A DNA stretch of 64,000 nt from a virus: IMG/VR virus record IMGVR_UViG_3300037246_001058, positions 1-64,000 of that record. The stretch is one strand, 5' to 3'. Position 1 is the stretch's first letter; each line of letters begins with the position of its first letter. The position numbers and the translations under genes are program-made. The notes beneath the pieces were generated by a model that saw nothing but the letters and a program-made list of their open reading frames with translations, did no database searches and had not been told where the DNA came from. This document shows, one piece after another, positions 1 through 64,000 of this stretch.

Positions 1-786
1 GCCCGTTCCGCCACCGAGATTCGCGAGAGAGATAAGCATCTGCGCGTCCCAGTCGGTCGTCGAGACACCGCCGCCAATGCGTCGCCATCGAGCCGAAGCT
101 CCGCCAACCTTGACGTATGCGTCGTAGCGATTGAGGCCGCTACCGCGAACCGCAACTTCGATGAACTCGCCGTCCACGAGGGGGCTGCTAATGACATTCG
201 TACCCGTGATCTGGTCAGCCGTGGTGTCCGCAGACCCCGCAACCGAGAAGATGATCGCTCCGTCGTCGGCATCCGACTGGGAGAAACCAATGTGCGTGTC
301 CGAGGTGATCGCTCCTTCGGGAGTCGCGATGATCGCCGAGCCGGAGTTGATCTCTGCCATGCCAACGAACATGCCCTGGGCGGACACATCCTGAATGGCG
401 AAGCGAGAGGCGAATACGAACTCGGTCGCAACGCTTACGCCAGAAACGGCAGCAGCAGGCGTTACGCCAGCGCCAGCCAGTCCAGCCGCGATGCTCCAAT
501 CCCATTGCGCGATCGGTCCATCATTGTCCGCCGGACAATCGAGAACGAGGAAGCCGCGATCCGCGCCCTCTGCCGCGAGAATACCGATGCGAACCGAGCC
601 GCCACTCGATACCTGCGTGACCGAGAAGTCAGCAGTCGTGGTGTCATTGGCCGTGAGGTCGCCGAATTCATTGAAGTACGTGACCCATGCCGATCTGGCC
701 TGGAGGTCGAGGGGGAGTCCGTCAAGGGCTCCCGCGAGCGAGTCGGAGCTGCCGACTACGGGTCCTGAAAATGCTGTCTTGCCCAT
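1..786 (-). CDS. virion structural protein, C-terminus outside window
   Basis: Open from an ATG at 786 to the window edge (262 codons visible). The start has a purine-rich site (AAAGGTAGG) upstream. The protein is rich in Gly, Ala, Ser, Thr and Asp with alternating hydrophobic residues, and no signal peptide or membrane segment, which suggests a beta-rich virion protein such as a head fibre, decoration or appendage protein. It follows the lysozyme-like gene in the late minus-strand operon. No specific family recognised; the virion role is inferred from composition and position. Confidence 0.6.
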   Translation of the reverse strand, partial: MGKTAFSGPVVGSSDSLAGALDGLPLDLQARSAWVTYFNEFGDLTANDTTTADFSVTQVSSGGSVRIGILAAEGADRGFLVLDCPADNDGPIAQWDWSIAAGLAGAGVTPAAAVSGVSVATEFVFASRFAIQDVSAQGMFVGMAEINSGSAIIATPEGAITSDTHIGFSQSDADDGAIIFSVAGSADTTADQITGTNVISSPLVDGEFIEVAVRGSGLNRYDAYVKVGGASARWRRIGGGVSTTDWDAQMLISLANLGGGTG

Positions 787-883
787 TGTGTGTTTCCTAC
801 CTTTTAGTTTGCACGCAACTAGACCGGTTGTCCGCGTGCTGTCGTCCGCCCCGAACATCGAGGCTTCTGTCTACCGGCCTGTA

Positions 884-1942
884 CTACCTGCGTCTCCTGC
901 TTGGGCCCATCATTGAGAGGCCCTTGGAGACTGCGGGGGAAGTTTTCGTATACTGCTGTACCATCGGGGAGGGTGCCAGGGACGGGAACTCAAGCAGCTT
1001 CTTGTACTCGGATGCGAGCTTCTCCCTCTCATGGCGCCTGGCGATGGACTTGCTCCTGCCCTTCGCCCTGTGCAGCATGCCCTTCTTTCGGGGCATCCTC
1101 TGCTCGGGGGCGTTGCGGAGTGTGATATCAAAGTCTGCGGGGAGCGTGGTAACGGGGACGGGCTCCGTCTTTTCTGGGACTGAGCCGTGTGCTCCCTCTG
1201 CCCAAGGTAGCTCAGGTCCCTCAAGTGCGGGATCCTCTTGCACCGGGTCACTGGGCTTAGCCCATCCAAGCTGTGGGCCCTCAAGTGGGGTCGGGGGGTT
1301 GGGGTCCACGTAGTCGGGGACGATGCTGCCATACTCGCGCGCAGGAGCCCTCTGGGGCTCAGGTGCTGGTTTGGGCTGTGCCTTCGGTCGAGGATCCCTG
1401 GATATCTGTGGCCCCTTCACTGCCCGCACCTTCTCTGCGTATGCAATGTGTGCCGACGGATCCGGGTTCTTCTCAGACTCCTGTTCCCAGGCTATGCCGC
1501 CGTGCCATCGCTTGGCGGCTTCGTCATAGTCTCCACCTGAGTCCAAGAGATTCTTCTTGAGCATCTTCTCTTGTGCTCTCAGGAGGACGACCTTCTCTGC
1601 ATCGGTGAAATCAAATGATCCACCGTAATCAAATCGGTTCAAATGCTCACTGGACAGCTGGCCCTCGTAGCGACGCCTGTCGCTTCCACCAATCCTGAGC
1701 GCCTCCTTCTGCTGCTTCGATAGCTTGCGAAGGACGGCTATTTCTTCTCTGTCAAACTTGTACGAGTCATCTTTGAGTGCGCCGTCGATCAACCCCTTGG
1801 TCACCTGATACGGTCCATAGGCGGACGATCCAGTGCCGCTAGCCTTGGTCCTAATCCATGGGTCATCGAGTCCGCCAGTTTCTACCTGGCGAATGGCGTC
1901 CATGAATTGGCGGTCTGCTGGCGATGTGGGTCTGATTGACAA
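884..1942 (-). CDS. lysozyme/transglycosylase-like protein (endolysin or virion muramidase)
   Basis: 352 aa from a TTG start preceded by a weak GAGG; no better in-frame start is seen. The first 60 residues carry a lysozyme-superfamily-type signature: a Glu in the context RQVETGG (about residues 17-23) followed by AYGPYQVTKGLI (about 41-52), like the catalytic Glu and GxxQ core of SLT/lysozyme folds. The rest is a charged then Pro-rich C-terminal half (about residues 180-260) and a basic tail ending SRRRR. It could be the endolysin, or a virion-associated muramidase that opens peptidoglycan at entry. The gene lies directly behind the capsid terminator. The enzyme class is inferred from motif resemblance only. 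Confidence 0.55.
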   Translation of the reverse strand: MSIRPTSPADRQFMDAIRQVETGGLDDPWIRTKASGTGSSAYGPYQVTKGLIDGALKDDSYKFDREEIAVLRKLSKQQKEALRIGGSDRRRYEGQLSSEHLNRFDYGGSFDFTDAEKVVLLRAQEKMLKKNLLDSGGDYDEAAKRWHGGIAWEQESEKNPDPSAHIAYAEKVRAVKGPQISRDPRPKAQPKPAPEPQRAPAREYGSIVPDYVDPNPPTPLEGPQLGWAKPSDPVQEDPALEGPELPWAEGAHGSVPEKTEPVPVTTLPADFDITLRNAPEQRMPRKKGMLHRAKGRSKSIARRHEREKLASEYKKLLEFPSLAPSPMVQQYTKTSPAVSKGLSMMGPSRRRR

Positions 1943-1956
1943 TGGTGCCTCGGAAA

Positions 1957-1980
1957 GGGGGGAGTCGGATGACTCCCCCC
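1957..1980 (-). terminator. strong hairpin terminator after the major capsid gene
   Basis: Perfect 10-bp inverted repeat GGGGGGAGTC / GACTCCCCCC around a 4-nt loop, followed on the minus strand by TTTCC. It lies 29 nt past the capsid stop and 15 nt before the next gene. Intrinsic terminators behind the capsid gene are common in phages, where they set the excess of capsid over downstream products; the short T tract suggests partial read-through. Confidence 0.7.
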
Positions 1981-2008
1981 CATACTTGGTTAGAAGTTGC
2001 TTTCGTCC

Positions 2009-2929
2009 TTAGACGACAGAGCCACTACCAAAGATACCAAGGTAGTCCGAAACGCCGAACGAGTATCGTTCCCGCGCCTTGTATCGAACATTGCCCGAGT
2101 CGAAGTCGCCGTCCATGTCGGTACGGAGAGCAACGCGCTCGAAGTGCTTCATGCCATCCGGCACATCAGTGATCAGGAACCAGTTTTTGCTGTTTGCCGA
2201 AGTGATGTAGTGGTTGACGAAGTGTCCTTCAGGAACGGTTCCCGAAGTACGCAGCGCATTGAGGTCGTTGTCCGCAGTTCCCGATCGTTGATCGGACTTG
2301 AGGATACGTGCAGCAGTGAACTGGTTGTTGCTGTGGATGATGAGCCGCTTGGGCAGCGCCGCGACCAGAAGGCCACGCTCATCCGTGAAGGCAGCAATGT
2401 CGATCGCAGCCTGCTCAAGACTGGTCTCAGAGAGATCAGCCGGAGTGGCCAGGACGTTCGTCACAGTTCCGCCGCCAGCGAGAGAACGGGAGGCGCAGAG
2501 CGCAGCCCCGTCACCAGCACTGAAGTTGGTTGTGGCGAAGGCATTGTTCAGAGGGAAGATCCCCTTGGTCTGCTTCGTGTGAACCATCGCGCGTGCGAGG
2601 GCCTTTGTGTATCGCGCGGAGAGAGCGTCGTAGAGATTATCTTCGACAGCTTCCTCTGTGATCGCAAAACCCATCGCGATAGTTTCGTGCGTGAAACGAG
2701 CCGTGTAGTTCTCGCCCGCACTGTCGTACGCGATCGAAGAGCCTTCGCTCTTGACCGGAGCCGCACCGAAGCCCGTGAGCTTCACTTCCTCTTCGAAACT
2801 ACGTCCCGAAGATTCAGGCGATCCGTAGATCGCGACGCACTCGTCTGCGTATTCCTTGTACTCCAACCCAAACAAGCCATTCAGGCCCGGGAGGAGTTCC
2901 TTCATCATTTGCGCTCGTGAGATTGCCAT
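2009..2929 (-). CDS. major capsid protein
   Basis: 306 aa from ATG with a strong AAGGAG site. No signal peptide. The sequence pattern (KELLPGLNGLFGLEY near the N-terminus, FTHETIAMGFAITEEAVEDN at about 92-111, DLSETSLEQAAIDIAAFTDERG at mid-protein) resembles HK97-fold capsid proteins of the podovirus/Mu-gpT-like type; typical length is 300-400 aa. It sits after scaffold and decoration-type genes and before a strong terminator, the usual place for the most expressed virion gene. A ClpP-like protease gene at 61 kb could be the maturation protease, but no cleavage site is evident here. Confidence 0.85.
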   Translation of the reverse strand: MAISRAQMMKELLPGLNGLFGLEYKEYADECVAIYGSPESSGRSFEEEVKLTGFGAAPVKSEGSSIAYDSAGENYTARFTHETIAMGFAITEEAVEDNLYDALSARYTKALARAMVHTKQTKGIFPLNNAFATTNFSAGDGAALCASRSLAGGGTVTNVLATPADLSETSLEQAAIDIAAFTDERGLLVAALPKRLIIHSNNQFTAARILKSDQRSGTADNDLNALRTSGTVPEGHFVNHYITSANSKNWFLITDVPDGMKHFERVALRTDMDGDFDSGNVRYKARERYSFGVSDYLGIFGSGSVV

Positions 2930-2946
2930 GAGTTACTCTCCTTTCC

Positions 2947-3543
2947 TTAGATGCCTGCGCTCGAACCGAAGATCGAAATATCGGGGTCAATGATGACCAG
3001 AGCATGGGTGAAAGTGGCGCCGACCGCGCCCTTCGCGCCGTCAGTACCGTCCTCGTTGATAACGCCGACAACCTTGATGTTGGCAACAGTCGTGGCACCA
3101 GAAGTGCCTGTATCGAGAACCTGACCGGACATTCCGGTCGTGGCGTTGCCCGCATTGAATTCGACGTCAAACCGAAGTCCAACTTCCGTGCGGGTGATCG
3201 TGGTGTCCACATCCGAGTCCGCGCACTTGACCTTGTAGATCTGGTGCGGGTTCACGTTTACGAACGCAACTGAGTCGTCCTGGGTGATCGTGGAAGTATA
3301 CTTGTTCGACCAGACTCGCTGTCCGTCCGCATTCGTATATTCACAACCAACAAAGACACCAACAATCGCCACGTTCGTGACTGCCGACATGGCAACCACT
3401 GAGCCGTCATCTACCATCTTGACGAGGTCGCCCTCGAAGATGTCCGTAGATTCGGCACTGGCAATCTTGTACGGAAGAGTCGGGGCTGAGCCCGCTCCTA
3501 CGCCTGCGCTTGAGTAGACTCGAAAGCCTCCTTCGCTAGCCAT
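2947..3543 (-). CDS. head structural protein (decoration/stabilisation candidate)
   Basis: 198 aa, ATG start with AGGATAC upstream. The sequence is beta-rich (many Val, Thr, Asp, Gly), with no membrane segment. A segment reading DIFEGDLVKMVDDGSVV is typical of small beta-barrel head decoration proteins. It lies 17 bp upstream of the capsid gene in the same operon, the usual position for a head decoration or stabilisation protein. Function is inferred from position and composition. Confidence 0.6.
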   Translation of the reverse strand: MASEGGFRVYSSAGVGAGSAPTLPYKIASAESTDIFEGDLVKMVDDGSVVAMSAVTNVAIVGVFVGCEYTNADGQRVWSNKYTSTITQDDSVAFVNVNPHQIYKVKCADSDVDTTITRTEVGLRFDVEFNAGNATTGMSGQVLDTGTSGATTVANIKVVGVINEDGTDGAKGAVGATFTHALVIIDPDISIFGSSAGI

Positions 3544-3576
3544 AGTGTGTATCCTTTATTCGCGCCAAGAAGAAAC

Positions 3577-3593
3577 GCGACGTACCTCGTCGC
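3577..3593 (-). terminator. possible attenuating hairpin
   Basis: Perfect 6-bp inverted repeat GCGACG / CGTCGC with 5-nt loop in the gap between the 184-aa and 198-aa head genes. On the minus strand it is followed by GTTTCTTCTT, a T-rich but interrupted tract. It could be a weak terminator or an mRNA-stabilising 5' hairpin for the decoration and capsid transcript. Confidence 0.45.
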
Positions 3594-3596
3594 TAC

Positions 3597-4151
3597 CTAC
3601 TTCTTGCCAAAAGAAACGTCAGTATGCTTCTCTGAAAACTTCCGCATAGTGGCGTTTTGATCGCTGAGATAGCCCTTGTCAACTGCATCGACTTGGATAC
3701 GGCTCTGCTCGTCTGCAATCAATCGGATTTGGTCTCCGATGTGACTGGGACGCTTGCAAAGCATCATCCCGCCAAAGACAACATTGCCTTCGGCGTGACC
3801 GATATCAGATACGACCATGCCCAGTTCGGGGCACTCTTCGGCCGTAACAGGTTCCCATCCGTCACGCAGGGCTTGAGAGTGGTTCATGTTGTCCACTGTC
3901 CCACCTGACGAAACCCGAACGTACCTGAAGTCTTGTCCATGTACGGGATTCGGATCGGGAAGAAGCCGCGAAGGCTTCCATACCATCTCACGTTCAGTGT
4001 GTTCTCTGTCTTCCAGATCACGGGGTGTGCGCGAATTGTTGTCTTCTTTGGTTTCCACTGGAGTCTCCTTGGCCTCTCTCTTGGGGGCCGCTTTGGATTT
4101 GGTACTAGGAGCTTTGTCCTTGTACAGGTCTGCCATGTCGTCGATTGCCAT
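3597..4151 (-). CDS. hypothetical head-operon protein
   Basis: 184 aa. The N-terminal 55 residues are charged and low-complexity (Lys/Glu/Asp); the C-terminal two thirds looks globular (motifs VHGQDFRYVRVSSGG and GDQIRLIADEQSR). Its ATG overlaps the stop of the scaffold gene by one base, so translation is probably coupled. The position between scaffold and decoration protein suggests a head assembly or minor head role. No family recognised. Confidence 0.75.
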   Translation of the reverse strand: MAIDDMADLYKDKAPSTKSKAAPKREAKETPVETKEDNNSRTPRDLEDREHTEREMVWKPSRLLPDPNPVHGQDFRYVRVSSGGTVDNMNHSQALRDGWEPVTAEECPELGMVVSDIGHAEGNVVFGGMMLCKRPSHIGDQIRLIADEQSRIQVDAVDKGYLSDQNATMRKFSEKHTDVSFGKK

Positions 4152-5134
4152 CAGCTGTCACCCAGCTTCAGGGTCTCACGGGCATAGACCTCCAGTGGAA
4201 TGTTCAGGCGTTTCGCGAGAGACACCTGTGTTTCGGTCAGCTGCACTTTGCGTGGAGATCCACTGCCAGCGGACTGGCGAGAGGATGGTGCGACCACGGT
4301 CGGGGCGGGAGTGGCAGCGGGCTCCGATGTGCCCTCACTCCCTGCGTCTGCGGGAAAGACCGCAGACATTCGTCTGTCGATTTCTATATAGTATGCTGGA
4401 CTTCCTACAATTACGCCAGAACTATTTTGATTATTCTGCATTTCCTCGTGAATTGCCATAGCGTACGAGCGTTTAGGAAGGTCTGTGTCGAACCATTCGT
4501 TACGTCCCTTCCAGCTCTCGAAGTCCCTATCGACCGCAGGAGCCTGGAGCTGCTGAGCTGCCTGCTCAACCGGTCCTGGCTGGGTCTGTGTCGGCGTCTG
4601 CCCTGGCTGTACCGGGACTGACGGCGTGTAGGACTCCGCCTCGTGCTCTTCGATCTGTGCTCGATTGAGAGCCATTTGAGCGGTTCCGAGTCGAGCGGGG
4701 TCACCCTCCTCCACAGCCGCCTGGTACTCCTGCTGAGCCGCTACGACTGCGCCCTTGGTCCGTTCCCGGACTTCGCTCACGAGGACGTTTTCGCCCTCCG
4801 CCATGAGCGTACGCAGCTGACCATTCTCTGTCTGCTGTGCCTGAGCGAAGCGAATCGCCTCCTCCTGCATGCGCTCTGCCGCTTCTCGACCACGACGTTC
4901 ATCGTTGATTTTGAAGGTTAGCTTGTCAATCCGCTTGCGTACACGAGCCGAAACAGCCTGAAGCTCCTCGTCCGTGGGGTCACCGTCCTCATTGGGGGCC
5001 TCCGTTCCGGGCTCCCTCTGGTCTTCCGGCGCACGTTCATCGACTACTTCGATTTCGTACTCGCCCACCTTGAACTGATTGTCCAGTGGGGACGTCTCGT
5101 TGTCCTGTCCTTCTTCGTCGTTCAGATCGCTCAT
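4151..5134 (-). CDS. putative capsid scaffolding protein
   Basis: 327 aa. Acidic N-terminus (Asp/Glu/Pro-rich, residues 1-60), a long helical stretch rich in Glu, Gln, Arg and Ala (about 60-165, likely coiled coil), a Gln/Pro linker and a helical C-terminus with basic residues (SPRKVQLTETQ). This acidic-coiled-basic layout and the place just upstream of capsid genes fit internal scaffolds, whose basic C-terminal helix binds the capsid protein. The start overlaps the GroES-like stop (ATGA). Confidence 0.65.
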   Translation of the reverse strand: MSDLNDEEGQDNETSPLDNQFKVGEYEIEVVDERAPEDQREPGTEAPNEDGDPTDEELQAVSARVRKRIDKLTFKINDERRGREAAERMQEEAIRFAQAQQTENGQLRTLMAEGENVLVSEVRERTKGAVVAAQQEYQAAVEEGDPARLGTAQMALNRAQIEEHEAESYTPSVPVQPGQTPTQTQPGPVEQAAQQLQAPAVDRDFESWKGRNEWFDTDLPKRSYAMAIHEEMQNNQNSSGVIVGSPAYYIEIDRRMSAVFPADAGSEGTSEPAATPAPTVVAPSSRQSAGSGSPRKVQLTETQVSLAKRLNIPLEVYARETLKLGDS

Positions 5135-5526
5135 ACTCGTGTAACCGCCCGTGGATCGTCGATCACCGCAAGTACGGTGTCGTCATTGATGATGCGGAAC
5201 TCCATGCCGTGTACGCCGAATCGCGTACCAGCATACGAAGACAGGATGATCCAATCACCCTCCTTGCACCAGGCTCCATCAGGAAACTTGGCCTTGTCCG
5301 CGTATGCGTCACTTCCAAGCTTCAAGACACAGAACACAATGCTCGCATCGTTCTCTTTATCCACGCGCTCGCCCGGGATGACAATGCCACCCTTCGTCTT
5401 CTCTTCCACCTCTTTCGGTGCGACGAGGATTCTATATCCAGTCGGTACCGGGAGCTGGCTTGCTTTCACTGTGTTGCCGTACGCCTTATCGGAATACGAT
5501 GCAACACCTGCTGTTGCTGCTGACAC
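5131..5526 (-). CDS. GroES-like co-chaperonin (Cpn10 family)
   Basis: 131 aa from a GTG start with a good GGAGG site 8 nt upstream. The core from about residue 28 matches Cpn10: PTGYRILVAPKEVEEKTKGG (start of the fold and the mobile-loop region), IVIPGERV, then KEGDWIILSSYAGT and FRIINDDTVLAVID at the C-terminus, as in GroES (about 97 aa). The N-terminal extension of about 25 residues is extra. Phage co-chaperonins (T4 gp31, RB49 CocO) replace GroES on the host GroEL to fold large capsid proteins. Placement between a Lys-rich protein and scaffold, in the capsid operon, fits that role. Confidence 0.85.
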   Translation of the reverse strand: MSAATAGVASYSDKAYGNTVKASQLPVPTGYRILVAPKEVEEKTKGGIVIPGERVDKENDASIVFCVLKLGSDAYADKAKFPDGAWCKEGDWIILSSYAGTRFGVHGMEFRIINDDTVLAVIDDPRAVTRV

Positions 5527-5590
5527 TCTGCGTGCCTCCTATGTTTGCAAACGGCATTCGGGGGAGGTTGCCGTTGTTGCCCTCTTGTTG

Positions 5591-5815
5591 CTACTTCTTC
5601 TTTGCTGCCTTCTTCTTTGCTGCCTTCTTCTTTGCTGCCTTCTTCTTCACTACCCTCTTGCGGTCAGGCATCTGCTTTGCCGCGTTCCGGTTGCCCGGCT
5701 CTCCATCTTGGCTCTTAGGCTCGTTGCCCAGGGCCGAGAACTTTTCCCAGAAGGTCTTCTTCTTGGGCGTGGCGGGGGCCTTTTTCTTGGACGCTGCCTT
5801 TTTCTTTGTTGCCAT
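5591..5815 (-). CDS. Lys/Ala-rich basic protein with AAKKK repeats
   Basis: 74 aa, about one third Lys. Both ends are AAxKKK runs (C-terminal KKAAKKKAAKKKAAKKK), and the middle (residues 20-45, TFWEKFSALGNE) is more ordinary. The repeats resemble histone H1-like tails and could bind DNA or the acidic scaffold. Encoded between the co-chaperonin and a small gene next to portal. No enzymatic function expected. Confidence 0.7.
   Translation of the reverse strand: MATKKKAASKKKAPATPKKKTFWEKFSALGNEPKSQDGEPGNRNAAKQMPDRKRVVKKKAAKKKAAKKKAAKKK
5595..5639 (-). repeat. three exact 15-bp tandem repeats
   Basis: Unit TTCTTCTTTGCTGCC (plus strand) three times in a row, with a partial fourth copy, encoding the KKAAK repeats at the end of the Lys-rich protein. 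Such runs expand and contract by slippage. Confidence 0.9.
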
Positions 5816-6009
5816 TACTCGTCCTCTTGCTTTGTGACCATCTCTTGCACATCACCCACTTCCTGAATGCTGAGCCGGATGCCTGTTATTGTTCCAACCA
5901 TCTCTGCGTACTGCTCGAACGATTCCGGCGTACCGTGCGACAGTGCGTCGATATGCACATCCAGGCGTTCGGTCAGCTTGTTCAAGATTTCATCGAAGAT
6001 GAATTTCAC
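5815..6009 (-). CDS. small acidic hypothetical protein
   Basis: 64 aa, GTG start one base beyond the portal stop, so likely coupled to portal translation. Mostly helical, acidic, no Cys or membrane segment. It sits between portal and the Lys-rich protein; a minor head or assembly factor is possible but not shown. Confidence 0.7.
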   Translation of the reverse strand: MKFIFDEILNKLTERLDVHIDALSHGTPESFEQYAEMVGTITGIRLSIQEVGDVQEMVTKQEDE

Positions 6010-8616
6010 TTATCCCCTCCTTGCCGCGTTGGCGTTGATGATCTTGACCAGTGCCGCTAGATCACCCTTGCTCTCGGCTGCGTTCTTTGTCAGCGCGTCT
6101 CTCACGCCATCCTCCTCCATTTCAATCTGCTTCATGATGAATTCAGCAACCTTGATGTTTTGAGTGGACTCGATCTGCTCTGTGCGGCTTGCCGCCTCCA
6201 GCATGTCCCCAAGGAGCTGCGCTCGGATGCGTTCGGTCGCAATAGCCAGGTCCTGATCCCGCTGATCGACCTCAAGCTCCTGCTTCTGCACCAGCTTGGC
6301 AATCTCGATCTCCGTCTTGTCTTCGGCCGTTTTTGCCCTTGTTTCGGCCTCCATACGCTTGATTTCGGTGTTTGCGAGCTGATCTTGGATGATCGGGTCT
6401 TCCAGCTTCTGCTGCTGCTCCTGCTCGGCCATCTCCGCAGAGGACCGGTTGAATAGCTGGTTTGCGGCCTGAGCGATGAGCCCAGAGAGCTGAACTTCCA
6501 CTTCCGGGGGCAGTGCCTCGTCCGGGGGCGGCAATTGCACCCCGAGGTTCTCTTCCATGTCCGCCCGGTACTTGAATGCCACATGCTCGATGACATGGGC
6601 CATACCAGCCGCCTGCAATGCGCCTGCGCCGGGATTCTGCTCCATCAGCTGCATGATCTTCGGATCCTGGGCTGCCATCATGTGTGTTGCGATGTGCGAC
6701 TCGTGATCCTGCTCCATGTAGGCCTTGACGGGGATCCCGTTCATGATATTCATGTTTTCAGAGACGGGGTCGAGCAGTTGGATGTCTTCCTCGCTCGGAA
6801 TGATCTCGTCGATGTCCTGAATCTCCAAGGCGCCCAACATTCGGCGATGCAGCACGTCAAGACCCTTGTAGATCTGCGGTGCGCGCTCGGCGAGCTGCAA
6901 AGCGGTCTGGTAGGTCATGATTCGCTGCGCCATGGTCGAAGAATTCGGATCAGAGACGGGCAGGATGTCAATCCTGTCGTCGAAGTCGGCTTTCAGGTCC
7001 GCGCTCTCGTCATCTGTCTCAAAAAGGTACGCTGGATACCAGTCTTTTACAATTGAGGCGAGTATTTTCAACTCGGAGCGCAAAGCAGCATGAATTCGCG
7101 CAGAAATGGCCGTCATGACCTTCAAATTGCGTTCAAGGAGCGCCAAAGTGGTCCCAACGGGCGCCTCATTGTTCATCGAGGAGATATTTACGTCAGTGAG
7201 GCTTGCAAATCGCCTCCCTTCCTCTACAATGGTACCAAGGAGCTGGAATAGTACGTTACTCGGCTCCCCGTAGGGCATTGGGAAGAGACTGTCGGAGATT
7301 TTTCCTCCGGGGACGTCAACATCCCGCCACTCGCCCGGTGCAAGAGGTGTCTGATCACCCTTGACCCGCAATCCGCGAGCCTTGTAGCCGCCCTGCAAGT
7401 TCGAAAGCGTACCGGAGTCCACAAGTTGACGAAGAATAGAAGTCGAACCGCGAGCGATGCCACCAATCAAGTGAATCAGACCAAGTCCGTAAAAGCCAAG
7501 GCCCGGAATGTACTGATAGTGTGTAAAATGATTGCGCCGCTTTTTTTCTGTATCGTCTTCCAGCCAATTTCGCCGAATCCCGAGGATCGAACGTCTGGCC
7601 TTATCTATAGTGACGACGTAGGGAAGCGCGATCCCGGTTGGGGTCCCAGCAGGAAGCGTCGAATCAAGATCCGCATAGTCCTCGAATCCCTCAAGGTCGA
7701 TATCCGCGTGTACCTCAAGAAGTGTAAGTAGCTCGCCGTCCTCGTACGTACCCGTGACGCCTACGATCTCCTCTTTCTTCTCCTGAACCTCACCAATTTC
7801 CGGGATCGGCCTGTCAAGTTCGGTCTGACGGTAGAATCCCGCAAGCTGAAGCTTCTTGATATCGTTCGGATCGGTGTTGTTGATGTGTGTTAGGCGCCGA
7901 CAGGTCTTCAATGACTTCGTGCCCGACCCAACACAGAGGTCTTCCGCCGGTACCATCTCTGAAACGGCACGCTTGAGGTTTGGATCGTAGTAGGTCTTCT
8001 TGAAACAGGAGCCTGCGAGAGGGAGGCTGAAGAGCAGCTTGTCCGTTTCCTCTCGATACTCTTCCATTTCCTCGGTCAGCATGTAGTTCATCTGGGTGCT
8101 GACGCGCTCGGCCTGCTTCAGACGCTCCGGGGTCTCCTTGCCGACAATCTTTGTGCGGGCAGGACCCGACGCCGGGAACATTTCACCGATCTGCTGGCTC
8201 TGAAACCTAACAACCGCCTCCGCGAGCAGGGGATGCGTGATGCCGCAGGCGCCCTTCCAGGGCTGAGTCTTCTCTTCGACCTTGAGGCCGAGCATGTCGA
8301 GCCCATCCTTGTACGTGTCCTTCCAGTCGCTGCGCGCGTTCTCATCCTTCTCGTACAGTTGGATGAGCTTGGAGGCGAGAGCGCTCAGATCGTTCTCGTC
8401 CATGTGCTCAGAGAGGTTGGAATCGAACGGGATATCGGATTGCCCGATAGGATCCACATTGCTGGGATCGAAGTCAACCTCCGCGCCGCCGTCATCCATC
8501 TCTGTGACTTCGAAGTCTCCGTTCACAGGAGACGTGTCCATCAGTTCTACTTCTACGCCGGGACCATCAGGTACCGCCGAAGCGCCTGGAGTCTGAAGGG
8601 GTCGGTCAATTGCCAT
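6010..8616 (-). CDS. portal protein
   Basis: 868 aa. Acidic N-terminus (about 1-75), then the portal-type core with WKDTYKDGLDMLGLKVEEKT and HPLLAEAVVRFQSQQIGEM, then long helices and a C-terminal helical/coiled region rich in Gln and Glu (about 680-868). The size is at the upper end for podovirus portals (P22 is 725). It lies 9 bp downstream of the large terminase gene, the standard order. The portal forms the dodecameric ring through which DNA is packaged and ejected; the long C-terminus may form a barrel inside the head. Confidence 0.85.
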   Translation of the reverse strand: MAIDRPLQTPGASAVPDGPGVEVELMDTSPVNGDFEVTEMDDGGAEVDFDPSNVDPIGQSDIPFDSNLSEHMDENDLSALASKLIQLYEKDENARSDWKDTYKDGLDMLGLKVEEKTQPWKGACGITHPLLAEAVVRFQSQQIGEMFPASGPARTKIVGKETPERLKQAERVSTQMNYMLTEEMEEYREETDKLLFSLPLAGSCFKKTYYDPNLKRAVSEMVPAEDLCVGSGTKSLKTCRRLTHINNTDPNDIKKLQLAGFYRQTELDRPIPEIGEVQEKKEEIVGVTGTYEDGELLTLLEVHADIDLEGFEDYADLDSTLPAGTPTGIALPYVVTIDKARRSILGIRRNWLEDDTEKKRRNHFTHYQYIPGLGFYGLGLIHLIGGIARGSTSILRQLVDSGTLSNLQGGYKARGLRVKGDQTPLAPGEWRDVDVPGGKISDSLFPMPYGEPSNVLFQLLGTIVEEGRRFASLTDVNISSMNNEAPVGTTLALLERNLKVMTAISARIHAALRSELKILASIVKDWYPAYLFETDDESADLKADFDDRIDILPVSDPNSSTMAQRIMTYQTALQLAERAPQIYKGLDVLHRRMLGALEIQDIDEIIPSEEDIQLLDPVSENMNIMNGIPVKAYMEQDHESHIATHMMAAQDPKIMQLMEQNPGAGALQAAGMAHVIEHVAFKYRADMEENLGVQLPPPDEALPPEVEVQLSGLIAQAANQLFNRSSAEMAEQEQQQKLEDPIIQDQLANTEIKRMEAETRAKTAEDKTEIEIAKLVQKQELEVDQRDQDLAIATERIRAQLLGDMLEAASRTEQIESTQNIKVAEFIMKQIEMEEDGVRDALTKNAAESKGDLAALVKIINANAARRG

Positions 8617-8625
8617 TTGGGTTCC

Positions 8626-10155
8626 TTAGTAGTATCCTGATGCGTCGATCTCTTGGAAATCTTCGTCATCGTAAAAGTCAGTGGCCAGGCGAATCAGTCC
8701 GCCCTGCCTGAACTTGATCAGGGCCTGGGTTGAGGAGTCAAGGAGATCGTCGTGAGCGCCCGGGAAGTCCGCGAACTCTTCTATCACCTCTGCCGCCCAC
8801 GCAGTGTCAGGCGCCCAGATGATGCCAGACCGAAACATGTCGGTTACCGCATTGACGCGAACGAACTTGTCCTCGCCACGAGACGGGGTGTAGGATGAAA
8901 CCATGAGGCCGCGTTCACGAAGCTCTTGGATCAAGGAGAGGCCGGAGCCTCGACCCTCGATCACCAGAATATCCGGTGTGTACTGCATATACTTCTGGTA
9001 TGCCATGTCCTTTAGATCGGGGAACTCCAGGCGACCCTTGTACGCATCTAGGAGGATTAGATTCGCAGCGGATCGTCGCTGTGCTCCCGCCGAGCTAGTG
9101 GTGTAGAACACGCCCCAGGTAGTGCAGGCGGAGTAGTCTGATCGAGTATCTTTCGTGAACGCGGTATCCCATGATTGAATGATGAACTGACATTCCGGTG
9201 GCTTCTCTTTGTCCCAGAGCTGCCACCAGTCCCTCTTTACTAGCGCCGTCCCTTCCGAGGACGGAGACTGCATGTACTGTGCGTTCCAACGGAACGGGCT
9301 GATCTCATTCTTGATGGCCAGCATCTCTTCGACGGACCAGAACCCCGGCCATAGGCCACGCTCCTGTCCCGGGGTATCATCGAGAAGCGCAGGAAACTCG
9401 ATGACTTCCCAGTCATCAACACCATCTCGTTCCTGGGCTTTCTTGATCACCCTGCCTGTCAGGTCCATCTTGTTCCAGCGGGTCTCTACGATGATGATCG
9501 CGCCACCGGGCTGGAGTCTCTGACGGGGTCCTGCTTCGTACCAGTCGTACACGTCCTCGAACTGCTTGGGGTCATTCTTCATGCCCTCCTGTTCCGAGAC
9601 GCTATCGTCGATGATGTAGAGATCCGCGCCCTTACCGGCAACAGCACCGCCAACACCAACAGCGAAGTACTCCCCCTTGTGGTTCGTTTCCCAGCGGGCG
9701 GCAGCAGTACTGTCCTTCTTCAGTGCGACGTCCGGGAAGACCTGTCGGTACTCCGCAGACGAAACAAGATCGCGCACCTTCCGGCCGAAGGTCTTTGAAA
9801 GCTCCGCAGTATGCGAAGACTGAATCACCTTCTTGTCCGGGTACTGCCCGAGGAACCACGCGGGCAACATGTGAGAGGCGAACTCTGACTTGGTATGCCG
9901 GGGTGGCATGTTGATGATGAGTCGCTTTAGCTTGCCGGACGCCACTCGTTCGAAGGCGTCCGCCATGATACGGTGGTGCGAGCCCTCGATGAACTGCGGC
10001 CACATCTGCTTCACAAACGGGAGAAACTTGGTCTGCGCGGTTTCCCGCTTGTCGTACTCGGCGATGCGCTCGGCAAGATGAGTTACCTCGTCGAGGACAT
10101 CGGACGGTAGTTCGTGCAGCCGTTCCAGCTTGTCTTGCAGATCCTTCAAATCCAT
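8626..10155 (-). CDS. terminase large subunit
   Basis: 509 aa. ATPase domain with a Walker A-like PPRHTKSE (residues 84-91) and Walker B LYIIDD (179-184). The C-terminal RNase H-like nuclease has QSWDTAF near residue 325, LVIEGRGSG, and HDDLLDSSTQAL near the end supplying the acidic metal ligands. This is the packaging motor that cuts concatemers and pumps DNA through the portal. Its ATG overlaps the stop of a Lys-rich mini-protein by one base. A small-subunit candidate is not adjacent but at 22 kb on the same strand. Confidence 0.92.
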   Translation of the reverse strand: MDLKDLQDKLERLHELPSDVLDEVTHLAERIAEYDKRETAQTKFLPFVKQMWPQFIEGSHHRIMADAFERVASGKLKRLIINMPPRHTKSEFASHMLPAWFLGQYPDKKVIQSSHTAELSKTFGRKVRDLVSSAEYRQVFPDVALKKDSTAAARWETNHKGEYFAVGVGGAVAGKGADLYIIDDSVSEQEGMKNDPKQFEDVYDWYEAGPRQRLQPGGAIIIVETRWNKMDLTGRVIKKAQERDGVDDWEVIEFPALLDDTPGQERGLWPGFWSVEEMLAIKNEISPFRWNAQYMQSPSSEGTALVKRDWWQLWDKEKPPECQFIIQSWDTAFTKDTRSDYSACTTWGVFYTTSSAGAQRRSAANLILLDAYKGRLEFPDLKDMAYQKYMQYTPDILVIEGRGSGLSLIQELRERGLMVSSYTPSRGEDKFVRVNAVTDMFRSGIIWAPDTAWAAEVIEEFADFPGAHDDLLDSSTQALIKFRQGGLIRLATDFYDDEDFQEIDASGYY

Positions 10156-10322
10156 TAGAAACGATAGGTGCCCTTCTTCTTGACGGGCGTGCGCCCCTTG
10201 CTAGCTTCCTTGGCTGCTCGCTTCTTCTCTGCTTCCGTCAGCTTCTTCTTGTCCTTCTTCACCTTGGGCTTCTTGGACTTGGGGCCCTTCTTCGGGGGAG
10301 TCAGCTTCTTCTTTTCCTTCAT
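10155..10322 (-). CDS. Lys-rich mini-protein coupled to terminase
   Basis: 55 aa, about 45% Lys (starts MKEKKKLTPPKKGPKSKKPK, ends VKKKGTYRF). A GAAGGG site overlaps the stop of the upstream gene, and its TAA overlaps the terminase ATG (TAATG). It is likely disordered and nucleic-acid binding. It may assist packaging or only drive coupled translation; the role is inferred from composition and position. Confidence 0.7.
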   Translation of the reverse strand: MKEKKKLTPPKKGPKSKKPKVKKDKKKLTEAEKKRAAKEASKGRTPVKKKGTYRF

Positions 10323-10323
10323 G

Positions 10324-10794
10324 CTACCCTTCTTGTACTACAAGCCCAGCCTGTCGCGCCTGCTCATCCCTGAGGGCCCGTTTATCGGCGTCCGCTTGCT
10401 TTTTGATGTTCGCCACTCTGATCCGCACGATCAGCTTGTAGGCGTCGAACGCGAAGCAGTTGAGCTGGTCTGATTCCGTCTCGGAACACAGGCCCTGGCT
10501 CAGGGCTTCCTTTGAATACGCATAGAGGTCGGCACACTCCTCCTGTCCCTCTAGGAGAGGGTCGCCAGAAAAAGGGATGCTCTCATCCCCGCCACGATAC
10601 TCATCAACTCCCTTTTGCCATCGCTCAGTAGCCAGCTGAATAAACTCATCGAACGGTCCTCCCAAATTCGCCACGCTCACCTCCTCCGTGATTTCCCACT
10701 CATTGCTTTCGATCCTCGCCGACAGGGGGCGCCCCATGGCTGCCGCCATCCATGCCCAAGACATGCCGCCTTCGTAGCCGTCACCACTACTCAT
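10324..10794 (-). CDS. hypothetical protein upstream of terminase
   Basis: 156 aa, mixed alpha/beta, acidic middle, three Cys. A helical C-terminus (KLIVRIRVANIKKQADADKR) follows. Begins inside the stop region of the zinc mini-protein (8-nt overlap). No family recognised. The location is where some phages keep the small terminase subunit, but no helix-turn-helix is obvious. Confidence 0.7.
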   Translation of the reverse strand: MSSGDGYEGGMSWAWMAAAMGRPLSARIESNEWEITEEVSVANLGGPFDEFIQLATERWQKGVDEYRGGDESIPFSGDPLLEGQEECADLYAYSKEALSQGLCSETESDQLNCFAFDAYKLIVRIRVANIKKQADADKRALRDEQARQAGLVVQEG

Positions 10795-10930
10795 TGAATA
10801 TATACTCCTCCATCAACTCTTCGTCTTCCCGGCAATCGTCGCAGAAATGCTCTGACCCTATCTGGTCCAGGCTCCAGTTGAGCAGCTCGAAGAGATCGAG
10901 GGGTGTTCCGCAGATCGCGCACCAGTCCAT
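10787..10930 (-). CDS. zinc-binding mini-protein (CxxC...CxxC)
   Basis: 47 aa: MDWCAICGTPLDLFELLNW, then FCDDC, then an acidic tail. Two CxxC pairs about 23 residues apart make a treble-clef or zinc-ribbon fold likely. It overlaps both neighbours (stop of the 131-aa gene 2 nt before its ATG, ATG of the next gene inside its 3' end), typical of a real phage gene despite its size. Confidence 0.65.
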   Translation of the reverse strand: MDWCAICGTPLDLFELLNWSLDQIGSEHFCDDCREDEELMEEYIFNE

Positions 10931-10931
10931 C

Positions 10932-11327
10932 TCACAGTCCTCCGTCCGCCGTATTCCGCGTGAAGGTCTCTACGACTGCGGCGCCAGCTCCGGCGTACTC
11001 GTCCTCTTCCTCAACTGCTGCCTCTACCTCTTGAGTGGTCGGGGCGTCACCAATGAATGTAGAGTTCGGCACAGGGCCGGTCTTTTCATTCGCTGAGTCG
11101 AAGTGGGGGAAGGGCTCTACGGGCGCCAGCTTTCCGGCTTCGGGCATCGGAGTCGGCTGCTCTACCTCGCACTTTGGCTTGGCCGAAGCCTGCCGGGCCA
11201 GATACACCCGAATCTCGTGGAGGCCGTCCTCGATACCGTTCAGGGCATTGACGATCCCCTGGGCGACCACGAAGCTGGCCAGTCTGTCACTGCCGGGGGG
11301 AGCAGTCTTGATTTCATGTTCGAACAT
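10932..11327 (-). CDS. hypothetical acidic protein
   Basis: 131 aa. The N-terminal 50 residues look helical (SFVVAQGIVNALNGIEDGLH); the rest is Pro/Glu/Ala-rich and probably disordered. The upstream region carries an 18-codon open frame and a Shine-Dalgarno hairpin, so its expression may depend on translation of that leader. No family recognised. Confidence 0.65.
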   Translation of the reverse strand: MFEHEIKTAPPGSDRLASFVVAQGIVNALNGIEDGLHEIRVYLARQASAKPKCEVEQPTPMPEAGKLAPVEPFPHFDSANEKTGPVPNSTFIGDAPTTQEVEAAVEEEDEYAGAGAAVVETFTRNTADGGL

Positions 11328-11370
11328 TATATTGCCCCTTATTCACGATACTGATCAAAATTTCACGCAT
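11314..11370 (-). CDS. 18-residue leader peptide candidate
   Basis: ATG at 11370 lies 5 nt after an AAGGAGGT site held in a hairpin. The frame runs 18 codons and its stop overlaps the first codons of the next gene. This layout is that of a leader peptide coupling translation to the 131-aa gene. Too short to judge by composition. Confidence 0.35.
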   Translation of the reverse strand: MREILISIVNKGQYNVRT

Positions 11371-11375
11371 TTACA

Positions 11376-11392
11376 GTACCTCCTTGAGGTAC
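11376..11392 (-). promoter_or_regulatory. hairpin sequestering a Shine-Dalgarno site
   Basis: Perfect inverted repeat GTACCTC / GAGGTAC with a 3-nt loop. On the minus strand the 3' arm plus loop contains AAGGAGG, the ribosome site of the leader peptide. Folding would hide the site, so this is a candidate translational switch. Confidence 0.55.
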
Positions 11393-11401
11393 AGGATAGC
11401 A
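11393..11401 (-). promoter_or_regulatory. possible extended -10 promoter
   Basis: Minus-strand TGC-TATCCT just upstream of the Shine-Dalgarno hairpin, the same word as in the well-formed promoter at 35634-35661 (TGG-TATCCT). No good -35 at 16-17 bp. It would start a transcript for the TerL/portal/capsid operon. Confidence 0.4.
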
Positions 11402-11413
11402 CGGGCGCCACGA

Positions 11414-11638
11414 TTACGACGTGACCCATTTCGCGTAGCCCGCCGTCTCAATGAGCACTCCAACGATTCCCCACATCCAGATCGAGTTCATTCTCATGGC
11501 CACCCCGATCGAGAACCAGATACATTCCCCTGCCAGCCGAAAGAGCCACCCGTCAGGATCCCCTGAGGTGAGCAGCCATTGGCCGTAGAAGAGGAGGACG
11601 TACCCGCAGTGGCCAAGCCGGTTTAGTGCGACCGCCAT
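11414..11638 (-). CDS. small integral membrane protein
   Basis: 74 aa from the ATG one base after the stop of the upstream gene (TGAcATG). Hydrophobic segments at about 8-22 (CGYVLLFYGQWLL) and 35-68 (FSIGVAMRM...WGIVGVLIETAGYA) predict two or three membrane spans. Paired with the next membrane protein upstream of the head operon. A holin or inner-membrane role is possible, not shown. Confidence 0.65.
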   Translation of the reverse strand: MAVALNRLGHCGYVLLFYGQWLLTSGDPDGWLFRLAGECIWFSIGVAMRMNSIWMWGIVGVLIETAGYAKWVTS

Positions 11639-11639
11639 G

Positions 11640-11903
11640 TCATACGAGGAAGAACCGGATGAAGAGGGCCGCGAAGGCCACCCCCGATACGGCGCCCGCC
11701 AGGATCCACAGAAGAGTGGCTCCTTTGTCATCGTTGGCCAGTGCGTCCAGCCGCCTGCATATCTCAGATGTCATCTGCCACTGATGGCCGAGTTGGTCGC
11801 ATTCCCCAGGGGAGAGATTGCTCTTCCCGCTAAAGAAGTCGCTTCCCAGCTCATGCATCTCGTTCGGGCTCATGCCCCTCCCCCACATATCCTCTGCACT
11901 CAT
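11640..11903 (-). CDS. C-terminally anchored membrane protein
   Basis: 87 aa with a GGAGG site. Soluble helical N-terminus (1-62) and one hydrophobic segment at about 64-86 (LLWILAGAVSGVAFAALFIRFFLV), so tail-anchored. First protein gene after the tRNA in the minus-strand late operon; unknown function. Confidence 0.65.
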   Translation of the reverse strand: MSAEDMWGRGMSPNEMHELGSDFFSGKSNLSPGECDQLGHQWQMTSEICRRLDALANDDKGATLLWILAGAVSGVAFAALFIRFFLV

Positions 11904-11944
11904 CTTCTGCTTCCTCCGTATGTCTTTCCACTTCTTTGAATCAC

Positions 11945-12021
11945 TGGAGCCCTCGGAGGGAGTCGAACCCCCGACCCGCTGCTTACAAGGCAGCCGCTCT
12001 GGCCAGCTGAGCTACAAGGGC
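11945..12021 (-). tRNA. tRNA-Thr (anticodon UGU)
   Basis: 77 nt with all four arms: acceptor GCCCTTG pairing with CGAGGGC, D arm GCTC...GAGC, anticodon stem GCTGC/GCAGC enclosing CTTGTAA (anticodon TGT), T arm with TTCGACT, discriminator T and encoded CCA. It decodes ACA. It is a single-copy tRNA at the start of the late operon; phage tRNAs usually supplement host pools or replace cleaved host tRNA. Confidence 0.95.
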
Positions 12022-12115
12022 TGTGTAAATCGGTAGGGGAGGACCGGTATTCTCAGAGGGCTCCGGCCTTCAATCCGTTTGCCCCCGGAAGATCGGGAAT
12101 CTACCCTCACTCCAC

Positions 12116-12250
12116 TTAGCTGTAACCAGCCCTCCCCCAAACCTTGTCGGGATTGCTTCCTTGCTGCACCGGCCGAATCCATGCCCGGAGCACTGCTCTC
12201 ATGAACACTCTCGGCTGTTCTGCCTCCTGCTCGATGCCGATCTCATCCAT
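12116..12250 (-). CDS. small basic protein upstream of tRNA-Thr
   Basis: 44 aa from ATG at 12250: MDEIGIEQEAEQPRVFMRA, then WIRPVQQGSNPDKVWGRA. The sequence is protein-like with an acidic start and basic end, but the ribosome site is weak (AAGAA). It lies on the late-operon strand before the tRNA. May be a real mini-gene or chance. Confidence 0.4.
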   Translation of the reverse strand: MDEIGIEQEAEQPRVFMRAVLRAWIRPVQQGSNPDKVWGRAGYS

Positions 12251-12475
12251 ATCATTCTTGAGGCGAGTTCCCTGCCCCTATCAGGAGTTCAGGAGTTCAT
12301 ACCTCCTGTTTCTGCTCTTCTGGAACAAGCAAGACACTCTTCGTCCCGAAGGGACACCTTCCTTGATTGCTTGTTGGTTCAGTCGCGATCCGGCTGTTCC
12401 TGTTGCGCAAGCTGTTTTGCCTGTAGTGCCCTGTTTCTCCTGTGCTCCTTCACCTGTAGGATAGCACATTCTTGT
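12251..12475. other. mostly non-coding, with hairpins and two overlapping short minus-strand frames
   Basis: Short minus-strand frames end at 12281 and 12379, but neither has a convincing start. A hairpin CAGGAG / CTCCTG (12290-12308) holds AGGAGG and an ATG that opens only three codons. A minus-strand TGC-TATCCT at 12458-12466 could be an extended -10 promoter for the tRNA and late operon. Most likely a leader for leftward transcription. Confidence 0.4.
12458..12466 (-). promoter_or_regulatory. possible extended -10 promoter for tRNA/late operon
   Basis: GTGCTATCCT on the minus strand, identical over 10 bases to the site at 11393-11402. No matching -35 hexamer at normal spacing. Confidence 0.4.
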
Positions 12476-12660
12476 GCCACTTGGGGAGTTTTGTTGTCAA
12501 GTACCCCTATATTTGTTTGTGAAAATAGTTTATATGATATTTTGAAAAATGTTTTGAGTGGAATAATACGTACTTTACAGGCGCGCGCGCCCACACAAAG
12601 GGGGGGCACCCCCCTCGGGGCATTTCCCGGGGGAACAATCCGTCCCCGGGGGAAAACCAT
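12476..12660. other. AT-rich block plus G/C-run palindromes (origin or control-region candidate)
   Basis: 12490-12585 is strikingly AT-rich in a GC-rich genome (TATATTTG, GAAAATAGTTTATATGATA). It is followed by GCGCGCGCGC, then a 15-nt hairpin of seven G, CA, six C (12600-12614), and two direct copies of CCCGGGGGAA at 12626-12635 and 12645-12654. This lies at the divergence point between leftward late and rightward early genes. No convincing gene. An easily melted block beside strong hairpins fits a replication origin or bidirectional control region. Confidence 0.45.
12542..12569 (+). promoter_or_regulatory. possible rightward sigma70-type promoter
   Basis: TTGAAA, 16 bp, TAATAC inside the AT-rich block, pointing to the early genes. 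Moderate match; other AT-rich words nearby reduce confidence. Confidence 0.35.
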
Positions 12661-13173
12661 GCAATCCGCATGCCAAGCCTGCTCATTTCGATGCCTTTGG
12701 AACTATCGAAGTACTATTCCGAGCCCCCCTGCTCTCCCTCTCGCGGTCCGCTAGACCCTACTCAATCGCTCCCTCTAACCGAACACAAGGCACGCCCCAG
12801 GGGTGTATTGATCCATTCGAATGCACTGATGCAGAGCCCTACGATCCTCTGTGAGCGACGACTCTCGGAGGTGTGCCTAGGGTACCTACCCTACCATAAG
12901 TCCCAGCACAGAGGACTTGCCTACTTATGAATCCCCGCAGGCGTGGGCCTCTAGGTCTATTAGGGACGGTCCACTAGCACGCAAGTATCCCCACGGGCAG
13001 TGGCCCTCAAACTATCTTATAATAACGTGAACCATCTGGCTCTAGTAGGTTACTCTCTTGACATGCGCCACTTGACTCTCTCCACCGATTCGCCCTTGCT
13101 CTCCGAGCATGCATCCGGCACGGTCCTCTGTATAGAGGTCAAGCCGAACGTTCGCAATCGGACAAGGCAGACC
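12661..13173. other. non-coding stretch before the first early gene
   Basis: Rightward frames here lack ribosome sites and look non-coding. It holds a degenerate copy of the early-region palindrome (CGGTCCGCTAGACCC, 12744-12758), an inverted repeat AGGGTA/TACCCT near 12880, and TATAAT at 13018-13023 with only a weak -35. Probably leader and promoter DNA for the early operon. Confidence 0.45.
13018..13023 (+). promoter_or_regulatory. TATAAT -10 box candidate
   Basis: Consensus TATAAT about 150 nt upstream of the first early gene; the -35 region (CGGGCA at 18 bp spacing) matches only three of six positions. Confidence 0.35.
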
Positions 13174-13461
13174 ATGCGGGTCAAGGGTAAGAATGACAGG
13201 GACGGCAAGCGCAAGAGGGCCGCCGAGAATCGCGCTGACTATGCCGTCCAGCAACGACTCTCCATGCCCGATGTGTTCAAGCGCTACGGCCCCATCCTTG
13301 AGGAGCTACCGCCCGAGGTTCGCGCCGATTGGATAGAACGACTCATCTCAGCCCCCCACGAACGAGGCCCGCTTTCTAAGTGGTCATGGGCTGTCAGTAG
13401 AAAAATGCGCTCACACTGGAAGCGTGCCGCCGCTATTGCGGACCGGCGCAAGCTGTGCTAG
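13174..13461 (+). CDS. basic hypothetical protein, first rightward early gene
   Basis: 95 aa from ATG (AAGGCAG upstream); the frame is open upstream to a GTG at 13000, but that part looks like promoter DNA. Strongly basic (GKNDRDGKRKRAAENR, later RKMRSHWKRAAAIADRRK), helical, with DVFKRYGPILEELPPEVR in the middle. Likely nucleic-acid binding; early position fits a regulator or host-takeover protein. No family recognised. Confidence 0.55.
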   Translation: MRVKGKNDRDGKRKRAAENRADYAVQQRLSMPDVFKRYGPILEELPPEVRADWIERLISAPHERGPLSKWSWAVSRKMRSHWKRAAAIADRRKLC

Positions 13462-13641
13462 CGTAGCTTAGACTCACCAAGCCCCACGAGACAGTGGGCG
13501 GATTTAACGTGCATGCTTCAGCGCTGCACTTCAGCCCCTGCGGGGGTGTTATCGGTCCCTTCGGGGACCATGAGTGTCCAGTCAATTCTGACTGGCCTCG
13601 CTGTTGGGGTCTAGTAGACCTCAACGGATGGAAACTACAAC
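13462..13641 (+). promoter_or_regulatory. structured leader with three hairpins and the early palindrome
   Basis: Successive stem-loops: CCCC/GGGG near 13535, GGTCCC-TTCG-GGGACC (13554-13569, a UUCG tetraloop on a 6-bp stem), CCAGTC/GACTGG (13578-13595), then the first palindrome copy at 13607. Followed 21 nt later by the ATG of the 231-aa gene. Such ordered hairpins suggest an attenuator or stabilised 5' leader. Confidence 0.5.
13607..13621 (+). repeat. early palindrome copy 1 (GGGTCTAGTAGACCT)
   Basis: Follows three hairpins; 20 nt upstream of the ATG at 13642. Confidence 0.9.
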
Positions 13642-14337
13642 ATGTCAAATACTTACGAATTGAATTCCAAGACGGTCAGCGCCCTCAATACCTTCCGAGC
13701 CACTGCGGCTAAAGGATTGAATGCCAACGGGTTCTTTGCTGCGGGTATCGCGGACGAATACAAGGTCTGCATGGCTGCAGGCAAGGAATCAACAGGCGCA
13801 TTCAAGCGGGCTCTTGTCAAGGCTAGTATTGCGGCGGACAAGGCAGACGCCAAGGCAGCGGACACGCCCTTCGGGGACTGGCCGGTGTCGCGGCATGCCA
13901 AAGTGGCCAACTTGGAGAAGGATCTCAAGGTCTACGTGACTCGGTTCCTTGGGAATGAAGAGTACGAGGCCCTCGGGTTCGAACCAACGGGCGCCGGACT
14001 TCTCAAGCTCCTCAAGGATGAAAGCCTTGTGAACGGAGTACTCTGGGATCGGTTCTACTACAAGAAGACCGCCGCTGGCAAGGTGACGGCAACCAAGAAT
14101 CGGAAGGCAAAGCAGGCCAAAGTGGCCGCGAAGAAAGCAAAGCTGGTAACTCAGACGATCGAAGGCACGGACGCTCCGAGCACGCGGTCACCGGCTGAGT
14201 TGGTGGCCATGTTCCTGATCCAGATGGCCAAAGGCGGCGACGTTGACGTCACTGAGCTGTACGAGGAAACGGGCAACGTGATCGAGGATTTCCTGGCCTC
14301 AATCTCGGACGAGAAGGCAGCCGCAGTCAACGGCTAA
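13642..14337 (+). CDS. hypothetical early protein, Ala/Lys-rich
   Basis: 231 aa. Helix-rich N-terminal two thirds; a basic Lys/Ala run at about 145-170 (KNRKAKQAKVAAKKAKL) separates it from an acidic helical C-terminus (about 185-231). GGATGGAAAC acts as a weak ribosome site. No family recognised. Being well preceded by structured leader and palindrome suggests high early expression; DNA- or RNA-binding via the Lys run is possible. Confidence 0.75.
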   Translation: MSNTYELNSKTVSALNTFRATAAKGLNANGFFAAGIADEYKVCMAAGKESTGAFKRALVKASIAADKADAKAADTPFGDWPVSRHAKVANLEKDLKVYVTRFLGNEEYEALGFEPTGAGLLKLLKDESLVNGVLWDRFYYKKTAAGKVTATKNRKAKQAKVAAKKAKLVTQTIEGTDAPSTRSPAELVAMFLIQMAKGGDVDVTELYEETGNVIEDFLASISDEKAAAVNG

Positions 14338-14365
14338 GCTGGATTGACAGATAGTGGTATCGCTA

Positions 14366-14380
14366 GGGTCTGCTAGACCC
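14366..14380 (+). repeat. early palindrome copy 2 (GGGTCTGCTAGACCC)
   Basis: 28 nt after the previous stop and 46 nt before the next ATG. Confidence 0.9.
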
Positions 14381-14425
14381 TGGCGGTATCTCATCTGGCA
14401 ATACGCTAGAACGAGGAGTAATCAG

Positions 14426-14677
14426 ATGGTTTACACTTTCAACACGGGCACGCGGATAGAACGCAACGTGACTCAGAACAGGCCTGGCCGAGAGCGGCGG
14501 ACCGCCTTCGGTAGGCGACAAGTACAGCGGCGAGAGTCGCTACAGATGCCCATGGACGAGCTGGCCAGTATCAAAGCTGGCCGTGAGTATGCGAGCGGAT
14601 TCAACAGCGGCATGATCGTGGGGCTGTGCGCCGGAGCGTTTATGGCCTCCGTCATCGCCCTTATTCTTGGGGTCTAG
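14426..14677 (+). CDS. small tail-anchored membrane protein
   Basis: 83 aa from ATG with GAGGAG. Basic soluble N-terminus (Arg-rich to about residue 45), then one hydrophobic segment at about 62-83 (MIVGLCAGAFMASVIALILGV). Its stop codon TAG is part of palindrome copy 3. Function unknown. Confidence 0.65.
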   Translation: MVYTFNTGTRIERNVTQNRPGRERRTAFGRRQVQRRESLQMPMDELASIKAGREYASGFNSGMIVGLCAGAFMASVIALILGV

Positions 14678-14684
14678 TAGACCC
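14670..14684 (+). repeat. early palindrome copy 3 (GGGTCTAGTAGACCC)
   Basis: Supplies the TAG stop of the upstream gene; AAAGGAG and the next ATG follow within 17 nt. Confidence 0.9.
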
Positions 14685-14700
14685 TGAAAGGAGCAACCAA

Positions 14701-14910
14701 ATGGGTGAGATACTACTTGCCACGATTCTTATACCGGTCTACCTCCCCATGTATGCGCTTGTGTTGGTGTTCGACGCACTGTGGAGCTTGGGCTTCCCGT
14801 CCTACGTCAACGTGCTAATTGTCATGTTCGCGCCCGTAATCGCGATCAACGTCGTCGGAGAGATCTACGAAAAACTCAGGGTCTACTGGACCATGAAAGG
14901 AACGTCATGA
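14701..14910 (+). CDS. small two-span membrane protein
   Basis: 69 aa, ATG with AAAGGAG. Hydrophobic segments at about 4-25 and 36-54. It ends by overlapping the ATG of the secreted protein (ATGA). Unknown function; one of several early inner-membrane proteins that could alter the host envelope. Confidence 0.65.
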   Translation: MGEILLATILIPVYLPMYALVLVFDALWSLGFPSYVNVLIVMFAPVIAINVVGEIYEKLRVYWTMKGTS

Positions 14911-15155
14911 AGAGTATCGTACTGCTACTGGCTCTGACGCTAGCCGGAGACGCGAGCGCAGCTTGCTTCTTCGGAGTGTGCACGAGCTACAATTCGTGCG
15001 TGGCCGACCGAATGGATGACGGCAAGCCCCGGGGTATCGCGCGCCAGATCTGCGAGCTGAAGGGCTACGAGGACCCGCGCAAGGCGAGGCTGAAGGCTGA
15101 GGAGGCGGAGCGCAAGCGCCAGGCCGACCTTGACTACTATCAATACGAACACTAG
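14907..15155 (+). CDS. secreted Cys-rich small protein
   Basis: 82 aa. Signal peptide MKSIVLLLALTLAGDASA with a likely cut after ASA, then four Cys (CFFGVC...SC...IC) suited to disulfides in the periplasm, then a charged helical tail (ARLKAEEAERKRQADLDYY). AAAGGAAC site. Early export to the periplasm suggests a superinfection-exclusion or envelope-modifying role, by inference only. Confidence 0.65.
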   Translation: MKSIVLLLALTLAGDASAACFFGVCTSYNSCVADRMDDGKPRGIARQICELKGYEDPRKARLKAEEAERKRQADLDYYQYEH

Positions 15156-15169
15156 GGTCTAGTAGACCA
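15155..15169 (+). repeat. early palindrome copy 4 (GGGTCTAGTAGACCA)
   Basis: Starts at the last base of the upstream stop; GGAAGGAA and the ATG at 15183 follow. Confidence 0.9.
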
Positions 15170-15182
15170 TGGAAGGAACGTC

Positions 15183-15341
15183 ATGATAAGACAGATCGTA
15201 GTCGCCATCGCCCGCAGGTTGTGGGCCATCGAACAGAAGGGCTTCATCGTCTACCTCGGAGTCATGTTCGCCGTGTTCACCCTCATGGGGATGGGCATAC
15301 TTGGGGACATGTTCGTGGTACCGGGAGGTTGGGAAGAATGA
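15183..15341 (+). CDS. single-span membrane mini-protein
   Basis: 52 aa, GGAAGGAA site. Basic amphipathic start, one membrane span (about 22-47, FIVYLGVMFAVFTLMGMGIL). Overlaps the next ATG. Unknown function. Confidence 0.6.
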   Translation: MIRQIVVAIARRLWAIEQKGFIVYLGVMFAVFTLMGMGILGDMFVVPGGWEE

Positions 15342-15505
15342 TGCCGCTGAACGACATGATTGAACGCTGGACGTGCTCGCAGTGCGGACACAAGCAGCTA
15401 CCCTACGTGTGGACTGATGGTGAGGTTGCGTACCATCACTGCGCCAACTGCAGGTTCAGGAAATATCTGGGCCGGAAGGATGAAGTATGCCACGACAAAA
15501 GCTAG
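15338..15505 (+). CDS. zinc-ribbon mini-protein
   Basis: 55 aa: WTCSQCGHKQLPYVW and HHCANCRFRKYLG give two CxxC pairs about 20 residues apart, a classic zinc ribbon with a basic edge likely to touch nucleic acid. GGGAGG site; ends overlapping the next gene. Confidence 0.65.
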   Translation: MMPLNDMIERWTCSQCGHKQLPYVWTDGEVAYHHCANCRFRKYLGRKDEVCHDKS

Positions 15506-15705
15506 CACCGTTCAGCATCATGCTCACAGAGCAGGAGGCAGAGCACTTGATCGACCTACTGCGCGCAGCTGGTCACTTTCAGGACCTCATCTTCGCGCAA
15601 CACATCGGTGATAACCTTGATGCGCAAGTGATGTATCAATTTCAGGGTCTAGTAGACCCCAACGAGGAGCAACAGGATGAAGAAGATACGAGTACCGAAG
15701 CGTAA
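15487..15705 (+). CDS. hypothetical protein whose tail is encoded by the palindrome
   Basis: 72 aa. N-terminal helix LTEQEAEHLIDLLRAAGHF; the frame then runs through palindrome copy 5 as QGLVDPNEEQQDEED, an acidic tail. The last 29 nt overlap the next gene. Confidence 0.55.
   Translation: MPRQKLAPFSIMLTEQEAEHLIDLLRAAGHFQDLIFAQHIGDNLDAQVMYQFQGLVDPNEEQQDEEDTSTEA
15645..15659 (+). repeat. early palindrome copy 5 (GGGTCTAGTAGACCC)
   Basis: Read in frame by the 72-aa gene (GLVDP) and placed 17 nt before the ATG of the next gene, with GAGGAG between. Confidence 0.9.
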
Positions 15706-16108
15706 CCGAGGGACGTGGGCATTCCCACTCCTCATCATTGCAACCATGCTGATGGCGGCACACATCGCCGACGCAAGCGGCTGTTCGGATGACATGGCTG
15801 ATCTGAAGGAGAGTCACGCTCTCCACACCACGTTCCGGGCCTATGGTGCCGAGGCACTAGACCGCAACGAGCAGCTCAAGTGGTCCTTCTATGTCGGCAA
15901 GCTCATCGGAGTCACGAGCCTGCAGTTGGCGCACACTAAGTGCGAGCAGGATGGAGACATATCACCCAACATGGTGCATGATGCGATGGGCCCATACTTT
16001 GCCAGCGCTGACATGAAGGCCCTTATACGCGAGCTTGGTGATACAACCAAGTGTGACATCATCCTCATCGCAGCCGTCACCGAAGAGCTGGCGTGCAAGG
16101 ATAACTAG
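15677..16108 (+). CDS. secreted hypothetical protein
   Basis: 143 aa. Basic N-terminus and hydrophobic core (AFPLLIIATMLMAAHIADA) form a signal peptide or anchor, cut probably after ADA. The mature part is helical with four Cys (SGC, TKC, TKC, LAC), so probably periplasmic with two disulfides. GAGGAG site. Unknown family. Confidence 0.65.
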   Translation: MKKIRVPKRNRGTWAFPLLIIATMLMAAHIADASGCSDDMADLKESHALHTTFRAYGAEALDRNEQLKWSFYVGKLIGVTSLQLAHTKCEQDGDISPNMVHDAMGPYFASADMKALIRELGDTTKCDIILIAAVTEELACKDN

Positions 16109-16109
16109 C

Positions 16110-16247
16110 ATGAGACAAGGACGCAGTAGCTGGGACAGGCGACAGCACGTGAGGTTCGCGCGCAAGATCGACTGGTGCCTCATCATCACAACCACGTTCA
16201 TTCTGGGTGCCTTCATCGGGTACTTTATCGGAGTGATGGAAGGATAG
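16110..16247 (+). CDS. single-span membrane mini-protein
   Basis: 45 aa. Basic N-terminus (RQGRSSWDRRQHVRFARK), span at about 23-42. AAGGATA site. Ends with TAG whose G is the first base of palindrome copy 6. Confidence 0.6.
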   Translation: MRQGRSSWDRRQHVRFARKIDWCLIITTTFILGAFIGYFIGVMEG

Positions 16248-16261
16248 GGTCTAGTAGACCA
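16247..16261 (+). repeat. early palindrome copy 6, abutting an ATG (GGGTCTAGTAGACCA)
   Basis: The last A of the 15-mer is the first base of the ATG at 16261. GGAAGGA lies just upstream, so the palindrome separates ribosome site and start. Confidence 0.9.
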
Positions 16262-16710
16262 TGAAAGAACTATTGGAATGGATGCAGGACCGCAGCATTG
16301 AGATAGGCATGACCTCGCACTCGCTGAGATCTGGCTGGATGCTGCCCGATGGCCTCATCTTCTCGAAGAGAGGGAGGCATCAGCATACTGATCTGCTGCA
16401 CGGGCCTGAGTACGGCCAGGTTGAGGCATTCAACGATGGATCGGTGCGACTGTGCATGGATCCACGAGGAGAGCTGTGTCTACAGTGGGCTGGTGTGATG
16501 ACCGCAGCACAACGGAGAGAGGTGCTCTCCATCATGGTGACTGCGACGATGCTGCGTGTGTCAAGCTCGAAGGATGGGTACGACCCTGAGATAGAGTACG
16601 AGGAGGAGGAGCGCAAATTCGTCATCGAGGAGAGGACCATCCAACCATCGGACAAGCGTGGAGTGCAACGGGCAATCAGGCTCGACATGGGTGAGGCGAG
16701 AGAGTACTAA
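16261..16710 (+). CDS. hypothetical protein
   Basis: 149 aa. ATG directly follows palindrome copy 6; the only ribosome site (AAGGA, 16240-16244) is 16 nt away unless the palindrome folds. Mixed alpha/beta, acidic run EYEEEERKFVIEER at about 118-131. No family recognised. Confidence 0.65.
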   Translation: MKELLEWMQDRSIEIGMTSHSLRSGWMLPDGLIFSKRGRHQHTDLLHGPEYGQVEAFNDGSVRLCMDPRGELCLQWAGVMTAAQRREVLSIMVTATMLRVSSSKDGYDPEIEYEEEERKFVIEERTIQPSDKRGVQRAIRLDMGEAREY

Positions 16711-16711
16711 C

Positions 16712-17056
16712 ATGGATGAATATGAGATCAAGAACGCCACGATAGAGAACATCAGGATACACATGGAGCGGGGCTTCATAGTCACGATCAGCATCACCCT
16801 CGACTACGGTGGAGCTGGTCAATCATTCGGTGGATACATGCTTGCGCACAAGGACCGGGGACCAACGCCACACCTCGCAGCGTGGGTACTCGGGCTGATG
16901 GAGGTATTCAAGGTTGATGACATCATGAAGCTGAAGGGCAAGCCGTGTCGAGCAGAGGCCTCGCACTGCAAGGTCAAGCGCATCGGACACTTCACCGATG
17001 ACCGATGGTTTGATCCAGAAGAAGTGAACCAGGGTCTAGTAGACCCCAACAACTAG
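16712..17056 (+). CDS. conserved-looking phage hypothetical protein
   Basis: 114 aa. Beta-rich N-terminus then GGYMLAHKDRGPTPHLAAWV, LMEVFKVDDIMKLKGKPCR and a C-terminal strand. This pattern (small beta domain, helix, LKGKPCR) recurs in uncharacterised phage proteins as far as I recall. The C-terminus QGLVDPNN comes from palindrome copy 7. Confidence 0.65.
   Translation: MDEYEIKNATIENIRIHMERGFIVTISITLDYGGAGQSFGGYMLAHKDRGPTPHLAAWVLGLMEVFKVDDIMKLKGKPCRAEASHCKVKRIGHFTDDRWFDPEEVNQGLVDPNN
17032..17046 (+). repeat. early palindrome copy 7 (GGGTCTAGTAGACCC)
   Basis: Read in frame as GLVDP at the end of the 114-aa gene; 18 nt before the next ATG with TAGGAG between. Confidence 0.9.
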
Positions 17057-17064
17057 GAGATAGT

Positions 17065-17613
17065 ATGTTCAATAAGTATACTGAGTATACTGTGCGCAAT
17101 AGCGGGGCCAGGGTGCATGCTGGCGCCCACATCACGGACAGCGCAACGCTGTGCACCGGGGTGGTGATACACTCGGACGCGAACGTGATGCACTTCGCAC
17201 ACCTCTCGGCAGGCTGCCGTGTTGGCCAGCGGTCACGCATCGGCATGTATGCCTTCGTCGGGGAGAATGCAGTCATCACGCAGGACGTGAAGGTGGGCAA
17301 CCGAGTCAAGATAGGGAGCGGGGCCTTCCTTGGCCTTGGATGCAGTGTGGCTGCCGGTGTTGATATCTCAGAGAACAGCGAGATCGAGGCGGATCATCAC
17401 ATCACGCAGGATACGATCGCCATCACTGGACTGTCGTACAACTGCACACTCACAGAGTTCGGCATCAAGCTGGGCTGCAACCCGCCACGATTCCCGGCTG
17501 AGTTCCGTGCGATCAAGGACCTGGCCTCGTTGGGCGTGCATGGTGATAACAAGTACCGAGAGAACCTCAACGCAGTGCTTGTGTTGTGGGAATCGTACTT
17601 CACCTTCAACTAG
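17065..17613 (+). CDS. left-handed beta-helix (hexapeptide-repeat) protein
   Basis: 182 aa. Residues about 15-110 show tandem hexapeptide-type turns: GARVHAGAHI, ATLCTGVVIHSDANV, HFAHLSAGCRVGQRSRIG, YAFVGENAVITQDVKVGNRV, GSGAFLGLGCSV. This is the fold of acyl- and sugar-nucleotide-modifying transferases and of some carbonic anhydrases. The C-terminal part (CTLTEFGIKLGCNPPRF...) does not match a transferase tail I know. TAGGAG site. Possibly modifies surface glycans or a small metabolite; substrate unknown. Two TATACT words at its 5' end are probably coincidental. Confidence 0.7.
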   Translation: MFNKYTEYTVRNSGARVHAGAHITDSATLCTGVVIHSDANVMHFAHLSAGCRVGQRSRIGMYAFVGENAVITQDVKVGNRVKIGSGAFLGLGCSVAAGVDISENSEIEADHHITQDTIAITGLSYNCTLTEFGIKLGCNPPRFPAEFRAIKDLASLGVHGDNKYRENLNAVLVLWESYFTFN

Positions 17614-17627
17614 GGTCTACTGGACCC
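17613..17627 (+). repeat. early palindrome copy 8 (GGGTCTACTGGACCC)
   Basis: Starts on the G of the TAG stop; next ATG 13 nt later with AGGGAG. T-G at the inner stem pair keeps an RNA wobble pair. Confidence 0.9.
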
Positions 17628-17640
17628 CAGGGAGTAGCAA

Positions 17641-17922
17641 ATGAAGACACTACATGACGGTCAGATCATGGCCGCAGACGTATACCTGAGGTACGGGTTC
17701 CGTCGCATCACGGAGATCGACAAGAGCACAGCGCTGGGATTGCTCAATGAATCCCCGCACTTGAAGGACTTCTATTCCGACAAGCTAACTCGACTACCGA
17801 GGGCGGACACCATCATTGGGATGAAGAATATGTACGCATTCAAGTCGCACATCCAGCGGCTCTGGATCTACCGACTCAACCGACTATACTGGTTGGCGGA
17901 GGAACCGAAGGATGGGGTGTGA
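17641..17922 (+). CDS. hypothetical protein
   Basis: 93 aa, basic C-terminal helix (HIQRLWIYRLNRLYWLAEE). AGGGAG site. Overlaps the next frame by 11 nt. No family recognised. Confidence 0.6.
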   Translation: MKTLHDGQIMAADVYLRYGFRRITEIDKSTALGLLNESPHLKDFYSDKLTRLPRADTIIGMKNMYAFKSHIQRLWIYRLNRLYWLAEEPKDGV

Positions 17923-18760
17923 CCCGCACAAACCACCGCCATGCACATGGGATACTTTCTGTAAGGTATTGGAGCAATACCACAAGCACGACCCCATATT
18001 CACATCACATCCACTCGGGTCAAAGAGCCTGGCGTGGAAGGAGCATTACATGAGAAATGAAAACGTGAACCGACACATCGGCAGGCTAGAGCTGGAGTGG
18101 GACGATAGCGACGGCGAGTGGGTTGACCCCGAAGGGGATGACGCTTGCAACAACGTGCTGTGCGGTGATGACTCGGATCGCTTCATCCCTGAAGCGTGGC
18201 GCGAGGAAACGGGTGAGATAGTGTTGTCAGTGTACGAGAACGGCGCGGATGTTCCGCGCAGCATGGAGCGGCGCTCGGTCGTATTGTTCTACCTCGTGGA
18301 CCATGAGCGTATCATGGTGAATAACGACTCTGGTTCGTCGAACTGGTCGTTATTCCCCATCCATGACAGTCTCGACACATTCCTGCGCGAGGGGTGCGAG
18401 TGCTCGGCGGGCCACTGCTACACGGCAGTCTTTACATCGCCGGGCGAGTCAGACGGGGCGGTGTCAGTGACCAAGCGACGGCGCATTGTGATTGACGTCG
18501 AGGTGACCGTCGAGCTGGACCATGAAGGACGGCCCATCTCATCCCTTGGCAACATACTATATGAAGAGGGATCCAAGATCATCGACAGACTCAAGAACAA
18601 CCCGCACTTCAGCCAGATCAAGAACCACAAGTGGAACGTGGACCACATGGTGCTCGACGAAATCGGGGCAGTCGTCTCGGGTGACAACGACGATGACTAC
18701 CTCAAATTCAATGACCGTCCCGGCGTATGGTCCGGCGACAGAATCAACAAGAGAGGATAA
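17912..18760 (+). CDS. hypothetical acidic protein with alternative internal start
   Basis: 282 aa if begun at 17912; an internal ATG at 18050 (residue 47) has a better AAGGAG site and would give 236 aa. Acidic, with ELEWDDSDGEWVDPEGDD and a C-terminal half rich in beta-type segments (RRRIVIDVEVTVELDHEG). Three Cys around residue 170 (CECSAGHC). No family recognised. Codon use is continuous across both starts. Confidence 0.65.
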   Translation: MGCDPHKPPPCTWDTFCKVLEQYHKHDPIFTSHPLGSKSLAWKEHYMRNENVNRHIGRLELEWDDSDGEWVDPEGDDACNNVLCGDDSDRFIPEAWREETGEIVLSVYENGADVPRSMERRSVVLFYLVDHERIMVNNDSGSSNWSLFPIHDSLDTFLREGCECSAGHCYTAVFTSPGESDGAVSVTKRRRIVIDVEVTVELDHEGRPISSLGNILYEEGSKIIDRLKNNPHFSQIKNHKWNVDHMVLDEIGAVVSGDNDDDYLKFNDRPGVWSGDRINKRG

Positions 18761-18761
18761 T

Positions 18762-19052
18762 ATGTGTAAGACAGAAGATCTAGCTCACCTGCTAGGCAAG
18801 ATCGAGACGAGTGAACACATCGAACAGGAGGGCGATGATGTGTACCTCCTGCTCTATGATGATGCGTGCGAGTGGACGTATTGGGATGGGGAAAAGGCCG
18901 TCAAGGGCAGGCACTGCAGCAGCTGCGATGACCTGTCCAAGGCGGTGCAGCTACAGGACATGAAGGTCAAGCTCGTTCAGATGTTCGGGACCAAGATGTA
19001 TCAGGCCAGGCTACACGTAGCCAACCACAGGTACGACCGACACGACTGGTAG
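18762..19052 (+). CDS. hypothetical protein
   Basis: 96 aa, GAGAGG site. Contains CSSCDDL near the middle and acidic first half; the stop's last base begins palindrome copy 9. No family recognised. Confidence 0.6.
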   Translation: MCKTEDLAHLLGKIETSEHIEQEGDDVYLLLYDDACEWTYWDGEKAVKGRHCSSCDDLSKAVQLQDMKVKLVQMFGTKMYQARLHVANHRYDRHDW

Positions 19053-19066
19053 GGTCTACTAGACCC
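19052..19066 (+). repeat. early palindrome copy 9 (GGGTCTACTAGACCC)
   Basis: Between stop and AAGGAG of the gene at 19080. Confidence 0.9.
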
Positions 19067-19079
19067 TGAAGGAGACAGT

Positions 19080-19424
19080 ATGAAGATAGACTACGCTAGA
19101 CTTAGTGACCATGAGCTTCAGGTTGCCGTCGAAGTGATGGACATCAACTGGCACGACGTGATGAAAGGGAAGGATGCTGACTACCACTGCATGGTGTGCG
19201 GGACCGTGTGCCCCGCTCCAGCCCCGGACTTCGTAAAGGACTACGTGTTCGAGCGGAGTCGGGCAGTGGAGGAGCAACAGCGCAGGCTGCACGGCCCAGA
19301 CGCGGGGAACTACGTCTCCCCGATGACCGATGAGGAGATAGATGCGAGCTTCGAGCGGGCATCCGATGCGTGGGCACGGCGAGCCGCAGCGCAGCTTGAG
19401 GCCACGGAGGACAGTGATGGATAA
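19080..19424 (+). CDS. hypothetical protein with a Cys cluster
   Basis: 114 aa, AAGGAG site. CMVCGTVCPAPAPD near residue 38 is a half zinc-knuckle; the C-terminal half is a charged helix. Overlaps the next gene by 8 nt. Confidence 0.6.
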   Translation: MKIDYARLSDHELQVAVEVMDINWHDVMKGKDADYHCMVCGTVCPAPAPDFVKDYVFERSRAVEEQQRRLHGPDAGNYVSPMTDEEIDASFERASDAWARRAAAQLEATEDSDG

Positions 19425-19719
19425 GACTGTAGACATGCATCGCAAGATGCGCATACAGATGGACATCGGGGGCAGGCGCGTGATATGGAATGCCAAGCTG
19501 ACCGACGTCATCAACGGGACCGTGTTCAAGGAGGAGGTGATCGCAGTTGACGAGCTGACCTTCGATACGGTACCATCAGATGCTATCGCTGACGCAAAGC
19601 GCGTCGGCTCTGCCGTAGAGGCTGTGTTCTGCGCGCTGAGTGAGCACATGCCAGCCCGCATCATGATAGATGTGACCAACTACAACCACGACGAGTGGGA
19701 AACGGAGACTCTCCAATGA
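19417..19719 (+). CDS. hypothetical protein
   Basis: 100 aa, CGGAGG site within the end of the upstream gene. Beta-rich N-terminal half (RIQMDIGGRRVIWNAKLTDV), helical C-terminal half. Ends overlapping the next ATG. No family recognised. Confidence 0.6.
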   Translation: MDKTVDMHRKMRIQMDIGGRRVIWNAKLTDVINGTVFKEEVIAVDELTFDTVPSDAIADAKRVGSAVEAVFCALSEHMPARIMIDVTNYNHDEWETETLQ

Positions 19720-20153
19720 GAAAGATCGTCAACCTTATTGCATCCTTTGTGCCATGGAGGGAGGGCGGAACGTATGTCCTCCGAGATGAGCAGAAGGACA
19801 TGATGGTGTGCGTGGGGGACACGGCCAACCTGTTCCTGTTCCCGGAACACAACCTCCTCGATGGCATCAGGGAAGGGGACGAGCGTACCATGTACGTCCA
19901 GACCCCACGCCTTGAGCAGAAGCCAATGGTACCGGAGGCTGGGTTCGGCTGGGAGTACAGCCCGGTGCTCACCTGCTTCATGCTGAACAAGGGCCAGATC
20001 ATAGTGGGCCAGGATGAGTTCGCCTTGACTCAGAGGGACGTGTACCCTGCATTCTCAAGGCTAACGGAGGGTGCCATGGGTATTGCCCCCGGCATGAGGT
20101 TTCATGTCTGGTTTGCAGCGCGGGCCACAGTGCCAGGGTCTGGTAGACCATGA
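19716..20153 (+). CDS. hypothetical protein ending in the palindrome
   Basis: 145 aa. Beta-rich; the last residues GSGRP are encoded by palindrome copy 10 and the TGA stop overlaps the next ATG. No signal peptide despite the hydrophobic start IVNLIASFV. No family recognised. Confidence 0.6.
   Translation: MRKIVNLIASFVPWREGGTYVLRDEQKDMMVCVGDTANLFLFPEHNLLDGIREGDERTMYVQTPRLEQKPMVPEAGFGWEYSPVLTCFMLNKGQIIVGQDEFALTQRDVYPAFSRLTEGAMGIAPGMRFHVWFAARATVPGSGRP
20136..20150 (+). repeat. early palindrome copy 10, abutting an ATG (GGGTCTGGTAGACCA)
   Basis: The last A of the 15-mer is the first base of the ATG at 20150, and the palindrome lies within the previous reading frame. Confidence 0.85.
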
Positions 20154-20383
20154 AGAAAGACCTTACTATAGAGGACACTATCACTATCCCAAAGGAGTGG
20201 GTCCCGACCCTCATCAAGGTCATGGGATACGTGACCGACGACCTCGTGGATGACGGGAGCTTCTACAACGACGGAGAGCGCCAGCTCATCAAGGATGTGA
20301 CCGCCATATCCAGGGGCCTGGCCATGAGGATGAAGGACGCACCACTCACGGTGCTGCCTCGGACGGGAGAGAACGATGACTGA
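20150..20383 (+). CDS. hypothetical protein upstream of RtcB
   Basis: 77 aa. ATG abuts the palindrome; no normal ribosome site, so translation is probably by stop-start coupling (ATGA). Helical and acidic (VTDDLVDDGSFYNDGERQ). Overlaps the RtcB start by 8 nt, so likely co-translated with it. No family recognised. Confidence 0.6.
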   Translation: MKKDLTIEDTITIPKEWVPTLIKVMGYVTDDLVDDGSFYNDGERQLIKDVTAISRGLAMRMKDAPLTVLPRTGENDD

Positions 20384-21590
20384 TTACAGAGCGTACTACA
20401 ACGCACTCCAGAAGGTGCCAATCAAGGCGTTCACCAAAGGAGTACCGTTCGAAGGGGCAGCACTAGAGCAGGCTGTCAACGTGGCACGACTGCCATTTAT
20501 CCACAAGCACGTGGCTGTGATGCCCGACGTGCACGCTGGGTATGGGTGTACGGTAGGCTCTGTCATCCCAACAGTGGGGGCTATCATCCCCGCTTGTGTT
20601 GGTGTTGACATCGGGTGTGGCATGATGGCTATTCGTACGGGCATGACCTCGCACGACCTGCCGGAGGACCTCGCCGAGTTCAGGGCTGCCATCGAGCACA
20701 AGGTACCCGTCGGTCGCAGTGCCTACGACAACAAGCACATGCCACGGTTGGCCAGGAGTATATGGACCAACCTATTGGCTGGAGGCTATAACAACATCAT
20801 ACACAGGCACCCCGCCATCAAGCATGAGAAGGTATCGTACCAGATGGGTACGCTGGGCGGAGGCAACCACTTCATCGAGCTGTGTCTCGACGAGGAGGAC
20901 AGGGTATGGATCATGCTACACTCGGGTAGCAGGGGTGTTGGCAACAGGATAGGCACCTACTTCACACGACTGGCGCGCGAGGACATGGAGAGATTCTTCA
21001 TCCACCTGCCAGACCGTGACCTGGCCTACTTCCCGGAGGGCACGCCGAACTTCGATGACTACATCGAGGCCATGGACTGGGCCCAGGCGTACGCCCTGCA
21101 TAACCGAAGGACCATGATGGACACCACCATCATGACACTGGCGGACACGTTTGGGTTGCCGTTCGAGAAGTTGATGGCTCATGACCGGGCCATCAACTGT
21201 CATCACAACTACACCACGAGAGAGCAGCACTTCGGCAAGAACGTGTGGCTCACCCGTAAGGGGGCAGTGTGTGCAAGGCAGGGTGTGATGGGTATCATAC
21301 CTGGCTCGATGGGTGCCAAGTCATTCATCGTCGAGGGCAAGGGCAACCCGGACTCGTTCGACTCGTGCTCGCATGGTGCGGGACGGTTGATGAGTCGGAC
21401 CAAGGCGAAGGCCACGTTCACGGTGGCGGACCACGTCAAGGCAACGGAAGGGGTGGAGTGCCGCAAGGATGAGGGCGTGCTCGATGAGACGCCGGGAGCT
21501 TACAAAAATATAGATGATGTGATGGCAGCACAGGATAGCCTTGTGTCCATCAAGCACACGCTCAAAGCTGTGCTCTGTATCAAGGGTTAG
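20376..21590 (+). CDS. rtcB: RNA ligase RtcB
   Basis: 404 aa, matching the length of bacterial RtcB (about 408). All signature blocks are present: MPDVHAGYGCTVGSVIP, VGVDIGCGM (metal Cys), GTLGGGNHFIEL, LHSGSRGVGN, NCHHNYTTRE, RQGVMGIIPGSMG and SFDSCSHGAGR with the His that is guanylylated. RtcB joins 2',3'-cyclic phosphate or 3'-phosphate ends to 5'-OH ends using GTP and Mn2+. In a phage it could reseal tRNAs or other RNAs cut by host toxin or anticodon nucleases. No archease gene is seen. GAGAAC lies before the ATG. Confidence 0.95.
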   Translation: MTDYRAYYNALQKVPIKAFTKGVPFEGAALEQAVNVARLPFIHKHVAVMPDVHAGYGCTVGSVIPTVGAIIPACVGVDIGCGMMAIRTGMTSHDLPEDLAEFRAAIEHKVPVGRSAYDNKHMPRLARSIWTNLLAGGYNNIIHRHPAIKHEKVSYQMGTLGGGNHFIELCLDEEDRVWIMLHSGSRGVGNRIGTYFTRLAREDMERFFIHLPDRDLAYFPEGTPNFDDYIEAMDWAQAYALHNRRTMMDTTIMTLADTFGLPFEKLMAHDRAINCHHNYTTREQHFGKNVWLTRKGAVCARQGVMGIIPGSMGAKSFIVEGKGNPDSFDSCSHGAGRLMSRTKAKATFTVADHVKATEGVECRKDEGVLDETPGAYKNIDDVMAAQDSLVSIKHTLKAVLCIKG

Positions 21591-21604
21591 GGTCTAGTAG
21601 ACCA
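21590..21604 (+). repeat. early palindrome copy 11 (GGGTCTAGTAGACCA)
   Basis: Begins at the last base of the RtcB stop; AAGGAG and the next ATG follow. Confidence 0.9.
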
Positions 21605-21617
21605 CAAGGAGAATGAG

Positions 21618-21791
21618 ATGGCAGTGAAACGACCAGGCGAGAAGCGAGCGACGAGTAAGGAACGCTTCCTTACAGGGACAGACATCCCGGTCATCCGTGT
21701 GATGGATGGGAAGCGGCGCTTCTTCTGGGCAGTGAAGGACAACGACGGCAACTACCAGCGGGTCAAGTCGTCAGAATGGGAGTTGAAATGA
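21618..21791 (+). CDS. small basic hypothetical protein
   Basis: 57 aa, AAGGAG site 8 nt upstream. Basic N-terminus (KRPGEKRATSKER), then a beta-type segment (PVIRVMDGKRRFFWAVKD). Its stop overlaps the next ATG. Unknown. Confidence 0.6.
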   Translation: MAVKRPGEKRATSKERFLTGTDIPVIRVMDGKRRFFWAVKDNDGNYQRVKSSEWELK

Positions 21792-21910
21792 GGCGCAATG
21801 AATGTGTTCGATGCCGGAAGTACACGTCAACGATATTCTGTGGCGCCTGCCTTGCGGGGTGGCTCCTCACGCTCACTGACAGGCAGAAGAATGAGAGGTT
21901 GCTACGATGA
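21788..21910 (+). CDS. zinc-binding mini-protein
   Basis: 40 aa with CVRCRKYTSTIFCGACLAG, two CxxC pairs 9 residues apart, followed by a hydrophobic stretch (GWLLTLT). Coupled by ATGA overlaps on both sides. Confidence 0.5.
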   Translation: MRRNECVRCRKYTSTIFCGACLAGWLLTLTDRQKNERLLR

Positions 21911-22050
21911 GTCGCAAGAAGGAAAATTGCATGACCGGCACGGAGGTAGTGTTCAGCGAGCTGGAGTTCTGGGCTAAGCGTGCGGTCGAGATGGGCAACA
22001 AGGAGATGCTGCACGAGTGGCTGAGACTGATGCTGATTGGAGCGAAGTGA
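21907..22050 (+). CDS. small helical hypothetical protein
   Basis: 47 aa, predicted helix FSELEFWAKRAVEMGNK. Overlaps both neighbours. No family recognised. Confidence 0.5.
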   Translation: MSRKKENCMTGTEVVFSELEFWAKRAVEMGNKEMLHEWLRLMLIGAK

Positions 22051-22157
22051 TGCTACTCTTAGTACTCAGCTTCTGTGGAATCATCGCCATGCTCATCATC
22101 CTCGGGTGTGCCTTGGTCCTCGTCATCGACGAAGTCGTCAAGTACTTCAACTCGTGA
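22050..22157 (+). CDS. membrane mini-protein antisense to the TerS-like gene
   Basis: 35 aa: one hydrophobic span (LLLVLSFCGIIAMLIILGCA) and a short charged tail. Its ATG overlaps the previous stop, but almost the whole frame lies antisense to the end of the minus-strand gene, so it may be a shadow of that acidic C-terminus. Confidence 0.3.
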   Translation: MLLLVLSFCGIIAMLIILGCALVLVIDEVVKYFNS

Positions 22158-22676
22158 GGTGATGTCAATGATGGCAGCATCTACTTGTACATCTGACTCG
22201 GGCGTGATGTCAATGGCATCGGGCACGTCGGACAGCACCTGCTTGAGACGCTCGACCAACTCGGCCTTGGATGCAGCACTGTCCTCGTTCGGGCTGGACT
22301 CCAGCGCACCCTTAGGCAGGAGAGAGGCGAGTGTCTTGAGCGCAGCGATCTCCTCGTACGTCGAGGTTGTCTTGCGGTCAACGATATTCCATAGCTTCAT
22401 CTGTATGGAGACTAGGTTGCCACGACTGGCACGTCGCCGGTCGGCCTCGATCTTCGTCTCGATGACAGCGATGGCGTCCTGAATATGGGAGCGCTTGAGT
22501 ATCTGACTGGCCTCGGAGTAGGACGTCTGCCTGGAGTTATTGTTCTTGTACACACGGGTGTACGCCTCAACGGCAGAGCGAGGGCGGTCATCGTCGATGC
22601 GCGTCATCTCTTGAACGAATTCTTTCTCGTTCACGGTGAGCTTGCGTACCTTGGTGGGTGTGCTATCATCTGTCAT
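22059..22676 (-). CDS. terminase small subunit-like protein
   Basis: 205 aa from ATG at 22676 (the frame is open upstream, but that part is palindrome and promoter DNA). N-terminal segment LTVNEKEFVQEM ... AVEAYTRVYKN ... ASQILKRSHIQDAIA has the spacing of the DNA-binding domain of small terminase subunits. A helical middle (about 85-150) and a very acidic C-terminus (VDDEDQGTPEDDEHGDD) follow. It lies alone on the minus strand inside rightward early genes, 12 kb from TerL. Upstream are a perfect inverted repeat and an extended -10. It could instead be a transcription regulator. Confidence 0.6.
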   Translation of the reverse strand: MTDDSTPTKVRKLTVNEKEFVQEMTRIDDDRPRSAVEAYTRVYKNNNSRQTSYSEASQILKRSHIQDAIAVIETKIEADRRRASRGNLVSIQMKLWNIVDRKTTSTYEEIAALKTLASLLPKGALESSPNEDSAASKAELVERLKQVLSDVPDAIDITPESDVQVDAAIIDITSRVEVLDDFVDDEDQGTPEDDEHGDDSTEAEY

Positions 22677-22682
22677 AGTTAC

Positions 22683-22691
22683 AGTATACCA
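22683..22691 (-). promoter_or_regulatory. extended -10 promoter for the TerS-like gene
   Basis: Minus-strand TGG-TATACT, 7 nt upstream of the ATG and overlapping the inverted repeat; the transcript would be nearly leaderless. No clear -35. Confidence 0.4.
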
Positions 22692-22701
22692 CACGGTATA
22701 C
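22684..22701. promoter_or_regulatory. perfect inverted repeat, operator candidate
   Basis: GTATACC-ACAC-GGTATAC, 7-bp arms with a 4-bp spacer, in the divergent gap between the TerS-like gene and the rightward gene at 22738. It overlaps the minus-strand -10. The dyad symmetry suits a dimeric repressor. Confidence 0.6.
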
Positions 22702-22709
22702 AATACTGG

Positions 22710-22724
22710 GGGTCTAGTAGACCC
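22710..22724 (+). repeat. early palindrome copy 12 (GGGTCTAGTAGACCC)
   Basis: Next to the operator-like repeat, followed by AAGGAG for the gene at 22738. Here no rightward gene ends just upstream. Confidence 0.9.
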
Positions 22725-22737
22725 CAAGGAGAATGGA

Positions 22738-22905
22738 ATGGAACAGAGCAGAGAGTACTGTTGCGCTTGCGGGATGGTGTGGCCATGTGCTACACCGGGA
22801 GCCAAGCACATGAGTACGGGTGAGCTTGAAGCAAGGGCCAAGACCACCGAGCGTAAGCAGCAGATCATGTCAGAATTCAGGAAGTCAAGCAGAAAGAGGA
22901 GATGA
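22738..22905 (+). CDS. small Cys-containing basic protein
   Basis: 55 aa, AAGGAG site. CCACGMVWPC at residues 8-17 may bind a metal; the C-terminal half is a basic helix (RKQQIMSEFRKSSRKRR). First gene after the divergent operator. Unknown. Confidence 0.55.
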   Translation: MEQSREYCCACGMVWPCATPGAKHMSTGELEARAKTTERKQQIMSEFRKSSRKRR

Positions 22906-23231
22906 TGAGCAACGAACTAAACAAGGACCAACCGTACCAATTCATGGTGGGTATGATACCCGGACGGAACCGCGAGAAGCGCAAGCCACTCGGGTGCGTA
23001 GTCATCATGGCAGACAGCGTGGACCTGGCATGGGGCCTGTTCCGCAGACAGGAGGGATACAAGTGGGACATCGTTGAGCTACAGCCAACGTCACCGGCAG
23101 GCAAATTTCTCAAGCGTCTCGGCCATGCCGACCGCAACAGGGAAGGCGAGGCACATGACAGAAAATACGAACGACAACTCCGAGCAACCAACAGGCGACG
23201 AGCGATTGCCCGACAAAATAAGGTGCGTTGA
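22902..23231 (+). CDS. hypothetical protein
   Basis: 109 aa, AGGAG site, overlapping ATGATGA start. N-terminal part includes LGCVVIMADSVDLAWGLFRR; C-terminus is Arg-rich and overlaps the next gene by 77 nt. No family recognised. Confidence 0.6.
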   Translation: MMSNELNKDQPYQFMVGMIPGRNREKRKPLGCVVIMADSVDLAWGLFRRQEGYKWDIVELQPTSPAGKFLKRLGHADRNREGEAHDRKYERQLRATNRRRAIARQNKVR

Positions 23232-23475
23232 CTGCAATGATGAGATGTCATTTGAAGATAGGATGGCAGGGTTGTGGTACATCGACAGATGGTGTATAGA
23301 TTGTGTCAAGAAGGAGGATGAGCGTAGCCTACGTGAGGATACGTTCGATGGAACGGAGATCACGTTCCGCAAGCCACGGTACCTTCACCCGGAGTCGGAG
23401 TGGAGGGAGGACACTGAGTTCACGGCAATAGATGCAATGATGAAGGACCTCATCGAGAAGGGTAGGAAGAGTTAA
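23155..23475 (+). CDS. zinc-finger hypothetical protein
   Basis: 106 aa, GGAAGG site. CVDCNDEMSFED and RWCIDCVKKED give two CxxC pairs about 20 residues apart (treble-clef or ribbon type); acidic C-terminus. Possibly a nucleic-acid or protein adaptor. Confidence 0.6.
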   Translation: MTENTNDNSEQPTGDERLPDKIRCVDCNDEMSFEDRMAGLWYIDRWCIDCVKKEDERSLREDTFDGTEITFRKPRYLHPESEWREDTEFTAIDAMMKDLIEKGRKS

Positions 23476-23693
23476 TGCCGAAGTTTGGTACAATAGGTAG
23501 GAACGGCAAGGAGTGGCGGACGATGTTCGACGCCGCAACAGGTGTAGAAACAGGCATGGAGGTAGACGAGGCACTTGGCATCGTGCTAGAGCTTGCAAGG
23601 GATGCCGATGGACCGTATGCATACAATGAGAACGCAGAGGCACTCGGAATTGTCGAGCGCCTGAGATTTTTTATCGAAAAGGAAGAAGGATAA
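23475..23693 (+). CDS. hypothetical protein
   Basis: 72 aa; stop-start overlap with the upstream gene (taATG). Helical C-terminus (AEALGIVERLRFFIEKEEG). Repeated EALGIV motif at two places suggests an internal duplication. No family recognised. Confidence 0.6.
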   Translation: MPKFGTIGRNGKEWRTMFDAATGVETGMEVDEALGIVLELARDADGPYAYNENAEALGIVERLRFFIEKEEG

Positions 23694-23694
23694 T

Positions 23695-24624
23695 ATGAAT
23701 ACACTTACCAAGAACAAGACACGTGGTGGCATCAGCGAGACGCACATGCTGGCGGAGTTGAACCTCAAGCTCCCGTCCGGTACGGCACGCAACAAGAAGC
23801 TCGAACAGGAAGCAGAGCAGAAGCATGGCGTGACCGACGCCAACCGTGTGCGTGCAGTCGTTGACGTGTACAACACGGACTTCCTCAAGTCAGTGCGGAA
23901 GATCCATGCTGGCCTGCGCAACATGTTCAGTGCTACCACACTGCCATGGTCTGAACGGGGGCAGCGCTTGGTTGCCAACGAACAGATGAAGATGCTCAAG
24001 GCAGAGATCGACAAGTGCAAGATCGAGGCGAGCGCAGCATGGAAGCAATTCTGTGATGAGCTGGACCACCACAAGGCACGGGACAAGCAGGTGCTTGGTA
24101 CCCTGTTCGATGAGTCACTCTACCCCTCGAAGGAGGAGTTGGATGGCCGCCACTCAATCGAGATCGTCTTCGCTGCGGTGCCCGATGCCGAGCATGATGT
24201 TCGTGCGGGATGGGATCAGGATACGATCGACACGTACCAGACTCAGGTCATCTCGAAAGAGAAGGTGCGCACCACCAAGGCACTGAAGGTGCTGAACAAG
24301 AGAGCCTACGACATGGTGTCGCGGGTTGCGGATCGCATGGCGAAGTACGATGGTACTCGTACCGGATCGTACAATGACTCGCTCATCCCGAACGTCAAGG
24401 ACATCATGGAGATGTGTAAGATGTTCAACTTGAACGACGACCCGGAGATGAAGAAGTGGACCGAGGAGATGGCAGTCAACATCACTAGAGTATCCTCTCA
24501 GGACCTTCGGGATAACCCCGAGCTGCGCAAGGAGATCGGCGGTAACGCTGACAGACTGGCGAAGAAGATCCAGAAGAGTGCACTGGGTGGGTTTGGCACG
24601 GCGCCCGAACTGCCGGCAGACTGA
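23695..24624 (+). CDS. DUF3150-like protein of the MoxR/VWA module
   Basis: 309 aa, AAGGATA site. Almost all helical, with long charged helices in the middle (about 90-130) and IEIVFAAVPDAEHDVRAGW. Size, composition and position resemble DUF3150 proteins that accompany CobS-like ATPases and CobT-like VWA proteins on plasmids and phages. Probably a substrate or adaptor for the ATPase at 24876. The family call rests on resemblance and context, not on a search. Confidence 0.5.
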   Translation: MNTLTKNKTRGGISETHMLAELNLKLPSGTARNKKLEQEAEQKHGVTDANRVRAVVDVYNTDFLKSVRKIHAGLRNMFSATTLPWSERGQRLVANEQMKMLKAEIDKCKIEASAAWKQFCDELDHHKARDKQVLGTLFDESLYPSKEELDGRHSIEIVFAAVPDAEHDVRAGWDQDTIDTYQTQVISKEKVRTTKALKVLNKRAYDMVSRVADRMAKYDGTRTGSYNDSLIPNVKDIMEMCKMFNLNDDPEMKKWTEEMAVNITRVSSQDLRDNPELRKEIGGNADRLAKKIQKSALGGFGTAPELPAD

Positions 24625-24785
24625 TGCCTAACGTGATACCGGAAGAGGTTAAGTACGCGATGAAAGACATCGTGAATGATGCTCACGACCTAGAGGATGG
24701 ACCGTCAATGTTCATGCTCGTTAGGCGTGAGTCTATCCAGCTACTGGAGCTGCTACTCAAGGAGTACGAGAGAGAAGAGGGTTGA
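24624..24785 (+). CDS. small helical hypothetical protein
   Basis: 53 aa; start overlaps the upstream stop (TGATG). Helical and acidic, ends LLELLLKEYEREEG. Its stop overlaps the -35 box of the next promoter. Confidence 0.55.
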   Translation: MPNVIPEEVKYAMKDIVNDAHDLEDGPSMFMLVRRESIQLLELLLKEYEREEG

Positions 24786-24810
24786 CAGAGACTATCAACT
24801 ACTGTATACT
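24782..24810 (+). promoter_or_regulatory. consensus sigma70 promoter
   Basis: TTGACA, 17 bp, TATACT: perfect -35, near-perfect -10, ideal spacing. It drives the ATPase/VWA genes from 24876, with palindrome copy 13 in the leader. It implies transcription by host sigma70 RNA polymerase. Confidence 0.85.
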
Positions 24811-24836
24811 ACGCCTAACGTAGAAGCAAGGGGTTG

Positions 24837-24851
24837 GGGTCCACTGGACCC
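24837..24851 (+). repeat. early palindrome copy 13 (GGGTCCACTGGACCC)
   Basis: Sits in the leader about 20 nt after the expected start of transcription. Both inner stem bases differ from the main form but still pair (C-G for T-A). Confidence 0.9.
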
Positions 24852-24875
24852 TGACCCCGGACAAGGAAGACAAGC

Positions 24876-25931
24876 ATGAGTATTGATTACATGGAAGCAG
24901 CCGAGCTTTGCCGGGTGTCGCAGGAGAAGGGCGCACCGGGGGAGCACGTACACCTGATGCTCTCGGGTCACCCGGGCGTCGGTAAGAATCATCTGTGGCA
25001 GAAGTTTGCTGACCTCATCAACTACAAGTTGACGGTCATCATTCTTACCAACGAGGACAACCTTGACATCGGTGGTATGTGGGCACCCAACTTTGAGGAC
25101 GGGAAGCTCTGCCATCTCATGACCGACAGGTTCATGGGCAAGAACATACCGAAGGGGTTCAAGGGGGAGATCATCCTGTTCGATGAGATTGGCAACGCAC
25201 CACACATGCAGACCGCCATCCTCTCTATCGTAGAGGACCGTAGGCACAACGGAAAGCCCGTTGGCAAGAACGTCATCTTTGGATTCAGTACCAACCTGGC
25301 CGACGCAGGGTGTGGCGCAAGCCGCATCAACAACGCACTGCAGGCACGCATACTCAACTTCGTAGTGGAGCCGGAGTATGACAAGTGGATCGACTGGGCC
25401 CTGGATAACGAGCTGCATCCCAAGATCCTCACGTGGCTACACTACAGCAAGCATAGCTTGCATGGCTTCGACCCTAAGTCGAAGGAGTTCGGGCAGCCCA
25501 ACCCTCGGTCATGGCACAAGCTGTCTGGACTGATGCATCAGGGCCCATCGGATGAGATGTTCAAGCAGGTGGCCGTTGGTATGATCGGCAGCGTGGAAGG
25601 CATGAAGTTCATTGGCTTCACGCAGCTGGACGAGGGGCTCACGTCTGTGTTCGATGTGCTCGCCAACCCGGAGGAGTGCAACATCCCAGTCGGGGACGTA
25701 AGCTCACAGTACGCTATCGTGAGTAACATCTCGGCATGGATGATGGGTCAGCGTAGGCTGAAGATCGAGGTGACCCTCGAAGAGAAGGAGGCCTTCATCA
25801 CATTCCTCCGTCGGTTCACGGACCCGCTTGCGGTGTTCGGGTTCAGGCTGTTGGATAAGATGAACCCTGAGTTCAGCAAGTGCAAGGCGTACTCGCAGTT
25901 CACCATCGACTACCAAGGGACGGATATGTAA
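24876..25931 (+). CDS. MoxR/CobS-type AAA+ ATPase with unusual Walker A
   Basis: 351 aa. Walker A is GHPGVGKN (31-38), with Asn where Ser/Thr normally binds Mg2+. Walker B is ILFDE (100-104), a sensor-1-like FSTN follows, and RINNALQARIL may hold the arginine finger. The rest resembles MoxR/CobS chaperone ATPases that work with VWA proteins to remodel or metallate a target. The partner at 26223 carries the VWA domain. Whether Asn lowers ATP hydrolysis is open. AAGGAAG site; stop overlaps the next ATG. Confidence 0.8.
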   Translation: MSIDYMEAAELCRVSQEKGAPGEHVHLMLSGHPGVGKNHLWQKFADLINYKLTVIILTNEDNLDIGGMWAPNFEDGKLCHLMTDRFMGKNIPKGFKGEIILFDEIGNAPHMQTAILSIVEDRRHNGKPVGKNVIFGFSTNLADAGCGASRINNALQARILNFVVEPEYDKWIDWALDNELHPKILTWLHYSKHSLHGFDPKSKEFGQPNPRSWHKLSGLMHQGPSDEMFKQVAVGMIGSVEGMKFIGFTQLDEGLTSVFDVLANPEECNIPVGDVSSQYAIVSNISAWMMGQRRLKIEVTLEEKEAFITFLRRFTDPLAVFGFRLLDKMNPEFSKCKAYSQFTIDYQGTDM

Positions 25932-26221
25932 TGGAGATAAGAACCGGGTGGTGCAGCAGGACTAATAGTGCGTGGTTTGTCACAGACTGTGGCCGTACAG
26001 ATAGGTACGCCTTCTGCCATGCAGGGCTCGATGAGTGGATCATCCCACCGGGTGTGCGCGTACGCCTGGTTCTGAGTAGCGTCGAGGTGGAGGGTGCGGC
26101 ATGCGGGACACCTGCAGCGAGGTACGCCTCGATGTACATCACTGAACGTGTCCGCGCCCAAGGCTGGAGCACATGGAGCCGTCTGTGGTGGTGGCCTGAG
26201 ATTGAAGAGGAAGGAAAGTAA
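25931..26221 (+). CDS. hypothetical protein between ATPase and VWA genes
   Basis: 96 aa, TAATG overlap with the ATPase stop. Five Cys and eight Trp; ends RLWWWPEIEEEGK. Position makes it a likely module member. No family recognised. Confidence 0.6.
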   Translation: MEIRTGWCSRTNSAWFVTDCGRTDRYAFCHAGLDEWIIPPGVRVRLVLSSVEVEGAACGTPAARYASMYITERVRAQGWSTWSRLWWWPEIEEEGK

Positions 26222-26222
26222 C

Positions 26223-27710
26223 ATGCAACCTATGCCTAAGGAAGCCTTCAAGATCCTCAAGTTGGAGATCGCAGAGGTCAACTACTACGTGAAGCAGGTC
26301 GAGCGGGTGCGCATTGCATCCATCGAACGCGAGCCATTCCTGGCTACGTTCGGGTTCGAGATGGAGATCGTAATAACCAACTACTATTGGGGTCGCGAGG
26401 TACCAACGTGTGCGACAGACGGCAAGACGTTTGCTTGCAACCCAACGTGGTACATGCAGCGTACTGTGGGAGGACGCATCACTGTGTTTGCTCACGAGTT
26501 GTTTCATGCGGCACTGGGGCACTGCCTCCGTCGCATGGGGCGTGACCCTGATTGGTGGAACGTAGCGTGCGATCACGAAGTGAACAATCTCATCGTTGCT
26601 AGTGGCAAGTATGAGATCCCATCGGGTCAGCCGGGTGACTCTTGGTGTTACGACGCCAAGTACCGGGGCTGGGTAGCGGAGCGTATCTTCGATGACCTAG
26701 TCAAGGACCTGAACCAAGCACCCGACAACGGTCAGCCTGGCGAGGGGGGTAGCACTCCACTGTCCGGTGACGAGCAGCAACAGGGTCCAGCAGACCCCAA
26801 GGAGGACGATGATGAACAGCAGAGCGACAAGACGGAAGATTCAGGGTCTTCGTCGAAAGATGCAGAAGCTCAAGCGGATGCGGAATCGGACGGGGGAAAA
26901 CAAGACTCTGACTCGGCTGATGCTGCAGGCAAAGACAGAGGAAACACTGGCAGCAAGTACGGTCCGGCGCCGGAAGCGGGGCTGGTCATAGATCAGCGCA
27001 ACGCTGATGGTACCGAGATGGACAAGCAGCAAGTAAAGGAAGCGCTGCAAGAGTTGGCTAAGAAATGTGAGATCGGCAAGCTCGCTGAGATCACAGCCGG
27101 TACCGACACCAGCGTCGGAGCCTCCATCTCAATGGAGAAGATGATGGGCACCGAGTTGGACTGGGAGGATCAGCTTGGGCAGTTCTTTCAGAGCAAGGGG
27201 ATCCCAGCGGGTGATACGTGGAAACGTCTCAGCCGTCGGGGCCTGGCCAACAAGCTGTACATCCCTGGCAAGAGGTATCATGGCATAGAATGGATGGTGT
27301 TCGCCTATGACGTGAGCTACTCGATGGATCGTGACTCGCTCAAGTTGCTGAACGATGCGATGGACGGCGCACGCCAGAAGTACGGGGTGCAACGGGTCAC
27401 CATCCTGCCATTCAACACCATCATACTCAAGGATCAGATCAAGGAGATCGGACTTGAGGATGAGTTCCCCACTCGTTGGGACGTAGGCGGAGGCACCGCA
27501 TTCAAGGGTGTCTTCAATTGGGTTCGCAGGCAGGAGGGGAAGCCTGATGGTATCATAGTGTTCACTGACATGGGGTCACGTGAGTACGGCGAGGAAGTGT
27601 ACGGTGTGCCCACTCTCTGGGCATCCAGCGAGCCCTTCTGGACCATCAACGGCAGCACCAATCACCCCCCGTTCGGAGAGATGCTGGAGATTGATCGTGG
27701 AAAACGGTAG
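26223..27710 (+). CDS. VWA-like/metallopeptidase protein (DUF2201 type)
   Basis: 495 aa, GAGGAAGGAA site. N-terminal domain has the zinc-protease motif HELFHAALGH (91-100) and DHEVNN (about 118). A low-complexity acidic linker spans about 170-255. The C-terminal VWA-like domain has the MIDAS start DVSYS (363-367), then VTILPFNT and GGGTAFKGVFNWV, and IIVFTDMGS. This layout is that of putative metallopeptidase/VWA proteins paired with MoxR ATPases. The linker contains palindrome copy 14 and a nested frame. It may process or load a phage or host target. Confidence 0.8.
   Translation: MQPMPKEAFKILKLEIAEVNYYVKQVERVRIASIEREPFLATFGFEMEIVITNYYWGREVPTCATDGKTFACNPTWYMQRTVGGRITVFAHELFHAALGHCLRRMGRDPDWWNVACDHEVNNLIVASGKYEIPSGQPGDSWCYDAKYRGWVAERIFDDLVKDLNQAPDNGQPGEGGSTPLSGDEQQQGPADPKEDDDEQQSDKTEDSGSSSKDAEAQADAESDGGKQDSDSADAAGKDRGNTGSKYGPAPEAGLVIDQRNADGTEMDKQQVKEALQELAKKCEIGKLAEITAGTDTSVGASISMEKMMGTELDWEDQLGQFFQSKGIPAGDTWKRLSRRGLANKLYIPGKRYHGIEWMVFAYDVSYSMDRDSLKLLNDAMDGARQKYGVQRVTILPFNTIILKDQIKEIGLEDEFPTRWDVGGGTAFKGVFNWVRRQEGKPDGIIVFTDMGSREYGEEVYGVPTLWASSEPFWTINGSTNHPPFGEMLEIDRGKR
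26783..26797 (+). repeat. palindrome copy 14, inside the VWA gene (GGGTCCAGCAGACCC)
   Basis: Encodes QGPADP in the acidic linker; followed by AAGGAGG and ATGATG, exactly like an intergenic copy. Confidence 0.8.
26809..26991 (+). CDS. nested out-of-frame basic ORF candidate
   Basis: 60 aa in the +1 frame of the VWA linker, starting ATGATG after AAGGAGG and palindrome copy 14. Very basic (RRKIQGLRRKMQKLKRMRNR ... RRRKRGWS). The basic composition is an expected by-product of an acidic linker read in +1, so this may be chance; the ribosome site is the best argument for it. Confidence 0.25.
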   Translation: MMNSRATRRKIQGLRRKMQKLKRMRNRTGENKTLTRLMLQAKTEETLAASTVRRRKRGWS

Positions 27711-28158
27711 GATAAAGTTCGAGGCGATGAAGAAGCTCAAGCTAGAGAACAGGGAGCTACGCAACCGGCTTGATGCGTCACGGGCACTGTCAAAGAAGCT
27801 GAAACTCAGGCTAGGTCGGTGCCAGCACCGGGAGAGGTGGGCAGCGGAGAACGCCAACTCACTGAGGTTCCGCATATCCAGGGCGATCGAGAGCATCACG
27901 GCGGTGCGACTCGGGTTCCACGGCGGTAACAAGCAACCGGAACACGGGTTCAATGTAATACTAGGGAAGTGCGCTACGTGTCGCGGCGGTGGCGGACGCC
28001 TCATCTGCGAGGATGAATGCGAAGACCTGGGGCTTGGGTACAACGAGTACGTGCCCAAATTCCACTGCACATCACAGGGCAGAGAGTACTGGTGCGAGGA
28101 CTGCATAGGTGTAGGTCACACCCTGTCAGTACTAGACTACATAAACAAGGAGTATTAG
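27697..28158 (+). CDS. coiled-coil plus Cys-rich (zinc) protein
   Basis: 153 aa from GTG with GGAG 7 nt upstream; an ATG at 27727 would give 143 aa. Basic coiled coil at about 10-55 (KLKLENRELRNRLDASRALS), then CATCRGGGGRLICEDEC and FHCTSQGREYWCEDCIG, with spacing like DnaJ-type or treble-clef zinc sites. Directly follows the VWA gene. Possibly an adaptor of that module. Confidence 0.6.
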   Translation: MENGRIKFEAMKKLKLENRELRNRLDASRALSKKLKLRLGRCQHRERWAAENANSLRFRISRAIESITAVRLGFHGGNKQPEHGFNVILGKCATCRGGGGRLICEDECEDLGLGYNEYVPKFHCTSQGREYWCEDCIGVGHTLSVLDYINKEY

Positions 28159-28515
28159 ATGGACGCTATCCCAGACACAGGATCACATATATCTGAAGGG
28201 GTTGAGGGCTTCGACCCCGACGAGCAGGCCTACTGCGAGAAGATCACCAAGCTGGCGAAGGACGTCAGCATGGAGTACCAGGGCTGGGAGTCGGTGCACA
28301 AGCTGGCTGACGTGGCGAACGAAGTCATCAAGGCGAAGGGGAACGACACTGTGGTCACCACCCGTGTGTATTTCTTCTGCCTGTCTTGGTTGGCAGGAGC
28401 CATGTCGGTGGCGGAGAGCGGGGAGTACGTCAAGAGGAAGTCTTTGACTATGACTCACTGTGCCCTTGCTTTCATTGCCGGAGCTGCTATCATAACAATC
28501 TACGAATGGATGTGA
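28159..28515 (+). CDS. tail-anchored membrane protein
   Basis: 118 aa, AAGGAG site just before the previous stop. Acidic soluble part, weak hydrophobic segment near 70-82, and a clear span at about 97-115 (HCALAFIAGAAIITIYEWM). Unknown. Confidence 0.6.
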   Translation: MDAIPDTGSHISEGVEGFDPDEQAYCEKITKLAKDVSMEYQGWESVHKLADVANEVIKAKGNDTVVTTRVYFFCLSWLAGAMSVAESGEYVKRKSLTMTHCALAFIAGAAIITIYEWM

Positions 28516-28526
28516 AAGGAACAGCG

Positions 28527-28871
28527 ATGAACGACAGTAATGTGACAGAGATGGAGGCACACCTTCGGGATCAGCGAGACAACCTGTTCGCTGAACGGAA
28601 CATCGTGGTCGCCATGCTCTCCAAGGTCTTCCCGTCAGTGCTCGCCTACCACTCGGCGGATGAGAACGGTGACGATGGGGCCAACGGATACGATGGGTAC
28701 GTAGTGTACATCCTCTTGCCCACCGGGCAGATCAGTTTCCATATCGGGAGCGACGTCCGGTCATCGTGGTTCGAGCACTTGCAGGTCAGCAACATCCCGG
28801 TGTGGGATCATCACGACTCGGACACGAAGTGGGAGCGGGTGGTTGCATACCTGAACGGCGAGGTATCATGA
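28527..28871 (+). CDS. hypothetical protein
   Basis: 114 aa, AAAGGAAC site. Helical start then beta-rich core (GYVVYILLPTGQISFHIGSDV). Overlaps the next ATG. No family recognised. Confidence 0.6.
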   Translation: MNDSNVTEMEAHLRDQRDNLFAERNIVVAMLSKVFPSVLAYHSADENGDDGANGYDGYVVYILLPTGQISFHIGSDVRSSWFEHLQVSNIPVWDHHDSDTKWERVVAYLNGEVS

Positions 28872-29062
28872 GGCCAGTCAAGCTAGTCAAGCGACTACAC
28901 AAAGAGAAGCTCACAGAGATAGCCAAGACAAGGGCGATGGCGTCAGCGTCAACTGGCAACCTGAACGCCCAGCTTGCAAGGCTGGACAGGGAGAGGCTTG
29001 AGCTAGAGATAGAAATGTATGGGGACTGGGCCCCCAAGGATAGGAGTCAAGACGATGAATGA
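28868..29062 (+). CDS. small coiled-coil protein
   Basis: 64 aa, basic N-terminus and a helical stretch (LNAQLARLDRERLELEIEM) with heptad-like Leu. ATGA coupling. Unknown. Confidence 0.6.
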   Translation: MRPVKLVKRLHKEKLTEIAKTRAMASASTGNLNAQLARLDRERLELEIEMYGDWAPKDRSQDDE

Positions 29063-29405
29063 AGATAGGTGTAGGTTCACGGACTGCCCGACCACGAACA
29101 GGATGGCGGATGGCGATGAGGCGATCACCTGTTCGACATGCCGCCAAGTGATGGGGCTGTTGCCACTGAAGGACTTGTTCGATGCGAGCCAGCGTCGAGC
29201 AACGGGTGACTTCATTGACATCCTGCACTTCCTTAGGCAGCTGGCTGACAAGGATCCGGGGGCGACGTTCCAGTCGGTGCTGTCCGCTGTGCTGGAGCAA
29301 GTCTATTGCAACACTGGCAAGTGGTACGACCCGGACCTCGAAGAGGTGCACAACGATGAGTTCCTTGACGCACTGCAGGACCTACTAGGGAGAGAACATC
29401 CATGA
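29055..29405 (+). CDS. hypothetical protein with zinc-type N-terminus
   Basis: 116 aa. CRFTDC and CSTCRQ give Cys pairs about 20 residues apart; the C-terminal part is helical and acidic. TAGGAG site. Possibly a small metal-stabilised adaptor. Confidence 0.6.
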   Translation: MNEDRCRFTDCPTTNRMADGDEAITCSTCRQVMGLLPLKDLFDASQRRATGDFIDILHFLRQLADKDPGATFQSVLSAVLEQVYCNTGKWYDPDLEEVHNDEFLDALQDLLGREHP

Positions 29406-29560
29406 AGAATCTGACGATCGAGATAGCTAACGTCAAGCGGCTGATGGACGTGGCACGCAACGACCTGAGGGCAGCCAAGGTCACGCTTGACGCAGCCGCC
29501 ATACACTTGACGGCACTAGAGTATGACATCCAAAAGGAAATGGAGAACGAAGATGAGTAG
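29402..29560 (+). CDS. small coiled-coil mini-protein
   Basis: 52 aa, helical throughout (VKRLMDVARNDLRAAKVTLD). Coupled by overlaps with both neighbours. Confidence 0.55.
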   Translation: MKNLTIEIANVKRLMDVARNDLRAAKVTLDAAAIHLTALEYDIQKEMENEDE

Positions 29561-29849
29561 CGTAAAGAACCGGACACTGGGAGTGAACCTCCCGAGAGGC
29601 GAGGCGGGTGACCGCATCGAGGCAGCACTGCAGCTCATGCGTGAGGAGGAGGACCGCTCGATGAGCAACCTCCTGCTTCACATCATACGTCAGGCTATCG
29701 TCAAGCGTGACGTCGAGTTCCATGAGGAGGTACTCAAGCGTGCCCCGCAGTACTCCCGCATCATTGAGGAAGAGAACCCATGGGATGACAACTGCGAACC
29801 CATCCTTGAGGCCAACGATGACCGCTGGGGTGACGGGGAGCCGGGCTGA
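29553..29849 (+). CDS. ribbon-helix-helix-like protein
   Basis: 98 aa. RTLGVNLPRGEAGDRIEAA followed by LMREEEDRSMSNLLLHIIRQ matches the strand, turn, helix, turn, helix order of RHH repressors (beta strand at about 6-12, helices at about 18-33 and 37-49). The tail is acidic. RHH dimers bind palindromes, so this is a candidate reader of the early repeats or the 22.69-kb operator. Family assigned by pattern only. Confidence 0.5.
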   Translation: MSSVKNRTLGVNLPRGEAGDRIEAALQLMREEEDRSMSNLLLHIIRQAIVKRDVEFHEEVLKRAPQYSRIIEEENPWDDNCEPILEANDDRWGDGEPG

Positions 29850-30382
29850 TGGGCTCATTCAACTTCGGCGCCCCGAGGATACCGGGGTTCAAGAAGAAGG
29901 TCGGTGCATGGACGGAGCCCAAGCGGGGCGACACTCCCATCCTGCCGGATGATATCATAGACATCGCTGCCATGTACTACATCGACGACGATAGCCTAGT
30001 GTACATCGGCAAGCGGTACGACGTGGGTCCGAAGGAGATCCGTTCGATCGTCAACGGATTCAACTTCGGCAAGGACTGGTCGAAGGCGTGCGTCCAACTC
30101 ATCTCGGAGGGCCACACACTCGTTCGGTCCAAGCTATTGAGGGAGGAGGACAAGCGGGCCACGAGGGGAGCGCTGCGAACCAAGCCCCTCACAATGGAGA
30201 CTGTGCGCAGCATACGCTTGATGCACATGGCCGGAGTGGAGCTTGAGGAGATCGTAAGGAAGACTGGACTCAAGACGTACCGAGTACGCTCTATCCTACG
30301 GAACGATACGTTCAAGCAGGATGAGTACAAGCCCCCGGGCTGGCGCATGGACACAACCAACTGGAGAAAAGACAGTGACTGA
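29849..30382 (+). CDS. double helix-turn-helix DNA-binding protein
   Basis: 177 aa. Two similar HTH-like units: IDIAAMYYIDDDSLVYIGKR then YDVGPKEIRSIVNG (about 37-70), and VRSIRLMHMAGVELEEIVRK then TGLKTYRVRSILRND (about 118-152). A basic linker joins them. Likely a DNA-binding regulator that contacts a two-part site; could be an endonuclease-associated domain without its nuclease. Start overlaps the upstream stop. Confidence 0.6.
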   Translation: MGSFNFGAPRIPGFKKKVGAWTEPKRGDTPILPDDIIDIAAMYYIDDDSLVYIGKRYDVGPKEIRSIVNGFNFGKDWSKACVQLISEGHTLVRSKLLREEDKRATRGALRTKPLTMETVRSIRLMHMAGVELEEIVRKTGLKTYRVRSILRNDTFKQDEYKPPGWRMDTTNWRKDSD

Positions 30383-30551
30383 CATAGTGAGTAAGCTTGT
30401 GTACGAAGCACAGAACGAATGGATGGTTGATCAACACTACCTCTCAACTGGCAAGCTGATGATGGATGCCAGCGTGGAGATCGAGCGACTGCGAGAGCAG
30501 GTGTTCCAACTCAGGCTAGAGAGGGGGAGAATATGCAAGACAGATGCGTGA
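30375..30551 (+). CDS. small helical protein, GTG start
   Basis: 58 aa, GGAG before GTG overlapping the upstream stop. Helical, ends EIERLREQVFQLRLERGRIC, coiled-coil-like. Overlaps the next gene by 19 nt. Confidence 0.5.
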   Translation: MTDIVSKLVYEAQNEWMVDQHYLSTGKLMMDASVEIERLREQVFQLRLERGRICKTDA

Positions 30552-30964
30552 TGGCGATGCCGTACGAGCTGTCGTCAGTGGAGATAGGTTACTTCCACGA
30601 TGCCGTAGAGACAGACAAGCACTCGGGTGGGGTGGGCATAGTGTCCGACCTCATCATGCAGGGTGCGATGGAGCTATGGATCTTTAACGAAGACGAGACG
30701 ATCCTGTGTACCATCACTCGGGTGGTGACGTACCCGGATGGGTATAGAGAACTGCTTGTTCAGATGATGGCGGGGAGCAACGTGACCAGCACCGAGGCAC
30801 ACACTGAGTGCTCGCGGGTCATGATGCGGTACGCCTTGAAGCAGGGATGTCATCGGATGTCTGCCTACATGGAGCCCCACATCTGGGAGGCGATGCAACC
30901 ACACCTGCCGGGATACGTGGCTGAGTATGTGGTGCTGACACTGGAACCGGAGACTATACTATGA
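30533..30964 (+). CDS. hypothetical protein
   Basis: 143 aa, GAGGGGGAG site. Alternating strands and helices (GAMELWIFNEDETILCTITRV, ... ALKQGCHRMSAYMEPHIWEAM), loosely GNAT-like in order but without a clear acetyl-CoA motif. Unknown. Confidence 0.6.
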   Translation: MQDRCVMAMPYELSSVEIGYFHDAVETDKHSGGVGIVSDLIMQGAMELWIFNEDETILCTITRVVTYPDGYRELLVQMMAGSNVTSTEAHTECSRVMMRYALKQGCHRMSAYMEPHIWEAMQPHLPGYVAEYVVLTLEPETIL

Positions 30965-31197
30965 TGAGTCCCCTGAAGTACGCTCGCATGAAGTTTGCTC
31001 TCGAAGAATGTCGTCACCACCTTGACGCAGAGGTCGTGCTGATGGAGGTGGGGATATGCCAATCACTGGTCGGACTCATCGACAGGGCACTCGGCCCTAA
31101 CCAAGACGAACCTGACGACGCAGTACAGCACGAGGATCTAGCTGGCCTCCTCGATCGAATCCATAGTGTGACGAAAGGCAATCAAGATTATGAGTGA
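30961..31197 (+). CDS. hypothetical helical protein
   Basis: 78 aa, ATGATGA overlap with the upstream stop. Helical, acidic C-terminus (HEDLAGLLDRIHSV). Its last 100 nt overlap the end of a minus-strand gene. Confidence 0.55.
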   Translation: MMSPLKYARMKFALEECRHHLDAEVVLMEVGICQSLVGLIDRALGPNQDEPDDAVQHEDLAGLLDRIHSVTKGNQDYE

Positions 31198-31525
31198 CGA
31201 TCTTACCAAACTGTTCGAGCGTTACATGCGACGGAAGGCTCGCGAGCGTGCCAGTGATGGCGTTGATAAAGCACGCGGTGTCGTCGGTGTCACACCCGGA
31301 CATACTGGCAAGCGTATCCCTCAGACCAGCGTGATACTCGGCTGTTTCCATAGAGGGTACGCCAGTGCCGGGATCAACGAGTGCCCGGCCTGCGGCCAAG
31401 TCCTCAGCTAGTCGGTTGGCTGCCTGCAGCTGCGGCGGAGTGATCAGTTCGTGGAGCATCAGCTCATCGAACAGGTTGGTTGTCTCTACCCTGCTGCGGG
31501 TGGCCATCAGTTTTTCAGTCAGCAT
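31097..31525 (-). CDS. hypothetical protein, end of the leftward replication operon
   Basis: 142 aa, strong AAAGGAG site and TGATG coupling to the upstream gene. Helical first half (LQAANRLAEDLAAGRALVD); acidic middle. It converges with rightward genes and overlaps one by 100 nt. No family recognised. Confidence 0.6.
   Translation of the reverse strand: MLTEKLMATRSRVETTNLFDELMLHELITPPQLQAANRLAEDLAAGRALVDPGTGVPSMETAEYHAGLRDTLASMSGCDTDDTACFINAITGTLASLPSHVTLEQFGKIVTHNLDCLSSHYGFDRGGQLDPRAVLRRQVRLG
31190..31411 (+). CDS. possible last gene of the rightward early block
   Basis: 73 aa, ATGAGTGA overlap with the previous stop. Basic N-terminus (DLTKLFERYMRRKARER) and a final CPAC. It lies entirely antisense to the 142-aa minus gene; only one may be translated. 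Confidence 0.35.
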   Translation: MSDDLTKLFERYMRRKARERASDGVDKARGVVGVTPGHTGKRIPQTSVILGCFHRGYASAGINECPACGQVLS

Positions 31526-31815
31526 CAGCTCCGTCTCTCCTTTGTGTTGCCTTCATGTACTTCATTAAACGCCGGGGACTCACCATTGAATGGCGTCACA
31601 TGCCGTGAGAAGTTAGTCACATGCCGTGAGAAGTTAGTCCACCCCCCACTCGTCTCGTTATGCATGGTCCACATGCCGGTGTGACCATCATTGAACTCAT
31701 GATACTCGTAAGGATCCCAGCCTATGATTAGCCAAGTGCTGTACACATCTACCTCAACCCAATCGACTTCCTCAATCCAGCGACTGACGGAGCTGCTGGG
31801 GCTTTTCTTGCTCAT
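31525..31815 (-). CDS. WLxxGW-family small protein 1
   Basis: 96 aa. Contains VYSTWLIIGWDPYEYHEF, the motif shared with the next four genes. A 7-residue duplication (NFSRHVT twice) comes from a 21-bp tandem repeat. Start overlaps the next stop by ATGA. Unknown function. Confidence 0.6.
   Translation of the reverse strand: MSKKSPSSSVSRWIEEVDWVEVDVYSTWLIIGWDPYEYHEFNDGHTGMWTMHNETSGGWTNFSRHVTNFSRHVTPFNGESPAFNEVHEGNTKERRS
31596..31637 (-). repeat. 21-bp exact tandem duplication
   Basis: TCACATGCCGTGAGAAGTTAG (21 bp, plus strand) occurs twice head to tail at 31596-31616 and 31617-31637, keeping the frame of WLxxGW protein 1. Confidence 0.95.
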
Positions 31816-32072
31816 CGTCGCCACCCTCCGCCAGACCCGCACTCGATGCGGCACATCTCCTCGATGTAGATCTCGCAGGAAATGCCAAGCTTACTGGCTA
31901 TCGCCATCTGTGTCGATGTCAGGCGGTGTGAATGTTCGTGCGGCCATGCGTTGTCGAGCCAGCCGTTGTATAGGTCATCTGCATACCACCCTCCCTCTGC
32001 CCTTATGCTCTCAACCTCTAGTCTCAAGTTTATACACGCACGGCGCGCGTACTCTATATCCGTGGCGCTCAT
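31812..32072 (-). CDS. WLxxGW-family small protein 2
   Basis: 86 aa. GGWYADDLYNGWLDNAWPHE carries the motif with Ala for Gly; followed by a helix with LGISCEIYIEEM, matching the end of protein 4. Coupled by ATGA/TGATG on both sides. Confidence 0.6.
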   Translation of the reverse strand: MSATDIEYARRACINLRLEVESIRAEGGWYADDLYNGWLDNAWPHEHSHRLTSTQMAIASKLGISCEIYIEEMCRIECGSGGGWRR

Positions 32073-32320
32073 CAGGACCTGTCCCAGGCTATGACTCCAA
32101 GTTCCATCTTGAGCGGGGCGAGGCCGAAGCCAACGTAGTCCGGCTCCCATCCTGCAGTGAGCCATTCATTGTACTGGATATCTTCCTTCCAGCTGCGGGC
32201 CTCCAACACGCGGGCCCACTCCGCAGCGAACGTGATGGCCTTGCTCTGATTGCGGCGGCGAGCGGCGAAGTTGGCAAGCTCTCGCTGGTACCGATTGTAC
32301 GTTTCCGTGCCGCCACTCAC
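32072..32320 (-). CDS. WLxxGW-family small protein 3
   Basis: 82 aa. IQYNEWLTAGWEPDYVGFGL contains the motif; a basic helix precedes it (ELANFAARRRNQSKAITFAA). Unknown function. Confidence 0.6.
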   Translation of the reverse strand: MSGGTETYNRYQRELANFAARRRNQSKAITFAAEWARVLEARSWKEDIQYNEWLTAGWEPDYVGFGLAPLKMELGVIAWDRS

Positions 32321-32326
32321 GGCAGA

Positions 32327-32620
32327 CTACCAAACAACATTCTGGACCTCTTCCATGTATTGCTTCATGACCCTAGCATACTCCCCTATGTCCATACCTA
32401 TGGCATCGGCGGCAACCAGATCGGCATGCGTGATGGGGCCGTCAAGGTACAGGCCCCAACCATCATTGAGCCACGAGGCGAGCATCTCGTCATCGTCCCA
32501 GCCATGATGCATGTCGATGATATCTTTGTACCAGACGTCAACGCCAAGACGAAGACGTGCATCTCGTGCGATGTCTTCGTCGTACTCGAAGCGTCTAACC
32601 TTCACGTGCGTGTATGCCAT
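32327..32620 (-). CDS. WLxxGW-family small protein 4
   Basis: 97 aa from ATG overlapping the previous stop (GCTGATG). DDDEMLASWLNDGWGLYLDG holds the motif; the C-terminal helix (AIGMDIGEYARVMKQYMEE) parallels that of protein 2, so these look like full homologues. Confidence 0.6.
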   Translation of the reverse strand: MAYTHVKVRRFEYDEDIARDARLRLGVDVWYKDIIDMHHGWDDDEMLASWLNDGWGLYLDGPITHADLVAADAIGMDIGEYARVMKQYMEEVQNVVW

Positions 32621-32634
32621 CAGCCTATGTCCCA
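32618..32634 (-). repeat. 17-bp junction repeat, copy A
   Basis: TGGGACATAGGCTGATG (minus strand) encoding WDIG, stop and the next ATG; identical to copy B at 32773-32789. Confidence 0.85.
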
Positions 32635-32775
32635 ATGGTAGCTCTTCACATACTCTACACACCGAGGACATTCGCAACCCTCTACCCACTCGTCCGGCGC
32701 CCACCCTTCGCGGAGCCAGCTGGCGAGTATTTCGTTGTCACCCCACATGGCAATGAACTTCGCTTCGTACCACAT
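32620..32775 (-). CDS. WLxxGW-family small protein 5 with CxC-x2-C
   Basis: 51 aa. NEILASWLREGWAPDEWVEG is followed by CECPRC, a possible half zinc site. Its last codons and stop (WDIG, TGGGACATAGGCTGATG) duplicate the end of the primase-helicase gene just upstream. Confidence 0.55.
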   Translation of the reverse strand: MWYEAKFIAMWGDNEILASWLREGWAPDEWVEGCECPRCVEYVKSYHWDIG

Positions 32776-32789
32776 CAGCCTATGTCCCA
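32773..32789 (-). repeat. 17-bp junction repeat, copy B
   Basis: Same 17 bases at the end of the primase-helicase gene and start of the 51-aa gene. Confidence 0.85.
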
Positions 32790-34520
32790 GTCGTCATCGT
32801 TCGTGCCCCACTCACGGATGGTATCGAAGCTACCGTCCACCGGATTGAATGCAATGTCACAGTTACCTACCTGTCCGAGCCAGGAAAAACGCGCCTTCCA
32901 CGAGGTGAGCTTACTGATGCCGGGCTTGTCCCTGTCTCTGCTGAGGGTGATGCCGGAGTCACAGATGTTGAAGAAGGCTGCGGATCCACTGACGTCGTAC
33001 CCGGTGGGGATGGGAGTCTTCCCGTCCTGTCCTCGGTACATCTTGGTTGGATGCGCGACCAACCATACAGCAACATCATGTGCCACCGCAAACCCCTTGA
33101 GCTTGACCAGAAGCTGGTTGATTCCGTGCTGTTGGTTGTCTCCGTCAATCATTTTCTCCATCGTGAGGAAGTTGAAAGGATCCACCATGAGTATACGAAC
33201 ACCCTTGCGGAGCACTGCTGCCTCGGCCCGCTCAATCACGGACTCGATGGTCGTCTGTCCCTCATCCAAGAAGACATACTTGTCATTCACCCAGTCGATG
33301 GCCTCTTCCAGCTCACCCTGGGACATCTTGTTCTTGCCATGGAATGACTTGCCTGCGCGGAGGGCGGCGAGTTGCAACAGATGAACCTGCGAACTCGTCT
33401 CGGCAGCGAAGACGGCGGTCGCCCAGTCTTCTTGCTGCGCAAGGTAGAAGGACAACCACGTGAGGAACGTGGACTTACCGCTGCCAGGCACCCCTGTACA
33501 CAACGTCAGCGTACCTGGGCTGGGCCGGTAGATGCTGGAGATATACCCGACCTTGATATCTATGCCACGGGTCATGCCACTGTGGTAGATGGCGAGGGCC
33601 TCCTCCTTGTACTCGCTGGCATCACGAAGGCCACCGATGGGCCAGGGTGTGGCCTCGGCGAGCAGCTGCTTCAATGCATCCTCACCATACTTCATGAGGA
33701 CATCATTGGCATCCTTACAATCACTCGGATAGGACATGCGCCAGCACTTGGCTCTGCCGATACGGCGTGCGATCTCCTCGGTGAGGATCTCACCAGGCCC
33801 ATCGTCCTGATCACCAGCGATGATGACACGTGTAGCCTTCTCTATCTTATCCTTGGCATCCCAGAGGTAGGCGTACTTCTTACTGCTGCTGTCATCATCC
33901 TTACTCTTGGTGCTGGGCGCCCCATTGGGCACAGACGTAGCGAACACACCAACTTGAGCGAAGGACAGGGCATCCATCTCACCCTCTGTAATGATGAGGT
34001 CACCACCGTCGAAGTCATTGATGCGCCACAGGCTGCGGGCTGCCCCGGTCTGCGTGAAATTCTTCTTGCCGTCTCTCCACTTCACGGCGGTAGATCCGTC
34101 GAGGTTGTGGTACGGGAACCCGATGCACGGCACCTTGGCGTCACGCGCGCGGACCCAGATCGTTGCATTGATCAACCCGCACTCAACAGTAGTGGACATG
34201 CTGATGCCACGACCTGCCAGGTAGGCAAGCTGCGGCTCACTCAGCTTATCGAACTGTTCTATAGAAATGACCACCGGTTTCGAAACGATGGGGGATACCT
34301 TGGTCTTGGGTTGGGCTGCTGTCTCGGTCAACTTCACGCTTCCTTTGGCCTCGCAGTGATGACAGATGTAGACGGCGTAGTCACCGTCGATCTTCACGGA
34401 AAGGGTTCGTTCGTTAGATTTCTTTCGGTCTGGCCCACAGATGGGGCACGTTGTCCTGCTCTCGTGACGGTCGGCGGCACCGGACTCAATGAGGTGGTCA
34501 ACCATATCACTAGCCGTCAT
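32775..34520 (-). CDS. primase-helicase (T7 gp4/Twinkle type)
   Basis: 581 aa from ATG at 34520. N-terminal zinc site CPICG ... CHHC (about residues 25-55), TOPRIM primase with IITEGEMDALSF and IIAGDQDDGPG, then a RecA-like helicase with Walker A GVPGSGKST, Walker B ILMVDPFNF and VWLVAHPTK. The acidic tail NDDDWDIG resembles the T7 gp4 tail that recruits polymerase. It unwinds the fork and primes lagging-strand synthesis. No polymerase gene lies in the window, so its partner must be host or elsewhere. Confidence 0.93.
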   Translation of the reverse strand: MTASDMVDHLIESGAADRHESRTTCPICGPDRKKSNERTLSVKIDGDYAVYICHHCEAKGSVKLTETAAQPKTKVSPIVSKPVVISIEQFDKLSEPQLAYLAGRGISMSTTVECGLINATIWVRARDAKVPCIGFPYHNLDGSTAVKWRDGKKNFTQTGAARSLWRINDFDGGDLIITEGEMDALSFAQVGVFATSVPNGAPSTKSKDDDSSSKKYAYLWDAKDKIEKATRVIIAGDQDDGPGEILTEEIARRIGRAKCWRMSYPSDCKDANDVLMKYGEDALKQLLAEATPWPIGGLRDASEYKEEALAIYHSGMTRGIDIKVGYISSIYRPSPGTLTLCTGVPGSGKSTFLTWLSFYLAQQEDWATAVFAAETSSQVHLLQLAALRAGKSFHGKNKMSQGELEEAIDWVNDKYVFLDEGQTTIESVIERAEAAVLRKGVRILMVDPFNFLTMEKMIDGDNQQHGINQLLVKLKGFAVAHDVAVWLVAHPTKMYRGQDGKTPIPTGYDVSGSAAFFNICDSGITLSRDRDKPGISKLTSWKARFSWLGQVGNCDIAFNPVDGSFDTIREWGTNDDDWDIG

Positions 34521-34956
34521 TGGCAGCACGCCTCCGGCTGTGAAGGTCACGGGATGCCTTCGAAAGCTTCCCGATTGGAGCACCAGAGTAACTCATACGC
34601 CCCTCGTCAGCAACGCTGGGGCGTGCGTCCCTGCCTACCAGCACCGGGCCATGGCCATCGTCATGCTTATCACGGGCAGTCACACGGACAATACCTCTCA
34701 TGATCTCTAGACACTCAAGGGTCACTGGCTTGCGGACGTCGCTGTCGATGCGGATCAATCCGTGCAACAGCTCCTTCACCCAGGCCTCGTCCCAATTCGC
34801 CAGCTGGCACACCGTGGTGAAGCGTACGCCACTGTTCATCCACTTGCGGACATCCCAGGCAGCACGGGCCGTGCCGAATCCAAGGTCCCTAACTGCGTCG
34901 GACACAACACATCTGTACATAGTCTGTACTTCATCAAGCTCGATCTCAGCGCTCAT
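34510..34956 (-). CDS. hypothetical protein upstream of primase-helicase
   Basis: 148 aa from ATG at 34956; overlaps the primase start by 11 nt. Helical, with ARAAWDVRKWMNSGVRFTT and WDEAWVKELLHGLIRI in the middle and a basic C-terminus (ASRDLHSRRRAANDG), a pattern that could be a helix-turn-helix. Overlaps the resolvase end too. No family recognised. Confidence 0.6.
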   Translation of the reverse strand: MSAEIELDEVQTMYRCVVSDAVRDLGFGTARAAWDVRKWMNSGVRFTTVCQLANWDEAWVKELLHGLIRIDSDVRKPVTLECLEIMRGIVRVTARDKHDDGHGPVLVGRDARPSVADEGRMSYSGAPIGKLSKASRDLHSRRRAANDG

Positions 34957-35365
34957 CAAACAGGTCCTTGTTATAGTGTGTGGTGGAGATGTTCTCAAGA
35001 CCGCTGATTGGCAGGACCTTGACCCGTATCCTAGCACGGGGGTCCTTGCGCGCCAGGTTCCACACGCTCATGGATGCTTTCACTTGCCTGTCGTTGGCGT
35101 AAACTCTCTTCTGCAGGAGGTCTTGGATGAAGTCGATGCAGGCTAGGTCGGGTCGGCGGCTGCCGTACCACACGTCCACCCTGAGGGATAGGTCACCCTC
35201 CAATAGCTCATCGAGGATGGGGCACTGCTCATTGAATACTGTCTCGTATATGAGGGCCTTCTTGCTCTTGATCAATGCTGTTCTGTTGCCCATCTTGACG
35301 ATGCGCCGTCGGTTCTTTGCTGACTGGGGTTCACCGAACACCCAGATATCTACGTCTGATGCCAC
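34946..35365 (-). CDS. RusA-like Holliday junction resolvase, altered metal site
   Basis: 139 aa from GTG with AAGGAG 6 nt upstream. RusA features: VFGEPQSAKNRRR at the N-terminus, VDVWYGSRRPDLACIDF, LLQKRVYANDRQV. In RusA the site reads DxDN with later DD; here it reads DLAC then ND, so the second Asp and Asn are replaced. RusA dimers cut Holliday junctions; this version may be weakened or use the Asp two residues later. First gene of the leftward replication operon. Confidence 0.75.
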   Translation of the reverse strand: MASDVDIWVFGEPQSAKNRRRIVKMGNRTALIKSKKALIYETVFNEQCPILDELLEGDLSLRVDVWYGSRRPDLACIDFIQDLLQKRVYANDRQVKASMSVWNLARKDPRARIRVKVLPISGLENISTTHYNKDLFDER

Positions 35366-35388
35366 TGCTGCTCCTTCGATTGAACTAT

Positions 35389-35416
35389 AGGGTAGCACGA
35401 GTGACGATCCAGTCAA
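35389..35416 (-). promoter_or_regulatory. leftward promoter of the replication operon
   Basis: Minus-strand TTGACT, 16 bp, TACCCT with TGC just before the -10 (extended form), 24 nt upstream of the resolvase GTG. The same spacing and extended -10 as the opposing promoter at 35634. Confidence 0.6.
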
Positions 35417-35633
35417 TACCCTCGGGGCATCTTCTTCACAGGAGTTGCCGCCGTGAAAAGGGTCCAACAAAACCGCATGTATTTGCATGCTCTAAGCTGT
35501 CTCAGTTCGAGGAGGAAAGATTGTTGATTGACAGAATCCATATCGTGACGCACTCAGTAAGAAGTGAGCGAGCCCATACGGATATGTCCTGCGAGCGAAC
35601 GCCACCATGCAAGAGGAAAGATAGAGAGAATGG
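35417..35633. other. divergent control region
   Basis: About 220 bp between leftward and rightward promoters. Contains an inverted repeat GCATG-TATTTG-CATGC near 35475 and GAGGAGG at 35509-35515. No convincing gene except a possible 38-codon frame. Confidence 0.45.
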
Positions 35634-35637
35634 TTGA
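35521..35637 (+). CDS. possible 38-aa mini-protein
   Basis: TTG start 5 nt after GAGGAGGAAAGA, an unusually strong ribosome site. Basic sequence ending PPCKRKDRENG; the stop overlaps the -35 of the promoter at 35634. Needs its own upstream promoter, not seen. Confidence 0.3.
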   Translation: MLIDRIHIVTHSVRSERAHTDMSCERTPPCKRKDRENG

Positions 35638-35661
35638 CACCTTGCCCGTTCATGGTATCCT
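35634..35661 (+). promoter_or_regulatory. rightward promoter of the recombination operon
   Basis: TTGACA, 16 bp, TATCCT, with TGG before the -10 (extended -10). 35 nt upstream of the exonuclease ATG. Confidence 0.75.
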
Positions 35662-35695
35662 GCAAGGCGTAAGTTCGTATGACGAGGAGAGTTGC

Positions 35696-36589
35696 ATGCG
35701 TTTGACCAATCATCATGGGATACCGGACGTCTTCCTGAACTACGCTGAGCGTGAGAAGTACGATGCTGGTGTGTGTGACTTCACGCCCTCTAGCCTGTGT
35801 GAGCCAGCGATGATCACACATCTGAGCAAGGTGTACAAGGATAAGCTCACCGAAGATGCGGCCGATGGCATCATGGCCCTGCTTGGCACGGCAATGCACT
35901 CCATCCTAGAGAAGGGTGCCAATGAGACTGACATCATTGAGTACAGGATGTACGCTGAGTTTGAAGGACACACCATCTCCGGGTGCGTGGACCGCATGTT
36001 CATGCCAGTGGGGTTCGGGCCCTGGATGATTCAGGACTACAAGAGCACGAGTGCCAGCACCGTGATGCACAACCCCGAAGGCAAGCCCGAGTGGGTGGCC
36101 CAACAGTCTGTCTACGCATGGCTGGCAGACAAGAATGAGATGGAGGTCGAGGGTGCCGAGGTGGTACTCATGATACGAGACTGGAACAAGAGTCAGTCGA
36201 AGTATCAGAGGAGCAAGGGGTATCCACCGGCAGCCATTGCGGTCATCCCGCTTGAGCTGTGGAGTCATGAGGAAACCGAAGCTTACATGCGCTTGCGGAT
36301 CGCGGCGCTCACTGCTAAGGTACCGGAACCATGCACGCGGGAAGAGCGGTGGCAGGGCGATCCGAAGTACGCAGTGTTGAAGTACGTGAGGGGCGGGAGC
36401 CTCTCGAAGCGTGCATCAAGGGTGCTCGACTCCTCGTACGATGCTGAGGAGTACATGTTGGATAACGGCATACACGGAGAGGTCGAGGTTCGACCGGGCA
36501 AAGCCAATCGCTGCGGCGACTGGTGCCCAGTGTCCGGGTGGTGCGAGCAGTACCAAAGTGAAATTAAAGAGGAAGACGATATACTATGA
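35696..36589 (+). CDS. Cas4/RecB-type PD-(D/E)XK exonuclease
   Basis: 297 aa from ATG with GAGGAG 6 nt upstream. Nuclease core: LGTAMHSILEKGA (motif I His), GCVDRMFM (Asp), IQDYKST (D-x-K), QQSVYAWLAD (QxxxY). Cys residues at both ends (C20-type early Cys and CGDWCPVSGWC near the C-terminus) suggest a Cas4-like iron-sulfur cluster. It probably resects DNA ends for the annealing protein encoded next. Stop overlaps the next ATG. Confidence 0.8.
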   Translation: MRLTNHHGIPDVFLNYAEREKYDAGVCDFTPSSLCEPAMITHLSKVYKDKLTEDAADGIMALLGTAMHSILEKGANETDIIEYRMYAEFEGHTISGCVDRMFMPVGFGPWMIQDYKSTSASTVMHNPEGKPEWVAQQSVYAWLADKNEMEVEGAEVVLMIRDWNKSQSKYQRSKGYPPAAIAVIPLELWSHEETEAYMRLRIAALTAKVPEPCTREERWQGDPKYAVLKYVRGGSLSKRASRVLDSSYDAEEYMLDNGIHGEVEVRPGKANRCGDWCPVSGWCEQYQSEIKEEDDIL

Positions 36590-37263
36590 GTGTAGCAGAA
36601 GTGAAGCCTCCCGTGGGTCATCCAGTAATTCCTGGCAACGTAACGGCAAATGAGATCTGGTCCGTCCTGTCTCCGATCAACGTCAATGAGCACGTGAAGA
36701 AGAAGGGCAACCTGTCCTACCTCAGCTGGCCATTCGCATATCAGACCATGATGGAGAACTTCCCGGAGTTCAACTTCACATTCCTCGATGACCAACTGCA
36801 TCCCGATGACTGCGTCACTGTGCACGTGACCTGCTGGATCGGTAACGTCAAGCGAGAGATGTGGCTGCCATGTATGGACAACAAGAACAACGCCATCAAG
36901 GGACCGGACGCACGGGACATCAGCGACACGAAGATGCGCTGTCTAGTGAAGTGTATGGCCATGTTCGGTGTCGGGTTCTACATCTACGCCGGTGAGGACC
37001 TGCCCTCCCAGGCGGAAACAGCACCCGAGCCTCCGAAGGAACTGTCCAAGGAAGAGCAGGAGAAGCTGGCCGCTGTCGCCCTGACCATGACCACCCTCAT
37101 CGAGGGCGTGACTGATCGGGACGAGCTGAAGGCCTACTGGAAAGATAACAAGAAAGCCTTGCTTGAATTGCAAGCGGGCAACCAAGACCTGTACGATGCT
37201 GTCCTCAAGGACTTCAAAGCTCAGGGGAAGACGATCGCGAAGGCGACGGAAGGAAGCGAGTAA
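36586..37263 (+). CDS. Sak3-like single-strand annealing protein (DUF1071)
   Basis: 225 aa. NVNEHVKKKGNLSYLSWPFA near residue 32, then CMDNKNNAIKGPDARDISD and MRCLVKCMAMFGVGFYIYAG match the DUF1071/Sak3 recombinases. The C-terminal third is helical and charged. It anneals complementary strands after exonuclease resection; with the flanking exonuclease and SSB it forms a phage recombination cassette. Confidence 0.8.
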   Translation: MSVAEVKPPVGHPVIPGNVTANEIWSVLSPINVNEHVKKKGNLSYLSWPFAYQTMMENFPEFNFTFLDDQLHPDDCVTVHVTCWIGNVKREMWLPCMDNKNNAIKGPDARDISDTKMRCLVKCMAMFGVGFYIYAGEDLPSQAETAPEPPKELSKEEQEKLAAVALTMTTLIEGVTDRDELKAYWKDNKKALLELQAGNQDLYDAVLKDFKAQGKTIAKATEGSE

Positions 37264-37264
37264 G

Positions 37265-37582
37265 ATGGCAGACGTAAAGGGCAAGTGTTGGCTCTTCAAG
37301 AACGACAACAAGGTGGAAGGGGACAACCGTCCGATCTACACAGGCAACGGAGAGATCTCTCGCGAGTGTCTCGACATGCTCATCGCTCAGTTTGATGACG
37401 GGCGTGACGTGGAGAACGGTATCCTCAAGGTGGACACCACTGCTTGGAAGAATGTATCGAAGGCAGGCAAGCCCTATCTCTTCGTCACGTTCGACGAGAA
37501 GTTTCACAAGGAGCAGGGTGACGCCCCGTCGGGCGGTGGCTACAAAAAGCCCCCGGTTGACGACGACGACGTACCCTTCTAA
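37265..37582 (+). CDS. ssb: SSB-like single-stranded DNA-binding protein
   Basis: 105 aa, GAAGCGAG upstream. Beta-rich body (GILKVDTTAWKNVSKAGKP ... YLFVTFDEKF), Gly-rich linker and acidic tip PPVDDDDVPF, the hallmark of bacterial SSB tails that recruit partner proteins. Shorter than E. coli SSB (178 aa), and the OB fold is inferred. Confidence 0.7.
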   Translation: MADVKGKCWLFKNDNKVEGDNRPIYTGNGEISRECLDMLIAQFDDGRDVENGILKVDTTAWKNVSKAGKPYLFVTFDEKFHKEQGDAPSGGGYKKPPVDDDDVPF

Positions 37583-37803
37583 GCTATAGACCGGCAGCCG
37601 AAAGGCTTTGCGTAGTCATCAGTACGAACTACGACGGTCGCAGATTTTTCGGAGGAGAAGAGTCGGGGGACTCGGACGGTAGCCCGGGGAGCGCACAAGT
37701 GTTGCGTTGGGTTTCTGTCCCCTCTTCGTATTAGTGATGGGTCGGTGGTTTAACTGGGGAGTCTGACCGCTGGCCCATCCATCCTTACAACACTGGAGAC
37801 ACA
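37583..37803 (+). ncRNA. structured non-coding segment
   Basis: 221 bp with no gene and several stems: AGCC-GAAA-GGCT (37596-37607, GNRA loop), GAGTC-GGGG-GACTC (37660-37673), GAAGAG pairing with CTCTTC (37657-37662 with 37722-37727), and a long interrupted hairpin GATGGG/CCCATC with CGGT/ACCG inside (37736-37779). It could be an untranslated RNA, a 3' end or a leader controlling the membrane protein genes downstream. Confidence 0.45.
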
Positions 37804-37944
37804 TTGAAAGACATCATCAAAGCAATCGGGGCCATCGCGGCCATCATCGTAGGGCTGGCCGTTGGCACACTGCCCTCTTTCTTCTACCTCTTCGGGGGCC
37901 TGGCCTTCATGAAGTTTCTCGGACTGGCCTTCACTGGTCAATAG
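37804..37944 (+). CDS. small membrane protein, TTG start
   Basis: 46 aa; GGAG 5 nt before the TTG. Two hydrophobic segments (IIKAIGAIAAIIVGLAVGTL and FFYLFGGLAFMKFLGLAF). Unknown; inner membrane. Confidence 0.55.
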   Translation: MKDIIKAIGAIAAIIVGLAVGTLPSFFYLFGGLAFMKFLGLAFTGQ

Positions 37945-37956
37945 GAGTACATATCA

Positions 37957-38448
37957 ATGACAGTGGAAAATACTTTCCGCTTGGCAGTCTTCGCCGCCTT
38001 CTGCCTGGCAGTAACCATGATCTTCTTTAGCAATTCCGCATCGGCGCAGAACGTTCTTCTCACCCCTGACTCGCTGACCGGTGAGTTCACCGCTCGTGCC
38101 AACACGGCAACGGATGACATCCGGCTCGACCGCGTGTGTCTGTACCGTATTGACTCCAACAGCCCCGACCCTGTCACTGAGTTCGCTTGCGCCAGCGTGG
38201 GCACCGGACGTACGCCGACAGCCAGCGAGGCCGCCCCCAACGGGGAGGGTGTCGTGGTTGATATCACGTTCACCACCACGCTTGTCGTAGGTGAGAATCA
38301 GGAGTTCGTTGCACGCAACATCGCGCAGGACTTCGATAGCAGCATGTCTACATTCTCGGACATACAGTCCGACCCTAGTAGCAACCTTGCACGCATCGTG
38401 GCGCGACCCTTCTCCCCTGTCTTCATCATCATCGCGCCGTCACCATGA
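37957..38448 (+). CDS. secreted beta-rich protein
   Basis: 163 aa, TAGGAG site. Signal peptide (LAVFAAFCLAVTMIFFSNSA, cut near ASA-QN), then a Ser/Thr-rich mature domain with two Cys that could form a disulfide. Resembles small immunoglobulin-like periplasmic proteins in composition. Overlaps the next membrane gene by 4 nt. Confidence 0.65.
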   Translation: MTVENTFRLAVFAAFCLAVTMIFFSNSASAQNVLLTPDSLTGEFTARANTATDDIRLDRVCLYRIDSNSPDPVTEFACASVGTGRTPTASEAAPNGEGVVVDITFTTTLVVGENQEFVARNIAQDFDSSMSTFSDIQSDPSSNLARIVARPFSPVFIIIAPSP

Positions 38449-38624
38449 GCTTCCTAACGAAAGCTACACGCAAGGTAGGTGACTTCGTCTTCATGACGTG
38501 CGCGGGTGCCTTAACGGCCTGCGCAATGGCGCTGGCGCTGACGTTCTCCCTTCTACCGTTCGCCTTCTATGCGTTCATACTGTACCTGGCCTACCTTGTA
38601 GTGATACACTTCACCGGAGGCTGA
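38445..38624 (+). CDS. small membrane protein
   Basis: 59 aa; ATGA overlap upstream. Hydrophobic over residues 13-56 (two spans). Probably inner membrane, co-expressed with the secreted protein. Confidence 0.6.
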   Translation: MSFLTKATRKVGDFVFMTCAGALTACAMALALTFSLLPFAFYAFILYLAYLVVIHFTGG

Positions 38625-38625
38625 G

Positions 38626-38910
38626 ATGGGGGCTGAGATAAAAAGGATCGCCAACACGGACACCTTTGAAGATATCGTTGATGGCGTCCCGAGCACTGAC
38701 GGTTCGGAGAACATGCACCCGGTGGCGCCCGCAGAGACACGGCGCATGAACAGGGCCGAGCGCCGGGCGAAGATCAAAGAGGTGCTGTCGAGAGACGAGA
38801 GGCTCCTGTTTCAGGAGCTGAAGAGAGATGTGATCAAGGCCTTGGTCAAACCCAAGGGCCTGTCGAAGGCGCAGCTGAGGCGGCGCCGAAGGAAGGATGC
38901 AAAGCGATGA
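38626..38910 (+). CDS. basic hypothetical protein
   Basis: 94 aa; GGAGG site in the upstream gene. C-terminal half is very basic (NRAERRAKIKEVLSRDERLL, ... KAQLRRRRRKDAKR), probably RNA- or DNA-binding. No family recognised. Confidence 0.6.
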   Translation: MGAEIKRIANTDTFEDIVDGVPSTDGSENMHPVAPAETRRMNRAERRAKIKEVLSRDERLLFQELKRDVIKALVKPKGLSKAQLRRRRRKDAKR

Positions 38911-39455
38911 TGATCGTAGAGTTTATCAAGAGATGGTTCGGAGGGCGGGGCGAGGCCCCGTTCAGGCACGAGATGCCACAGTACGGGCCGGACTCAGGCT
39001 ACATCCCGGGCGCCGGGATCCCCGACGACGAGGCATACGGGACGCAGCTGGTTGAGTACTCGACTTACCCCACCGAGAACCCGTTCAGGGTGGAGGCTGC
39101 TCGTGCTGAGATCCGAGACGATGAGGCATGCCCCCCTACTGACTTCGACACGTGCCAGCGTCTGATCGAAGCCATCCCGGCAGCCGATGTGTACGAAAAG
39201 GAGATCTTCGACCCTCACGTTGCAGGGTTCGGAGAGAACTGGGAGAAGACCTCTCTGGGCGGGCGCATCTGGGACATCATGGCTGACGGAGAGCCCTACA
39301 CGCTGGCGGAACTGTCTTGGATGACGGGTGCGATCGAGACGTCCTGCTCAGCACGAGTGAGGGACCTGCGCAAGCGCCAGTACGGAGGCCACACAGTCAA
39401 CAGGCAGTACGTAGGCAAGGGCCTGTACACGTACAAGCTGGTGATCAATGACTGA
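38907..39455 (+). CDS. winged-helix-like hypothetical protein
   Basis: 182 aa. N-terminal 100 residues Pro-rich and acidic; the C-terminal part (GGRIWDIMADGEPYTLAELS, ... SARVRDLRKRQYGG, ... YTYKLV) has the pattern of a winged helix-turn-helix as found in several phage proteins. Could be a regulator. ATGATGA overlap upstream. Confidence 0.6.
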   Translation: MMIVEFIKRWFGGRGEAPFRHEMPQYGPDSGYIPGAGIPDDEAYGTQLVEYSTYPTENPFRVEAARAEIRDDEACPPTDFDTCQRLIEAIPAADVYEKEIFDPHVAGFGENWEKTSLGGRIWDIMADGEPYTLAELSWMTGAIETSCSARVRDLRKRQYGGHTVNRQYVGKGLYTYKLVIND

Positions 39456-39702
39456 TGACGAGACTGACGCCGGGGAGCCCTATATAGAACCTTCTGAGGC
39501 TGCGGCCAAGCTGCTGGAGGGCTGCCCCCAGAACAGGATACAGCGCTTTATTGGGTTAGCCGAGCGAGTGCATTCAGGGCCACGGCCCAGAACTGCGGCC
39601 ATCCGGTTGGCCTGTGTCCAGTGTACCAACTGGGACTCCCTGGAGGTGGGCAAGTGTGAGATCCAGAAGTGTGCCCTCTGGGAATTCAGGATGGGGCGCT
39701 GA
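39448..39702 (+). CDS. Cys-containing hypothetical protein
   Basis: 84 aa. CVQCTNWDSLEVGKCEIQKC resembles a four-Cys metal site. Overlaps the upstream gene by 8 nt. Unknown. Confidence 0.6.
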   Translation: MTDDETDAGEPYIEPSEAAAKLLEGCPQNRIQRFIGLAERVHSGPRPRTAAIRLACVQCTNWDSLEVGKCEIQKCALWEFRMGR

Positions 39703-39703
39703 C

Positions 39704-39925
39704 ATGATGCACCCCGACATGGTGATGGACGTCTTTATAGCCCTGGGCTGCGACGGCGACACGATCTACCTCAAGGGTGAGCGGACCAGCATCCGGGACC
39801 TGTTCGAGAGAGAGATGAACCCCGAAGGATCCCGCATCACCTACTGGGGGCGGTGCGGATACATCATTGAGAATGGTACCGTTCGTGGTATGATGAACGA
39901 TCGAATCAAAGGAGCATGGAAGTGA
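39704..39925 (+). CDS. small hypothetical protein
   Basis: 73 aa (ATG 39704 or 39707). Mixed composition, no motif recognised. Ends overlapping the next GTG. Confidence 0.55.
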   Translation: MMHPDMVMDVFIALGCDGDTIYLKGERTSIRDLFEREMNPEGSRITYWGRCGYIIENGTVRGMMNDRIKGAWK

Positions 39926-40080
39926 CACGAGAAGAAGAGATGGCTGAGGAGCGGAAGAAAGCATTGCCGCCGTACATCACACGTGAAGAGCGGACGATCG
40001 CCGCCCTTGAGCGCATAGCTGATGCCCTTGAGAAGATGGACTTTCGCGCATCGCACATGGGAAACGTGGGGTTCCGATGA
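39922..40080 (+). CDS. small helical protein, GTG start
   Basis: 52 aa; AAAGGAG upstream. Helical and charged (EEERT... ALERIADALEKMDFR). ATGA overlap with the next gene. Confidence 0.5.
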   Translation: MTREEEMAEERKKALPPYITREERTIAALERIADALEKMDFRASHMGNVGFR

Positions 40081-40412
40081 GAAACATCATCAAGTCACTA
40101 GGCTGGGGCTTCTTCATGGCTGCAACCATGCTGGGACTGGGCTGCTTCTTTGCGTTTGGCACAGTCTTCATCATAGACTTCATTGATACACATGGCTTCA
40201 TCGGCTTCATCGGTGTATGCTTCGTTATCGTCGGGTCGGTCTTCTCGCTCATCACGTACAATGACTACCGCACCGAGGAGAGGGTGGCCAAGGAGCGTGC
40301 CGAGACTAAGCGGATCGAGGCCTCGCTCCATGCGGCGCACGTCGATCGGATGGCAGATGCGAACCGCATGTTTGGATCCATTACCCGCTTAGACACGACG
40401 GTGTTGCGATAA
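40077..40412 (+). CDS. two-span membrane protein with cytoplasmic helix
   Basis: 111 aa. Membrane spans at about 8-30 and 38-60, then a charged helix (RTEERVAKERAETKRIEASL). Topology suggests both ends inside. Unknown. Confidence 0.6.
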   Translation: MRNIIKSLGWGFFMAATMLGLGCFFAFGTVFIIDFIDTHGFIGFIGVCFVIVGSVFSLITYNDYRTEERVAKERAETKRIEASLHAAHVDRMADANRMFGSITRLDTTVLR

Positions 40413-40714
40413 TGGCTGGCGTGCATGCGAAGATGGAACGCGACCGGTTGGTCGGGGATCTAGAGGACCTGACGCAAGAGGTCAACTCAGCCATGAGGCA
40501 GGCCGCCGTGTGGAAGGTGGAGCGTGACCAGGCGCTGGACCGCGTTGACCGGATGCAGGAGCACATTGAACGTCGCTACGAGCGCGATGAGCTACTGGAC
40601 ATTGTGTTGAGCAGGGCTGACGAGATGTCGCACCTGTGCAAGCAAGTCGTGAGCGGCACGTGCTACGTTGCCGCGCAGTACGATAGGGTTCGCAAGGAGT
40701 ACGACGCGCTATGA
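40412..40714 (+). CDS. coiled-coil protein
   Basis: 100 aa, helical throughout, with Glu/Arg heptads (VERDQALDRVDRMQEHIERR). TAATG coupling. Unknown. Confidence 0.6.
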   Translation: MAGVHAKMERDRLVGDLEDLTQEVNSAMRQAAVWKVERDQALDRVDRMQEHIERRYERDELLDIVLSRADEMSHLCKQVVSGTCYVAAQYDRVRKEYDAL

Positions 40715-40854
40715 TAGAGGGAATGCTAGAGGTGTGGCTGTCTAACCATGACACGCTGACGTACCTGCCCGAGCCCGGCTTCGTGGTGGGCTTGGCGATA
40801 TGCGTTCTAGTTATTGGTGTAGCGTTTACCATCAGGGAAGAGGAAGAAGAGTAG
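40711..40854 (+). CDS. single-span membrane mini-protein
   Basis: 47 aa. Span at about 23-41 (GFVVGLAICVLVIGVAFTI), Glu-rich tail. ATGA overlap with upstream gene. Confidence 0.55.
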   Translation: MIEGMLEVWLSNHDTLTYLPEPGFVVGLAICVLVIGVAFTIREEEEE

Positions 40855-41234
40855 TGGACGATCGAGAGAATGTATACGTTGCGGGGCCCATGCGTGGGTA
40901 TCCGCAGTTCAACTTCCCAGCGTTCAACGCTGCCGCCCTAAGGCTAGAGTGTGCTGGACACACCGTGTTCAACCCCGCAGCGAGGGATAACCACAAGTAC
41001 GGCATCGACTTCGCCGATGACAACGACACTGGCTGCCTGAAGCAGGCCGAAGAGATGTTCGGGTTCAGCCTGCGTGAGGCCCTGGCCAATGACACGAAGT
41101 GGATCTGTGAGGAGGCGACCGCCATCTATATGTTGAAAGGCTGGACGTCATCGTACGGGGCGGTGGCTGAGCATGCGCTGGCCGAGGCTCTTAGTCTTAA
41201 AATTTGGTACGGTAAGGGAGCAATGTTAGGATAA
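40854..41234 (+). CDS. DUF4406 nucleoside deoxyribosyltransferase-like protein
   Basis: 126 aa from GTG overlapping the previous stop. VYVAGPMRGYPQFNFPAFNA and GHTVFNPA are the DUF4406 signature, a branch of the nucleoside 2-deoxyribosyltransferase-like (Rossmann) fold. The C-terminus AIYMLKGWTSSYGAVAEHAL matches the usual end. Likely binds or cleaves a nucleotide derivative; its substrate is unknown. In context with the SLOG protein next door it may handle nucleotide signals. Confidence 0.75.
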   Translation: MDDRENVYVAGPMRGYPQFNFPAFNAAALRLECAGHTVFNPAARDNHKYGIDFADDNDTGCLKQAEEMFGFSLREALANDTKWICEEATAIYMLKGWTSSYGAVAEHALAEALSLKIWYGKGAMLG

Positions 41235-41308
41235 TGTTTATATCAATCGTGGCCATCGCGCTATCGTTCTTTTGTATTGGCTTCTGGTGCGGTGGTGCTG
41301 GGCGGTGA
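41234..41308 (+). CDS. 24-residue membrane peptide
   Basis: 24 aa, one span (FISIVAIALSFFCIGFWCGG). TAATG and GTGA overlaps on both sides argue that it is translated. Confidence 0.4.
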   Translation: MFISIVAIALSFFCIGFWCGGAGR

Positions 41309-41454
41309 GTTGGTCGGGTGTCGCAGCAATCTTCATCGCATGCGCTACCCTGTTCGGGTGCCTGGCGGTTGAGCCGGATGGTACGGTCGTTACGATAATT
41401 TTCATCGGCATCTACAAGCTTCTCTCGCCGATGGTGAAGGATATATGTAAATGA
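41305..41454 (+). CDS. small membrane protein, GTG start
   Basis: 49 aa, two hydrophobic segments (AAIFIACATLFGCLAV, TIIFIGIYKLL). Overlaps both neighbours. Confidence 0.45.
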   Translation: MSWSGVAAIFIACATLFGCLAVEPDGTVVTIIFIGIYKLLSPMVKDICK

Positions 41455-41813
41455 GACTACTGATTTGCGGAGGCAGGGACCTCAAGCTGTGCACCGACGA
41501 GATCCAAGACGCTGTCTGGAAGCTACGCCACAAGGAAGACATCGTCCTGATACACGGGTGCGCTACTGGTGCTGACGATGCCGCGAGGCGCTGGGCTGAG
41601 GACCGGGAGTACGAGACGGACGCCTACCCTGCCTGCTGGAAGCAGTACGGCAAGGCCGCTGGCCCGATCCGCAACACACAGATGCTGACTGAAGGCAAGC
41701 CCGATGTGGTAATCGCCTTCTGGGATTTGAAATCAAAGGGTACCAAGGACATGATCAACAAGTCACTGAAGGCAAACGTCTCGGTGCTGATCATGCCACA
41801 ATGGGAGGGATGA
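41451..41813 (+). CDS. SLOG-family protein (DUF2493)
   Basis: 120 aa. MRLLICGGRDL at the start, IHGCATGADDAARRWAE, YPACWKQYGKAAGPIRNTQM and MLTEGKPDVVIAF are the DUF2493 (YspA/cpYpsA-type SLOG) signature. SLOG proteins bind nucleotide derivatives and often act in anti-phage or signalling systems. A phage copy may sense or sequester such a ligand. It lies between membrane peptides and the RNA ligase. Confidence 0.8.
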   Translation: MRLLICGGRDLKLCTDEIQDAVWKLRHKEDIVLIHGCATGADDAARRWAEDREYETDAYPACWKQYGKAAGPIRNTQMLTEGKPDVVIAFWDLKSKGTKDMINKSLKANVSVLIMPQWEG

Positions 41814-41816
41814 GAG

Positions 41817-42818
41817 GTGGGATACATTTCATACACTCACGTAGAGAGACTCGGGCATCCCAACGTGGATGGCCTGCTCATTGGCAAGTGCTACGTCTTC
41901 CCGAAGATCGACGGCACCAACGCTGTCATCTGGACCGATGGCGGCACTGGCAAGATTGGCACCGGCAGCCGTAAGCGAGACATGTCTGACTACGAGACAG
42001 ACGACAACCACGGGTTCCGGCATGCCATGGACTTTCGCTGGAATGCTGGTGAGATGGACTGGCTTGAGGGCACGTACGACGACGTGTACTGCCCCATCTT
42101 CTACGGAGAATGGCTGGTGCCGCACTCGCTGCGCACCTACCGTGACGATGCATGGCGCGAGCTGTACATCTTCGACGCACGCTGCCCCGAGACGTTCCGC
42201 TACTTGCACTACGACACCTGGGCCCCGCAGATACGTGCGATGGGGGCCAACGTCATCGAGCCACTGCAAATCATTCAGGATCCAACGGAGTCTGATATCA
42301 ACCATGTGCGCGACCGGTCCAACACCTACCTGATCAAGGATGGCGAGGGACTTGGCGAGGGCGTGGTCGTCAAGAACTATGACTTCGTAAACAAGTTTGG
42401 CAAGACAGTGTGGGGCAAGGCGGTACGCAACGACTTCAAGGAAAAGAACCTGCGTGAGATGGGGAGCCCCGAACGCAACGGTACCAAGCAGTTCGAGAAG
42501 GAGATCGCCGAGATGTACGTGACCAAGGCATTCGTGGAGAAGAGTAGGACAGGCGTAGAGCACGCCATGATAAAGGAGATTAGTTACGAGGACGAGGCGA
42601 CTTACGAGGACTGCATGTCTCTGGAAAACAGAAGGCTATTTCTCGAATCGAAGCGTGGCCGACTGATCCCTCGCCTGCTTCAGACGGTGTACCATGACCT
42701 GATCGACGAGGAGACTGCGAGCTTCGTGAAGAAATTCAAGGAGCCGACCATCAACTTCAAGGTGCTGAGGCAGTTCACCATTGCACAGGTGAAGCGGCAT
42801 GCGGGGGACCTTTTCTAA
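41817..42818 (+). CDS. ATP-dependent RNA ligase (Rnl2-like)
   Basis: 333 aa from GTG with GAGGGATGAGAG upstream. Nucleotidyltransferase motifs: I KIDGTN (Lys adenylated) at about 30-35, Ia GTGSRKR, IIIa FYGEWL, IV EGVVVKNYD, V GKAVRNDFKEK. Length is close to T4 Rnl2 (334 aa). It seals 3'-OH to 5'-phosphate ends in RNA, the complementary chemistry to RtcB. No polynucleotide kinase-phosphatase was recognised nearby. Possible role: repair of nicked tRNA or other RNA. Confidence 0.85.
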   Translation: MGYISYTHVERLGHPNVDGLLIGKCYVFPKIDGTNAVIWTDGGTGKIGTGSRKRDMSDYETDDNHGFRHAMDFRWNAGEMDWLEGTYDDVYCPIFYGEWLVPHSLRTYRDDAWRELYIFDARCPETFRYLHYDTWAPQIRAMGANVIEPLQIIQDPTESDINHVRDRSNTYLIKDGEGLGEGVVVKNYDFVNKFGKTVWGKAVRNDFKEKNLREMGSPERNGTKQFEKEIAEMYVTKAFVEKSRTGVEHAMIKEISYEDEATYEDCMSLENRRLFLESKRGRLIPRLLQTVYHDLIDEETASFVKKFKEPTINFKVLRQFTIAQVKRHAGDLF

Positions 42819-43036
42819 TGAGGTGGGGCAGGGGAAGCGACGAGATCATGGATACAAGGAAGCGATCCTTCATCGAGTGGACGCCAACATTCTTCCTGAT
42901 CCCACACCGCACACTGGATGCTGGCTGGGTGTGGCTTGAGAATGGCTACCGTCGGCGAGTTAACGGGTGGGTTGAGGACTGGTGGCAGTATTTGTATGAT
43001 CACGATTACAACAAGGAGGACTCATCCAGTGGATGA
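42818..43036 (+). CDS. small Trp-rich hypothetical protein
   Basis: 72 aa; TAATG coupling to the ligase. Six Trp (WTPTFF, GWVWLENGYRRRVNGWVEDWW); no family recognised. Confidence 0.55.
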   Translation: MRWGRGSDEIMDTRKRSFIEWTPTFFLIPHRTLDAGWVWLENGYRRRVNGWVEDWWQYLYDHDYNKEDSSSG

Positions 43037-43253
43037 CTACAGGGACATGGATAATGCCGAAGAGGTGGCGTTGCGCTTCGAGCTGACCGGCGCACTGCGC
43101 AAGGTCACTCAGCTGGAAGGTCTGATTGTGTGGGCTGATCGGATGGCGCGTGAGACGCGCGAGCTTGGTCGCACCAAGGGGAACAACAACGCCTTGAATC
43201 TTGCTGCCAAAGGCTACAAGGATGCGCGCGACAAGCTGGGCGGGGGACTCTAA
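43029..43253 (+). CDS. helical hypothetical protein, GTG start
   Basis: 74 aa; AAGGAGG 12 nt upstream of GTG. Helical, Arg/Glu-rich. taATG link to the next gene. Confidence 0.55.
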   Translation: MDDYRDMDNAEEVALRFELTGALRKVTQLEGLIVWADRMARETRELGRTKGNNNALNLAAKGYKDARDKLGGGL

Positions 43254-43450
43254 TGAAGTGTGACCACTTGGACTTCTGCTCGCACTGCAAGCATCAGCGG
43301 GACGTGGAAGAGCAGGCTCTGTGGAAGCGCATCAGTGAGCTATCTCATGAGCTTGAGACAGTTAGCCGGGCGCTGGTTCACTCTGACCAGATGGCAGTGC
43401 GTGAGCACCAAGAGCTGGGCTCACTTCGGCGCCAGATCGAGGACCTCTAG
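43253..43450 (+). CDS. small Cys/coiled-coil protein
   Basis: 65 aa. CDHLDFCSHCKHQ at the N-terminus suggests a metal site; the rest is a coiled coil. Its TAG overlaps the TAG of the convergent giant gene (CTAG). Confidence 0.6.
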   Translation: MKCDHLDFCSHCKHQRDVEEQALWKRISELSHELETVSRALVHSDQMAVREHQELGSLRRQIEDL

Positions 43451-46400
43451 CCCTGGGCCTTCCGCTCGTACATCCTCTCTTCAATCTTCCTGGCGCGCAG
43501 TAGGACCCTGCGCTCCTGCTCCTCGATGCGATCCAGCCCCTTCCGCTGTTGATCCCGAGACATCTTGCCTCCCACGTTGAGGCGAATCGCTTCCTTCCGC
43601 TTCCGAAACTTGGTCATCTGCTTCTTGATGGGCTTCATCTGATTCGCTGCGACTAGCTCCGCGCGATTGTCCTTGCGGATCTGCATCCTGTCCTGCGGGG
43701 TACGCGCCGCGTTCAGCATCGTTGGCGCACGGAACAGCATGTCACTGAACTCATAGTAGTCTGACATAAGTCCCTGGTTGCCAGCGTCAACGTGGAGACG
43801 GTTGATGATCGGGAGCTTGATGACCTCCCCCGGGGGGCGCACGATGCCCACTCCACCGAACCTTAGCACGGTGTCGAACAGGCCCCAAAGCCCAGCACCT
43901 AGGCCACCGGTCATGGTGCCTACTATCTGGTCGATATTCTGCGGGCTGACGTCCATGGTCGGGCCAGTGACCTTGCCAATGAGCTTGGCCTGCTCAGTGG
44001 TGCGTGACGTGTGCTTGTCCGCTGCGTCGAGCCCCTCCTGATGCCGCTTGTTGATGGCTCCGCCACCGAACAGCTTCTGGTTCGCAGCTATCTCGTAGAA
44101 GGGCTTCATGATCTGGGGCATGCGCTGCCCGTCGCCAAGCCACCCGTCGTACGTCGGCTTCATGGTCCGCTCAAGCTCACGCCCAGCCTTGAGCGTGTCG
44201 CCTCTCGCCACCTGCACGATGTTCCGTGCGATCTGCTGCGGTAGCTGCTTCAATAGCCAGCCAACACCATGGGGTGCGGGGATGGTGATGTACCCGCCCA
44301 TGCCATCGGGAAGGATGTAGTTGTTGTCCTTCTTGTACTGGCTCAGCGTCTCGTAATCTTCATCGTCCATGAGCATCGTCTCAAGCAGGGCGCCCGCCAC
44401 CATCAGGAAGGCAGCTCTCCGCCACACGTTCTTGTAGAACGCTGCGTCCGTGGCTGAGCTGTCGAGTGTGGTCTGTCGGATGCCTGTCATGGAGCGGTAC
44501 AGTACGTCAGTACCCTGGATGAAGGCATTGAAGAAGGGTACCATGGCAGTGTACATACTGAGGTACTGGTTCTTGCCCTTAGTAGAGAAGTTCAGCACTT
44601 CCTTGGCCTGGTGGATGGCCCGGTTGTTGGCGATGATGTCCACGTCCTCGGGTCGATACTTCCCGGAGGCGTTGAGCTTGTCCGTCTCGATCTTGAGCGT
44701 GTGCTCGTACACTATCTCACGAGTGGATGACTCAGAGAAGGCCGAGAATCTTCCCGCCGCTTCCCATGTCCTCTTCAGCCTGTTGTCGCGCTTGTCAGCA
44801 ATCTTCCGTCCGGCTAGTGCTGCGATCTGCTTGGCTCCTCGTGCCGAGCTGACGTCATCAACGCCCTGGACTGCGCCATGATCGCGTAGCATAGTGCCGG
44901 AGGGGGTGAGCTTGGTACGCTTGCCGGTGCCCTTCAGTGCCCCGCGCTGCTGCTGGTCGATCGCGAAGTTGCTGAACGACCGGCCGAACGCCCGCATGAT
45001 GATAGGGATGGGTCCGAAGATGGCCGGATCACCCTTCATGGCACCGTACTTCAGCCACGCTGCGGTTGCATCACGGACAAGGTTGGGCACGATGAAGCTT
45101 GGGTCACGGGTGACCGTCTCGCGGAGGAGCTGAGTCGGGAGCTGGGTCATCCACTTGAGGTACTTGTCGTTCCGCATAGTTTCACCGATGCTCTGGCCCC
45201 ACTCGCCTTCGAGTGCGCTGAACATAAGGTCATCGTCGAGTATGTAGTACTCGTCCACGCCCTTTACCCTGATCTTCGTTACAGCACGCACGCCCTGGGC
45301 GAGGGCGGTGGCCTTGTCCTTGACACGGCGGGCTGCCTTGAGTGCGACTTCGTTGCGCACGGCACGTGTGCGTGCCACGTTGGTCATGCCTGAGGTGATG
45401 GCCCCGACGTAGTTGGACACGGCGGCCTCGATGGGATCAACCTTCTCTTGGTTGCCGGAGCTTTCGTTCTCTGAGGACCATCCACGGAACCGCTTGTGCG
45501 GGCCCTTGTACGTTATGTCGCCCAGTAGGGAGCCCTGAATACCAGCCTGTTCACGCTGCCGTGCCATCTGCTCGCTGTAGTTGGTGTCTCCCTCGAAGTC
45601 ACGATAGAACTCGATATAGTCACTGTTCTCCAGCCACAGTGACGCCTCTTCCTGGCTGAGGACACCCGTTGCGACAAGGAACTCGACCGTCTTCTCGTTG
45701 AGCTGATTGAGGTTGTGTACAGCCACTGCGATGCGTGCGCCTCGGTCACCATCGTTGAGGATCTGCATCCATTCCATCTCTTCCTCTTGGGTGTGAGGTA
45801 CGATCGGTGGCTTGCCGTCGAGGATGGCTCTTTGCCTGAGGTTGTGGGAGCGCAGCCCTGAACGGTAGTTGTTGAGGAGCCGGTTTTCCTCTACGGTCAG
45901 TGCTGTGCGGGCGAGGAGCATGCCGCCTGTCATGCCGGACACGTCCTCCTTGTACACTTCCGAGCTGAACATCTTCTGCTCGATCTTGCCAGTGGCAGGG
46001 TTGTATACGGACATCTCCGTGGTATCATTCGTGAAGTCAAACTCCTTGGCTTCATAGATGAGGGCGCCCTCGTGCTCACCCTGTGCGTTGGTGATCGCAG
46101 TGGCCTGAATGTAGCCGGACACGAGCGATTCACTCACCATGTCAGCGGCGCGAGCGTATGCACGCATGGCAGCGATTGCGGACATTTCGTCCTCGATGAT
46201 GTTGCCGTCCTGATCCATCAACTGACCCTCTCGGGTGACGATGCGATCGAACTTGTCCACTACGTTGATACGGAAGCGTTGGAAGACATTCTCTGCGTCG
46301 AAGAAGCGATCGACTGCCTTGCTGAACTTGGCGAACAGCCCTCCCTTCGGTGGTCCCTCGTGCAGGCGTGCAGCGTTGCGCTCAACGGGTGACAGCTCGT

Positions 46401-49400
46401 CGATGGACAGGGCCACGCGCTCCGCCAGGCTGAGACGCTCTGCCTTGTCCGGGTTTTCGGATACGCGCACGCTCTCGGCCGTGACGCCAGGCCCACGCTT
46501 CTCGGGCAGGTTGTTCAGGGGGCCTACATCCTCTACTTCCTCTACAAAATTCTTGGTAGAGTCGAAGTGGTTGATGAGGTGGAACTCGGGGCCGTCGGGG
46601 CCGTCGTCAATGTAGTCGAATACGAAGGTTTGGGCCGTATCGCCCTTGCCGTTGGTGATGATGACGCGACCGGCACGCTCGACGTGCAGCGTGAGGGGTG
46701 AATCCTTGCCGAACTGGTCCTGTACGTACTTGCCCTGGACCTGCTTGCCAGTGATGCCGTCCCGGATCATCTTGGGGTTGAGCCCTGTGATGATCTCCAT
46801 CAGGTTGTTGAGATGCTTGCGCCATTGGGGGCTGTTTGCGTCCATGCGCTCGCCGCCGAACCCGCGCTGTGTCTCGGTATCCCACACGCCACGCTTGATG
46901 ACGACACGGGTGCTCCTGCCAAGCTCTCCATGCTGATTGGAGGGGATGTACCAGATGCCCTCTTGGTCGTACTGGGTGAGTGTGTCGCGAGCCGGGGAAT
47001 CCTTGGGCAAAGCGAGCTTCAGCCGGTCAATGACCCTGGCCTCAGCATAGGGGCTGACCTTCGCGATCTCAACCGCTGCGTCCTGGCTCTCTTGGAGGCG
47101 AATCTGTGCTTCGCGAGGGATCTGTGCGTTGGTGCCGGACACCACGTCCTCACCCTGCTGCCCGAGGTACTGCTCCCTCGTCTCCTGATTCAATCTGGAC
47201 AGTTCTAGCGCTCTCTCCTCTGCTTGCGCGCGTGAGTCGGGGTCGAGGCTTGCGACGAAGTCCACGTTCATGCTGCGGAGCTTCTTTGGGTCACCACCCT
47301 CAATGTCAGAGAACTCCGTCTCCCGAACCGGGAAGCCCTTCTCTCGGATGGGCTTAGTGAGGCTGGCCGGGTCCTCTTGTGCTGCCTTTACTGCGGCAGC
47401 GTCCTTCTGTGTGTTTTCGACTGCGACGACCTTGCCCGCCTTGTCCCGAACGATCCACTTTGACACCGGATTCTCGGATACGCCGAACTCCCGCCGTGTG
47501 GTGAGCACGTCTGGTACGTCAGCGTACAGATACTTGCCCTTTTCCTTCTTCAGGATGCCACGCGCCATGAGGTTGTCGCGGATCTGTTTGTACACTGAGC
47601 CAGGGATCTCTCCAGTGGCCTCGCGGAGCACCTCAAGAGAGGGAAACTCCCCGACGATCTCAATGCTGTTGCCCCTGGCATCCTCGGCAACCCGCACGCT
47701 ACTGGCAGACAGGTCTATGGCCACCTTGGCGACCTCGCGCAGCTCGTTGCTGGCCAGCTCGCGCATCGCGTCCAGCTCCACGCGGAAGGCTTGCTTCTTT
47801 GCTGCGTTCTTGCGGGTTGAGGTGGGCTGCGTGTCAACGAGGATCATGGTGCGGTCAACCATGCGCTTGATGATGGCGTCGGCACGTAGGCTGATGTGGT
47901 CAGCATGGCCAAAGATCGACTCTTCGTCCTTGATGATCGTCATGACCCTGCGCTTGAGCTGCGCGGCAGTGAGTGAGGCTATCTTCGCCTTGGCCAGCTC
48001 CTGCTCCAGTCGCTCTGCGACCTCGTAGGCCTCCCCGGTGCTGGTCATCGGGAGGGTGGTGTTCTGTCCGTCAGTGTCAATGGAGGATATGCGCTGATAC
48101 AGCTTCTCCATGTCCTGTGGCGTGGCCGCCTTGATGTTCGAGAGTCCGACTGTGTCCTTGACCAGCTTGTCGAAGGCGATCTTGGACTCCGGCGTGCTGT
48201 CGATGTCAATACCACGTGCCTGCGCAACAAGCTTGACGTCGGTCAGCGTGCGCTCCTGGCCAGTGATGCCCGAAACCTCTGCTTTTGCCCTCTCATCCTC
48301 CTCAAGGATAGCAAGAGCTTCCTCGTCCTTGGATTCCTTGGTCAGCTCCTCTTGGATGAGCCTGGTTTGGGTCTGCTCTTCCACTTCCTTGCGCTGCGTG
48401 TTGGCGTTTTCACGCTCGACCGACAGGCGCTTGGACTCGGCCACGTATTCCTTGTGATCCGCCACCTTCTTGTTGGCTGCCACGTCACGCGCATTCTGTG
48501 TGTAGCTCGTGCCTCCGGCATACCCTGAGAAGGGCAGTGATCCAGCGAGTGTGGCTGCAATAACCTCCATGTACTCGTGCATGGCTGCTGCGTCGGTGGC
48601 GCTGACGGGGAGCCCGGCCGCTGCCCGCTCCATAATCTGCTGCCCAAGCTCGGTGCCTGTCTCTGTGGCCAGGGACTTGCCAGCTGCTGCCGCACCTGCT
48701 CCCATGCTCTTTTGCCATGCCTGCTTGACGATGCCAGCCTTGGCTCTGATGGCTGCCTGCACTGATGCGTTGCCAGCCTTGCCACCGATGCCGAACGCAC
48801 GCATACCGATCTTCTCGGACGCTGTCTGGCCAGCCGCTGCTGCGACGGACTCATAGAGGCGAACGTCTTCGACGTCGAGGATGCCTGCATCGTGTCCGCG
48901 CGCAAGGTTGTCAGCCAGGAACTGGGTGAACATCAAGGCGCCAGTGGCAGATCCTGCGATTAGGCCCGCAAGCGCCGCAGTCGGTGCGGCGATTAGGCCC
49001 GCGCTCACGCCTGCACCAGCGATGACGGCAGTGCCTACGACGGGGCCCCACGTGAGGGTGGTTCCGCCCAGCGTGGAGCCGATGCTGTTGGCTACGAAGT
49101 CGCCAGTCTCACTGACGCCGTGACCCACGCCCTCTGACCAGGCTTCCTTGACGGAATCCAGCGTTGGTGCATCCGGGTTGGTTGCGACACTCTTGCGTCC
49201 CAGCTCATCGAAGTCTTCCTTCGTCTGATCGTATAGCTCTTGGTTATCAGTGAGGTGGGCGGTGGCAATGTCGATGCCGGGCGCAAGTTTGGCCGTGGAC
49301 TGGTCGAAGCCAGACTCATAGGCCTGCCCGAGGCGCCCAAAGAAGCCAGGCTCATCGGACTCATTCTCTTCCGGCTTGACGTACGCCATGCTGTCGGCGT

Positions 49401-49503
49401 GCTCGGCGTTCAGAAACTTTAATACGTCCTCATCAGAGGTGCCCTTATTAAAGCTTACCTTCTTGCCATCGGGGAGGGTATACGTGTCGTGCAGTTCACC
49501 CAT
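43447..49503 (-). CDS. giant polyvalent/ejection-type virion protein
   Basis: 2018 aa. N-terminus LHDTYTLPDGKKVSFNKGTS, then Ala/Gly-rich possible membrane-active helices at about 150-195 (GTAVIAGAGVSAGLIAAPTA), long charged helical regions (about 320-560), and a C-terminal part with LLRETVTRDPSFIVPNLVRD, resembling large polyvalent protein domain 38 (LPD38). Such proteins are injected with phage DNA. No transglycosylase motif seen. Last gene of the leftward late operon; its stop overlaps that of a rightward gene. Confidence 0.75.
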   Translation of the reverse strand: MGELHDTYTLPDGKKVSFNKGTSDEDVLKFLNAEHADSMAYVKPEENESDEPGFFGRLGQAYESGFDQSTAKLAPGIDIATAHLTDNQELYDQTKEDFDELGRKSVATNPDAPTLDSVKEAWSEGVGHGVSETGDFVANSIGSTLGGTTLTWGPVVGTAVIAGAGVSAGLIAAPTAALAGLIAGSATGALMFTQFLADNLARGHDAGILDVEDVRLYESVAAAAGQTASEKIGMRAFGIGGKAGNASVQAAIRAKAGIVKQAWQKSMGAGAAAAGKSLATETGTELGQQIMERAAAGLPVSATDAAAMHEYMEVIAATLAGSLPFSGYAGGTSYTQNARDVAANKKVADHKEYVAESKRLSVERENANTQRKEVEEQTQTRLIQEELTKESKDEEALAILEEDERAKAEVSGITGQERTLTDVKLVAQARGIDIDSTPESKIAFDKLVKDTVGLSNIKAATPQDMEKLYQRISSIDTDGQNTTLPMTSTGEAYEVAERLEQELAKAKIASLTAAQLKRRVMTIIKDEESIFGHADHISLRADAIIKRMVDRTMILVDTQPTSTRKNAAKKQAFRVELDAMRELASNELREVAKVAIDLSASSVRVAEDARGNSIEIVGEFPSLEVLREATGEIPGSVYKQIRDNLMARGILKKEKGKYLYADVPDVLTTRREFGVSENPVSKWIVRDKAGKVVAVENTQKDAAAVKAAQEDPASLTKPIREKGFPVRETEFSDIEGGDPKKLRSMNVDFVASLDPDSRAQAEERALELSRLNQETREQYLGQQGEDVVSGTNAQIPREAQIRLQESQDAAVEIAKVSPYAEARVIDRLKLALPKDSPARDTLTQYDQEGIWYIPSNQHGELGRSTRVVIKRGVWDTETQRGFGGERMDANSPQWRKHLNNLMEIITGLNPKMIRDGITGKQVQGKYVQDQFGKDSPLTLHVERAGRVIITNGKGDTAQTFVFDYIDDGPDGPEFHLINHFDSTKNFVEEVEDVGPLNNLPEKRGPGVTAESVRVSENPDKAERLSLAERVALSIDELSPVERNAARLHEGPPKGGLFAKFSKAVDRFFDAENVFQRFRINVVDKFDRIVTREGQLMDQDGNIIEDEMSAIAAMRAYARAADMVSESLVSGYIQATAITNAQGEHEGALIYEAKEFDFTNDTTEMSVYNPATGKIEQKMFSSEVYKEDVSGMTGGMLLARTALTVEENRLLNNYRSGLRSHNLRQRAILDGKPPIVPHTQEEEMEWMQILNDGDRGARIAVAVHNLNQLNEKTVEFLVATGVLSQEEASLWLENSDYIEFYRDFEGDTNYSEQMARQREQAGIQGSLLGDITYKGPHKRFRGWSSENESSGNQEKVDPIEAAVSNYVGAITSGMTNVARTRAVRNEVALKAARRVKDKATALAQGVRAVTKIRVKGVDEYYILDDDLMFSALEGEWGQSIGETMRNDKYLKWMTQLPTQLLRETVTRDPSFIVPNLVRDATAAWLKYGAMKGDPAIFGPIPIIMRAFGRSFSNFAIDQQQRGALKGTGKRTKLTPSGTMLRDHGAVQGVDDVSSARGAKQIAALAGRKIADKRDNRLKRTWEAAGRFSAFSESSTREIVYEHTLKIETDKLNASGKYRPEDVDIIANNRAIHQAKEVLNFSTKGKNQYLSMYTAMVPFFNAFIQGTDVLYRSMTGIRQTTLDSSATDAAFYKNVWRRAAFLMVAGALLETMLMDDEDYETLSQYKKDNNYILPDGMGGYITIPAPHGVGWLLKQLPQQIARNIVQVARGDTLKAGRELERTMKPTYDGWLGDGQRMPQIMKPFYEIAANQKLFGGGAINKRHQEGLDAADKHTSRTTEQAKLIGKVTGPTMDVSPQNIDQIVGTMTGGLGAGLWGLFDTVLRFGGVGIVRPPGEVIKLPIINRLHVDAGNQGLMSDYYEFSDMLFRAPTMLNAARTPQDRMQIRKDNRAELVAANQMKPIKKQMTKFRKRKEAIRLNVGGKMSRDQQRKGLDRIEEQERRVLLRARKIEERMYERKAQG

Positions 49504-49513
49504 CTATGGTGCC

Positions 49514-51136
49514 CTATTCCTTGGTTCCGAGTACCGTTGAGCCTACGCTGGGAGCGGGCTTCTGCTGCGAGCCGAACAGGGTGGTCATCTTTGATTCCAC
49601 CAGTCTGGCCATGTCCTCGGGGGTTGACGGGTTACTGACGCCCATTTCCACATCATGCTGGACTGCGTCCTGGGCAGCCTTCACCATCTTGATACGGGTA
49701 CCGACTACGTTATTTGCCAGGTCGTTCTTGAGAGACTGCACCCTGATATCGAGCGCCTGTGAAGCAGAGGCCTGCTTGTTGCTTGCGTATGCCTGGCTGT
49801 CGAGCCGATCTCTGGCCTCGGTGTCTCCAGCCTGCATGATGGCTGATGCCTTCTCCGCACCCTCAGTGAATCCACCAAGGAATGTGGGGTTACTACCGAA
49901 GCTTGCGGCCATTGCCCCGAGAGCGGCGGCTCGTCGGAACCTTTCTGAGCGCTGAATGTCAGTCTCTCCGTGCTCCTCGGCAGTGGCTGCATCGAGGTCA
50001 AGGACGGTCTTCTCTTGCGTCATCTTGGCCTTGATGGCGTTGATGTCATCCTCGGGCGCGGGAGTGACGGGCGCTGCCGGAGGCTGCGCTGGTCCCTGCT
50101 GCTGTGCCCAGGGCGGGGGGCCCGGGGGCCGTATTCCCCTGATGTCATCCATGTTCAGGATTCTCTGCTCGCCTGGCAGCTGTGGTACCCGTGCATTGGG
50201 GTCGGCCTGGCGGGCCGCCCTGGTCCGGTCAATCTGACGGAGCTGCGGGTTGCTGAATTGACTCATGTCGAGCCCCTCGTTGCCGGGGACAGCCACTGGC
50301 TTCCGCTCGATGCTCCCAAGGAGAGCGTCTTGCGAATTCTCGGCGCGCGTGAGGGGGAGGGTGTCTGTGGATGGAATGGGAGGCATCCCTAGTGCAGCCC
50401 GGCGAGCATTTTCTGCCTCCAAGGGAGACATGACACCGGTGGTACCGTGTGCGTACGAAGGTCTGATTTGGGGGACTCGGCCACCATCTGCGAAGCCTAG
50501 ACGCTGACCTGGGGCTTCACCCTGTGCTGCTCTCAGCTTATTCTCCATGACCTGCTGCGGGGTCATCCCGTTCTGAATATCTTCCGGTGTATTGAGCGTA
50601 CTCTGGACCACTCCACCAATCCCGAAGGACTGCCTGGGCTGTGGCTGGACGAGCCCACCCGTGGCCAGCTTCTGCGGGGATCGGTTGTAGGCCAGCTGCA
50701 TCTGCGTGACGTTGCCGCCTCCGCCACCAGTTGACTGGTGCTGCTTCGTCACAGACCTGCGTGTTGCCGGAGTGGGGCCAGGCGAGATGTTGCCGCCCTG
50801 AGGGGCGCCCTGTGCCTGGTAGCCTGGCTGGAACTGGGGAGGAATCTCCCCCTTGACCGGGCCACCGTGAGAGAAGTTGGGCGCCGCCTGGGGCGGACCA
50901 ATCTCTGAACGCTTGGCCATCATTCGTCCGACGACCGTGCCGGGCTGGACTTCCTGTCCGGCCAGCGTGTTGGCTGCGCTCTTGCGCTGCTGCACTCGCT
51001 TGGTCATCTCAATAGCACCCAGGAATTGGGTGAATGGAGAGTCTCCGGGCTTGCTATCAAGTCCAGATTCAAGTAGCTCGTCCGGGAGCTGCTTGAGCAT
51101 CTCCTGCTCTTGGGGAATGTTTCGTCCGAATGCCAT
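49514..51136 (-). CDS. internal virion protein with GGxV repeats
   Basis: 540 aa, ATG start. Low-complexity Gly/Pro/Gln-rich N-terminal 60% with spaced GG-hydrophobic motifs (FSHGGPV, LATGGLV, FGIGGVV, FADGGRV) and helical C-terminus (about 375-540). GG motifs like these are common in podovirus internal or ejection proteins. Encoded next to the giant protein. Specific role unknown. Confidence 0.65.
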   Translation of the reverse strand: MAFGRNIPQEQEMLKQLPDELLESGLDSKPGDSPFTQFLGAIEMTKRVQQRKSAANTLAGQEVQPGTVVGRMMAKRSEIGPPQAAPNFSHGGPVKGEIPPQFQPGYQAQGAPQGGNISPGPTPATRRSVTKQHQSTGGGGGNVTQMQLAYNRSPQKLATGGLVQPQPRQSFGIGGVVQSTLNTPEDIQNGMTPQQVMENKLRAAQGEAPGQRLGFADGGRVPQIRPSYAHGTTGVMSPLEAENARRAALGMPPIPSTDTLPLTRAENSQDALLGSIERKPVAVPGNEGLDMSQFSNPQLRQIDRTRAARQADPNARVPQLPGEQRILNMDDIRGIRPPGPPPWAQQQGPAQPPAAPVTPAPEDDINAIKAKMTQEKTVLDLDAATAEEHGETDIQRSERFRRAAALGAMAASFGSNPTFLGGFTEGAEKASAIMQAGDTEARDRLDSQAYASNKQASASQALDIRVQSLKNDLANNVVGTRIKMVKAAQDAVQHDVEMGVSNPSTPEDMARLVESKMTTLFGSQQKPAPSVGSTVLGTKE

Positions 51137-51146
51137 TTATTTATCC

Positions 51147-52058
51147 TTACCCGAATGCCTGCTGCACTGCTGCGAGGCCAGTTCCCCATCCCGCCATCTG
51201 GGATGCCAGTCCTGGCTGTGCTGAAGTGGTGGTGGTCGTTCCCATCTGGGATGCTGGCAAGCCACTTAGGATGCCAGACATGAAGCTGAGCTGCTGCTTG
51301 GGATAGTTGACTTCGTCCCAGTACTCATTCCTTGCGAGGTCAAGCTCTCGCTGGAGCATCTCTCGTTCGATCGCACCCGACCGACCAAGCTCGTTGGTCA
51401 TCGACTGCTCGCGCTGGAGGCTGGCCGTTCCGAGTGCGCTTGCCTCCGCACCGAGTGCGTTGTAGTTGGCTGCACCCTGTCCGAGGCCCTGCATCTTGGC
51501 GTCACGGTCAGTGTAGAACCCCTGCTGAGCCTGGTTCCAGTTGTCCAGCTCGCCCTGGTTACGGATGTCACCGAGGAGCTGTCCGCGCTCGCCTTCGAGG
51601 AAGGCATTCTCAAGCCCGACACGGTACGAACCGATCGACCCGCCGCGTGCGACTGAGCCAGCCTGATCCTGATTGATGCGCCGGTCGAAGGACTGGTCGG
51701 CCTCGCGGAGCTGCCTCTGCGTCACTGCTTCGAAGTACGGGTTGCGGCGGGCTTCGTACTGCTCGGCACCAAACTCGCTGTTGGCTACGTCCCACGTCTT
51801 GTCCGTGAGGCCTGCCGACTTGGAGAGCTGCTCGGCGGCGAACTGTCCAGCGACGTCCCCCCGGTTGAACATCTCTTCCCGCGCGTTGTTGGCGGCAAGC
51901 TCCTGCGGAGTCAGCCCAGCAATCTGCTGACCTTCGTACGCCTGGTATCCGGCAGGATCATAGGCCACTGCCTGAGCCTTGCCGATGAGATCCTTATGTG
52001 CTTGCTGTGCCCACCACGGGAGCGATCCACTCGTCTTGCCGTCTGCGCCACCACCCAT
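51147..52058 (-). CDS. internal virion protein
   Basis: 303 aa. Gln/Glu/Ala-rich helical protein (QQIAGLTPQELAANNAREEM, ... RQLREADQSFDRRINQDQAG). Gly-rich ends. Between two other virion-type genes; resembles podovirus ejection proteins by composition. Specific role unknown. Confidence 0.65.
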   Translation of the reverse strand: MGGGADGKTSGSLPWWAQQAHKDLIGKAQAVAYDPAGYQAYEGQQIAGLTPQELAANNAREEMFNRGDVAGQFAAEQLSKSAGLTDKTWDVANSEFGAEQYEARRNPYFEAVTQRQLREADQSFDRRINQDQAGSVARGGSIGSYRVGLENAFLEGERGQLLGDIRNQGELDNWNQAQQGFYTDRDAKMQGLGQGAANYNALGAEASALGTASLQREQSMTNELGRSGAIEREMLQRELDLARNEYWDEVNYPKQQLSFMSGILSGLPASQMGTTTTTSAQPGLASQMAGWGTGLAAVQQAFG

Positions 52059-52061
52059 GTC

Positions 52062-53309
52062 TTACTCCTTCACCAACGAGGCGGGATTGACCGCGCTCGG
52101 TGTTGCTGCTGTGCCCCTGTGTGCCTTCGACACATCTGCAAGGTGCTGTTGTAGTTTCTTGGCTCCCGCCTCGCGGTCCCCGTTGCCGTAGTCTGCCAGC
52201 TGGGGGTTGCTCACGATGAGTTCGCCCGGCGTGAGGTTGGCGGTGACGCTATCGTCCATGCCATCAGGCTGCGCGGGCTGCCCGCCCTGTGCCTGCATCT
52301 CTGCCATCAGTTCCTGTACTGCACCCTCTCCGAAGGTGCGCTCAAGCTCCTGCAGGATTTCCTGTGCGGCTGCCTGGTCCTGAATCTCTCCAGAGATAAC
52401 CTTGATGGCACCCTGCACCAAGCTCTCTTCGTACTCAGTGAGGCCCTGGTCGGGGATGACTTCTCCACCCTTCGCATAGCCTACAATTCCGCCCGTTGCG
52501 TATCCCAGTGAGGCCTGCTGCTCATCGAAGCCCTCTTCCCATGGCGCCAATAGGTTACCCCAGTCTGTATCAGGATCGTACGGTTCATTGTCGATTTCAT
52601 AGTTGGTCGCAGTGCCGAGATCCATTGTGTTTCTTCCGAACCCGACCGTCCCGGTAGTTGTATCGCTTACCGGTTCAGTGAGTCCCCCACTGGTACTCAA
52701 TCTGCCGAACCCGCCAGTACTCGTAGGCTCAGTGATAACTTCCTCGATAAATGATCCCGGATCTGGTGATCCTGACCGATCGACCTGCTCCATGAACGTT
52801 TCGTGCTCTTGCAGTAGACGGTAGTCACTCTCTTGGATGTTCAGGTTCTCGGCGTTCCTGTCCGGCATGGCGAAAAACGATTCACTGAGCCCTTCGTACG
52901 CATACTTTGGAACGTCCGATTGATCTGCAGTATCGGGCACGATAAGGTATCCAGCATTGTCGTAGAATGACCCTTCGATCCGCTTGGTGATGTCTGTGTC
53001 GGCGCCTCTGGCGAGTGGCCTTGCGTTGTCATCTACGATAGGCTCTTGCGTGAAGTACCGGGTGTACCCAACGGATCCGTCATCGCGGATGCCAGTCACT
53101 GCCGCGTTTCCAAACCTGTTGACCTCCTCCCTTGGCGTATTCATGAATTCAGTGCGAGAGTCGTACTCGATGGATGGATCGAACCGCGAGAGCCCGGCGC
53201 CTATAGCGCCACCCGACTGCCCGAGGCCACGCCCTAGCTGACTAAGGCTAGCTCCACCGGGCGCACCGTACGTGCTGCCGCTGGTGCTGCTGAAATTGAG
53301 TCCTGCCAT
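52062..53309 (-). CDS. virion protein with GGxV motif
   Basis: 415 aa. Ser/Gly/Asp-rich, with YATGGIVGYAKGGEV, the same motif type as its 540-aa neighbour, and a C-terminal helical part with NLTPGELIVSNPQLADYGNG. Probably an internal or tail structural protein; role inferred from motif and position. Confidence 0.65.
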   Translation of the reverse strand: MAGLNFSSTSGSTYGAPGGASLSQLGRGLGQSGGAIGAGLSRFDPSIEYDSRTEFMNTPREEVNRFGNAAVTGIRDDGSVGYTRYFTQEPIVDDNARPLARGADTDITKRIEGSFYDNAGYLIVPDTADQSDVPKYAYEGLSESFFAMPDRNAENLNIQESDYRLLQEHETFMEQVDRSGSPDPGSFIEEVITEPTSTGGFGRLSTSGGLTEPVSDTTTGTVGFGRNTMDLGTATNYEIDNEPYDPDTDWGNLLAPWEEGFDEQQASLGYATGGIVGYAKGGEVIPDQGLTEYEESLVQGAIKVISGEIQDQAAAQEILQELERTFGEGAVQELMAEMQAQGGQPAQPDGMDDSVTANLTPGELIVSNPQLADYGNGDREAGAKKLQQHLADVSKAHRGTAATPSAVNPASLVKE

Positions 53310-54227
53310 TTAGTATCTCCTCGAAAGGGCGTATTGCCCATCGCGCCTGGCGTAGGGATCGCGAACCTTCTCGTCCCACCAATCGTTGTCTGCTCCGCGT
53401 GGAGCCGGGCTCCGAACGCCTGCCGCGTTGGCCCTCTCGACCGCAGCCTTGAATGTCGTTGAGTTACCAGTCGAGCGCTTGGACTTGCCAGGGGTCTTTT
53501 CCTTTTCCCATCCCGCAGTTCCATACTCGCTGTACTTGCTGTCTTTGTCGCCCTTGCCCTTGCCCTTCTTCTTGGATACGGCGCTGTCGATCTGACCACC
53601 CACCAGCCCTAGTCCACCAGCAACCTTCATTGGATTATTTGCTGCGAACGTCCCGATCTTGCTAAGCAGGCTTGGCGCCTGCTCCGCCGCCAGGACTGAA
53701 CCCTTGCCTACTGCGCCCGCTCCCTGAGCCACTGATTGTGTCAGTGCCGGAGCTGTTGTGGTTGCTGTGGTTGCTGCTGTCTCAAGCGCTGTCGTGGCCG
53801 GAGCTGTCACCGTCGAGGCCAGCGAGGATGTTCCAGCTGCATTCGCCAGTAGCGGGGATAGCTCTCCTGCTGCCGCAGCCGAGGATGCTAGCGGGGTCAA
53901 TCCTGCCGCAGCTGTACCAAGACCCATCTGTGTGGCTACCGGTGCTGCAGCAGACCATCCTGCGGCGAGTCCCAAGCCGCCAGTTCCAGCTAGTCCCGCG
54001 CCTCCGCCCGCCATGCCGGTGGCTCCTGTTGTTCCGATGCTTGCTGACGCGCCCGCGCCTGCGACACCTCCGGCAGCAGGGCCCATTGCCGCGAGTCCGC
54101 CGCCCATTGATGCGCCCAGTGCCGCACCTCCAATTAGCCGTTGCCAGACAGGGACATCCTTCGGACCCATTTGGGCCATCATTGTGGCGCCCATGATGCC
54201 GCCGATCAAGACTAGGGGGACTACCAT
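53310..54227 (-). CDS. Ala/Gly-rich virion protein with hydrophobic core
   Basis: 305 aa. Residues about 1-130 are Gly/Ala-rich and hydrophobic, with possible membrane-inserting segments (LIGGAALGASMGGGLAAMGP); the C-terminus is basic (KKKGKGKGDKDSKYSEYGTA). A candidate for a pore-forming ejection protein. Overlaps the upstream stop. Confidence 0.6.
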   Translation of the reverse strand: MVVPLVLIGGIMGATMMAQMGPKDVPVWQRLIGGAALGASMGGGLAAMGPAAGGVAGAGASASIGTTGATGMAGGGAGLAGTGGLGLAAGWSAAAPVATQMGLGTAAAGLTPLASSAAAAGELSPLLANAAGTSSLASTVTAPATTALETAATTATTTAPALTQSVAQGAGAVGKGSVLAAEQAPSLLSKIGTFAANNPMKVAGGLGLVGGQIDSAVSKKKGKGKGDKDSKYSEYGTAGWEKEKTPGKSKRSTGNSTTFKAAVERANAAGVRSPAPRGADNDWWDEKVRDPYARRDGQYALSRRY

Positions 54228-54628
54228 TATGAGATCTCGATGTAGTTAAGGAGGAAGTTGAGGTTGACGCCCGTCGCAGCCAGGACCCAGAGTGTGTTTC
54301 CTGGCGCCAGCACTAGCCCGAAGTTATGCGTTGAGGAGACGCCATCCACCGGGAGTACGGCATTGCACACTGTGAACAAATGCGCTCCCGCGTCCAGTGC
54401 TGTCCTGTCGGTGGTGGGAGTCAAGTAGATGGAATACGTTACTGCGGAGTTGATGATCGAAACGGTGAGGGAAGTAATCTGCGTCTGCGTCACCGGCTGC
54501 TGCGCATACGTCACCACGTCCTCTGCCGTACCCTGGTCGATGGAGTCCGTGACGATGGGGCAGGTGTACAGCAGGTTGATGAGGTTGTCTGACGCGAAGT
54601 AGTGTACGTGTCCGAATACGTCAGCCAT
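54227..54628 (-). CDS. small beta-rich virion protein
   Basis: 133 aa, ATG with GACTTCACTC upstream (weak ribosome site). Strand-rich (TQITSLTVSIINSAVTYSIY), Thr/Val-rich. Between tail-type genes; head-tail or tail decoration role possible. Confidence 0.6.
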   Translation of the reverse strand: MADVFGHVHYFASDNLINLLYTCPIVTDSIDQGTAEDVVTYAQQPVTQTQITSLTVSIINSAVTYSIYLTPTTDRTALDAGAHLFTVCNAVLPVDGVSSTHNFGLVLAPGNTLWVLAATGVNLNFLLNYIEIS

Positions 54629-54824
54629 GTGAGTGAAGTCCTATTGATGGAAGATACTGGTTTCGCTTGAGGGTGTGCGACATTGGTGTCGCCGTTCCGC
54701 TTGCTACCTGATTGGCGATAGACAGTGCGATGACGAGGATATTCTCAAGCTCTCGCCTGAAGAGATTCTCTGCTGCCGGATCGTACTGTGCCGGAGCTAG
54801 TCTGAGTGATGGTGTTGCTGCCAT
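54621..54824 (-). CDS. small hypothetical virion-operon protein
   Basis: 67 aa from ATG overlapping the stop of the 783-aa gene (TAATG). Helical middle (LENILVIALSIANQVASG). Unknown. Confidence 0.6.
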   Translation of the reverse strand: MAATPSLRLAPAQYDPAAENLFRRELENILVIALSIANQVASGTATPMSHTLKRNQYLPSIGLHSHG

Positions 54825-57175
54825 TAGTCTTTCCCGTCCGGGCGAACCCTGATTCTCATCGTACCCGTTCTCCACCCGAAGCCCGTGCCACTAGACGAGA
54901 GCTTGATTGACACCGACCGCGCCCGCCCGCGAATGGTCGTGGCGTTGAAGTCCGGGGCGTAGGACGTGGGGCTCTGCGGGTCAGGCAGGAATGTGTCGAT
55001 TGTGACGGATGATACTGCCTTCTGTGCCTTGCCCGGCAGGTCACGTCCCTGCATGGATGCCGTGATAGATGAGTCTGAGATTTCCGAGTCCACGTCGAAC
55101 AGCTGGATATCGGGGATGAGCTTGTCGTAGAATGCGTAGTGGTAGCCGTCGTCGAGGTCAACCTCGCCACTCTCTATGTGGTGCTCTATGTTGACCCCGT
55201 TAGCGCTGGTGCCGCTCTCTTGATTCATGAGCCTGGAAATCTGTACCTCATTCTGGTCAGTGCCACCGTCCGGGTTGTACTCCTTGACGTATGCCGCGAT
55301 TGGGTCAGAGAACACGCTTGAGTCCTGCCATGCCGTTCTGTTCAGGTTCGCCCCGCTGGCCCCGCCAGCACTCTCGCTCAGCGCCACCATGTCGTATGCG
55401 CCCATGCTCCACGTGCCGTTCGAGTAGTTGTACGAGATGTACCGGTTGCACTCGAATGACGAGCCGTCCGGGTAGAACCACATGACCTCGGTGAATGCCG
55501 AGTTCACGCCAGCGAAGACCTTGTCCTTCTGTTCAGTGTTCAGGTTGTCGAACACGAAGTTCGACAGGTTCTTCGGCAGTGACTGGACTGCTCCGTTATA
55601 CACGTAGAACTGTTCGTTGCCCATGAAGTATACGCTGTTGTCTACGGCGATGGCAGACATTCGCGAGTACGCTGCCGCACCAGCACTGATTAGCTGGATC
55701 CCGTAGATCTCGGGACTGCCGACGTACCGCATTGAGTACACACTGGTGTCTGTGAAGATGACGATCTCATCCTTGGTGGCCACGCCCATCATGATGTTCG
55801 AGCCGCTACGCAGCACGTCACCACCGGCCTCGCCGCTTGCGTTGGGTGTCCACGTGAACGGGTTGTGCCTGTCGCTCCAGCGTACAAGCATTCTGTTCTG
55901 TGTGGCTGAGCCGATGTCATTACATCCGAAGACGACGACATGACCGTGCCCTTGCGAGATGATGAAGCTGTCCGCTATCGTCGGGGTACTGGTTGAGCCA
56001 GTGAATTGAGTCGAGTTGATCTCCACCAACGGCAGCGTCGTGGCAGGTACGCCGCTTGATACATTCAAGGAGGTGTCGTAGTAGTACAGTGGTCCGCCAC
56101 GGTTGTGGGCGATCACATCCTCACCGAAGTTGTCGATGGACATTGTACGCATGGCCCCGATGCCAACGGCAGCGCTAAGCTCGGATGCCGTGCCCCACCC
56201 GCGAGTGGCCCCCTCTACTGCGTCGTCCGTATCATCGTATGCGAAGAATGTTCCAGACGTTCCACCTGATGCACCGGCTGCAGCTATGTTATATCCAACG
56301 TCAATCACGGGATCTGGTGCACCGGTCACTGTGTTGACCTGCCACCACTTGTCATTTAGGTACGTGAGGTCCAGCCCGCTGACGGTACCAGTGAGCCCCA
56401 TCACGTATATCCAGTCAACTCCGCCAGTCACGAATGTATACGTGGCGTTTGCTATCAGGGTTACGTTCGGCGAGCCCCCGCCAGTGACGGTACAGATCAG
56501 TCCGCCGAGTGCGTATGACGTGGGGTTGTAGTCCTCGCCGCCCCAGTTGCTGACGCCGAAGCCCGTGCCCTGGGAGGCGCCCATCTGGCCACTTGCGACC
56601 TGATAGCGTGCCGTGACCGTGCCGCCACCATTGGAGGTGGTGCTGGATGCGACCACGTCGGTCTGTATCGTGTACGAGTCATCGTCCGGTACCGACAGGA
56701 CCTGCCACCCCTGTTGCGGGGCCTTGAGGATTGCTGGCGTGATGGTTGTTCCGATGGCACTGCCCACTGCCGTGAACTGAACCCAGTCGTTGACGTTCAT
56801 GCCATGGGCGACGTGGGCTACGGTGACCACGGACTCAGTGTCCGTTACATTCAGATCTGACGAGAGGTCTACGTCAAAGGATGCCGATGCGTAGCGTTGC
56901 GGCGTGATGTCCGTGACGGTGGTGCCGGATATGAGATAGTACTTCCACATCGTGCCAACGATCTGAAATTGATTGCCCTCGAAGTCCGTCCATGAATGCA
57001 GGGCGCGAGCGATTCCCTGAAGATCCTGATACTCAGAATCAACCCACCCACCGACGGTCTGGGCGAACTTGTCCCTGAATCGGATGTTGTTCGCATCGAA
57101 CCACTGCGGCCCAGAGGACTGCTGTGTCGATTCCCGGTCAAGACCCGGGGGGATCTCTACTTTCTTGATCGGCAT
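54824..57175 (-). CDS. large tail protein (beta-rich, hub/needle type)
   Basis: 783 aa. N-terminus MPIKKVEIPPGLDRESTQQS and FDANNIRFRDKFAQTVGGW match a common podovirus tail protein start as far as I recall. The rest is strand-rich with repeated W-containing blocks (WSDRHNPFTWTPNASG, MFYPDGSSFECN) that suggest a beta-propeller-like fold. Coupled to its neighbours by TAATG. Probably a tail tube/hub component. Confidence 0.65.
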   Translation of the reverse strand: MPIKKVEIPPGLDRESTQQSSGPQWFDANNIRFRDKFAQTVGGWVDSEYQDLQGIARALHSWTDFEGNQFQIVGTMWKYYLISGTTVTDITPQRYASASFDVDLSSDLNVTDTESVVTVAHVAHGMNVNDWVQFTAVGSAIGTTITPAILKAPQQGWQVLSVPDDDSYTIQTDVVASSTTSNGGGTVTARYQVASGQMGASQGTGFGVSNWGGEDYNPTSYALGGLICTVTGGGSPNVTLIANATYTFVTGGVDWIYVMGLTGTVSGLDLTYLNDKWWQVNTVTGAPDPVIDVGYNIAAAGASGGTSGTFFAYDDTDDAVEGATRGWGTASELSAAVGIGAMRTMSIDNFGEDVIAHNRGGPLYYYDTSLNVSSGVPATTLPLVEINSTQFTGSTSTPTIADSFIISQGHGHVVVFGCNDIGSATQNRMLVRWSDRHNPFTWTPNASGEAGGDVLRSGSNIMMGVATKDEIVIFTDTSVYSMRYVGSPEIYGIQLISAGAAAYSRMSAIAVDNSVYFMGNEQFYVYNGAVQSLPKNLSNFVFDNLNTEQKDKVFAGVNSAFTEVMWFYPDGSSFECNRYISYNYSNGTWSMGAYDMVALSESAGGASGANLNRTAWQDSSVFSDPIAAYVKEYNPDGGTDQNEVQISRLMNQESGTSANGVNIEHHIESGEVDLDDGYHYAFYDKLIPDIQLFDVDSEISDSSITASMQGRDLPGKAQKAVSSVTIDTFLPDPQSPTSYAPDFNATTIRGRARSVSIKLSSSGTGFGWRTGTMRIRVRPDGKD

Positions 57176-58713
57176 TATGCTCCTGAATCGCCAATGGCCC
57201 AGTAGGTGCAGTGGTCTGTCCCGCTCGACACCTTTATGGTGAATGTGCCTGCCGCAGAGCCTGTGACTGTACAGCTCGCATTTTGATTAGCGCCTGTATC
57301 TGTATTGTCTGAGTCAACCACCATAACTGTCCACAGGGCTGCGCTCATCGTTGCACCAGTACCCGATCCCGCATCACCCAGCGTGACGTCGATGGTATTG
57401 CTGGTAAGATCAACCGTGTTGAAGATGAGTCGCATTGGGCCAATGTCGATACATCCCTGCTTCTCTTCGCCATCGGCGCTGGTCGCGGCGGCAATTGCCT
57501 GCGTGGCTGCGCCTGTGATATCAACTGCAACGAGTGCTGCGATAATTGGGTTCCATGCTGCATTGGTGTCCACCTTGGACTCCATGGCGCCGCCGCCGTT
57601 TCGAAGTCCGTACCCTGTCGAACCCTGAAGCGTGGTACCATTGATGTATCCATCAGTGCCCGTGAGCATAATGTCCGGCGTTTCGATGGGAACTATGACG
57701 TTCAGTCGCCTGGACCCTACCGTTGCGCTTGACAGGATATTGAGATACTCGCTGTTGTCAGTACTCTTGATGCTGAGGGCGCCTGCCTGCGCGTCCTTGA
57801 TAGTGATCTCGTGGGCTGCGTCATCTACGATGATGTCGCCCCAGACCCTGAGGTCGATGGGCCCGCCAGTCTCGCCAACGATCACTTCGTCAGAGTTAGT
57901 GTCAATGTGGAAGTGCGTAGCTGCCAGTGCCACGTCCACAAACTTCAGCGAGTCAGCGCTCTGGGCGTTGATGCTGATGATCGAGTCCTTGGCGTTGCCA
58001 CCCGAGAGGTCCACCTTCGTATCAGCCCCGGACGTGTTGAGCGTGATGGCTTCTGTGCTGGTGTTGACCTTGATGAGGTCGGTGGTGCCGTCGTTAATGA
58101 CGAGAGCCGTAGCGGACGATGGCTTGATGGCAATAGTGCCGGTGCCAACGAATGTGATCTTGCCAGTGGCCGCTGACAGGACCATGTTGTCGATCTGTGC
58201 ATTGTTCAGGAGGTTCTGTACGCCAGCTGTCCAGCCACCAGTGGTGGTGGCCACCGTGCTGATCCATGCCATCGCTCCGTTCTTGAGCGTGTACTCCCCG
58301 CCAGCGCAGTCGAGCTTGATGTCCTCTGTGGCGAGGTTGTTCCATACAAGAAATGTTCGGTTCACGTTTGTGGAGGTCGTTGTGCCGCGAATCTTGAGGG
58401 TGCCGATTGTAGTCAACACGTTGGTCGTGTCTACTAGCTCAACGGCTGCACAGCGCCCCTCCGATCCGCCATCAGAAATGGTTCCGAGCGAGTCAGAGGA
58501 ATCTAGTAGAACCCAGACCGCGTCAGATGGTGATCCGAGGCCAGTCGAGGTGGTGGAGCCGTCCGGCATTGCCGTGATGTCGAGCGATACTGATCGCCCG
58601 ATCGAGTCAGAGAAGCGCTCGAAGTTCTGGTTCGTGCTCGCTCCCCAGGTACCGGCCTCCAGTCCCGTACCAATCTTCTTGATGCCGAGGTCATTGCTGT
58701 ATGTAGTTGCCAT
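57175..58713 (-). CDS. tail fibre/spike-like protein
   Basis: 512 aa. N-terminus MATTYSNDLGIKKIGTGLEA with WGASTNQNFERFS, a start typical of tail-attached fibre proteins. The body is Ser/Thr/Gly/Asp-rich with repeating short strands (beta-helix-like), and VNTSTEAITLNTSGADTKVD. C-terminal part with two Cys (SCTVTGSAAGTFTIKV). Likely receptor-binding or tail-fibre protein. Role inferred. Confidence 0.65.
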   Translation of the reverse strand: MATTYSNDLGIKKIGTGLEAGTWGASTNQNFERFSDSIGRSVSLDITAMPDGSTTSTGLGSPSDAVWVLLDSSDSLGTISDGGSEGRCAAVELVDTTNVLTTIGTLKIRGTTTSTNVNRTFLVWNNLATEDIKLDCAGGEYTLKNGAMAWISTVATTTGGWTAGVQNLLNNAQIDNMVLSAATGKITFVGTGTIAIKPSSATALVINDGTTDLIKVNTSTEAITLNTSGADTKVDLSGGNAKDSIISINAQSADSLKFVDVALAATHFHIDTNSDEVIVGETGGPIDLRVWGDIIVDDAAHEITIKDAQAGALSIKSTDNSEYLNILSSATVGSRRLNVIVPIETPDIMLTGTDGYINGTTLQGSTGYGLRNGGGAMESKVDTNAAWNPIIAALVAVDITGAATQAIAAATSADGEEKQGCIDIGPMRLIFNTVDLTSNTIDVTLGDAGSGTGATMSAALWTVMVVDSDNTDTGANQNASCTVTGSAAGTFTIKVSSGTDHCTYWAIGDSGA

Positions 58714-59444
58714 TACTGGGGTCCTTGTCCTTCGTCATTGGCCTTGTACGTATCCGTAGTCTGGCGTTGCTCGGTCATCATCTTGAGCAGCATTACGGCT
58801 GCTTGGAATTGCTTCTCGTACCCTGCCATTACGTCAGCCTCACCCTTCATGTATATGTACGCCTGCACGAGTGCGCCGTACAGGAGCACGTCTGGCACCA
58901 TGAGGCTGATCCATGTGGTGGTGGTGGCGGTAACGCCCGGCGTATTCCCGTTGGTGATGGAGTCGCTGGACAGCTTGCCTTGGTACTCGATCTCAGTGTT
59001 GTATACTCCGTTCGGAGCAGGGGCTAGCATGAGGGTAAGATTGATTTCACCAAAGTTGGAGATGGCCGTCTTTACGGCATAGTACTTCGGGACACCAGTC
59101 TCGTCTGACGTAGTGCCCGGGTATGCTTCCCAGAGAAAGTCGTAGTCCTTCACGAGGAGGTACCGCATCGGGCCACCCGTCTCGATGTTCCCACTCGCCG
59201 TCTCGCACAGCCGAATGCCAGTGATATCCACAAGGCCATCAGGGACGCCATCGGACCCAGAGTAATATCGCTGGTCGGCAACGGTGCTGATGCCCGTGCT
59301 GAACTTGGCGAACACTGCGCCCTGCATGGCCTCGAATGTCTTATCCTCTGCCGAGACGATGAACTCGTTGATGTGGCTGACGAAGGAGGTTTCACTATTC
59401 TGACAGTAGTCCTGAATCGCCGTTTCTAGTTCTGTGTAATTCAT
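58713..59444 (-). CDS. head-tail adaptor protein
   Basis: 243 aa. MNYTELETAIQDYCQNSETS then FVSHINEFIVSAEDKTFEAM matches the SU10-type phage adaptor family pattern; a beta-rich middle and a C-terminal helix (AGYEKQFQAAVMLLKMMTEQ) follow. Such proteins sit between portal and tail. In the tail gene cluster. Family assigned by resemblance. Confidence 0.65.
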   Translation of the reverse strand: MNYTELETAIQDYCQNSETSFVSHINEFIVSAEDKTFEAMQGAVFAKFSTGISTVADQRYYSGSDGVPDGLVDITGIRLCETASGNIETGGPMRYLLVKDYDFLWEAYPGTTSDETGVPKYYAVKTAISNFGEINLTLMLAPAPNGVYNTEIEYQGKLSSDSITNGNTPGVTATTTTWISLMVPDVLLYGALVQAYIYMKGEADVMAGYEKQFQAAVMLLKMMTEQRQTTDTYKANDEGQGPQ

Positions 59445-60140
59445 TTAGAATGGTTCCAGTCGGATGTAGTCCACGTGAACGGCCATGGCCTTGGATTTAT
59501 ACGGAACCCACTGCATTAGCTGAATGTCGTTGCCACCAGCCCACTTAGCTTCCTTGTAAAGCGGATACGTAATGATGTGCCAATCTTCTCCCATCTGTTC
59601 GAAGTATGGCCTTTCCGTTGTTGTCGTCTGATTGTTAATACTACCATCACCGCCACGTCTCCAGTAGAACAGGCCAGTCCAGTCCTCGGGGGTCAGTTCG
59701 GACTCAAGTCGCAGCCTGATGCGTAGGTACCTGTAGTCATCCGGCGAGAAGAAGGGATCCGGTGCAATGAAGACGCCACCCAGATTATTGTCAGTCCTCG
59801 ACATTCGCGTGTACGTTACATTCCCGTCTGTCCCTGCCGAGAGGGTGGTCCCAACGATGGGGGACCAACCAGCCATCGCATCGTAATCGAGTGCGGTCGA
59901 GGCCGGGTCTACGCCAGTATCTTGGTCAACGCGCGGGTTGCGCAGGGCCTGTGCGTCCGTGTAGTCGATGCGTCCAGCCAGGTTCTGCGGGTGGTCGGGG
60001 TCCCAGCAGTCAGGGCATACAAGGAGGTTCGTTCGGTTGAGGTTGACGATCTCGTTCTTCAGCTTCGAGAGCTTCCAAGTCCAACCACACCGGTCACAAA
60101 TGCCGGGGGCCTTCTTGCCTGTTGCGAATGCTCTACCCAT
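59445..60140 (-). CDS. virion protein with N-terminal zinc ribbon and jelly-roll-like domain
   Basis: 231 aa. CDRCGWTWKLSKLKNE ... CPDCWDP gives a four-Cys zinc ribbon in the first 45 residues. The rest (YRYLRIRLRLESEL, WHIITYPLYKEAKW, AVHVDYIRLEPF) is strand-rich like a carbohydrate-binding jelly roll. Adjacent to connector genes, so probably a head-tail or host-contact protein. Confidence 0.65.
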   Translation of the reverse strand: MGRAFATGKKAPGICDRCGWTWKLSKLKNEIVNLNRTNLLVCPDCWDPDHPQNLAGRIDYTDAQALRNPRVDQDTGVDPASTALDYDAMAGWSPIVGTTLSAGTDGNVTYTRMSRTDNNLGGVFIAPDPFFSPDDYRYLRIRLRLESELTPEDWTGLFYWRRGGDGSINNQTTTTERPYFEQMGEDWHIITYPLYKEAKWAGGNDIQLMQWVPYKSKAMAVHVDYIRLEPF

Positions 60141-60862
60141 TAGTATCCAGTCAGGTCCGGTACGATCCTGAGATCCTCCTTGATGCGATCCTCTTCTGTT
60201 GCTTCTTTGAACAACTCGGTGTACTCTAGCTTCAGCAGCTGGGAGCGTTCCGGCGCAATCTTGATGGAGAGTCGATGAGCCAGGCCATAGACAAGGGACG
60301 GGAGGAAGCGCTCGGGAATCTCCATGGTGCTCGCGATGGAGCCGGTGGAGTCCGCCATCCGACGCATGCGCCAGTAGACGAAGGTGTACTTGCTTGTCTC
60401 GTCCGGGACGGGCCAGAGGGTGACTGTGCTGGGCCGATCTACACCGGCCGTCACATCAGTCACTGCGATGCGGTTGTACACGTACTGCGTGGGTCGCCCG
60501 GTCTGTAGCTTGGCGGGGAACTGGGAGTACGTGGTCCAAGAGATGCGCTCCATGGTTATGTCTGCCTGTAGCGCTGTGTCCCCGTCATCTGTTCTGATAA
60601 CTGCATCTAGGATGCTAATCGTGTCTTGGGGTATGTCGTACGTATGGGTGCCAGCGGTGATCACGGATGCAGCTATAGACACCTCCTCGACCATCCAGAG
60701 GTTCAAGCCCTTGTTGGCCCACTCCAGGGTGAGGTAGTTCAGCGAGCGCCTGGCTGTGCGCAGGTCATTGCCTGACCGCAGCTCCTTGCCACACAGCTCG
60801 AAGGCTTCCTCGATGAGGTCCCCGATCTCTGGATTGAAGACGGCTGTAGTTCCTATCGCCAT
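60140..60862 (-). CDS. connector/tail accessory protein (P22 gp4-like)
   Basis: 240 aa. FNPEIGDLIEEAFELCGKEL then RTARRSLNYLTLEWANKGLN is a pattern shared by podovirus connector proteins as I recall; TLWPVPDETSKYTFVYWR strands and a C-terminal helix (SLVYGLAHRLSIKIAPERSQ) follow. It would bind the portal ring. Overlaps a small TM frame at its start. Confidence 0.65.
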   Translation of the reverse strand: MAIGTTAVFNPEIGDLIEEAFELCGKELRSGNDLRTARRSLNYLTLEWANKGLNLWMVEEVSIAASVITAGTHTYDIPQDTISILDAVIRTDDGDTALQADITMERISWTTYSQFPAKLQTGRPTQYVYNRIAVTDVTAGVDRPSTVTLWPVPDETSKYTFVYWRMRRMADSTGSIASTMEIPERFLPSLVYGLAHRLSIKIAPERSQLLKLEYTELFKEATEEDRIKEDLRIVPDLTGY

Positions 60863-60969
60863 TTTCTCTCAATTCCTTCACTGATCACGACGAATGCCGC
60901 GATAAAAAAACATATAATCAGAATGAATGGTAGCGTGATCCAGAGGAAGATTTCCCCCAGCCTACGCAA
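60853..60969 (-). CDS. possible small membrane protein
   Basis: 38 aa from TTG (no clear ribosome site), one strong span (IFLWITLPFILIICFFIAAF), basic ends. It overlaps the protease stop and the connector start. Confidence 0.4.
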   Translation of the reverse strand: MRRLGEIFLWITLPFILIICFFIAAFVVISEGIERKWR

Positions 60970-61549
60970 CCACGTCCGCCAGCCCCGCCTCGACAATTTC
61001 TTTCCCACCAAGCAGCCAGTACTCTGCCGTCTTCTCTGTTTTAGCCTTCCACCACTTGGCATCGTTCGGCGTGTACCTAGCCATCAGCTCTCCCCAGTAC
61101 ACGTGGTAGAAGTCATCTACCTTGCGTCGATCCTTGGCTGCCCGGTATCCCAGATCACCCGAAGAGCCCGTGGACTCGTGTGACATAAGGATGGTAGACT
61201 CTGCTACGATTCTATGATGTCCGCATGCCAGGATCAGCACACCAGCTGAGCAGACCTGCCCGTAGGCATAGATCGTGACGTTGCCATGGCGCCGGATGGT
61301 GTCATGAATCGCGAACATGCTGACCTCGTCCCCGCCAGGCGTGCTGAGGTGCAGCTCGATGGGTTCCTTCCCGAGGTGCTCAACCACCGTGTGGAACCAC
61401 TCCCCCGTGTCTTCCTCGATGACGTCAGTGAGGTGGATGATTCTCTTCTTCCAGTCCAGCCCCAGATTGATGACGTGGCTGAGGAGAGGGGCAGGTACCA
61501 GGCCTACTTCCTCATCGTCGATAACGATATCGAAGATCCCCTTATGCAT
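60962..61549 (-). CDS. ClpP-like serine protease (prohead protease candidate)
   Basis: 195 aa. LHLSTPGGDE, GQVCSAGVLIL (Ser101) and ILMSHESTG (His124) are the ClpP-type catalytic blocks, with the Asp near 170 likely in the region PNDAKWW. Phages use ClpP-like enzymes to process scaffold and capsid. This copy is far from the capsid gene in this window but probably adjacent on a circular map. Overlaps the metallophosphoesterase stop. Confidence 0.8.
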   Translation of the reverse strand: MHKGIFDIVIDDEEVGLVPAPLLSHVINLGLDWKKRIIHLTDVIEEDTGEWFHTVVEHLGKEPIELHLSTPGGDEVSMFAIHDTIRRHGNVTIYAYGQVCSAGVLILACGHHRIVAESTILMSHESTGSSGDLGYRAAKDRRKVDDFYHVYWGELMARYTPNDAKWWKAKTEKTAEYWLLGGKEIVEAGLADVVA

Positions 61550-62597
61550 TGATCTTGATCACCTTCTCAATTTCCTGATCAGTCAAGTTGACGACCGCCA
61601 GGTTCTGTGAGGCAGGTTCACCCGGGAACGCCCCCGAGTTAGAATACCCATTCTCCCCCACCAGGGAGCCATTCTGCATGTGCGCGAAGTGATGTGACAC
61701 TAGCGCTGAGGCTGAGTGGTAGTGCCCCTGCACCCAGGCATTGAAGTTGTACGTCCGCTTCATCTCTGCCAGGAATCCCCAGTTGGGGACCATCACACCG
61801 GTCGGCCCTCTGGCCACCTTGCACTTGGCTGCGTGACCATGCGTGTACATGGTCCTGAACCCAGCCACCTCTTCCACTGTCCAGTTCGTTTCCGCAACGT
61901 GGAACTTGACCTTCGGGAAGTCTCCCTCAAGTCGTCTGTAGATCTCTGAGTCGTAGCTCCGTGCCGCCTCCAGGCCCGGGATCATTTCCTTGCTGTCTCG
62001 CCCGTGGTTGCTGAAGCTGCCTACGAACGACAGAGACTCTACCGGCACTTCTTTCCAGAGAATGCCAAGCTCCTCCTTCAGCATCTCGTACGTCAGCCGC
62101 ATCTCCACGAGGGGCTCTACGTCTACACAACGCTCCATCTTATAGTGCAGGTCTGCGTTGACCATCCAATCCCCGCCACCCCATACGGTGAGGTGAACTG
62201 GATCGTGATTTCTGGAGTCGTCTTTAATGTGCTCAATTGACTGCATGATGACAGACCGGAGACGCTCTCGGCCAATGTCTGGATTGTGCTCGTTACGACC
62301 ACCTGTTTCCTCCTTGCGTACGATCTCCCTGCTGTGCGTGTCACTGAGGTGAAGCTGGTATGCGCGAGGATTCTTCTTGCGCTTGTACGCCACCCTGACG
62401 CGCTTGTTCTCTACCTTGCCCTCGAAGGCCTCCGCCATCCTGAGGCGGTTGTGGAGGACCTGAATCTCCTCCTCCTGCAACCGCATGATCTTGCGGTACT
62501 TGGCTATGTCCTCTCGTTCGAGCTTGCTGAAGTATGTCCTCATTCCAGAAAGAGACTTCCTGGCCTCGATCAATTCCAGCTTCTGGTTCTCGTCCAT
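61542..62597 (-). CDS. calcineurin-like metallophosphoesterase with coiled-coil N-terminus
   Basis: 351 aa. Coiled coil at about 5-60, then the five metal blocks: HLSDTHSRE (D-x-H), GGGDWM (GD), FSNHGR (GNH variant with Ser), THGHA and QGHYHSA (GHxH). May cleave a cyclic nucleotide, nucleic acid or protein phosphate; substrate unknown. First gene after a short promoter-like gap. Confidence 0.8.
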   Translation of the reverse strand: MDENQKLELIEARKSLSGMRTYFSKLEREDIAKYRKIMRLQEEEIQVLHNRLRMAEAFEGKVENKRVRVAYKRKKNPRAYQLHLSDTHSREIVRKEETGGRNEHNPDIGRERLRSVIMQSIEHIKDDSRNHDPVHLTVWGGGDWMVNADLHYKMERCVDVEPLVEMRLTYEMLKEELGILWKEVPVESLSFVGSFSNHGRDSKEMIPGLEAARSYDSEIYRRLEGDFPKVKFHVAETNWTVEEVAGFRTMYTHGHAAKCKVARGPTGVMVPNWGFLAEMKRTYNFNAWVQGHYHSASALVSHHFAHMQNGSLVGENGYSNSGAFPGEPASQNLAVVNLTDQEIEKVIKINA

Positions 62598-62624
62598 CGG
62601 TACCCCACATGATCAGTTCACTAC

Positions 62625-62633
62625 AGTATAGCA
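62625..62633 (-). promoter_or_regulatory. possible extended -10 promoter
   Basis: Minus-strand TGC-TATACT, 28 nt upstream of the metallophosphoesterase ATG. No good -35. Confidence 0.45.
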
Positions 62634-62655
62634 GATATGGAGCACTTCAGGGTCA

Positions 62656-62940
62656 CTATCTGATGAGCGGTAGGGCCAGCCAGATCCAGCCTGCGGTGTG
62701 AAATACCTGCCCCACGCAGGCACCAATCATGCAGAACTTGGTATCACGAATCGTGTCGTCGAGCCTGTCGATCGGGAGCTGCTTTACGAACTCCCTCCAG
62801 AAGGTGTAGGCGAAGCTCGGGGCTGCGGAGAACAAGATAGATGGCAAGAAGCCGATCAGGACGAAGTGCAGCGTCTGGTCCACCATGTCCCGTTGCTTGC
62901 GATTCAGTAGGTTTCGATACCATTCTGGCCCCTTAGACAT
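62656..62940 (-). CDS. membrane protein in the lysis region
   Basis: 94 aa. Spans at about 24-46 (LHFVLIGFLPSILFSAAPSF) and 70-90 (CMIGACVGQVFHTAGWIWLA), charged start. Overlaps the lipoprotein stop (TAA inside the ATG region). Could be a holin or antiholin, or an inner membrane partner. Not shown. Confidence 0.6.
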   Translation of the reverse strand: MSKGPEWYRNLLNRKQRDMVDQTLHFVLIGFLPSILFSAAPSFAYTFWREFVKQLPIDRLDDTIRDTKFCMIGACVGQVFHTAGWIWLALPLIR

Positions 62941-63358
62941 TGATCTGATATCCCTTGCCGTCGAATGTCGGCTTGTACTCGTGCCTCTGCCGCGTCGGGG
63001 CGGGCGCCTTGGTGGGCTCGGTCATGACGTCGTCAAAGATCTCGAACTCCTCGGGGAAGCAGTGCTGTAGCAGCGCTCCGGTGGCCAAGACGCCTGGCAT
63101 GATATCCCGTATCTGATCCTCGGGACCGTAGAAGGCGTTGTTCTCAATGATGGCCTCAGCCAAGTCGATCGTGTAGTAGAATGAGATCCACTCGTCTGTG
63201 TTCCACTTAGGGCAGTCCGGGCTGGCGTCAATTATCCTCGGGACGAATCCCTGACAACCGGCCAACGACACTGCGCAGGCGGTCAACAGTAGGACGCGCC
63301 AGAAGTGCGCGAGCCAGTTTCCCCGCTGATAGTGCGAGTTGCTCCTTGAGTGTTTCAT
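62933..63358 (-). CDS. lipoprotein, outer-membrane spanin (Rz1-like) candidate
   Basis: 141 aa. Basic start, hydrophobic stretch and lipobox LAGC (C about 35; AC earlier is a second candidate), then a soluble part with Pro-rich tail (MTEPTKAPAPTRQRH). Overlaps the i-spanin gene by 131 nt in another frame, the Rz/Rz1 arrangement. It is longer than typical Rz1, so it may have an extra role. Confidence 0.65.
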   Translation of the reverse strand: MKHSRSNSHYQRGNWLAHFWRVLLLTACAVSLAGCQGFVPRIIDASPDCPKWNTDEWISFYYTIDLAEAIIENNAFYGPEDQIRDIMPGVLATGALLQHCFPEEFEIFDDVMTEPTKAPAPTRQRHEYKPTFDGKGYQINV

Positions 63359-63467
63359 TCTCAGTCTCCAGTTCCCCGATGCGCTTGTACGCCTTCCGAG
63401 CCATGATGCCGAATGTCAGCACCAGGGTTACGAGGGCCACGCCCAGCGAGAGGGCGAACCATCCCAT
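63228..63467 (-). CDS. inner-membrane spanin (Rz-like) candidate
   Basis: 79 aa. One N-terminal membrane span (about 3-22), then a coiled coil (YKRIGELETENETLKEQLAL) typical of i-spanins. Followed in overlap by the lipoprotein. Disrupts the outer membrane after holin and endolysin action. Confidence 0.65.
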   Translation of the reverse strand: MGWFALSLGVALVTLVLTFGIMARKAYKRIGELETENETLKEQLALSAGKLARALLARPTVDRLRSVVGRLSGIRPEDN

Positions 63468-63470
63468 GTC

Positions 63471-63641
63471 CTACTCCTTGTTCTTGGCCTTGCCTACGTT
63501 GAGGGCCAGGGCGTTGATCACGGCGGCGAGCCACTTGGGCATCTTGTCGTCAGGCACAAAGGCGCTGACTACTGCGGCAATGGCGCCGACCAGCAAGAGG
63601 ATGACTCCACCGTTAGGAATTAGTTCTGCGATTTCATTCAT
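63471..63641 (-). CDS. small membrane protein, holin-like
   Basis: 56 aa from ATG overlapping the stop of the edge gene. One or two hydrophobic segments (GGVILLLVGAIAAVVSAFV, WLAAVINALALNV) separated by charged DDKMPK, and a basic end. Position right before the spanins makes a holin plausible. Confidence 0.55.
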   Translation of the reverse strand: MNEIAELIPNGGVILLLVGAIAAVVSAFVPDDKMPKWLAAVINALALNVGKAKNKE

Positions 63642-64000
63642 TGGGTGTCCTGTCTCTGCTCAGCGCCACAGCGTTGAACAGTATTAGCCCGGACAGATCG
63701 TCCGAGATTGTGAGCGAGAGATAGTTGCTCTCGGCACTTCCTACGAGCACTACTGGCTCGGTGAATTTGATATCTACTACCATCATGGTGTTCGTACCGT
63801 CACTCAGCAGGGTTCCCATCTCGGCACTGAACCTGAACATGTCGCTGAGCTGACTGATGGACACTGACGTGAGGACCTGTCCGTTCTCGACCCGCTTGTA
63901 CTGGATGCCAACCGGCAGCCTGGAGAGGCCGAGAATCTTGTTGTACGATAGGCCGGTGACCGTTCCGTCCGCCACCTTTGCCGTGACGTCATCGACCAGC
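63634..64000 (-). CDS. virion protein, N-terminus outside window
   Basis: At least 121 residues; open to the right window edge. Strand-rich (SVSISQLSDMFRFSAEMGTL, ... VVLVGSAESNYLSLTISDD) and acidic at the end. Stop overlaps the holin-like ATG. Possibly a tail or baseplate-type protein; unknown. Confidence 0.6.
   Translation of the reverse strand, partial: LVDDVTAKVADGTVTGLSYNKILGLSRLPVGIQYKRVENGQVLTSVSISQLSDMFRFSAEMGTLLSDGTNTMMVVDIKFTEPVVLVGSAESNYLSLTISDDLSGLILFNAVALSRDRTPNE

Follow-up and report, generated by a model that had tools for sequence, protein, structure and literature searches.

A GroES/Cpn10 homologue in a phage head module and its link to one capsid type

Why does a phage carry a GroES gene among its capsid genes, and which proteins might that gene serve? 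The question is raised by a reading frame in the window, the 64,000-nucleotide stretch formed by positions 1 to 64,000 of IMG/VR virus record IMGVR_UViG_3300037246_001058. A preliminary description had called this frame, which encodes 131 amino acids from a GTG start, Cpn10-like, and profile and structure searches bore this out: the product matched the Cpn10 family of Pfam (E = 9.2e-13; 48.5 bits against a cut-off of 21.1), the PHROG family "co-chaperonin GroES" (3.4e-16) and 19 distinct PDB sequences at E<=1, the best at 9.7e-10. The same GTG start was scored in a second contig (L011), which equals the window at 12249 of 12251 bases.

Table 1. GroES gene, its parts and the neighbouring head genes, in positions of the window
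Feature	Positions	Strand	Basis
Phage GroES/Cpn10 co-chaperonin gene	5131..5526	-	Pfam PF00166, PHROG 3188, AF2 model compared with GroES chains
Ribosome-binding site AGGAGG	5535..5540	-	8-base spacer to GTG, from sequence
N-terminal extension, about residues 1-23, predicted mostly disordered	5458..5526	-	pLDDT and comparison with 18 cellular GroES
Mobile-loop span, residues 38-63	5338..5415	-	alignment
GroEL-contact tripeptide I48-V49-I50	5377..5385	-	alignments
Roof segment, residues 72-89, AYxDxxRFPxGxWCK-like	5260..5313	-	conservation; assigned by alignment to GroES
C-terminal tail, residues 123-131, DPR-type	5134..5160	-	comparison with cellular GroES
ATGA overlap, GroES stop / putative scaffold start	5131..5134	-	sequence
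Putative scaffold, 327 aa, pI 4.5	4151..5134	-	position and acidity only; PHROG 28737, function unknown
Conserved module protein, 184 aa	3597..4151	-	PHROG 36003; synteny
198-aa module protein directly before the capsid gene	2947..3543	-	position
Major capsid protein, 306 aa, 32.9 kDa	2009..2929	-	PF25209 7.7e-10; PHROG 371 3.6e-12
Small lysine-rich protein, 74 aa, pI 10.8	5591..5815	-	sequence
Small acidic protein, 64 aa	5815..6009	-	sequence
Portal protein, 868 aa	6010..8616	-	PHROG 1216 4.1e-19
Terminase large subunit, 509 aa	8626..10155	-	PF17289 2.2e-12; PHROG 38 7.3e-101

The predicted fold agrees with this assignment. An AlphaFold (AF2) model built from a 75-sequence alignment had a mean pLDDT of 85.6, with values <50 at residues 1-3 and 6-22. 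Compared with solved GroES chains, the model reached Z scores of up to 10.2 (rmsd 3.1 over 94 residues with 8wuc_a); chains of T4 gp31 scored 8.2 and 7.5, and unrelated barrels about 6. Alcohol-dehydrogenase-type chains also matched at Z of about 6, which we take as reflecting the shared barrel of the model. The single-chain model thus displays the GroES beta-barrel, and the Cpn10 fold and the mobile loop, on whose presence the assignment had been made to depend, are both there (Z 10.2; loop retained). These data confirm that the gene encodes a GroES/Cpn10 homologue. The family itself is not new, since a structure library holds many viral proteins already named co-chaperonin GroES, and the window protein is a further member of a family annotated in several phages, real and not rare.

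As described, the gene lies upstream of the putative scaffold and capsid genes, on the same strand (Table 1), the scaffold label being given by place and acidity only. The GroES stop overlaps the scaffold start, an arrangement that makes translational coupling of the two genes possible. The AF2 model of the capsid protein is weak (mean pLDDT 66.5), and its Foldseek matches are HK97-fold capsids. That the 198-aa protein is a cement protein is only a guess; in DSL-LC04 the gene annotated as cement comes after the capsid gene, unlike the 198-aa gene of the window. The lysine/alanine-rich 74-aa protein encoded directly upstream of GroES carries KKAA-type repeats and had no match in Pfam or PHROG. 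A reading frame matching head maturation protease families (60962-61549, minus strand; PHROG 94, 1.3e-15) lies far from the capsid gene.

The place of the gene proved nearly fixed when followed in both directions. In a GroES-anchored set of 80 viral loci, a scaffold relative follows GroES in all 73 loci that reach 1 kb further (L011 counted, its genes overlapping), and the capsid gene does so in all 51 that extend 3.3 kb beyond it; of the 45 loci with 3 kb of sequence on the upstream side, 44 have a portal gene 0.2-2.5 kb ahead of GroES. Exceptions to this order are L061, with no upstream portal match, RW/L009, with no scaffold match at that sensitivity, CRP-902 (L008), with no portal match in the 9 kb before GroES, and MW202675, where extra small genes separate GroES from the capsid gene. 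The reciprocal, capsid-anchored set, which avoids searching with GroES itself, is made up of the 80 best matches among at least 598 stretches, with a bias towards close relatives. GroES ends 1.9-2.3 kb upstream of the capsid gene in 66 of these 80 contigs; the remaining 14 stop before the slot, with no more than 2117 bases between their end and the start of the capsid gene.

Co-occurrence gave the same picture. All 21 annotated records holding this capsid contain a Cpn10 gene, 18 of them in the slot (13 viewed directly, five placed by match positions; QDWS535, MW202675 and MW202545 have an annotated GroES there) and three elsewhere. Fifteen of the 21 also match the window GroES by tblastn, and a Pfam scan of 14 of the 21 records detected one Cpn10 in each. 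These records do not amount to 21 independent cases, since they are related and include near-copies (three of 65,014 bases, four from Caulobacter phages and the MW202601/MW202604 pair). By contrast, none of ten control phages with a homologous terminase but without this capsid carries Cpn10; the controls, absent from the 21, were hand-picked from 60 evenly spread rows of 2465 records. In the three records with the most distant capsids, the gene lies before the terminase (vir526) or beside an SSB gene (MW202601, MW202604), and such relocated copies argue against mere hitch-hiking. The vir526 record, whose Cpn10 gene occupies positions 1027-1383 of locus L174, is assigned to Methanomicrobiales. 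Taken together, reciprocal synteny and co-occurrence, set against the terminase control, strongly support a tie between GroES and the capsid module, and the placement in a capsid operon stands.

The Cpn10 sequence and fold, the retained mobile loop, the near-fixed place, the co-occurrence with this capsid and a record without a GroEL gene agree with a reading to which we give a probability of about 65%: the protein would be a capsid-module co-chaperonin, a seven-fold lid for host GroEL that helps to fold module proteins, most likely the major capsid protein. By analogy with T4 gp31, the phage subunits would assemble into the lid, bind host GroEL through the mobile loop at I48-V49-I50, and take the place of host GroES during expression of the structural genes. 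One or more capsid-module proteins, most likely the major capsid protein, would then fold in the capped GroEL chamber, and the phage-type roof and longer loop might tune the chamber or the release of the lid, rather than chamber size. No Cpn60 match was found in the 66,019-base record, which may be incomplete and holds one Cpn10, nor by Pfam scan in the records of 14 related phages. Within these records a phage-encoded GroEL was rejected as partner, and the partner would be the host's.

Does the capsid protein stand out as the client? A partial distance comparison over 28 complete loci, with 27 genomes kept, gave the strongest correlation of GroES with the portal (0.54; interval 0.22 to 0.74), a weak one with the scaffold (0.27; -0.06 to 0.50) and no partial link with the capsid protein (0.10; -0.14 to 0.37); values for the 184-aa protein and the terminase were -0.17 and 0.00. 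The portal alignment is the longest, and the comparison is therefore not diagnostic of the client, but it gives the capsid protein no special standing. To that extent it weighs against the co-chaperonin reading, as do the Cpn10 genes outside the capsid slot in three distant records and the 32.9-kDa capsid protein, well below the 56-kDa gp23 that needs gp31 according to the available text of PMC6318259. The displaced genes and the small capsid protein, together with the missing covariation, instead favour a general supply, in which the phage raises the co-chaperonin dose for late proteins at large, has no special client and uses the operon as a strongly expressed site. We consider this unlikely: Cpn10 goes with the capsid type, in 21 of 21 records, whereas none of 10 phages sharing only the terminase type has it, the slot is near-fixed, and the aromatic and cysteine residues of the phage roof occur in none of the 18 cellular GroES examined.

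This last point emerged from a comparison of the parts of the protein in phage and cellular GroES. From 157 complete GroES reading frames, 91 with <85% identity to each other were kept; 88 of these and the window protein formed the phage set of 89, compared with 18 cellular GroES, 15 from genome loci and three (L010, L178, L179) from records filed as phage. L178 and L179 are unannotated and were placed among the cellular proteins by sequence. L010, one of two matched records named "Acinetobacter phage MD-2021a", holds groES-groEL among metabolic genes and, judged by its gene content, resembles a stretch of bacterial chromosome. A narrower alignment (A2) contained 74 of the 91 and the window protein; it omits 12 proteins from annotated records, three encoded elsewhere than in the module, and two whose N-termini are very long (L108, L158).

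Phage and cellular GroES share the fold, the position of the loop and, around the roof, Gly71, Gly90 and mostly Asp91. The cellular proteins have hardly any terminal extensions, unlike the window family. Twenty-seven residues precede Pro28 in the window protein, against a phage median of 27 (4-69) and a cellular median of 4 (2-6); the N-terminal extension previously noted is thus real, but amounts to about 23 extra residues and not 25. It varies across the 89 phage proteins, is short in the most distant members, and includes a "QYSD/SYSD"-like stretch common to the window protein and its near relatives L013 and L091. The C-terminal tail has a median of 9 residues (3-15) in phages and 1.5 (0-8) in cellular GroES, and Pro125 is found in 85 of 89 phage proteins and no cellular one. 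The mobile-loop span is four residues longer, with a phage median of 26 (25-34) against 22 in 18 of 18 cellular proteins.

Within this otherwise variable loop lies the tripeptide I48-V49-I50, whose position we take to be that of the GroEL contact in GroES-GroEL structures. All 89 phage proteins have an aliphatic first contact residue, and 84 have a hydrophobic second one. The third is lysine in 48 and hydrophobic in just 37, against 18 of 18 in cellular GroES, so that across the family only the first two positions hold, while the tripeptide of the window protein is fully hydrophobic. With this lysine, many members may bind GroEL only weakly, which weighs against the co-chaperonin reading; the window protein has isoleucine there. 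On a tree of few columns whose bootstrap had not settled, the lysine appears as one change with weak support (66/87), and the window protein branches outside the sub-branch of lysine forms. The same tree, with the same limits, sets the 18 cellular GroES apart with support of 100/97, one odd row (L252) falling among them. As far as searched, the GroES proteins of this capsid module form a phage-only branch.

The roof, by contrast with the loop, is among the best conserved parts of phage GroES (median span 18 residues, against 17 in cellular proteins). Cys87, present in the window protein, occurs in 75 of 75 proteins of A2, 84 of 89 in the wider phage set and none of the 18 cellular GroES; Tyr or Phe at position 75 occurs in 88 of 89 phage proteins and again in no cellular one. 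Indeed, the phage residues Tyr/Phe75, Phe/Trp81, Pro82, Gly84, Trp86 and Cys87 were found in 0 of 18 cellular GroES.

A roof more conserved than the loop, a lysine at the third contact in 48 of 89 proteins, the overlap with the scaffold gene and the strongest distance correlation with the portal could all be expected of a former co-chaperonin turned assembly factor, a Cpn10 ring that no longer works with GroEL and instead helps to assemble the prohead, for instance together with portal or scaffold. We regard this as very unlikely, given that the first two contact residues are kept (89 and 84 of 89) inside an otherwise variable loop and that the window protein retains a fully hydrophobic tripeptide. 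Least probable of all, and highly improbable, is a take-over of host folding, in which the phage protein competes with host GroES and redirects GroEL or slows host folding with no phage clients: competition for GroEL is published for gp31 (PMC6318259, available text) and the altered contact residue of many relatives could change affinity, but a tie to the capsid module would not be expected of such a factor.

If the protein is a capsid-module co-chaperonin, does it modify the GroEL cage, as the preliminary description proposed? In T4-like phages, gp31 and RB49 CocO replace GroES on host GroEL, and gp31 is needed for folding of the capsid protein gp23 (PMC3012670, in the text available). The available part of PMC6318259 reports that gp31 has a lengthened mobile loop (22 residues against 16), lacks the roof and provides a somewhat larger chamber for the ~56-kDa gp23. 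The window GroES and gp31 are both phage-encoded and share the Cpn10 fold at 10-13% identity; the likeness to CocO is by description only. A longer loop is common to both (26 against 22 residues in the window family, measured on our own span; the gp31 figure is the published one) and could raise the lid a little. By contrast, going by the same partial text, gp31 is roofless whereas the window protein keeps a strongly conserved roof, and gp23 is ~56 kDa whereas the window capsid protein is 32.9 kDa. With roof kept and capsid protein this small, a T4-style enlarged cage is not indicated. Of the proposed modification, the longer loop stands and the enlargement is not supported; a changed roof surface is possible, and any change to the cage may concern that surface and the hold on GroEL more than the size of the chamber.

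The gene had also been thought uncommon in a short-tailed type phage. This is wrong: with the window GroES as query, tblastn retrieved 23 records in the phage collection, at least 591 viral-contig stretches encode relatives, and the 13 core genes that the available text of PMC9599517 gives for HTVC023P-type Podoviridae include co-chaperonin GroES; in CRP-901-type roseophages it is labelled in a figure legend of PMC10149686, also available in part. Rarity was thus rejected. The homologous GroES of the pelagiphages HTVC023P (gp36) and HTVC027P (gp55) share 43% and 45% identity with the window protein, and those of Roseobacter phages CRP-901 and CRP-902 share 31-32%. In all four phages the gene lies directly before scaffold-like and capsid genes and its product has an N-terminal extension, as in the window, the pelagiphage extensions being longer. 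The window shares with the HTVC023P-type capsid module both this slot and the phage-type roof with Cys87; the CRP-902 roof, by contrast, has no cysteine, Cys87 being absent from five of the 89 phage proteins. Matches in Planktothrix phages Pag-Yong1 and Pra-JY27 and Synechococcus phage MinM2, nearly identical to one another, reach 48.5% identity with the window protein over 98% of its length and occupy the same slot, but have the tripeptide IIR instead of IVI, and ~60 bases separate them from the next gene, which the window GroES gene overlaps.

A host origin of the gene was also considered and, on a roof-pattern scan of host genomes, rejected. In the species genome collection (genome_contigs), the roof pattern matched 54 stretches, 45 of which encode relatives, and all 45 adjoin phage module genes: 44 with capsid or portal, and L197 with the scaffold, 184-aa and 198-aa proteins. 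The titles of most of the records concerned contain MAG or bins, a few carry single-cell names, and the 45 therefore look like phage contigs. One Maricaulis bin (G007, with L192) has 11 Cpn10 matches on different contigs, perhaps from several phage contigs that were binned with it.

These results turn a supposed rarity into a rule: in a widespread phage group, the GroES gene accompanies one capsid type. Lid and capsid protein thereby become a testable pair outside T4 that could reveal other effects of a phage lid, since the T4 explanation of a bigger cage for a 56-kDa protein hardly applies. A more specific version, which we put forward tentatively as a rather doubtful possibility, is an entire HK97-type capsid lineage with an obligate dedicated co-chaperonin from a phage-only Cpn10 branch, its roof (Cys, Tyr, Phe, Trp) rebuilt for the client and its GroEL grip detuned by lysine in a sub-branch. 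Specificity would then lie in the inner surface of the lid and in its release and, unlike in T4, would owe nothing to a larger cage. Our literature search returned no experiment on any member of this GroES group. The roof signature and the contact lysine are not mentioned in the literature covered, part of it available as partial text, a coverage that did not extend to work on virioplankton chaperonins, reportedly the subject of Marine et al. 2017.

Beyond the head module, a scan of 20 larger reading frames gave matches to a DNA-ejection protein family (PHROG 4287; 51147-52058) and to virion structural families, with a weak match to a PHROG "tail protein" (1.7e-3); relatives of the capsid protein come from records classed as podo-, sipho- and myovirus-like. 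Two genes from the ejection protein match lies a 2018-aa reading frame (43447-49503, minus strand), perhaps a large virion protein. The window also encodes an RtcB-type tRNA splicing ligase (20376-21590, plus strand; PHROG 1075, 2.2e-144), an RNA ligase (41817-42818, plus strand; PHROG 548, 5e-28) and a tRNA-Thr(tgt) (11945-12021), which perhaps constitute an RNA-repair set.

Follow-up and report, generated by a model that had tools for sequence, protein, structure and literature searches.

For phage genomes, a conserved gene-boundary model of recombination has been discussed (PMC3233612), to which the locus described here corresponds in carrying, at successive gene junctions and in stop/start register, an exact short repeat, and from which it differs in having two exact copies only, both seen in a single genome. 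In T7, acidic gp4 tails bind the polymerase (PMC12593628); the primase-helicase adjacent to the present array likewise has an acidic C-terminus containing an aromatic residue, NDDDWDIG, and unlike a tail of the T7 gp4 type it has no terminal Phe. The putative scaffold proteins of phrog_28737, a family to which PHROGs gives no function, from phages of the HTVC023P and Pag-Yong1 types are about 300 aa long, contain a long low-complexity part, are encoded between GroES-like and capsid genes and carry a C-terminal helix-turn-helix tail, LTxxQxxIAxxLGIxxExY, which is common to one protein of the array (g4) and, weakly, to a second (g2); in contrast to the scaffolds, g2 and g4 have 97 and 86 aa, contain a Trp core and belong to a replication operon. 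Phage genes for host takeover or anti-defence have a general profile: they are tandem duplicates that have diverged strongly, and their products are small, mostly acidic and orphan.

The analysed stretch of DNA (the window) comprises 64,000 of the 66,019 bases of IMG/VR virus record IMGVR_UViG_3300037246_001058, from an uncultured bacterial virus. The terminase is 51-53% identical to those of Pelagibacter phage HTVC027P, phage 023Pt_psg01 and Dishui Lake phage DSL-LC04, and 43% identical to that of Planktothrix phage Pag-Yong1. For the primase-helicase, the nearest isolates are Pag-Yong1 and its near-identical siblings (34%), and identity to IMG/VR contigs is at most 42% among the matches listed. 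The DNA polymerase A of HTVC027P and DSL-LC04 gave no tblastn match in the window, despite the related head genes. The replication module of the window resembles that of Pag-Yong1; the window also shares with Pag-Yong1 a gene pair in which an ATPase gene (24876-25931) precedes one that distantly matches the VWA-like protein of that phage (26094-27710).

Operon position and coding signal of the five genes

The array is part of a minus-strand gene run leading from a RusA-like resolvase candidate through an unknown gene to the primase-helicase, g1-g5 and g6:

34946-35488, minus strand: RusA-like resolvase candidate, weak PHROG match (E 0.007)
32775..34583, minus strand: primase-helicase, upstream of the array and overlapping g1 (phrog_239, E 2e-77)
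32620..32775, minus strand: g1, Trp-core protein of 51 aa, pI 4.4, coding score +9 bits, other frames negative
32327..32620, minus strand: g2, Trp-core protein of 97 aa, pI 4.5, coding score +32 bits
32072..32320, minus strand: g3, Trp-core protein of 82 aa, GTG start, coding score +28 bits
31812..32072, minus strand: g4, Trp-core protein of 86 aa with a scaffold-like tail, coding score +7 bits
31525..31815, minus strand: g5, Trp-core protein of 96 aa with an internal in-frame 21-bp duplication, coding score +11 bits
31097..31525, minus strand: g6, 142 aa, next operon gene after g5, without the Trp-core motif

Five small consecutive genes downstream of the primase-helicase had been announced in the preliminary description, and they were located at exactly 31525-32775 on the minus strand, encoding proteins of 51-97 aa with net charges of -6, -11, 0, -4 and -6. 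The start codon overlaps the preceding stop at the primase/g1, g1/g2, g3/g4, g4/g5 and g5/g6 junctions, and the GTG start of g3 lies 7 bases past the g2 stop. Thirteen clear genes served to train a codon model, under which all five frames were positive and each alternative frame of the same stretch scored lower. Because of the codon-model scores and the arrangement of starts and stops, g1-g5 are very probably real genes.

Other readings of the same stretch were rejected. An antisense ORF of 305 codons (31724-32641, plus strand) has a codon score of -48 bits, and in this it resembles the antisense ORFs that lie opposite the primase. It is also unlikely that g1-g5 are the split remnants of one long repeat protein, as they have their own starts, changing frames (within the array only g2 and g3 share a reading frame) and clean start/stop overlaps. 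A search of 30500-36000 against Rfam gave no match. At the operon end, a 73-aa frame (31190-31411, plus strand) is convergent with g6, overlaps it and has a zinc-ribbon-like C..H...C..C stretch at its end; the coding scores are compatible with either the candidate g6 or this frame as the real gene.

The Trp core and relatedness of the five proteins

A WLxx[G/A]W core is present in all five proteins, as the preliminary description had it, and outside the array the six frames of the 64 kb contain WL..[GA]W only once, at 19006 within a frame of 42 codons. A further Trp stands exactly nine residues upstream of the core in each protein, which gives fifteen columns, W-x8-W-L-x-x-[G/A]-W; in the five proteins this unit reads WGDNEILASWLREGW, WDDDEMLASWLNDGW, WKEDIQYNEWLTAGW, WYADDLYNGWLDNAW and WVEVDVYSTWLIIGW. 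The units are encoded at the following positions:

32701..32745, minus strand: g1 core, W-x8-WLxxGW
32456..32500, minus strand: g2 core
32147..32191, minus strand: g3 core
31944..31988, minus strand: g4 core, with Ala replacing Gly
31717..31761, minus strand: g5 core

On shuffling of each protein, the core alone had a product of chances of ~3e-11, which fell to ~2e-18 once the extra Trp was counted; given the core, the chance of five Trp residues at one common offset was ~5e-6 (40 offsets allowed). A flank test, in which pairs were compared in register with the six core residues removed, detected likeness in the flanks for g1-g2 (0/20,000 draws), g2-g4 (1.5e-4), g3-g4 (3.5e-4) and g4-g5 (9.5e-4), and was weak for g1-g3 (0.06) and g1-g4 (0.03). 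Pair shuffles gave p values of 5e-6 for g1-g2, 4e-5 for g2-g4 and 1e-4 for g3-g5, and g6 was unrelated to each of g1-g5 in the shuffle test. Leave-one-out profiles placed g1, g2, g3 and g5 above every unrelated ORF in a set of ~24,500 ORFs that were not chosen by motif; in a larger set including motif-fetched loci, some such loci outscored left-out members, which is a selection effect. The core-only leave-one-out profile failed to recover g4 (2.0 bits). This protein is placed in the family because of its similarity to g2 over 72 positions (25% identity, p ~4e-5), an alignment that spans the N-terminal helix, the core and the tail and on which its membership would rest.

The extra Trp, the flank tests and the leave-one-out profiles extend the likeness past the six core residues, the limit set beforehand as the point of refutation, and the two proteins said to share a following helix proved to be g2 and g4. 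Repeated duplication and divergence of one gene, as originally proposed, agrees with the core and flank statistics, the g2-g4 similarity and the leave-one-out profiles, and the tandem duplication and divergence of g1-g5 is well supported. AlphaFold predicts g2 and g4 to be helical, at low confidence (pLDDT 57 and 54), and in both models the core is covered by a helix and the tail forms a helix-turn-helix; a Foldseek search with the low-confidence g2 model returned no match.

That the core belongs to no named family was likewise upheld, all matches to Pfam, PHROGs, NCBIfam and PADLOC profiles being below the curated or usual threshold. A sequence search of the PDB with the family gave no match, tblastn of all five proteins against 50,697 phage records gave chance matches only, and a query of g1 and g2 together found no relative. 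The motif, searched as a regular expression around the primase in at least 80 relatives' loci (at most 42% identity among the matches listed), was found in none of them. A family profile gave no match in 29 whole records of primase/terminase relatives and, as a positive control, recovered all five proteins in their own genome; an identical terminase occurs in one IMG/VR fragment of 17.6 kb, in which the family profile found no match. A scan of IMG/VR with the pattern W-x8-WLxxGWxP returned unrelated proteins and noise among the matches listed, a second IMG/VR pattern scan gave 10 matches and no convincing relative, and a pattern scan of GTDB found no small tandem genes; such degenerate-pattern scans miss relatives with changes in the chosen residues. 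No description of this Trp-core family was found in the literature. The family is, as far as could be searched, an orphan, in the sense of not being found at this sensitivity.

The tails of g4 and g2 and the putative scaffold protein

An all-against-all comparison linked g4 to the gene at 4151-5134, whose product is a putative scaffold protein, judging from gene order and from its coiled, low-complexity sequence. The features concerned are:

4151-5134, minus strand: putative head-scaffold protein (phrog_28737), between the GroES-like gene (5131-5526) and the capsid gene (2009-2929)
4169..4240, minus strand: C-terminal tail of the putative scaffold protein, resembled by the g4 tail
31854..31922, minus strand: g4 tail, LTSTQMAIASKLGISCEIYIEEM, found by the scaffold-tail profile of four relatives (E 6e-4)
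32366..32434, minus strand: g2 tail, ITHADLVAADAIGMDIGEYARVM, aligning with the g4 tail without gaps

The C-terminus of the putative scaffold, VQLTETQVSLAKRLNIPLEVYARETL, matches the C-termini of homologues in four phages. The scaffold-tail profile was built from the tails of these four relatives and contained no sequence from the phage itself; its matches in the window were confined to the scaffold candidate (7e-6) and g4 (6e-4), after which the E value rose to 2.3. The best PHROG match of g4 falls at the same place in phrog_28737 and is weak (E 0.04-0.1). The profile did not reach g2, which is linked via g4. Neither g2 nor g4 has a full-length match to the ~300-residue phrog_28737 or a head-gene position, the true member being the gene at 4151-5134. 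Since helix-turn-helix tails are short, the likeness between g4 and the scaffold may possibly be convergent.

We assign little probability to the proposal that g4 and g2 would be scaffold-tail mimics, made together with the replication machinery and either coupling replication to head assembly or regulating it; the Trp core would in that case be a reusable carrier domain that underwent five-fold duplication, and the tail would be the part by which the scaffold meets its head partner. If the likeness is functional, the replication operon would be linked to capsid assembly; if it is not, the array would be one more among many orphan phage arrays. In the same region, between the GroES-like and portal genes, a perfect 15-bp tandem repeat of 3.6 copies (CTTCTTCTTTGCTGC, 5594-5647) was observed, which on the minus strand consists of Ala/Lys-rich codons.

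Gene junctions, C-terminal ends and competing explanations

An exact 17-nt repeat, TGGGACATAGGCTGATG, is present at the primase/g1 and g1/g2 junctions, the two copies lying 155 bases apart and each including the next start codon. Repeats were recorded at the following positions:

32773..32789, minus strand: junction repeat TGGGACATAGGCTGATG at the primase stop and g1 start
32618..32634, minus strand: junction repeat TGGGACATAGGCTGATG at the g1 stop and g2 start
31595..31636, minus strand: two perfect 21-bp copies within g5, in frame (NFSRHVT twice)

With up to three mismatches allowed, 0.16 matches to the junction repeat were expected and four were found, two of them exact; the g3/g4 junction has a weaker match (13/17). 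The bodies of g1 and g2 differ after the two repeat ATGs. The exact 17-nt junction repeats thus enclose g1 as a cassette, and by recombining with each other these short direct repeats would delete it scar-free. The repeat could stem from recombination or could be kept for translational coupling. The array offers a clean example of how a small family of phage genes arises in place, with what may be marks of recombination still visible at gene boundaries.

The best explanation, which we adopt tentatively, is a lineage-restricted array of paralogues that arose by tandem duplication, preserved the Trp core and encodes protein-binding accessory factors. At the 3' end of the leftward replication operon, a single small gene would have undergone repeated tandem duplication, and strong divergence outside the preserved core would have followed. 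The core, W-x8-W-L-x-x-[G/A]-W, most likely forms a short hairpin of two helices, the second of them closed by a glycine cap, and its Trp residues would be packed between these helices; it would be the shared base to which N- and C-terminal parts of different kinds were added; it is an orphan domain small enough for quick structure solution. We infer protein binding because the proteins are small, soluble and mostly acidic and their translation is coupled with that of the primase-helicase, and each of g1-g5 may act as an adaptor or inhibitor with a partner of its own. The tail of g4, and via it that of g2, suggests a head-assembly partner. Inhibitors or decoys were named at the outset as a frequent role of tandem small paralogues in phages; coupling at the operon end and the scaffold-like tail of g4 fit partners from the phage itself no less well.

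A possible, if doubtful, alternative is that the genes encode host-takeover or anti-defence effectors whose copies diversified in an arms race with host proteins. Being small, mostly acidic, orphan, tandem and strongly diverged, g1-g5 fit the general profile of such genes; they lie, however, inside the replication operon and are coupled to the primase-helicase, and do not form a separate early block.

That the five proteins are accessory replisome subunits docking on the primase-helicase or its partners is consistent with the operon position and the overlap with the primase, and also with the C-terminal ends. The primase-helicase (NDDDWDIG) and g1 (VKSYHWDIG) have the end WDIG in common, which hints at a replisome role for g1, and a Trp within four residues of the end is also present in g2, g3 and g4. 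Many related primase-helicases have an acidic C-terminal stretch whose last residue is Phe (DDDxxPF and the like), much like the SSB tip, where this phage has DDDWDIG instead, and the acidic gp4 tail of T7 offers a precedent in binding the polymerase (PMC12593628). Against this, the WDIG common to the primase and g1 is encoded by the DNA junction repeat and in g1 may be no more than a side product of it. In a test for an acidic docking tail of the T7 gp4 type g1 failed, as it shares only the last four residues with the primase and is not acidic before them, and the relatives of the primase (at most 42% identity among the matches listed) have no such genes nearby. We consider a replisome role for the array unlikely.

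Largely non-adaptive duplicates, generated by recombination at short repeats and now drifting, would account for the junction repeats, the fresh 21-bp duplication in g5 and the low sequence conservation; this explanation is improbable in view of five intact frames with coding signal and clean overlaps, and of a Trp core retained while the remainder changed. Chance or convergence, by which unrelated small proteins would each have a glycine-capped helix followed by Trp, is very improbable, for although many unrelated IMG/VR frames match W-x8-WLxxGWxP, so that the motif alone is unspecific, the five genes are adjacent, no other real gene in the window has the motif, and the shuffles, flank tests and leave-one-out profiles argue for relatedness.

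IMG/VR locus L186 was considered as a relative and rejected, its array belonging to a different family with an incidental core match. At L186:3504-5369 it has nine consecutive overlapping small genes, apparently paralogous, with starts MI[IV]LPG or MFLPG. Like g1-g5 these are overlapping, consecutive small phage paralogues, some with a W....GW-like end; unlike g1-g5 they share a conserved LPG at the N-terminus, and their pattern is predominantly strand-like. Elsewhere in the window, an RtcB-type tRNA splicing ligase gene (20376-21590; phrog_1075, E 2e-144) and a single tRNA gene, for Thr (11945-12021), were observed.
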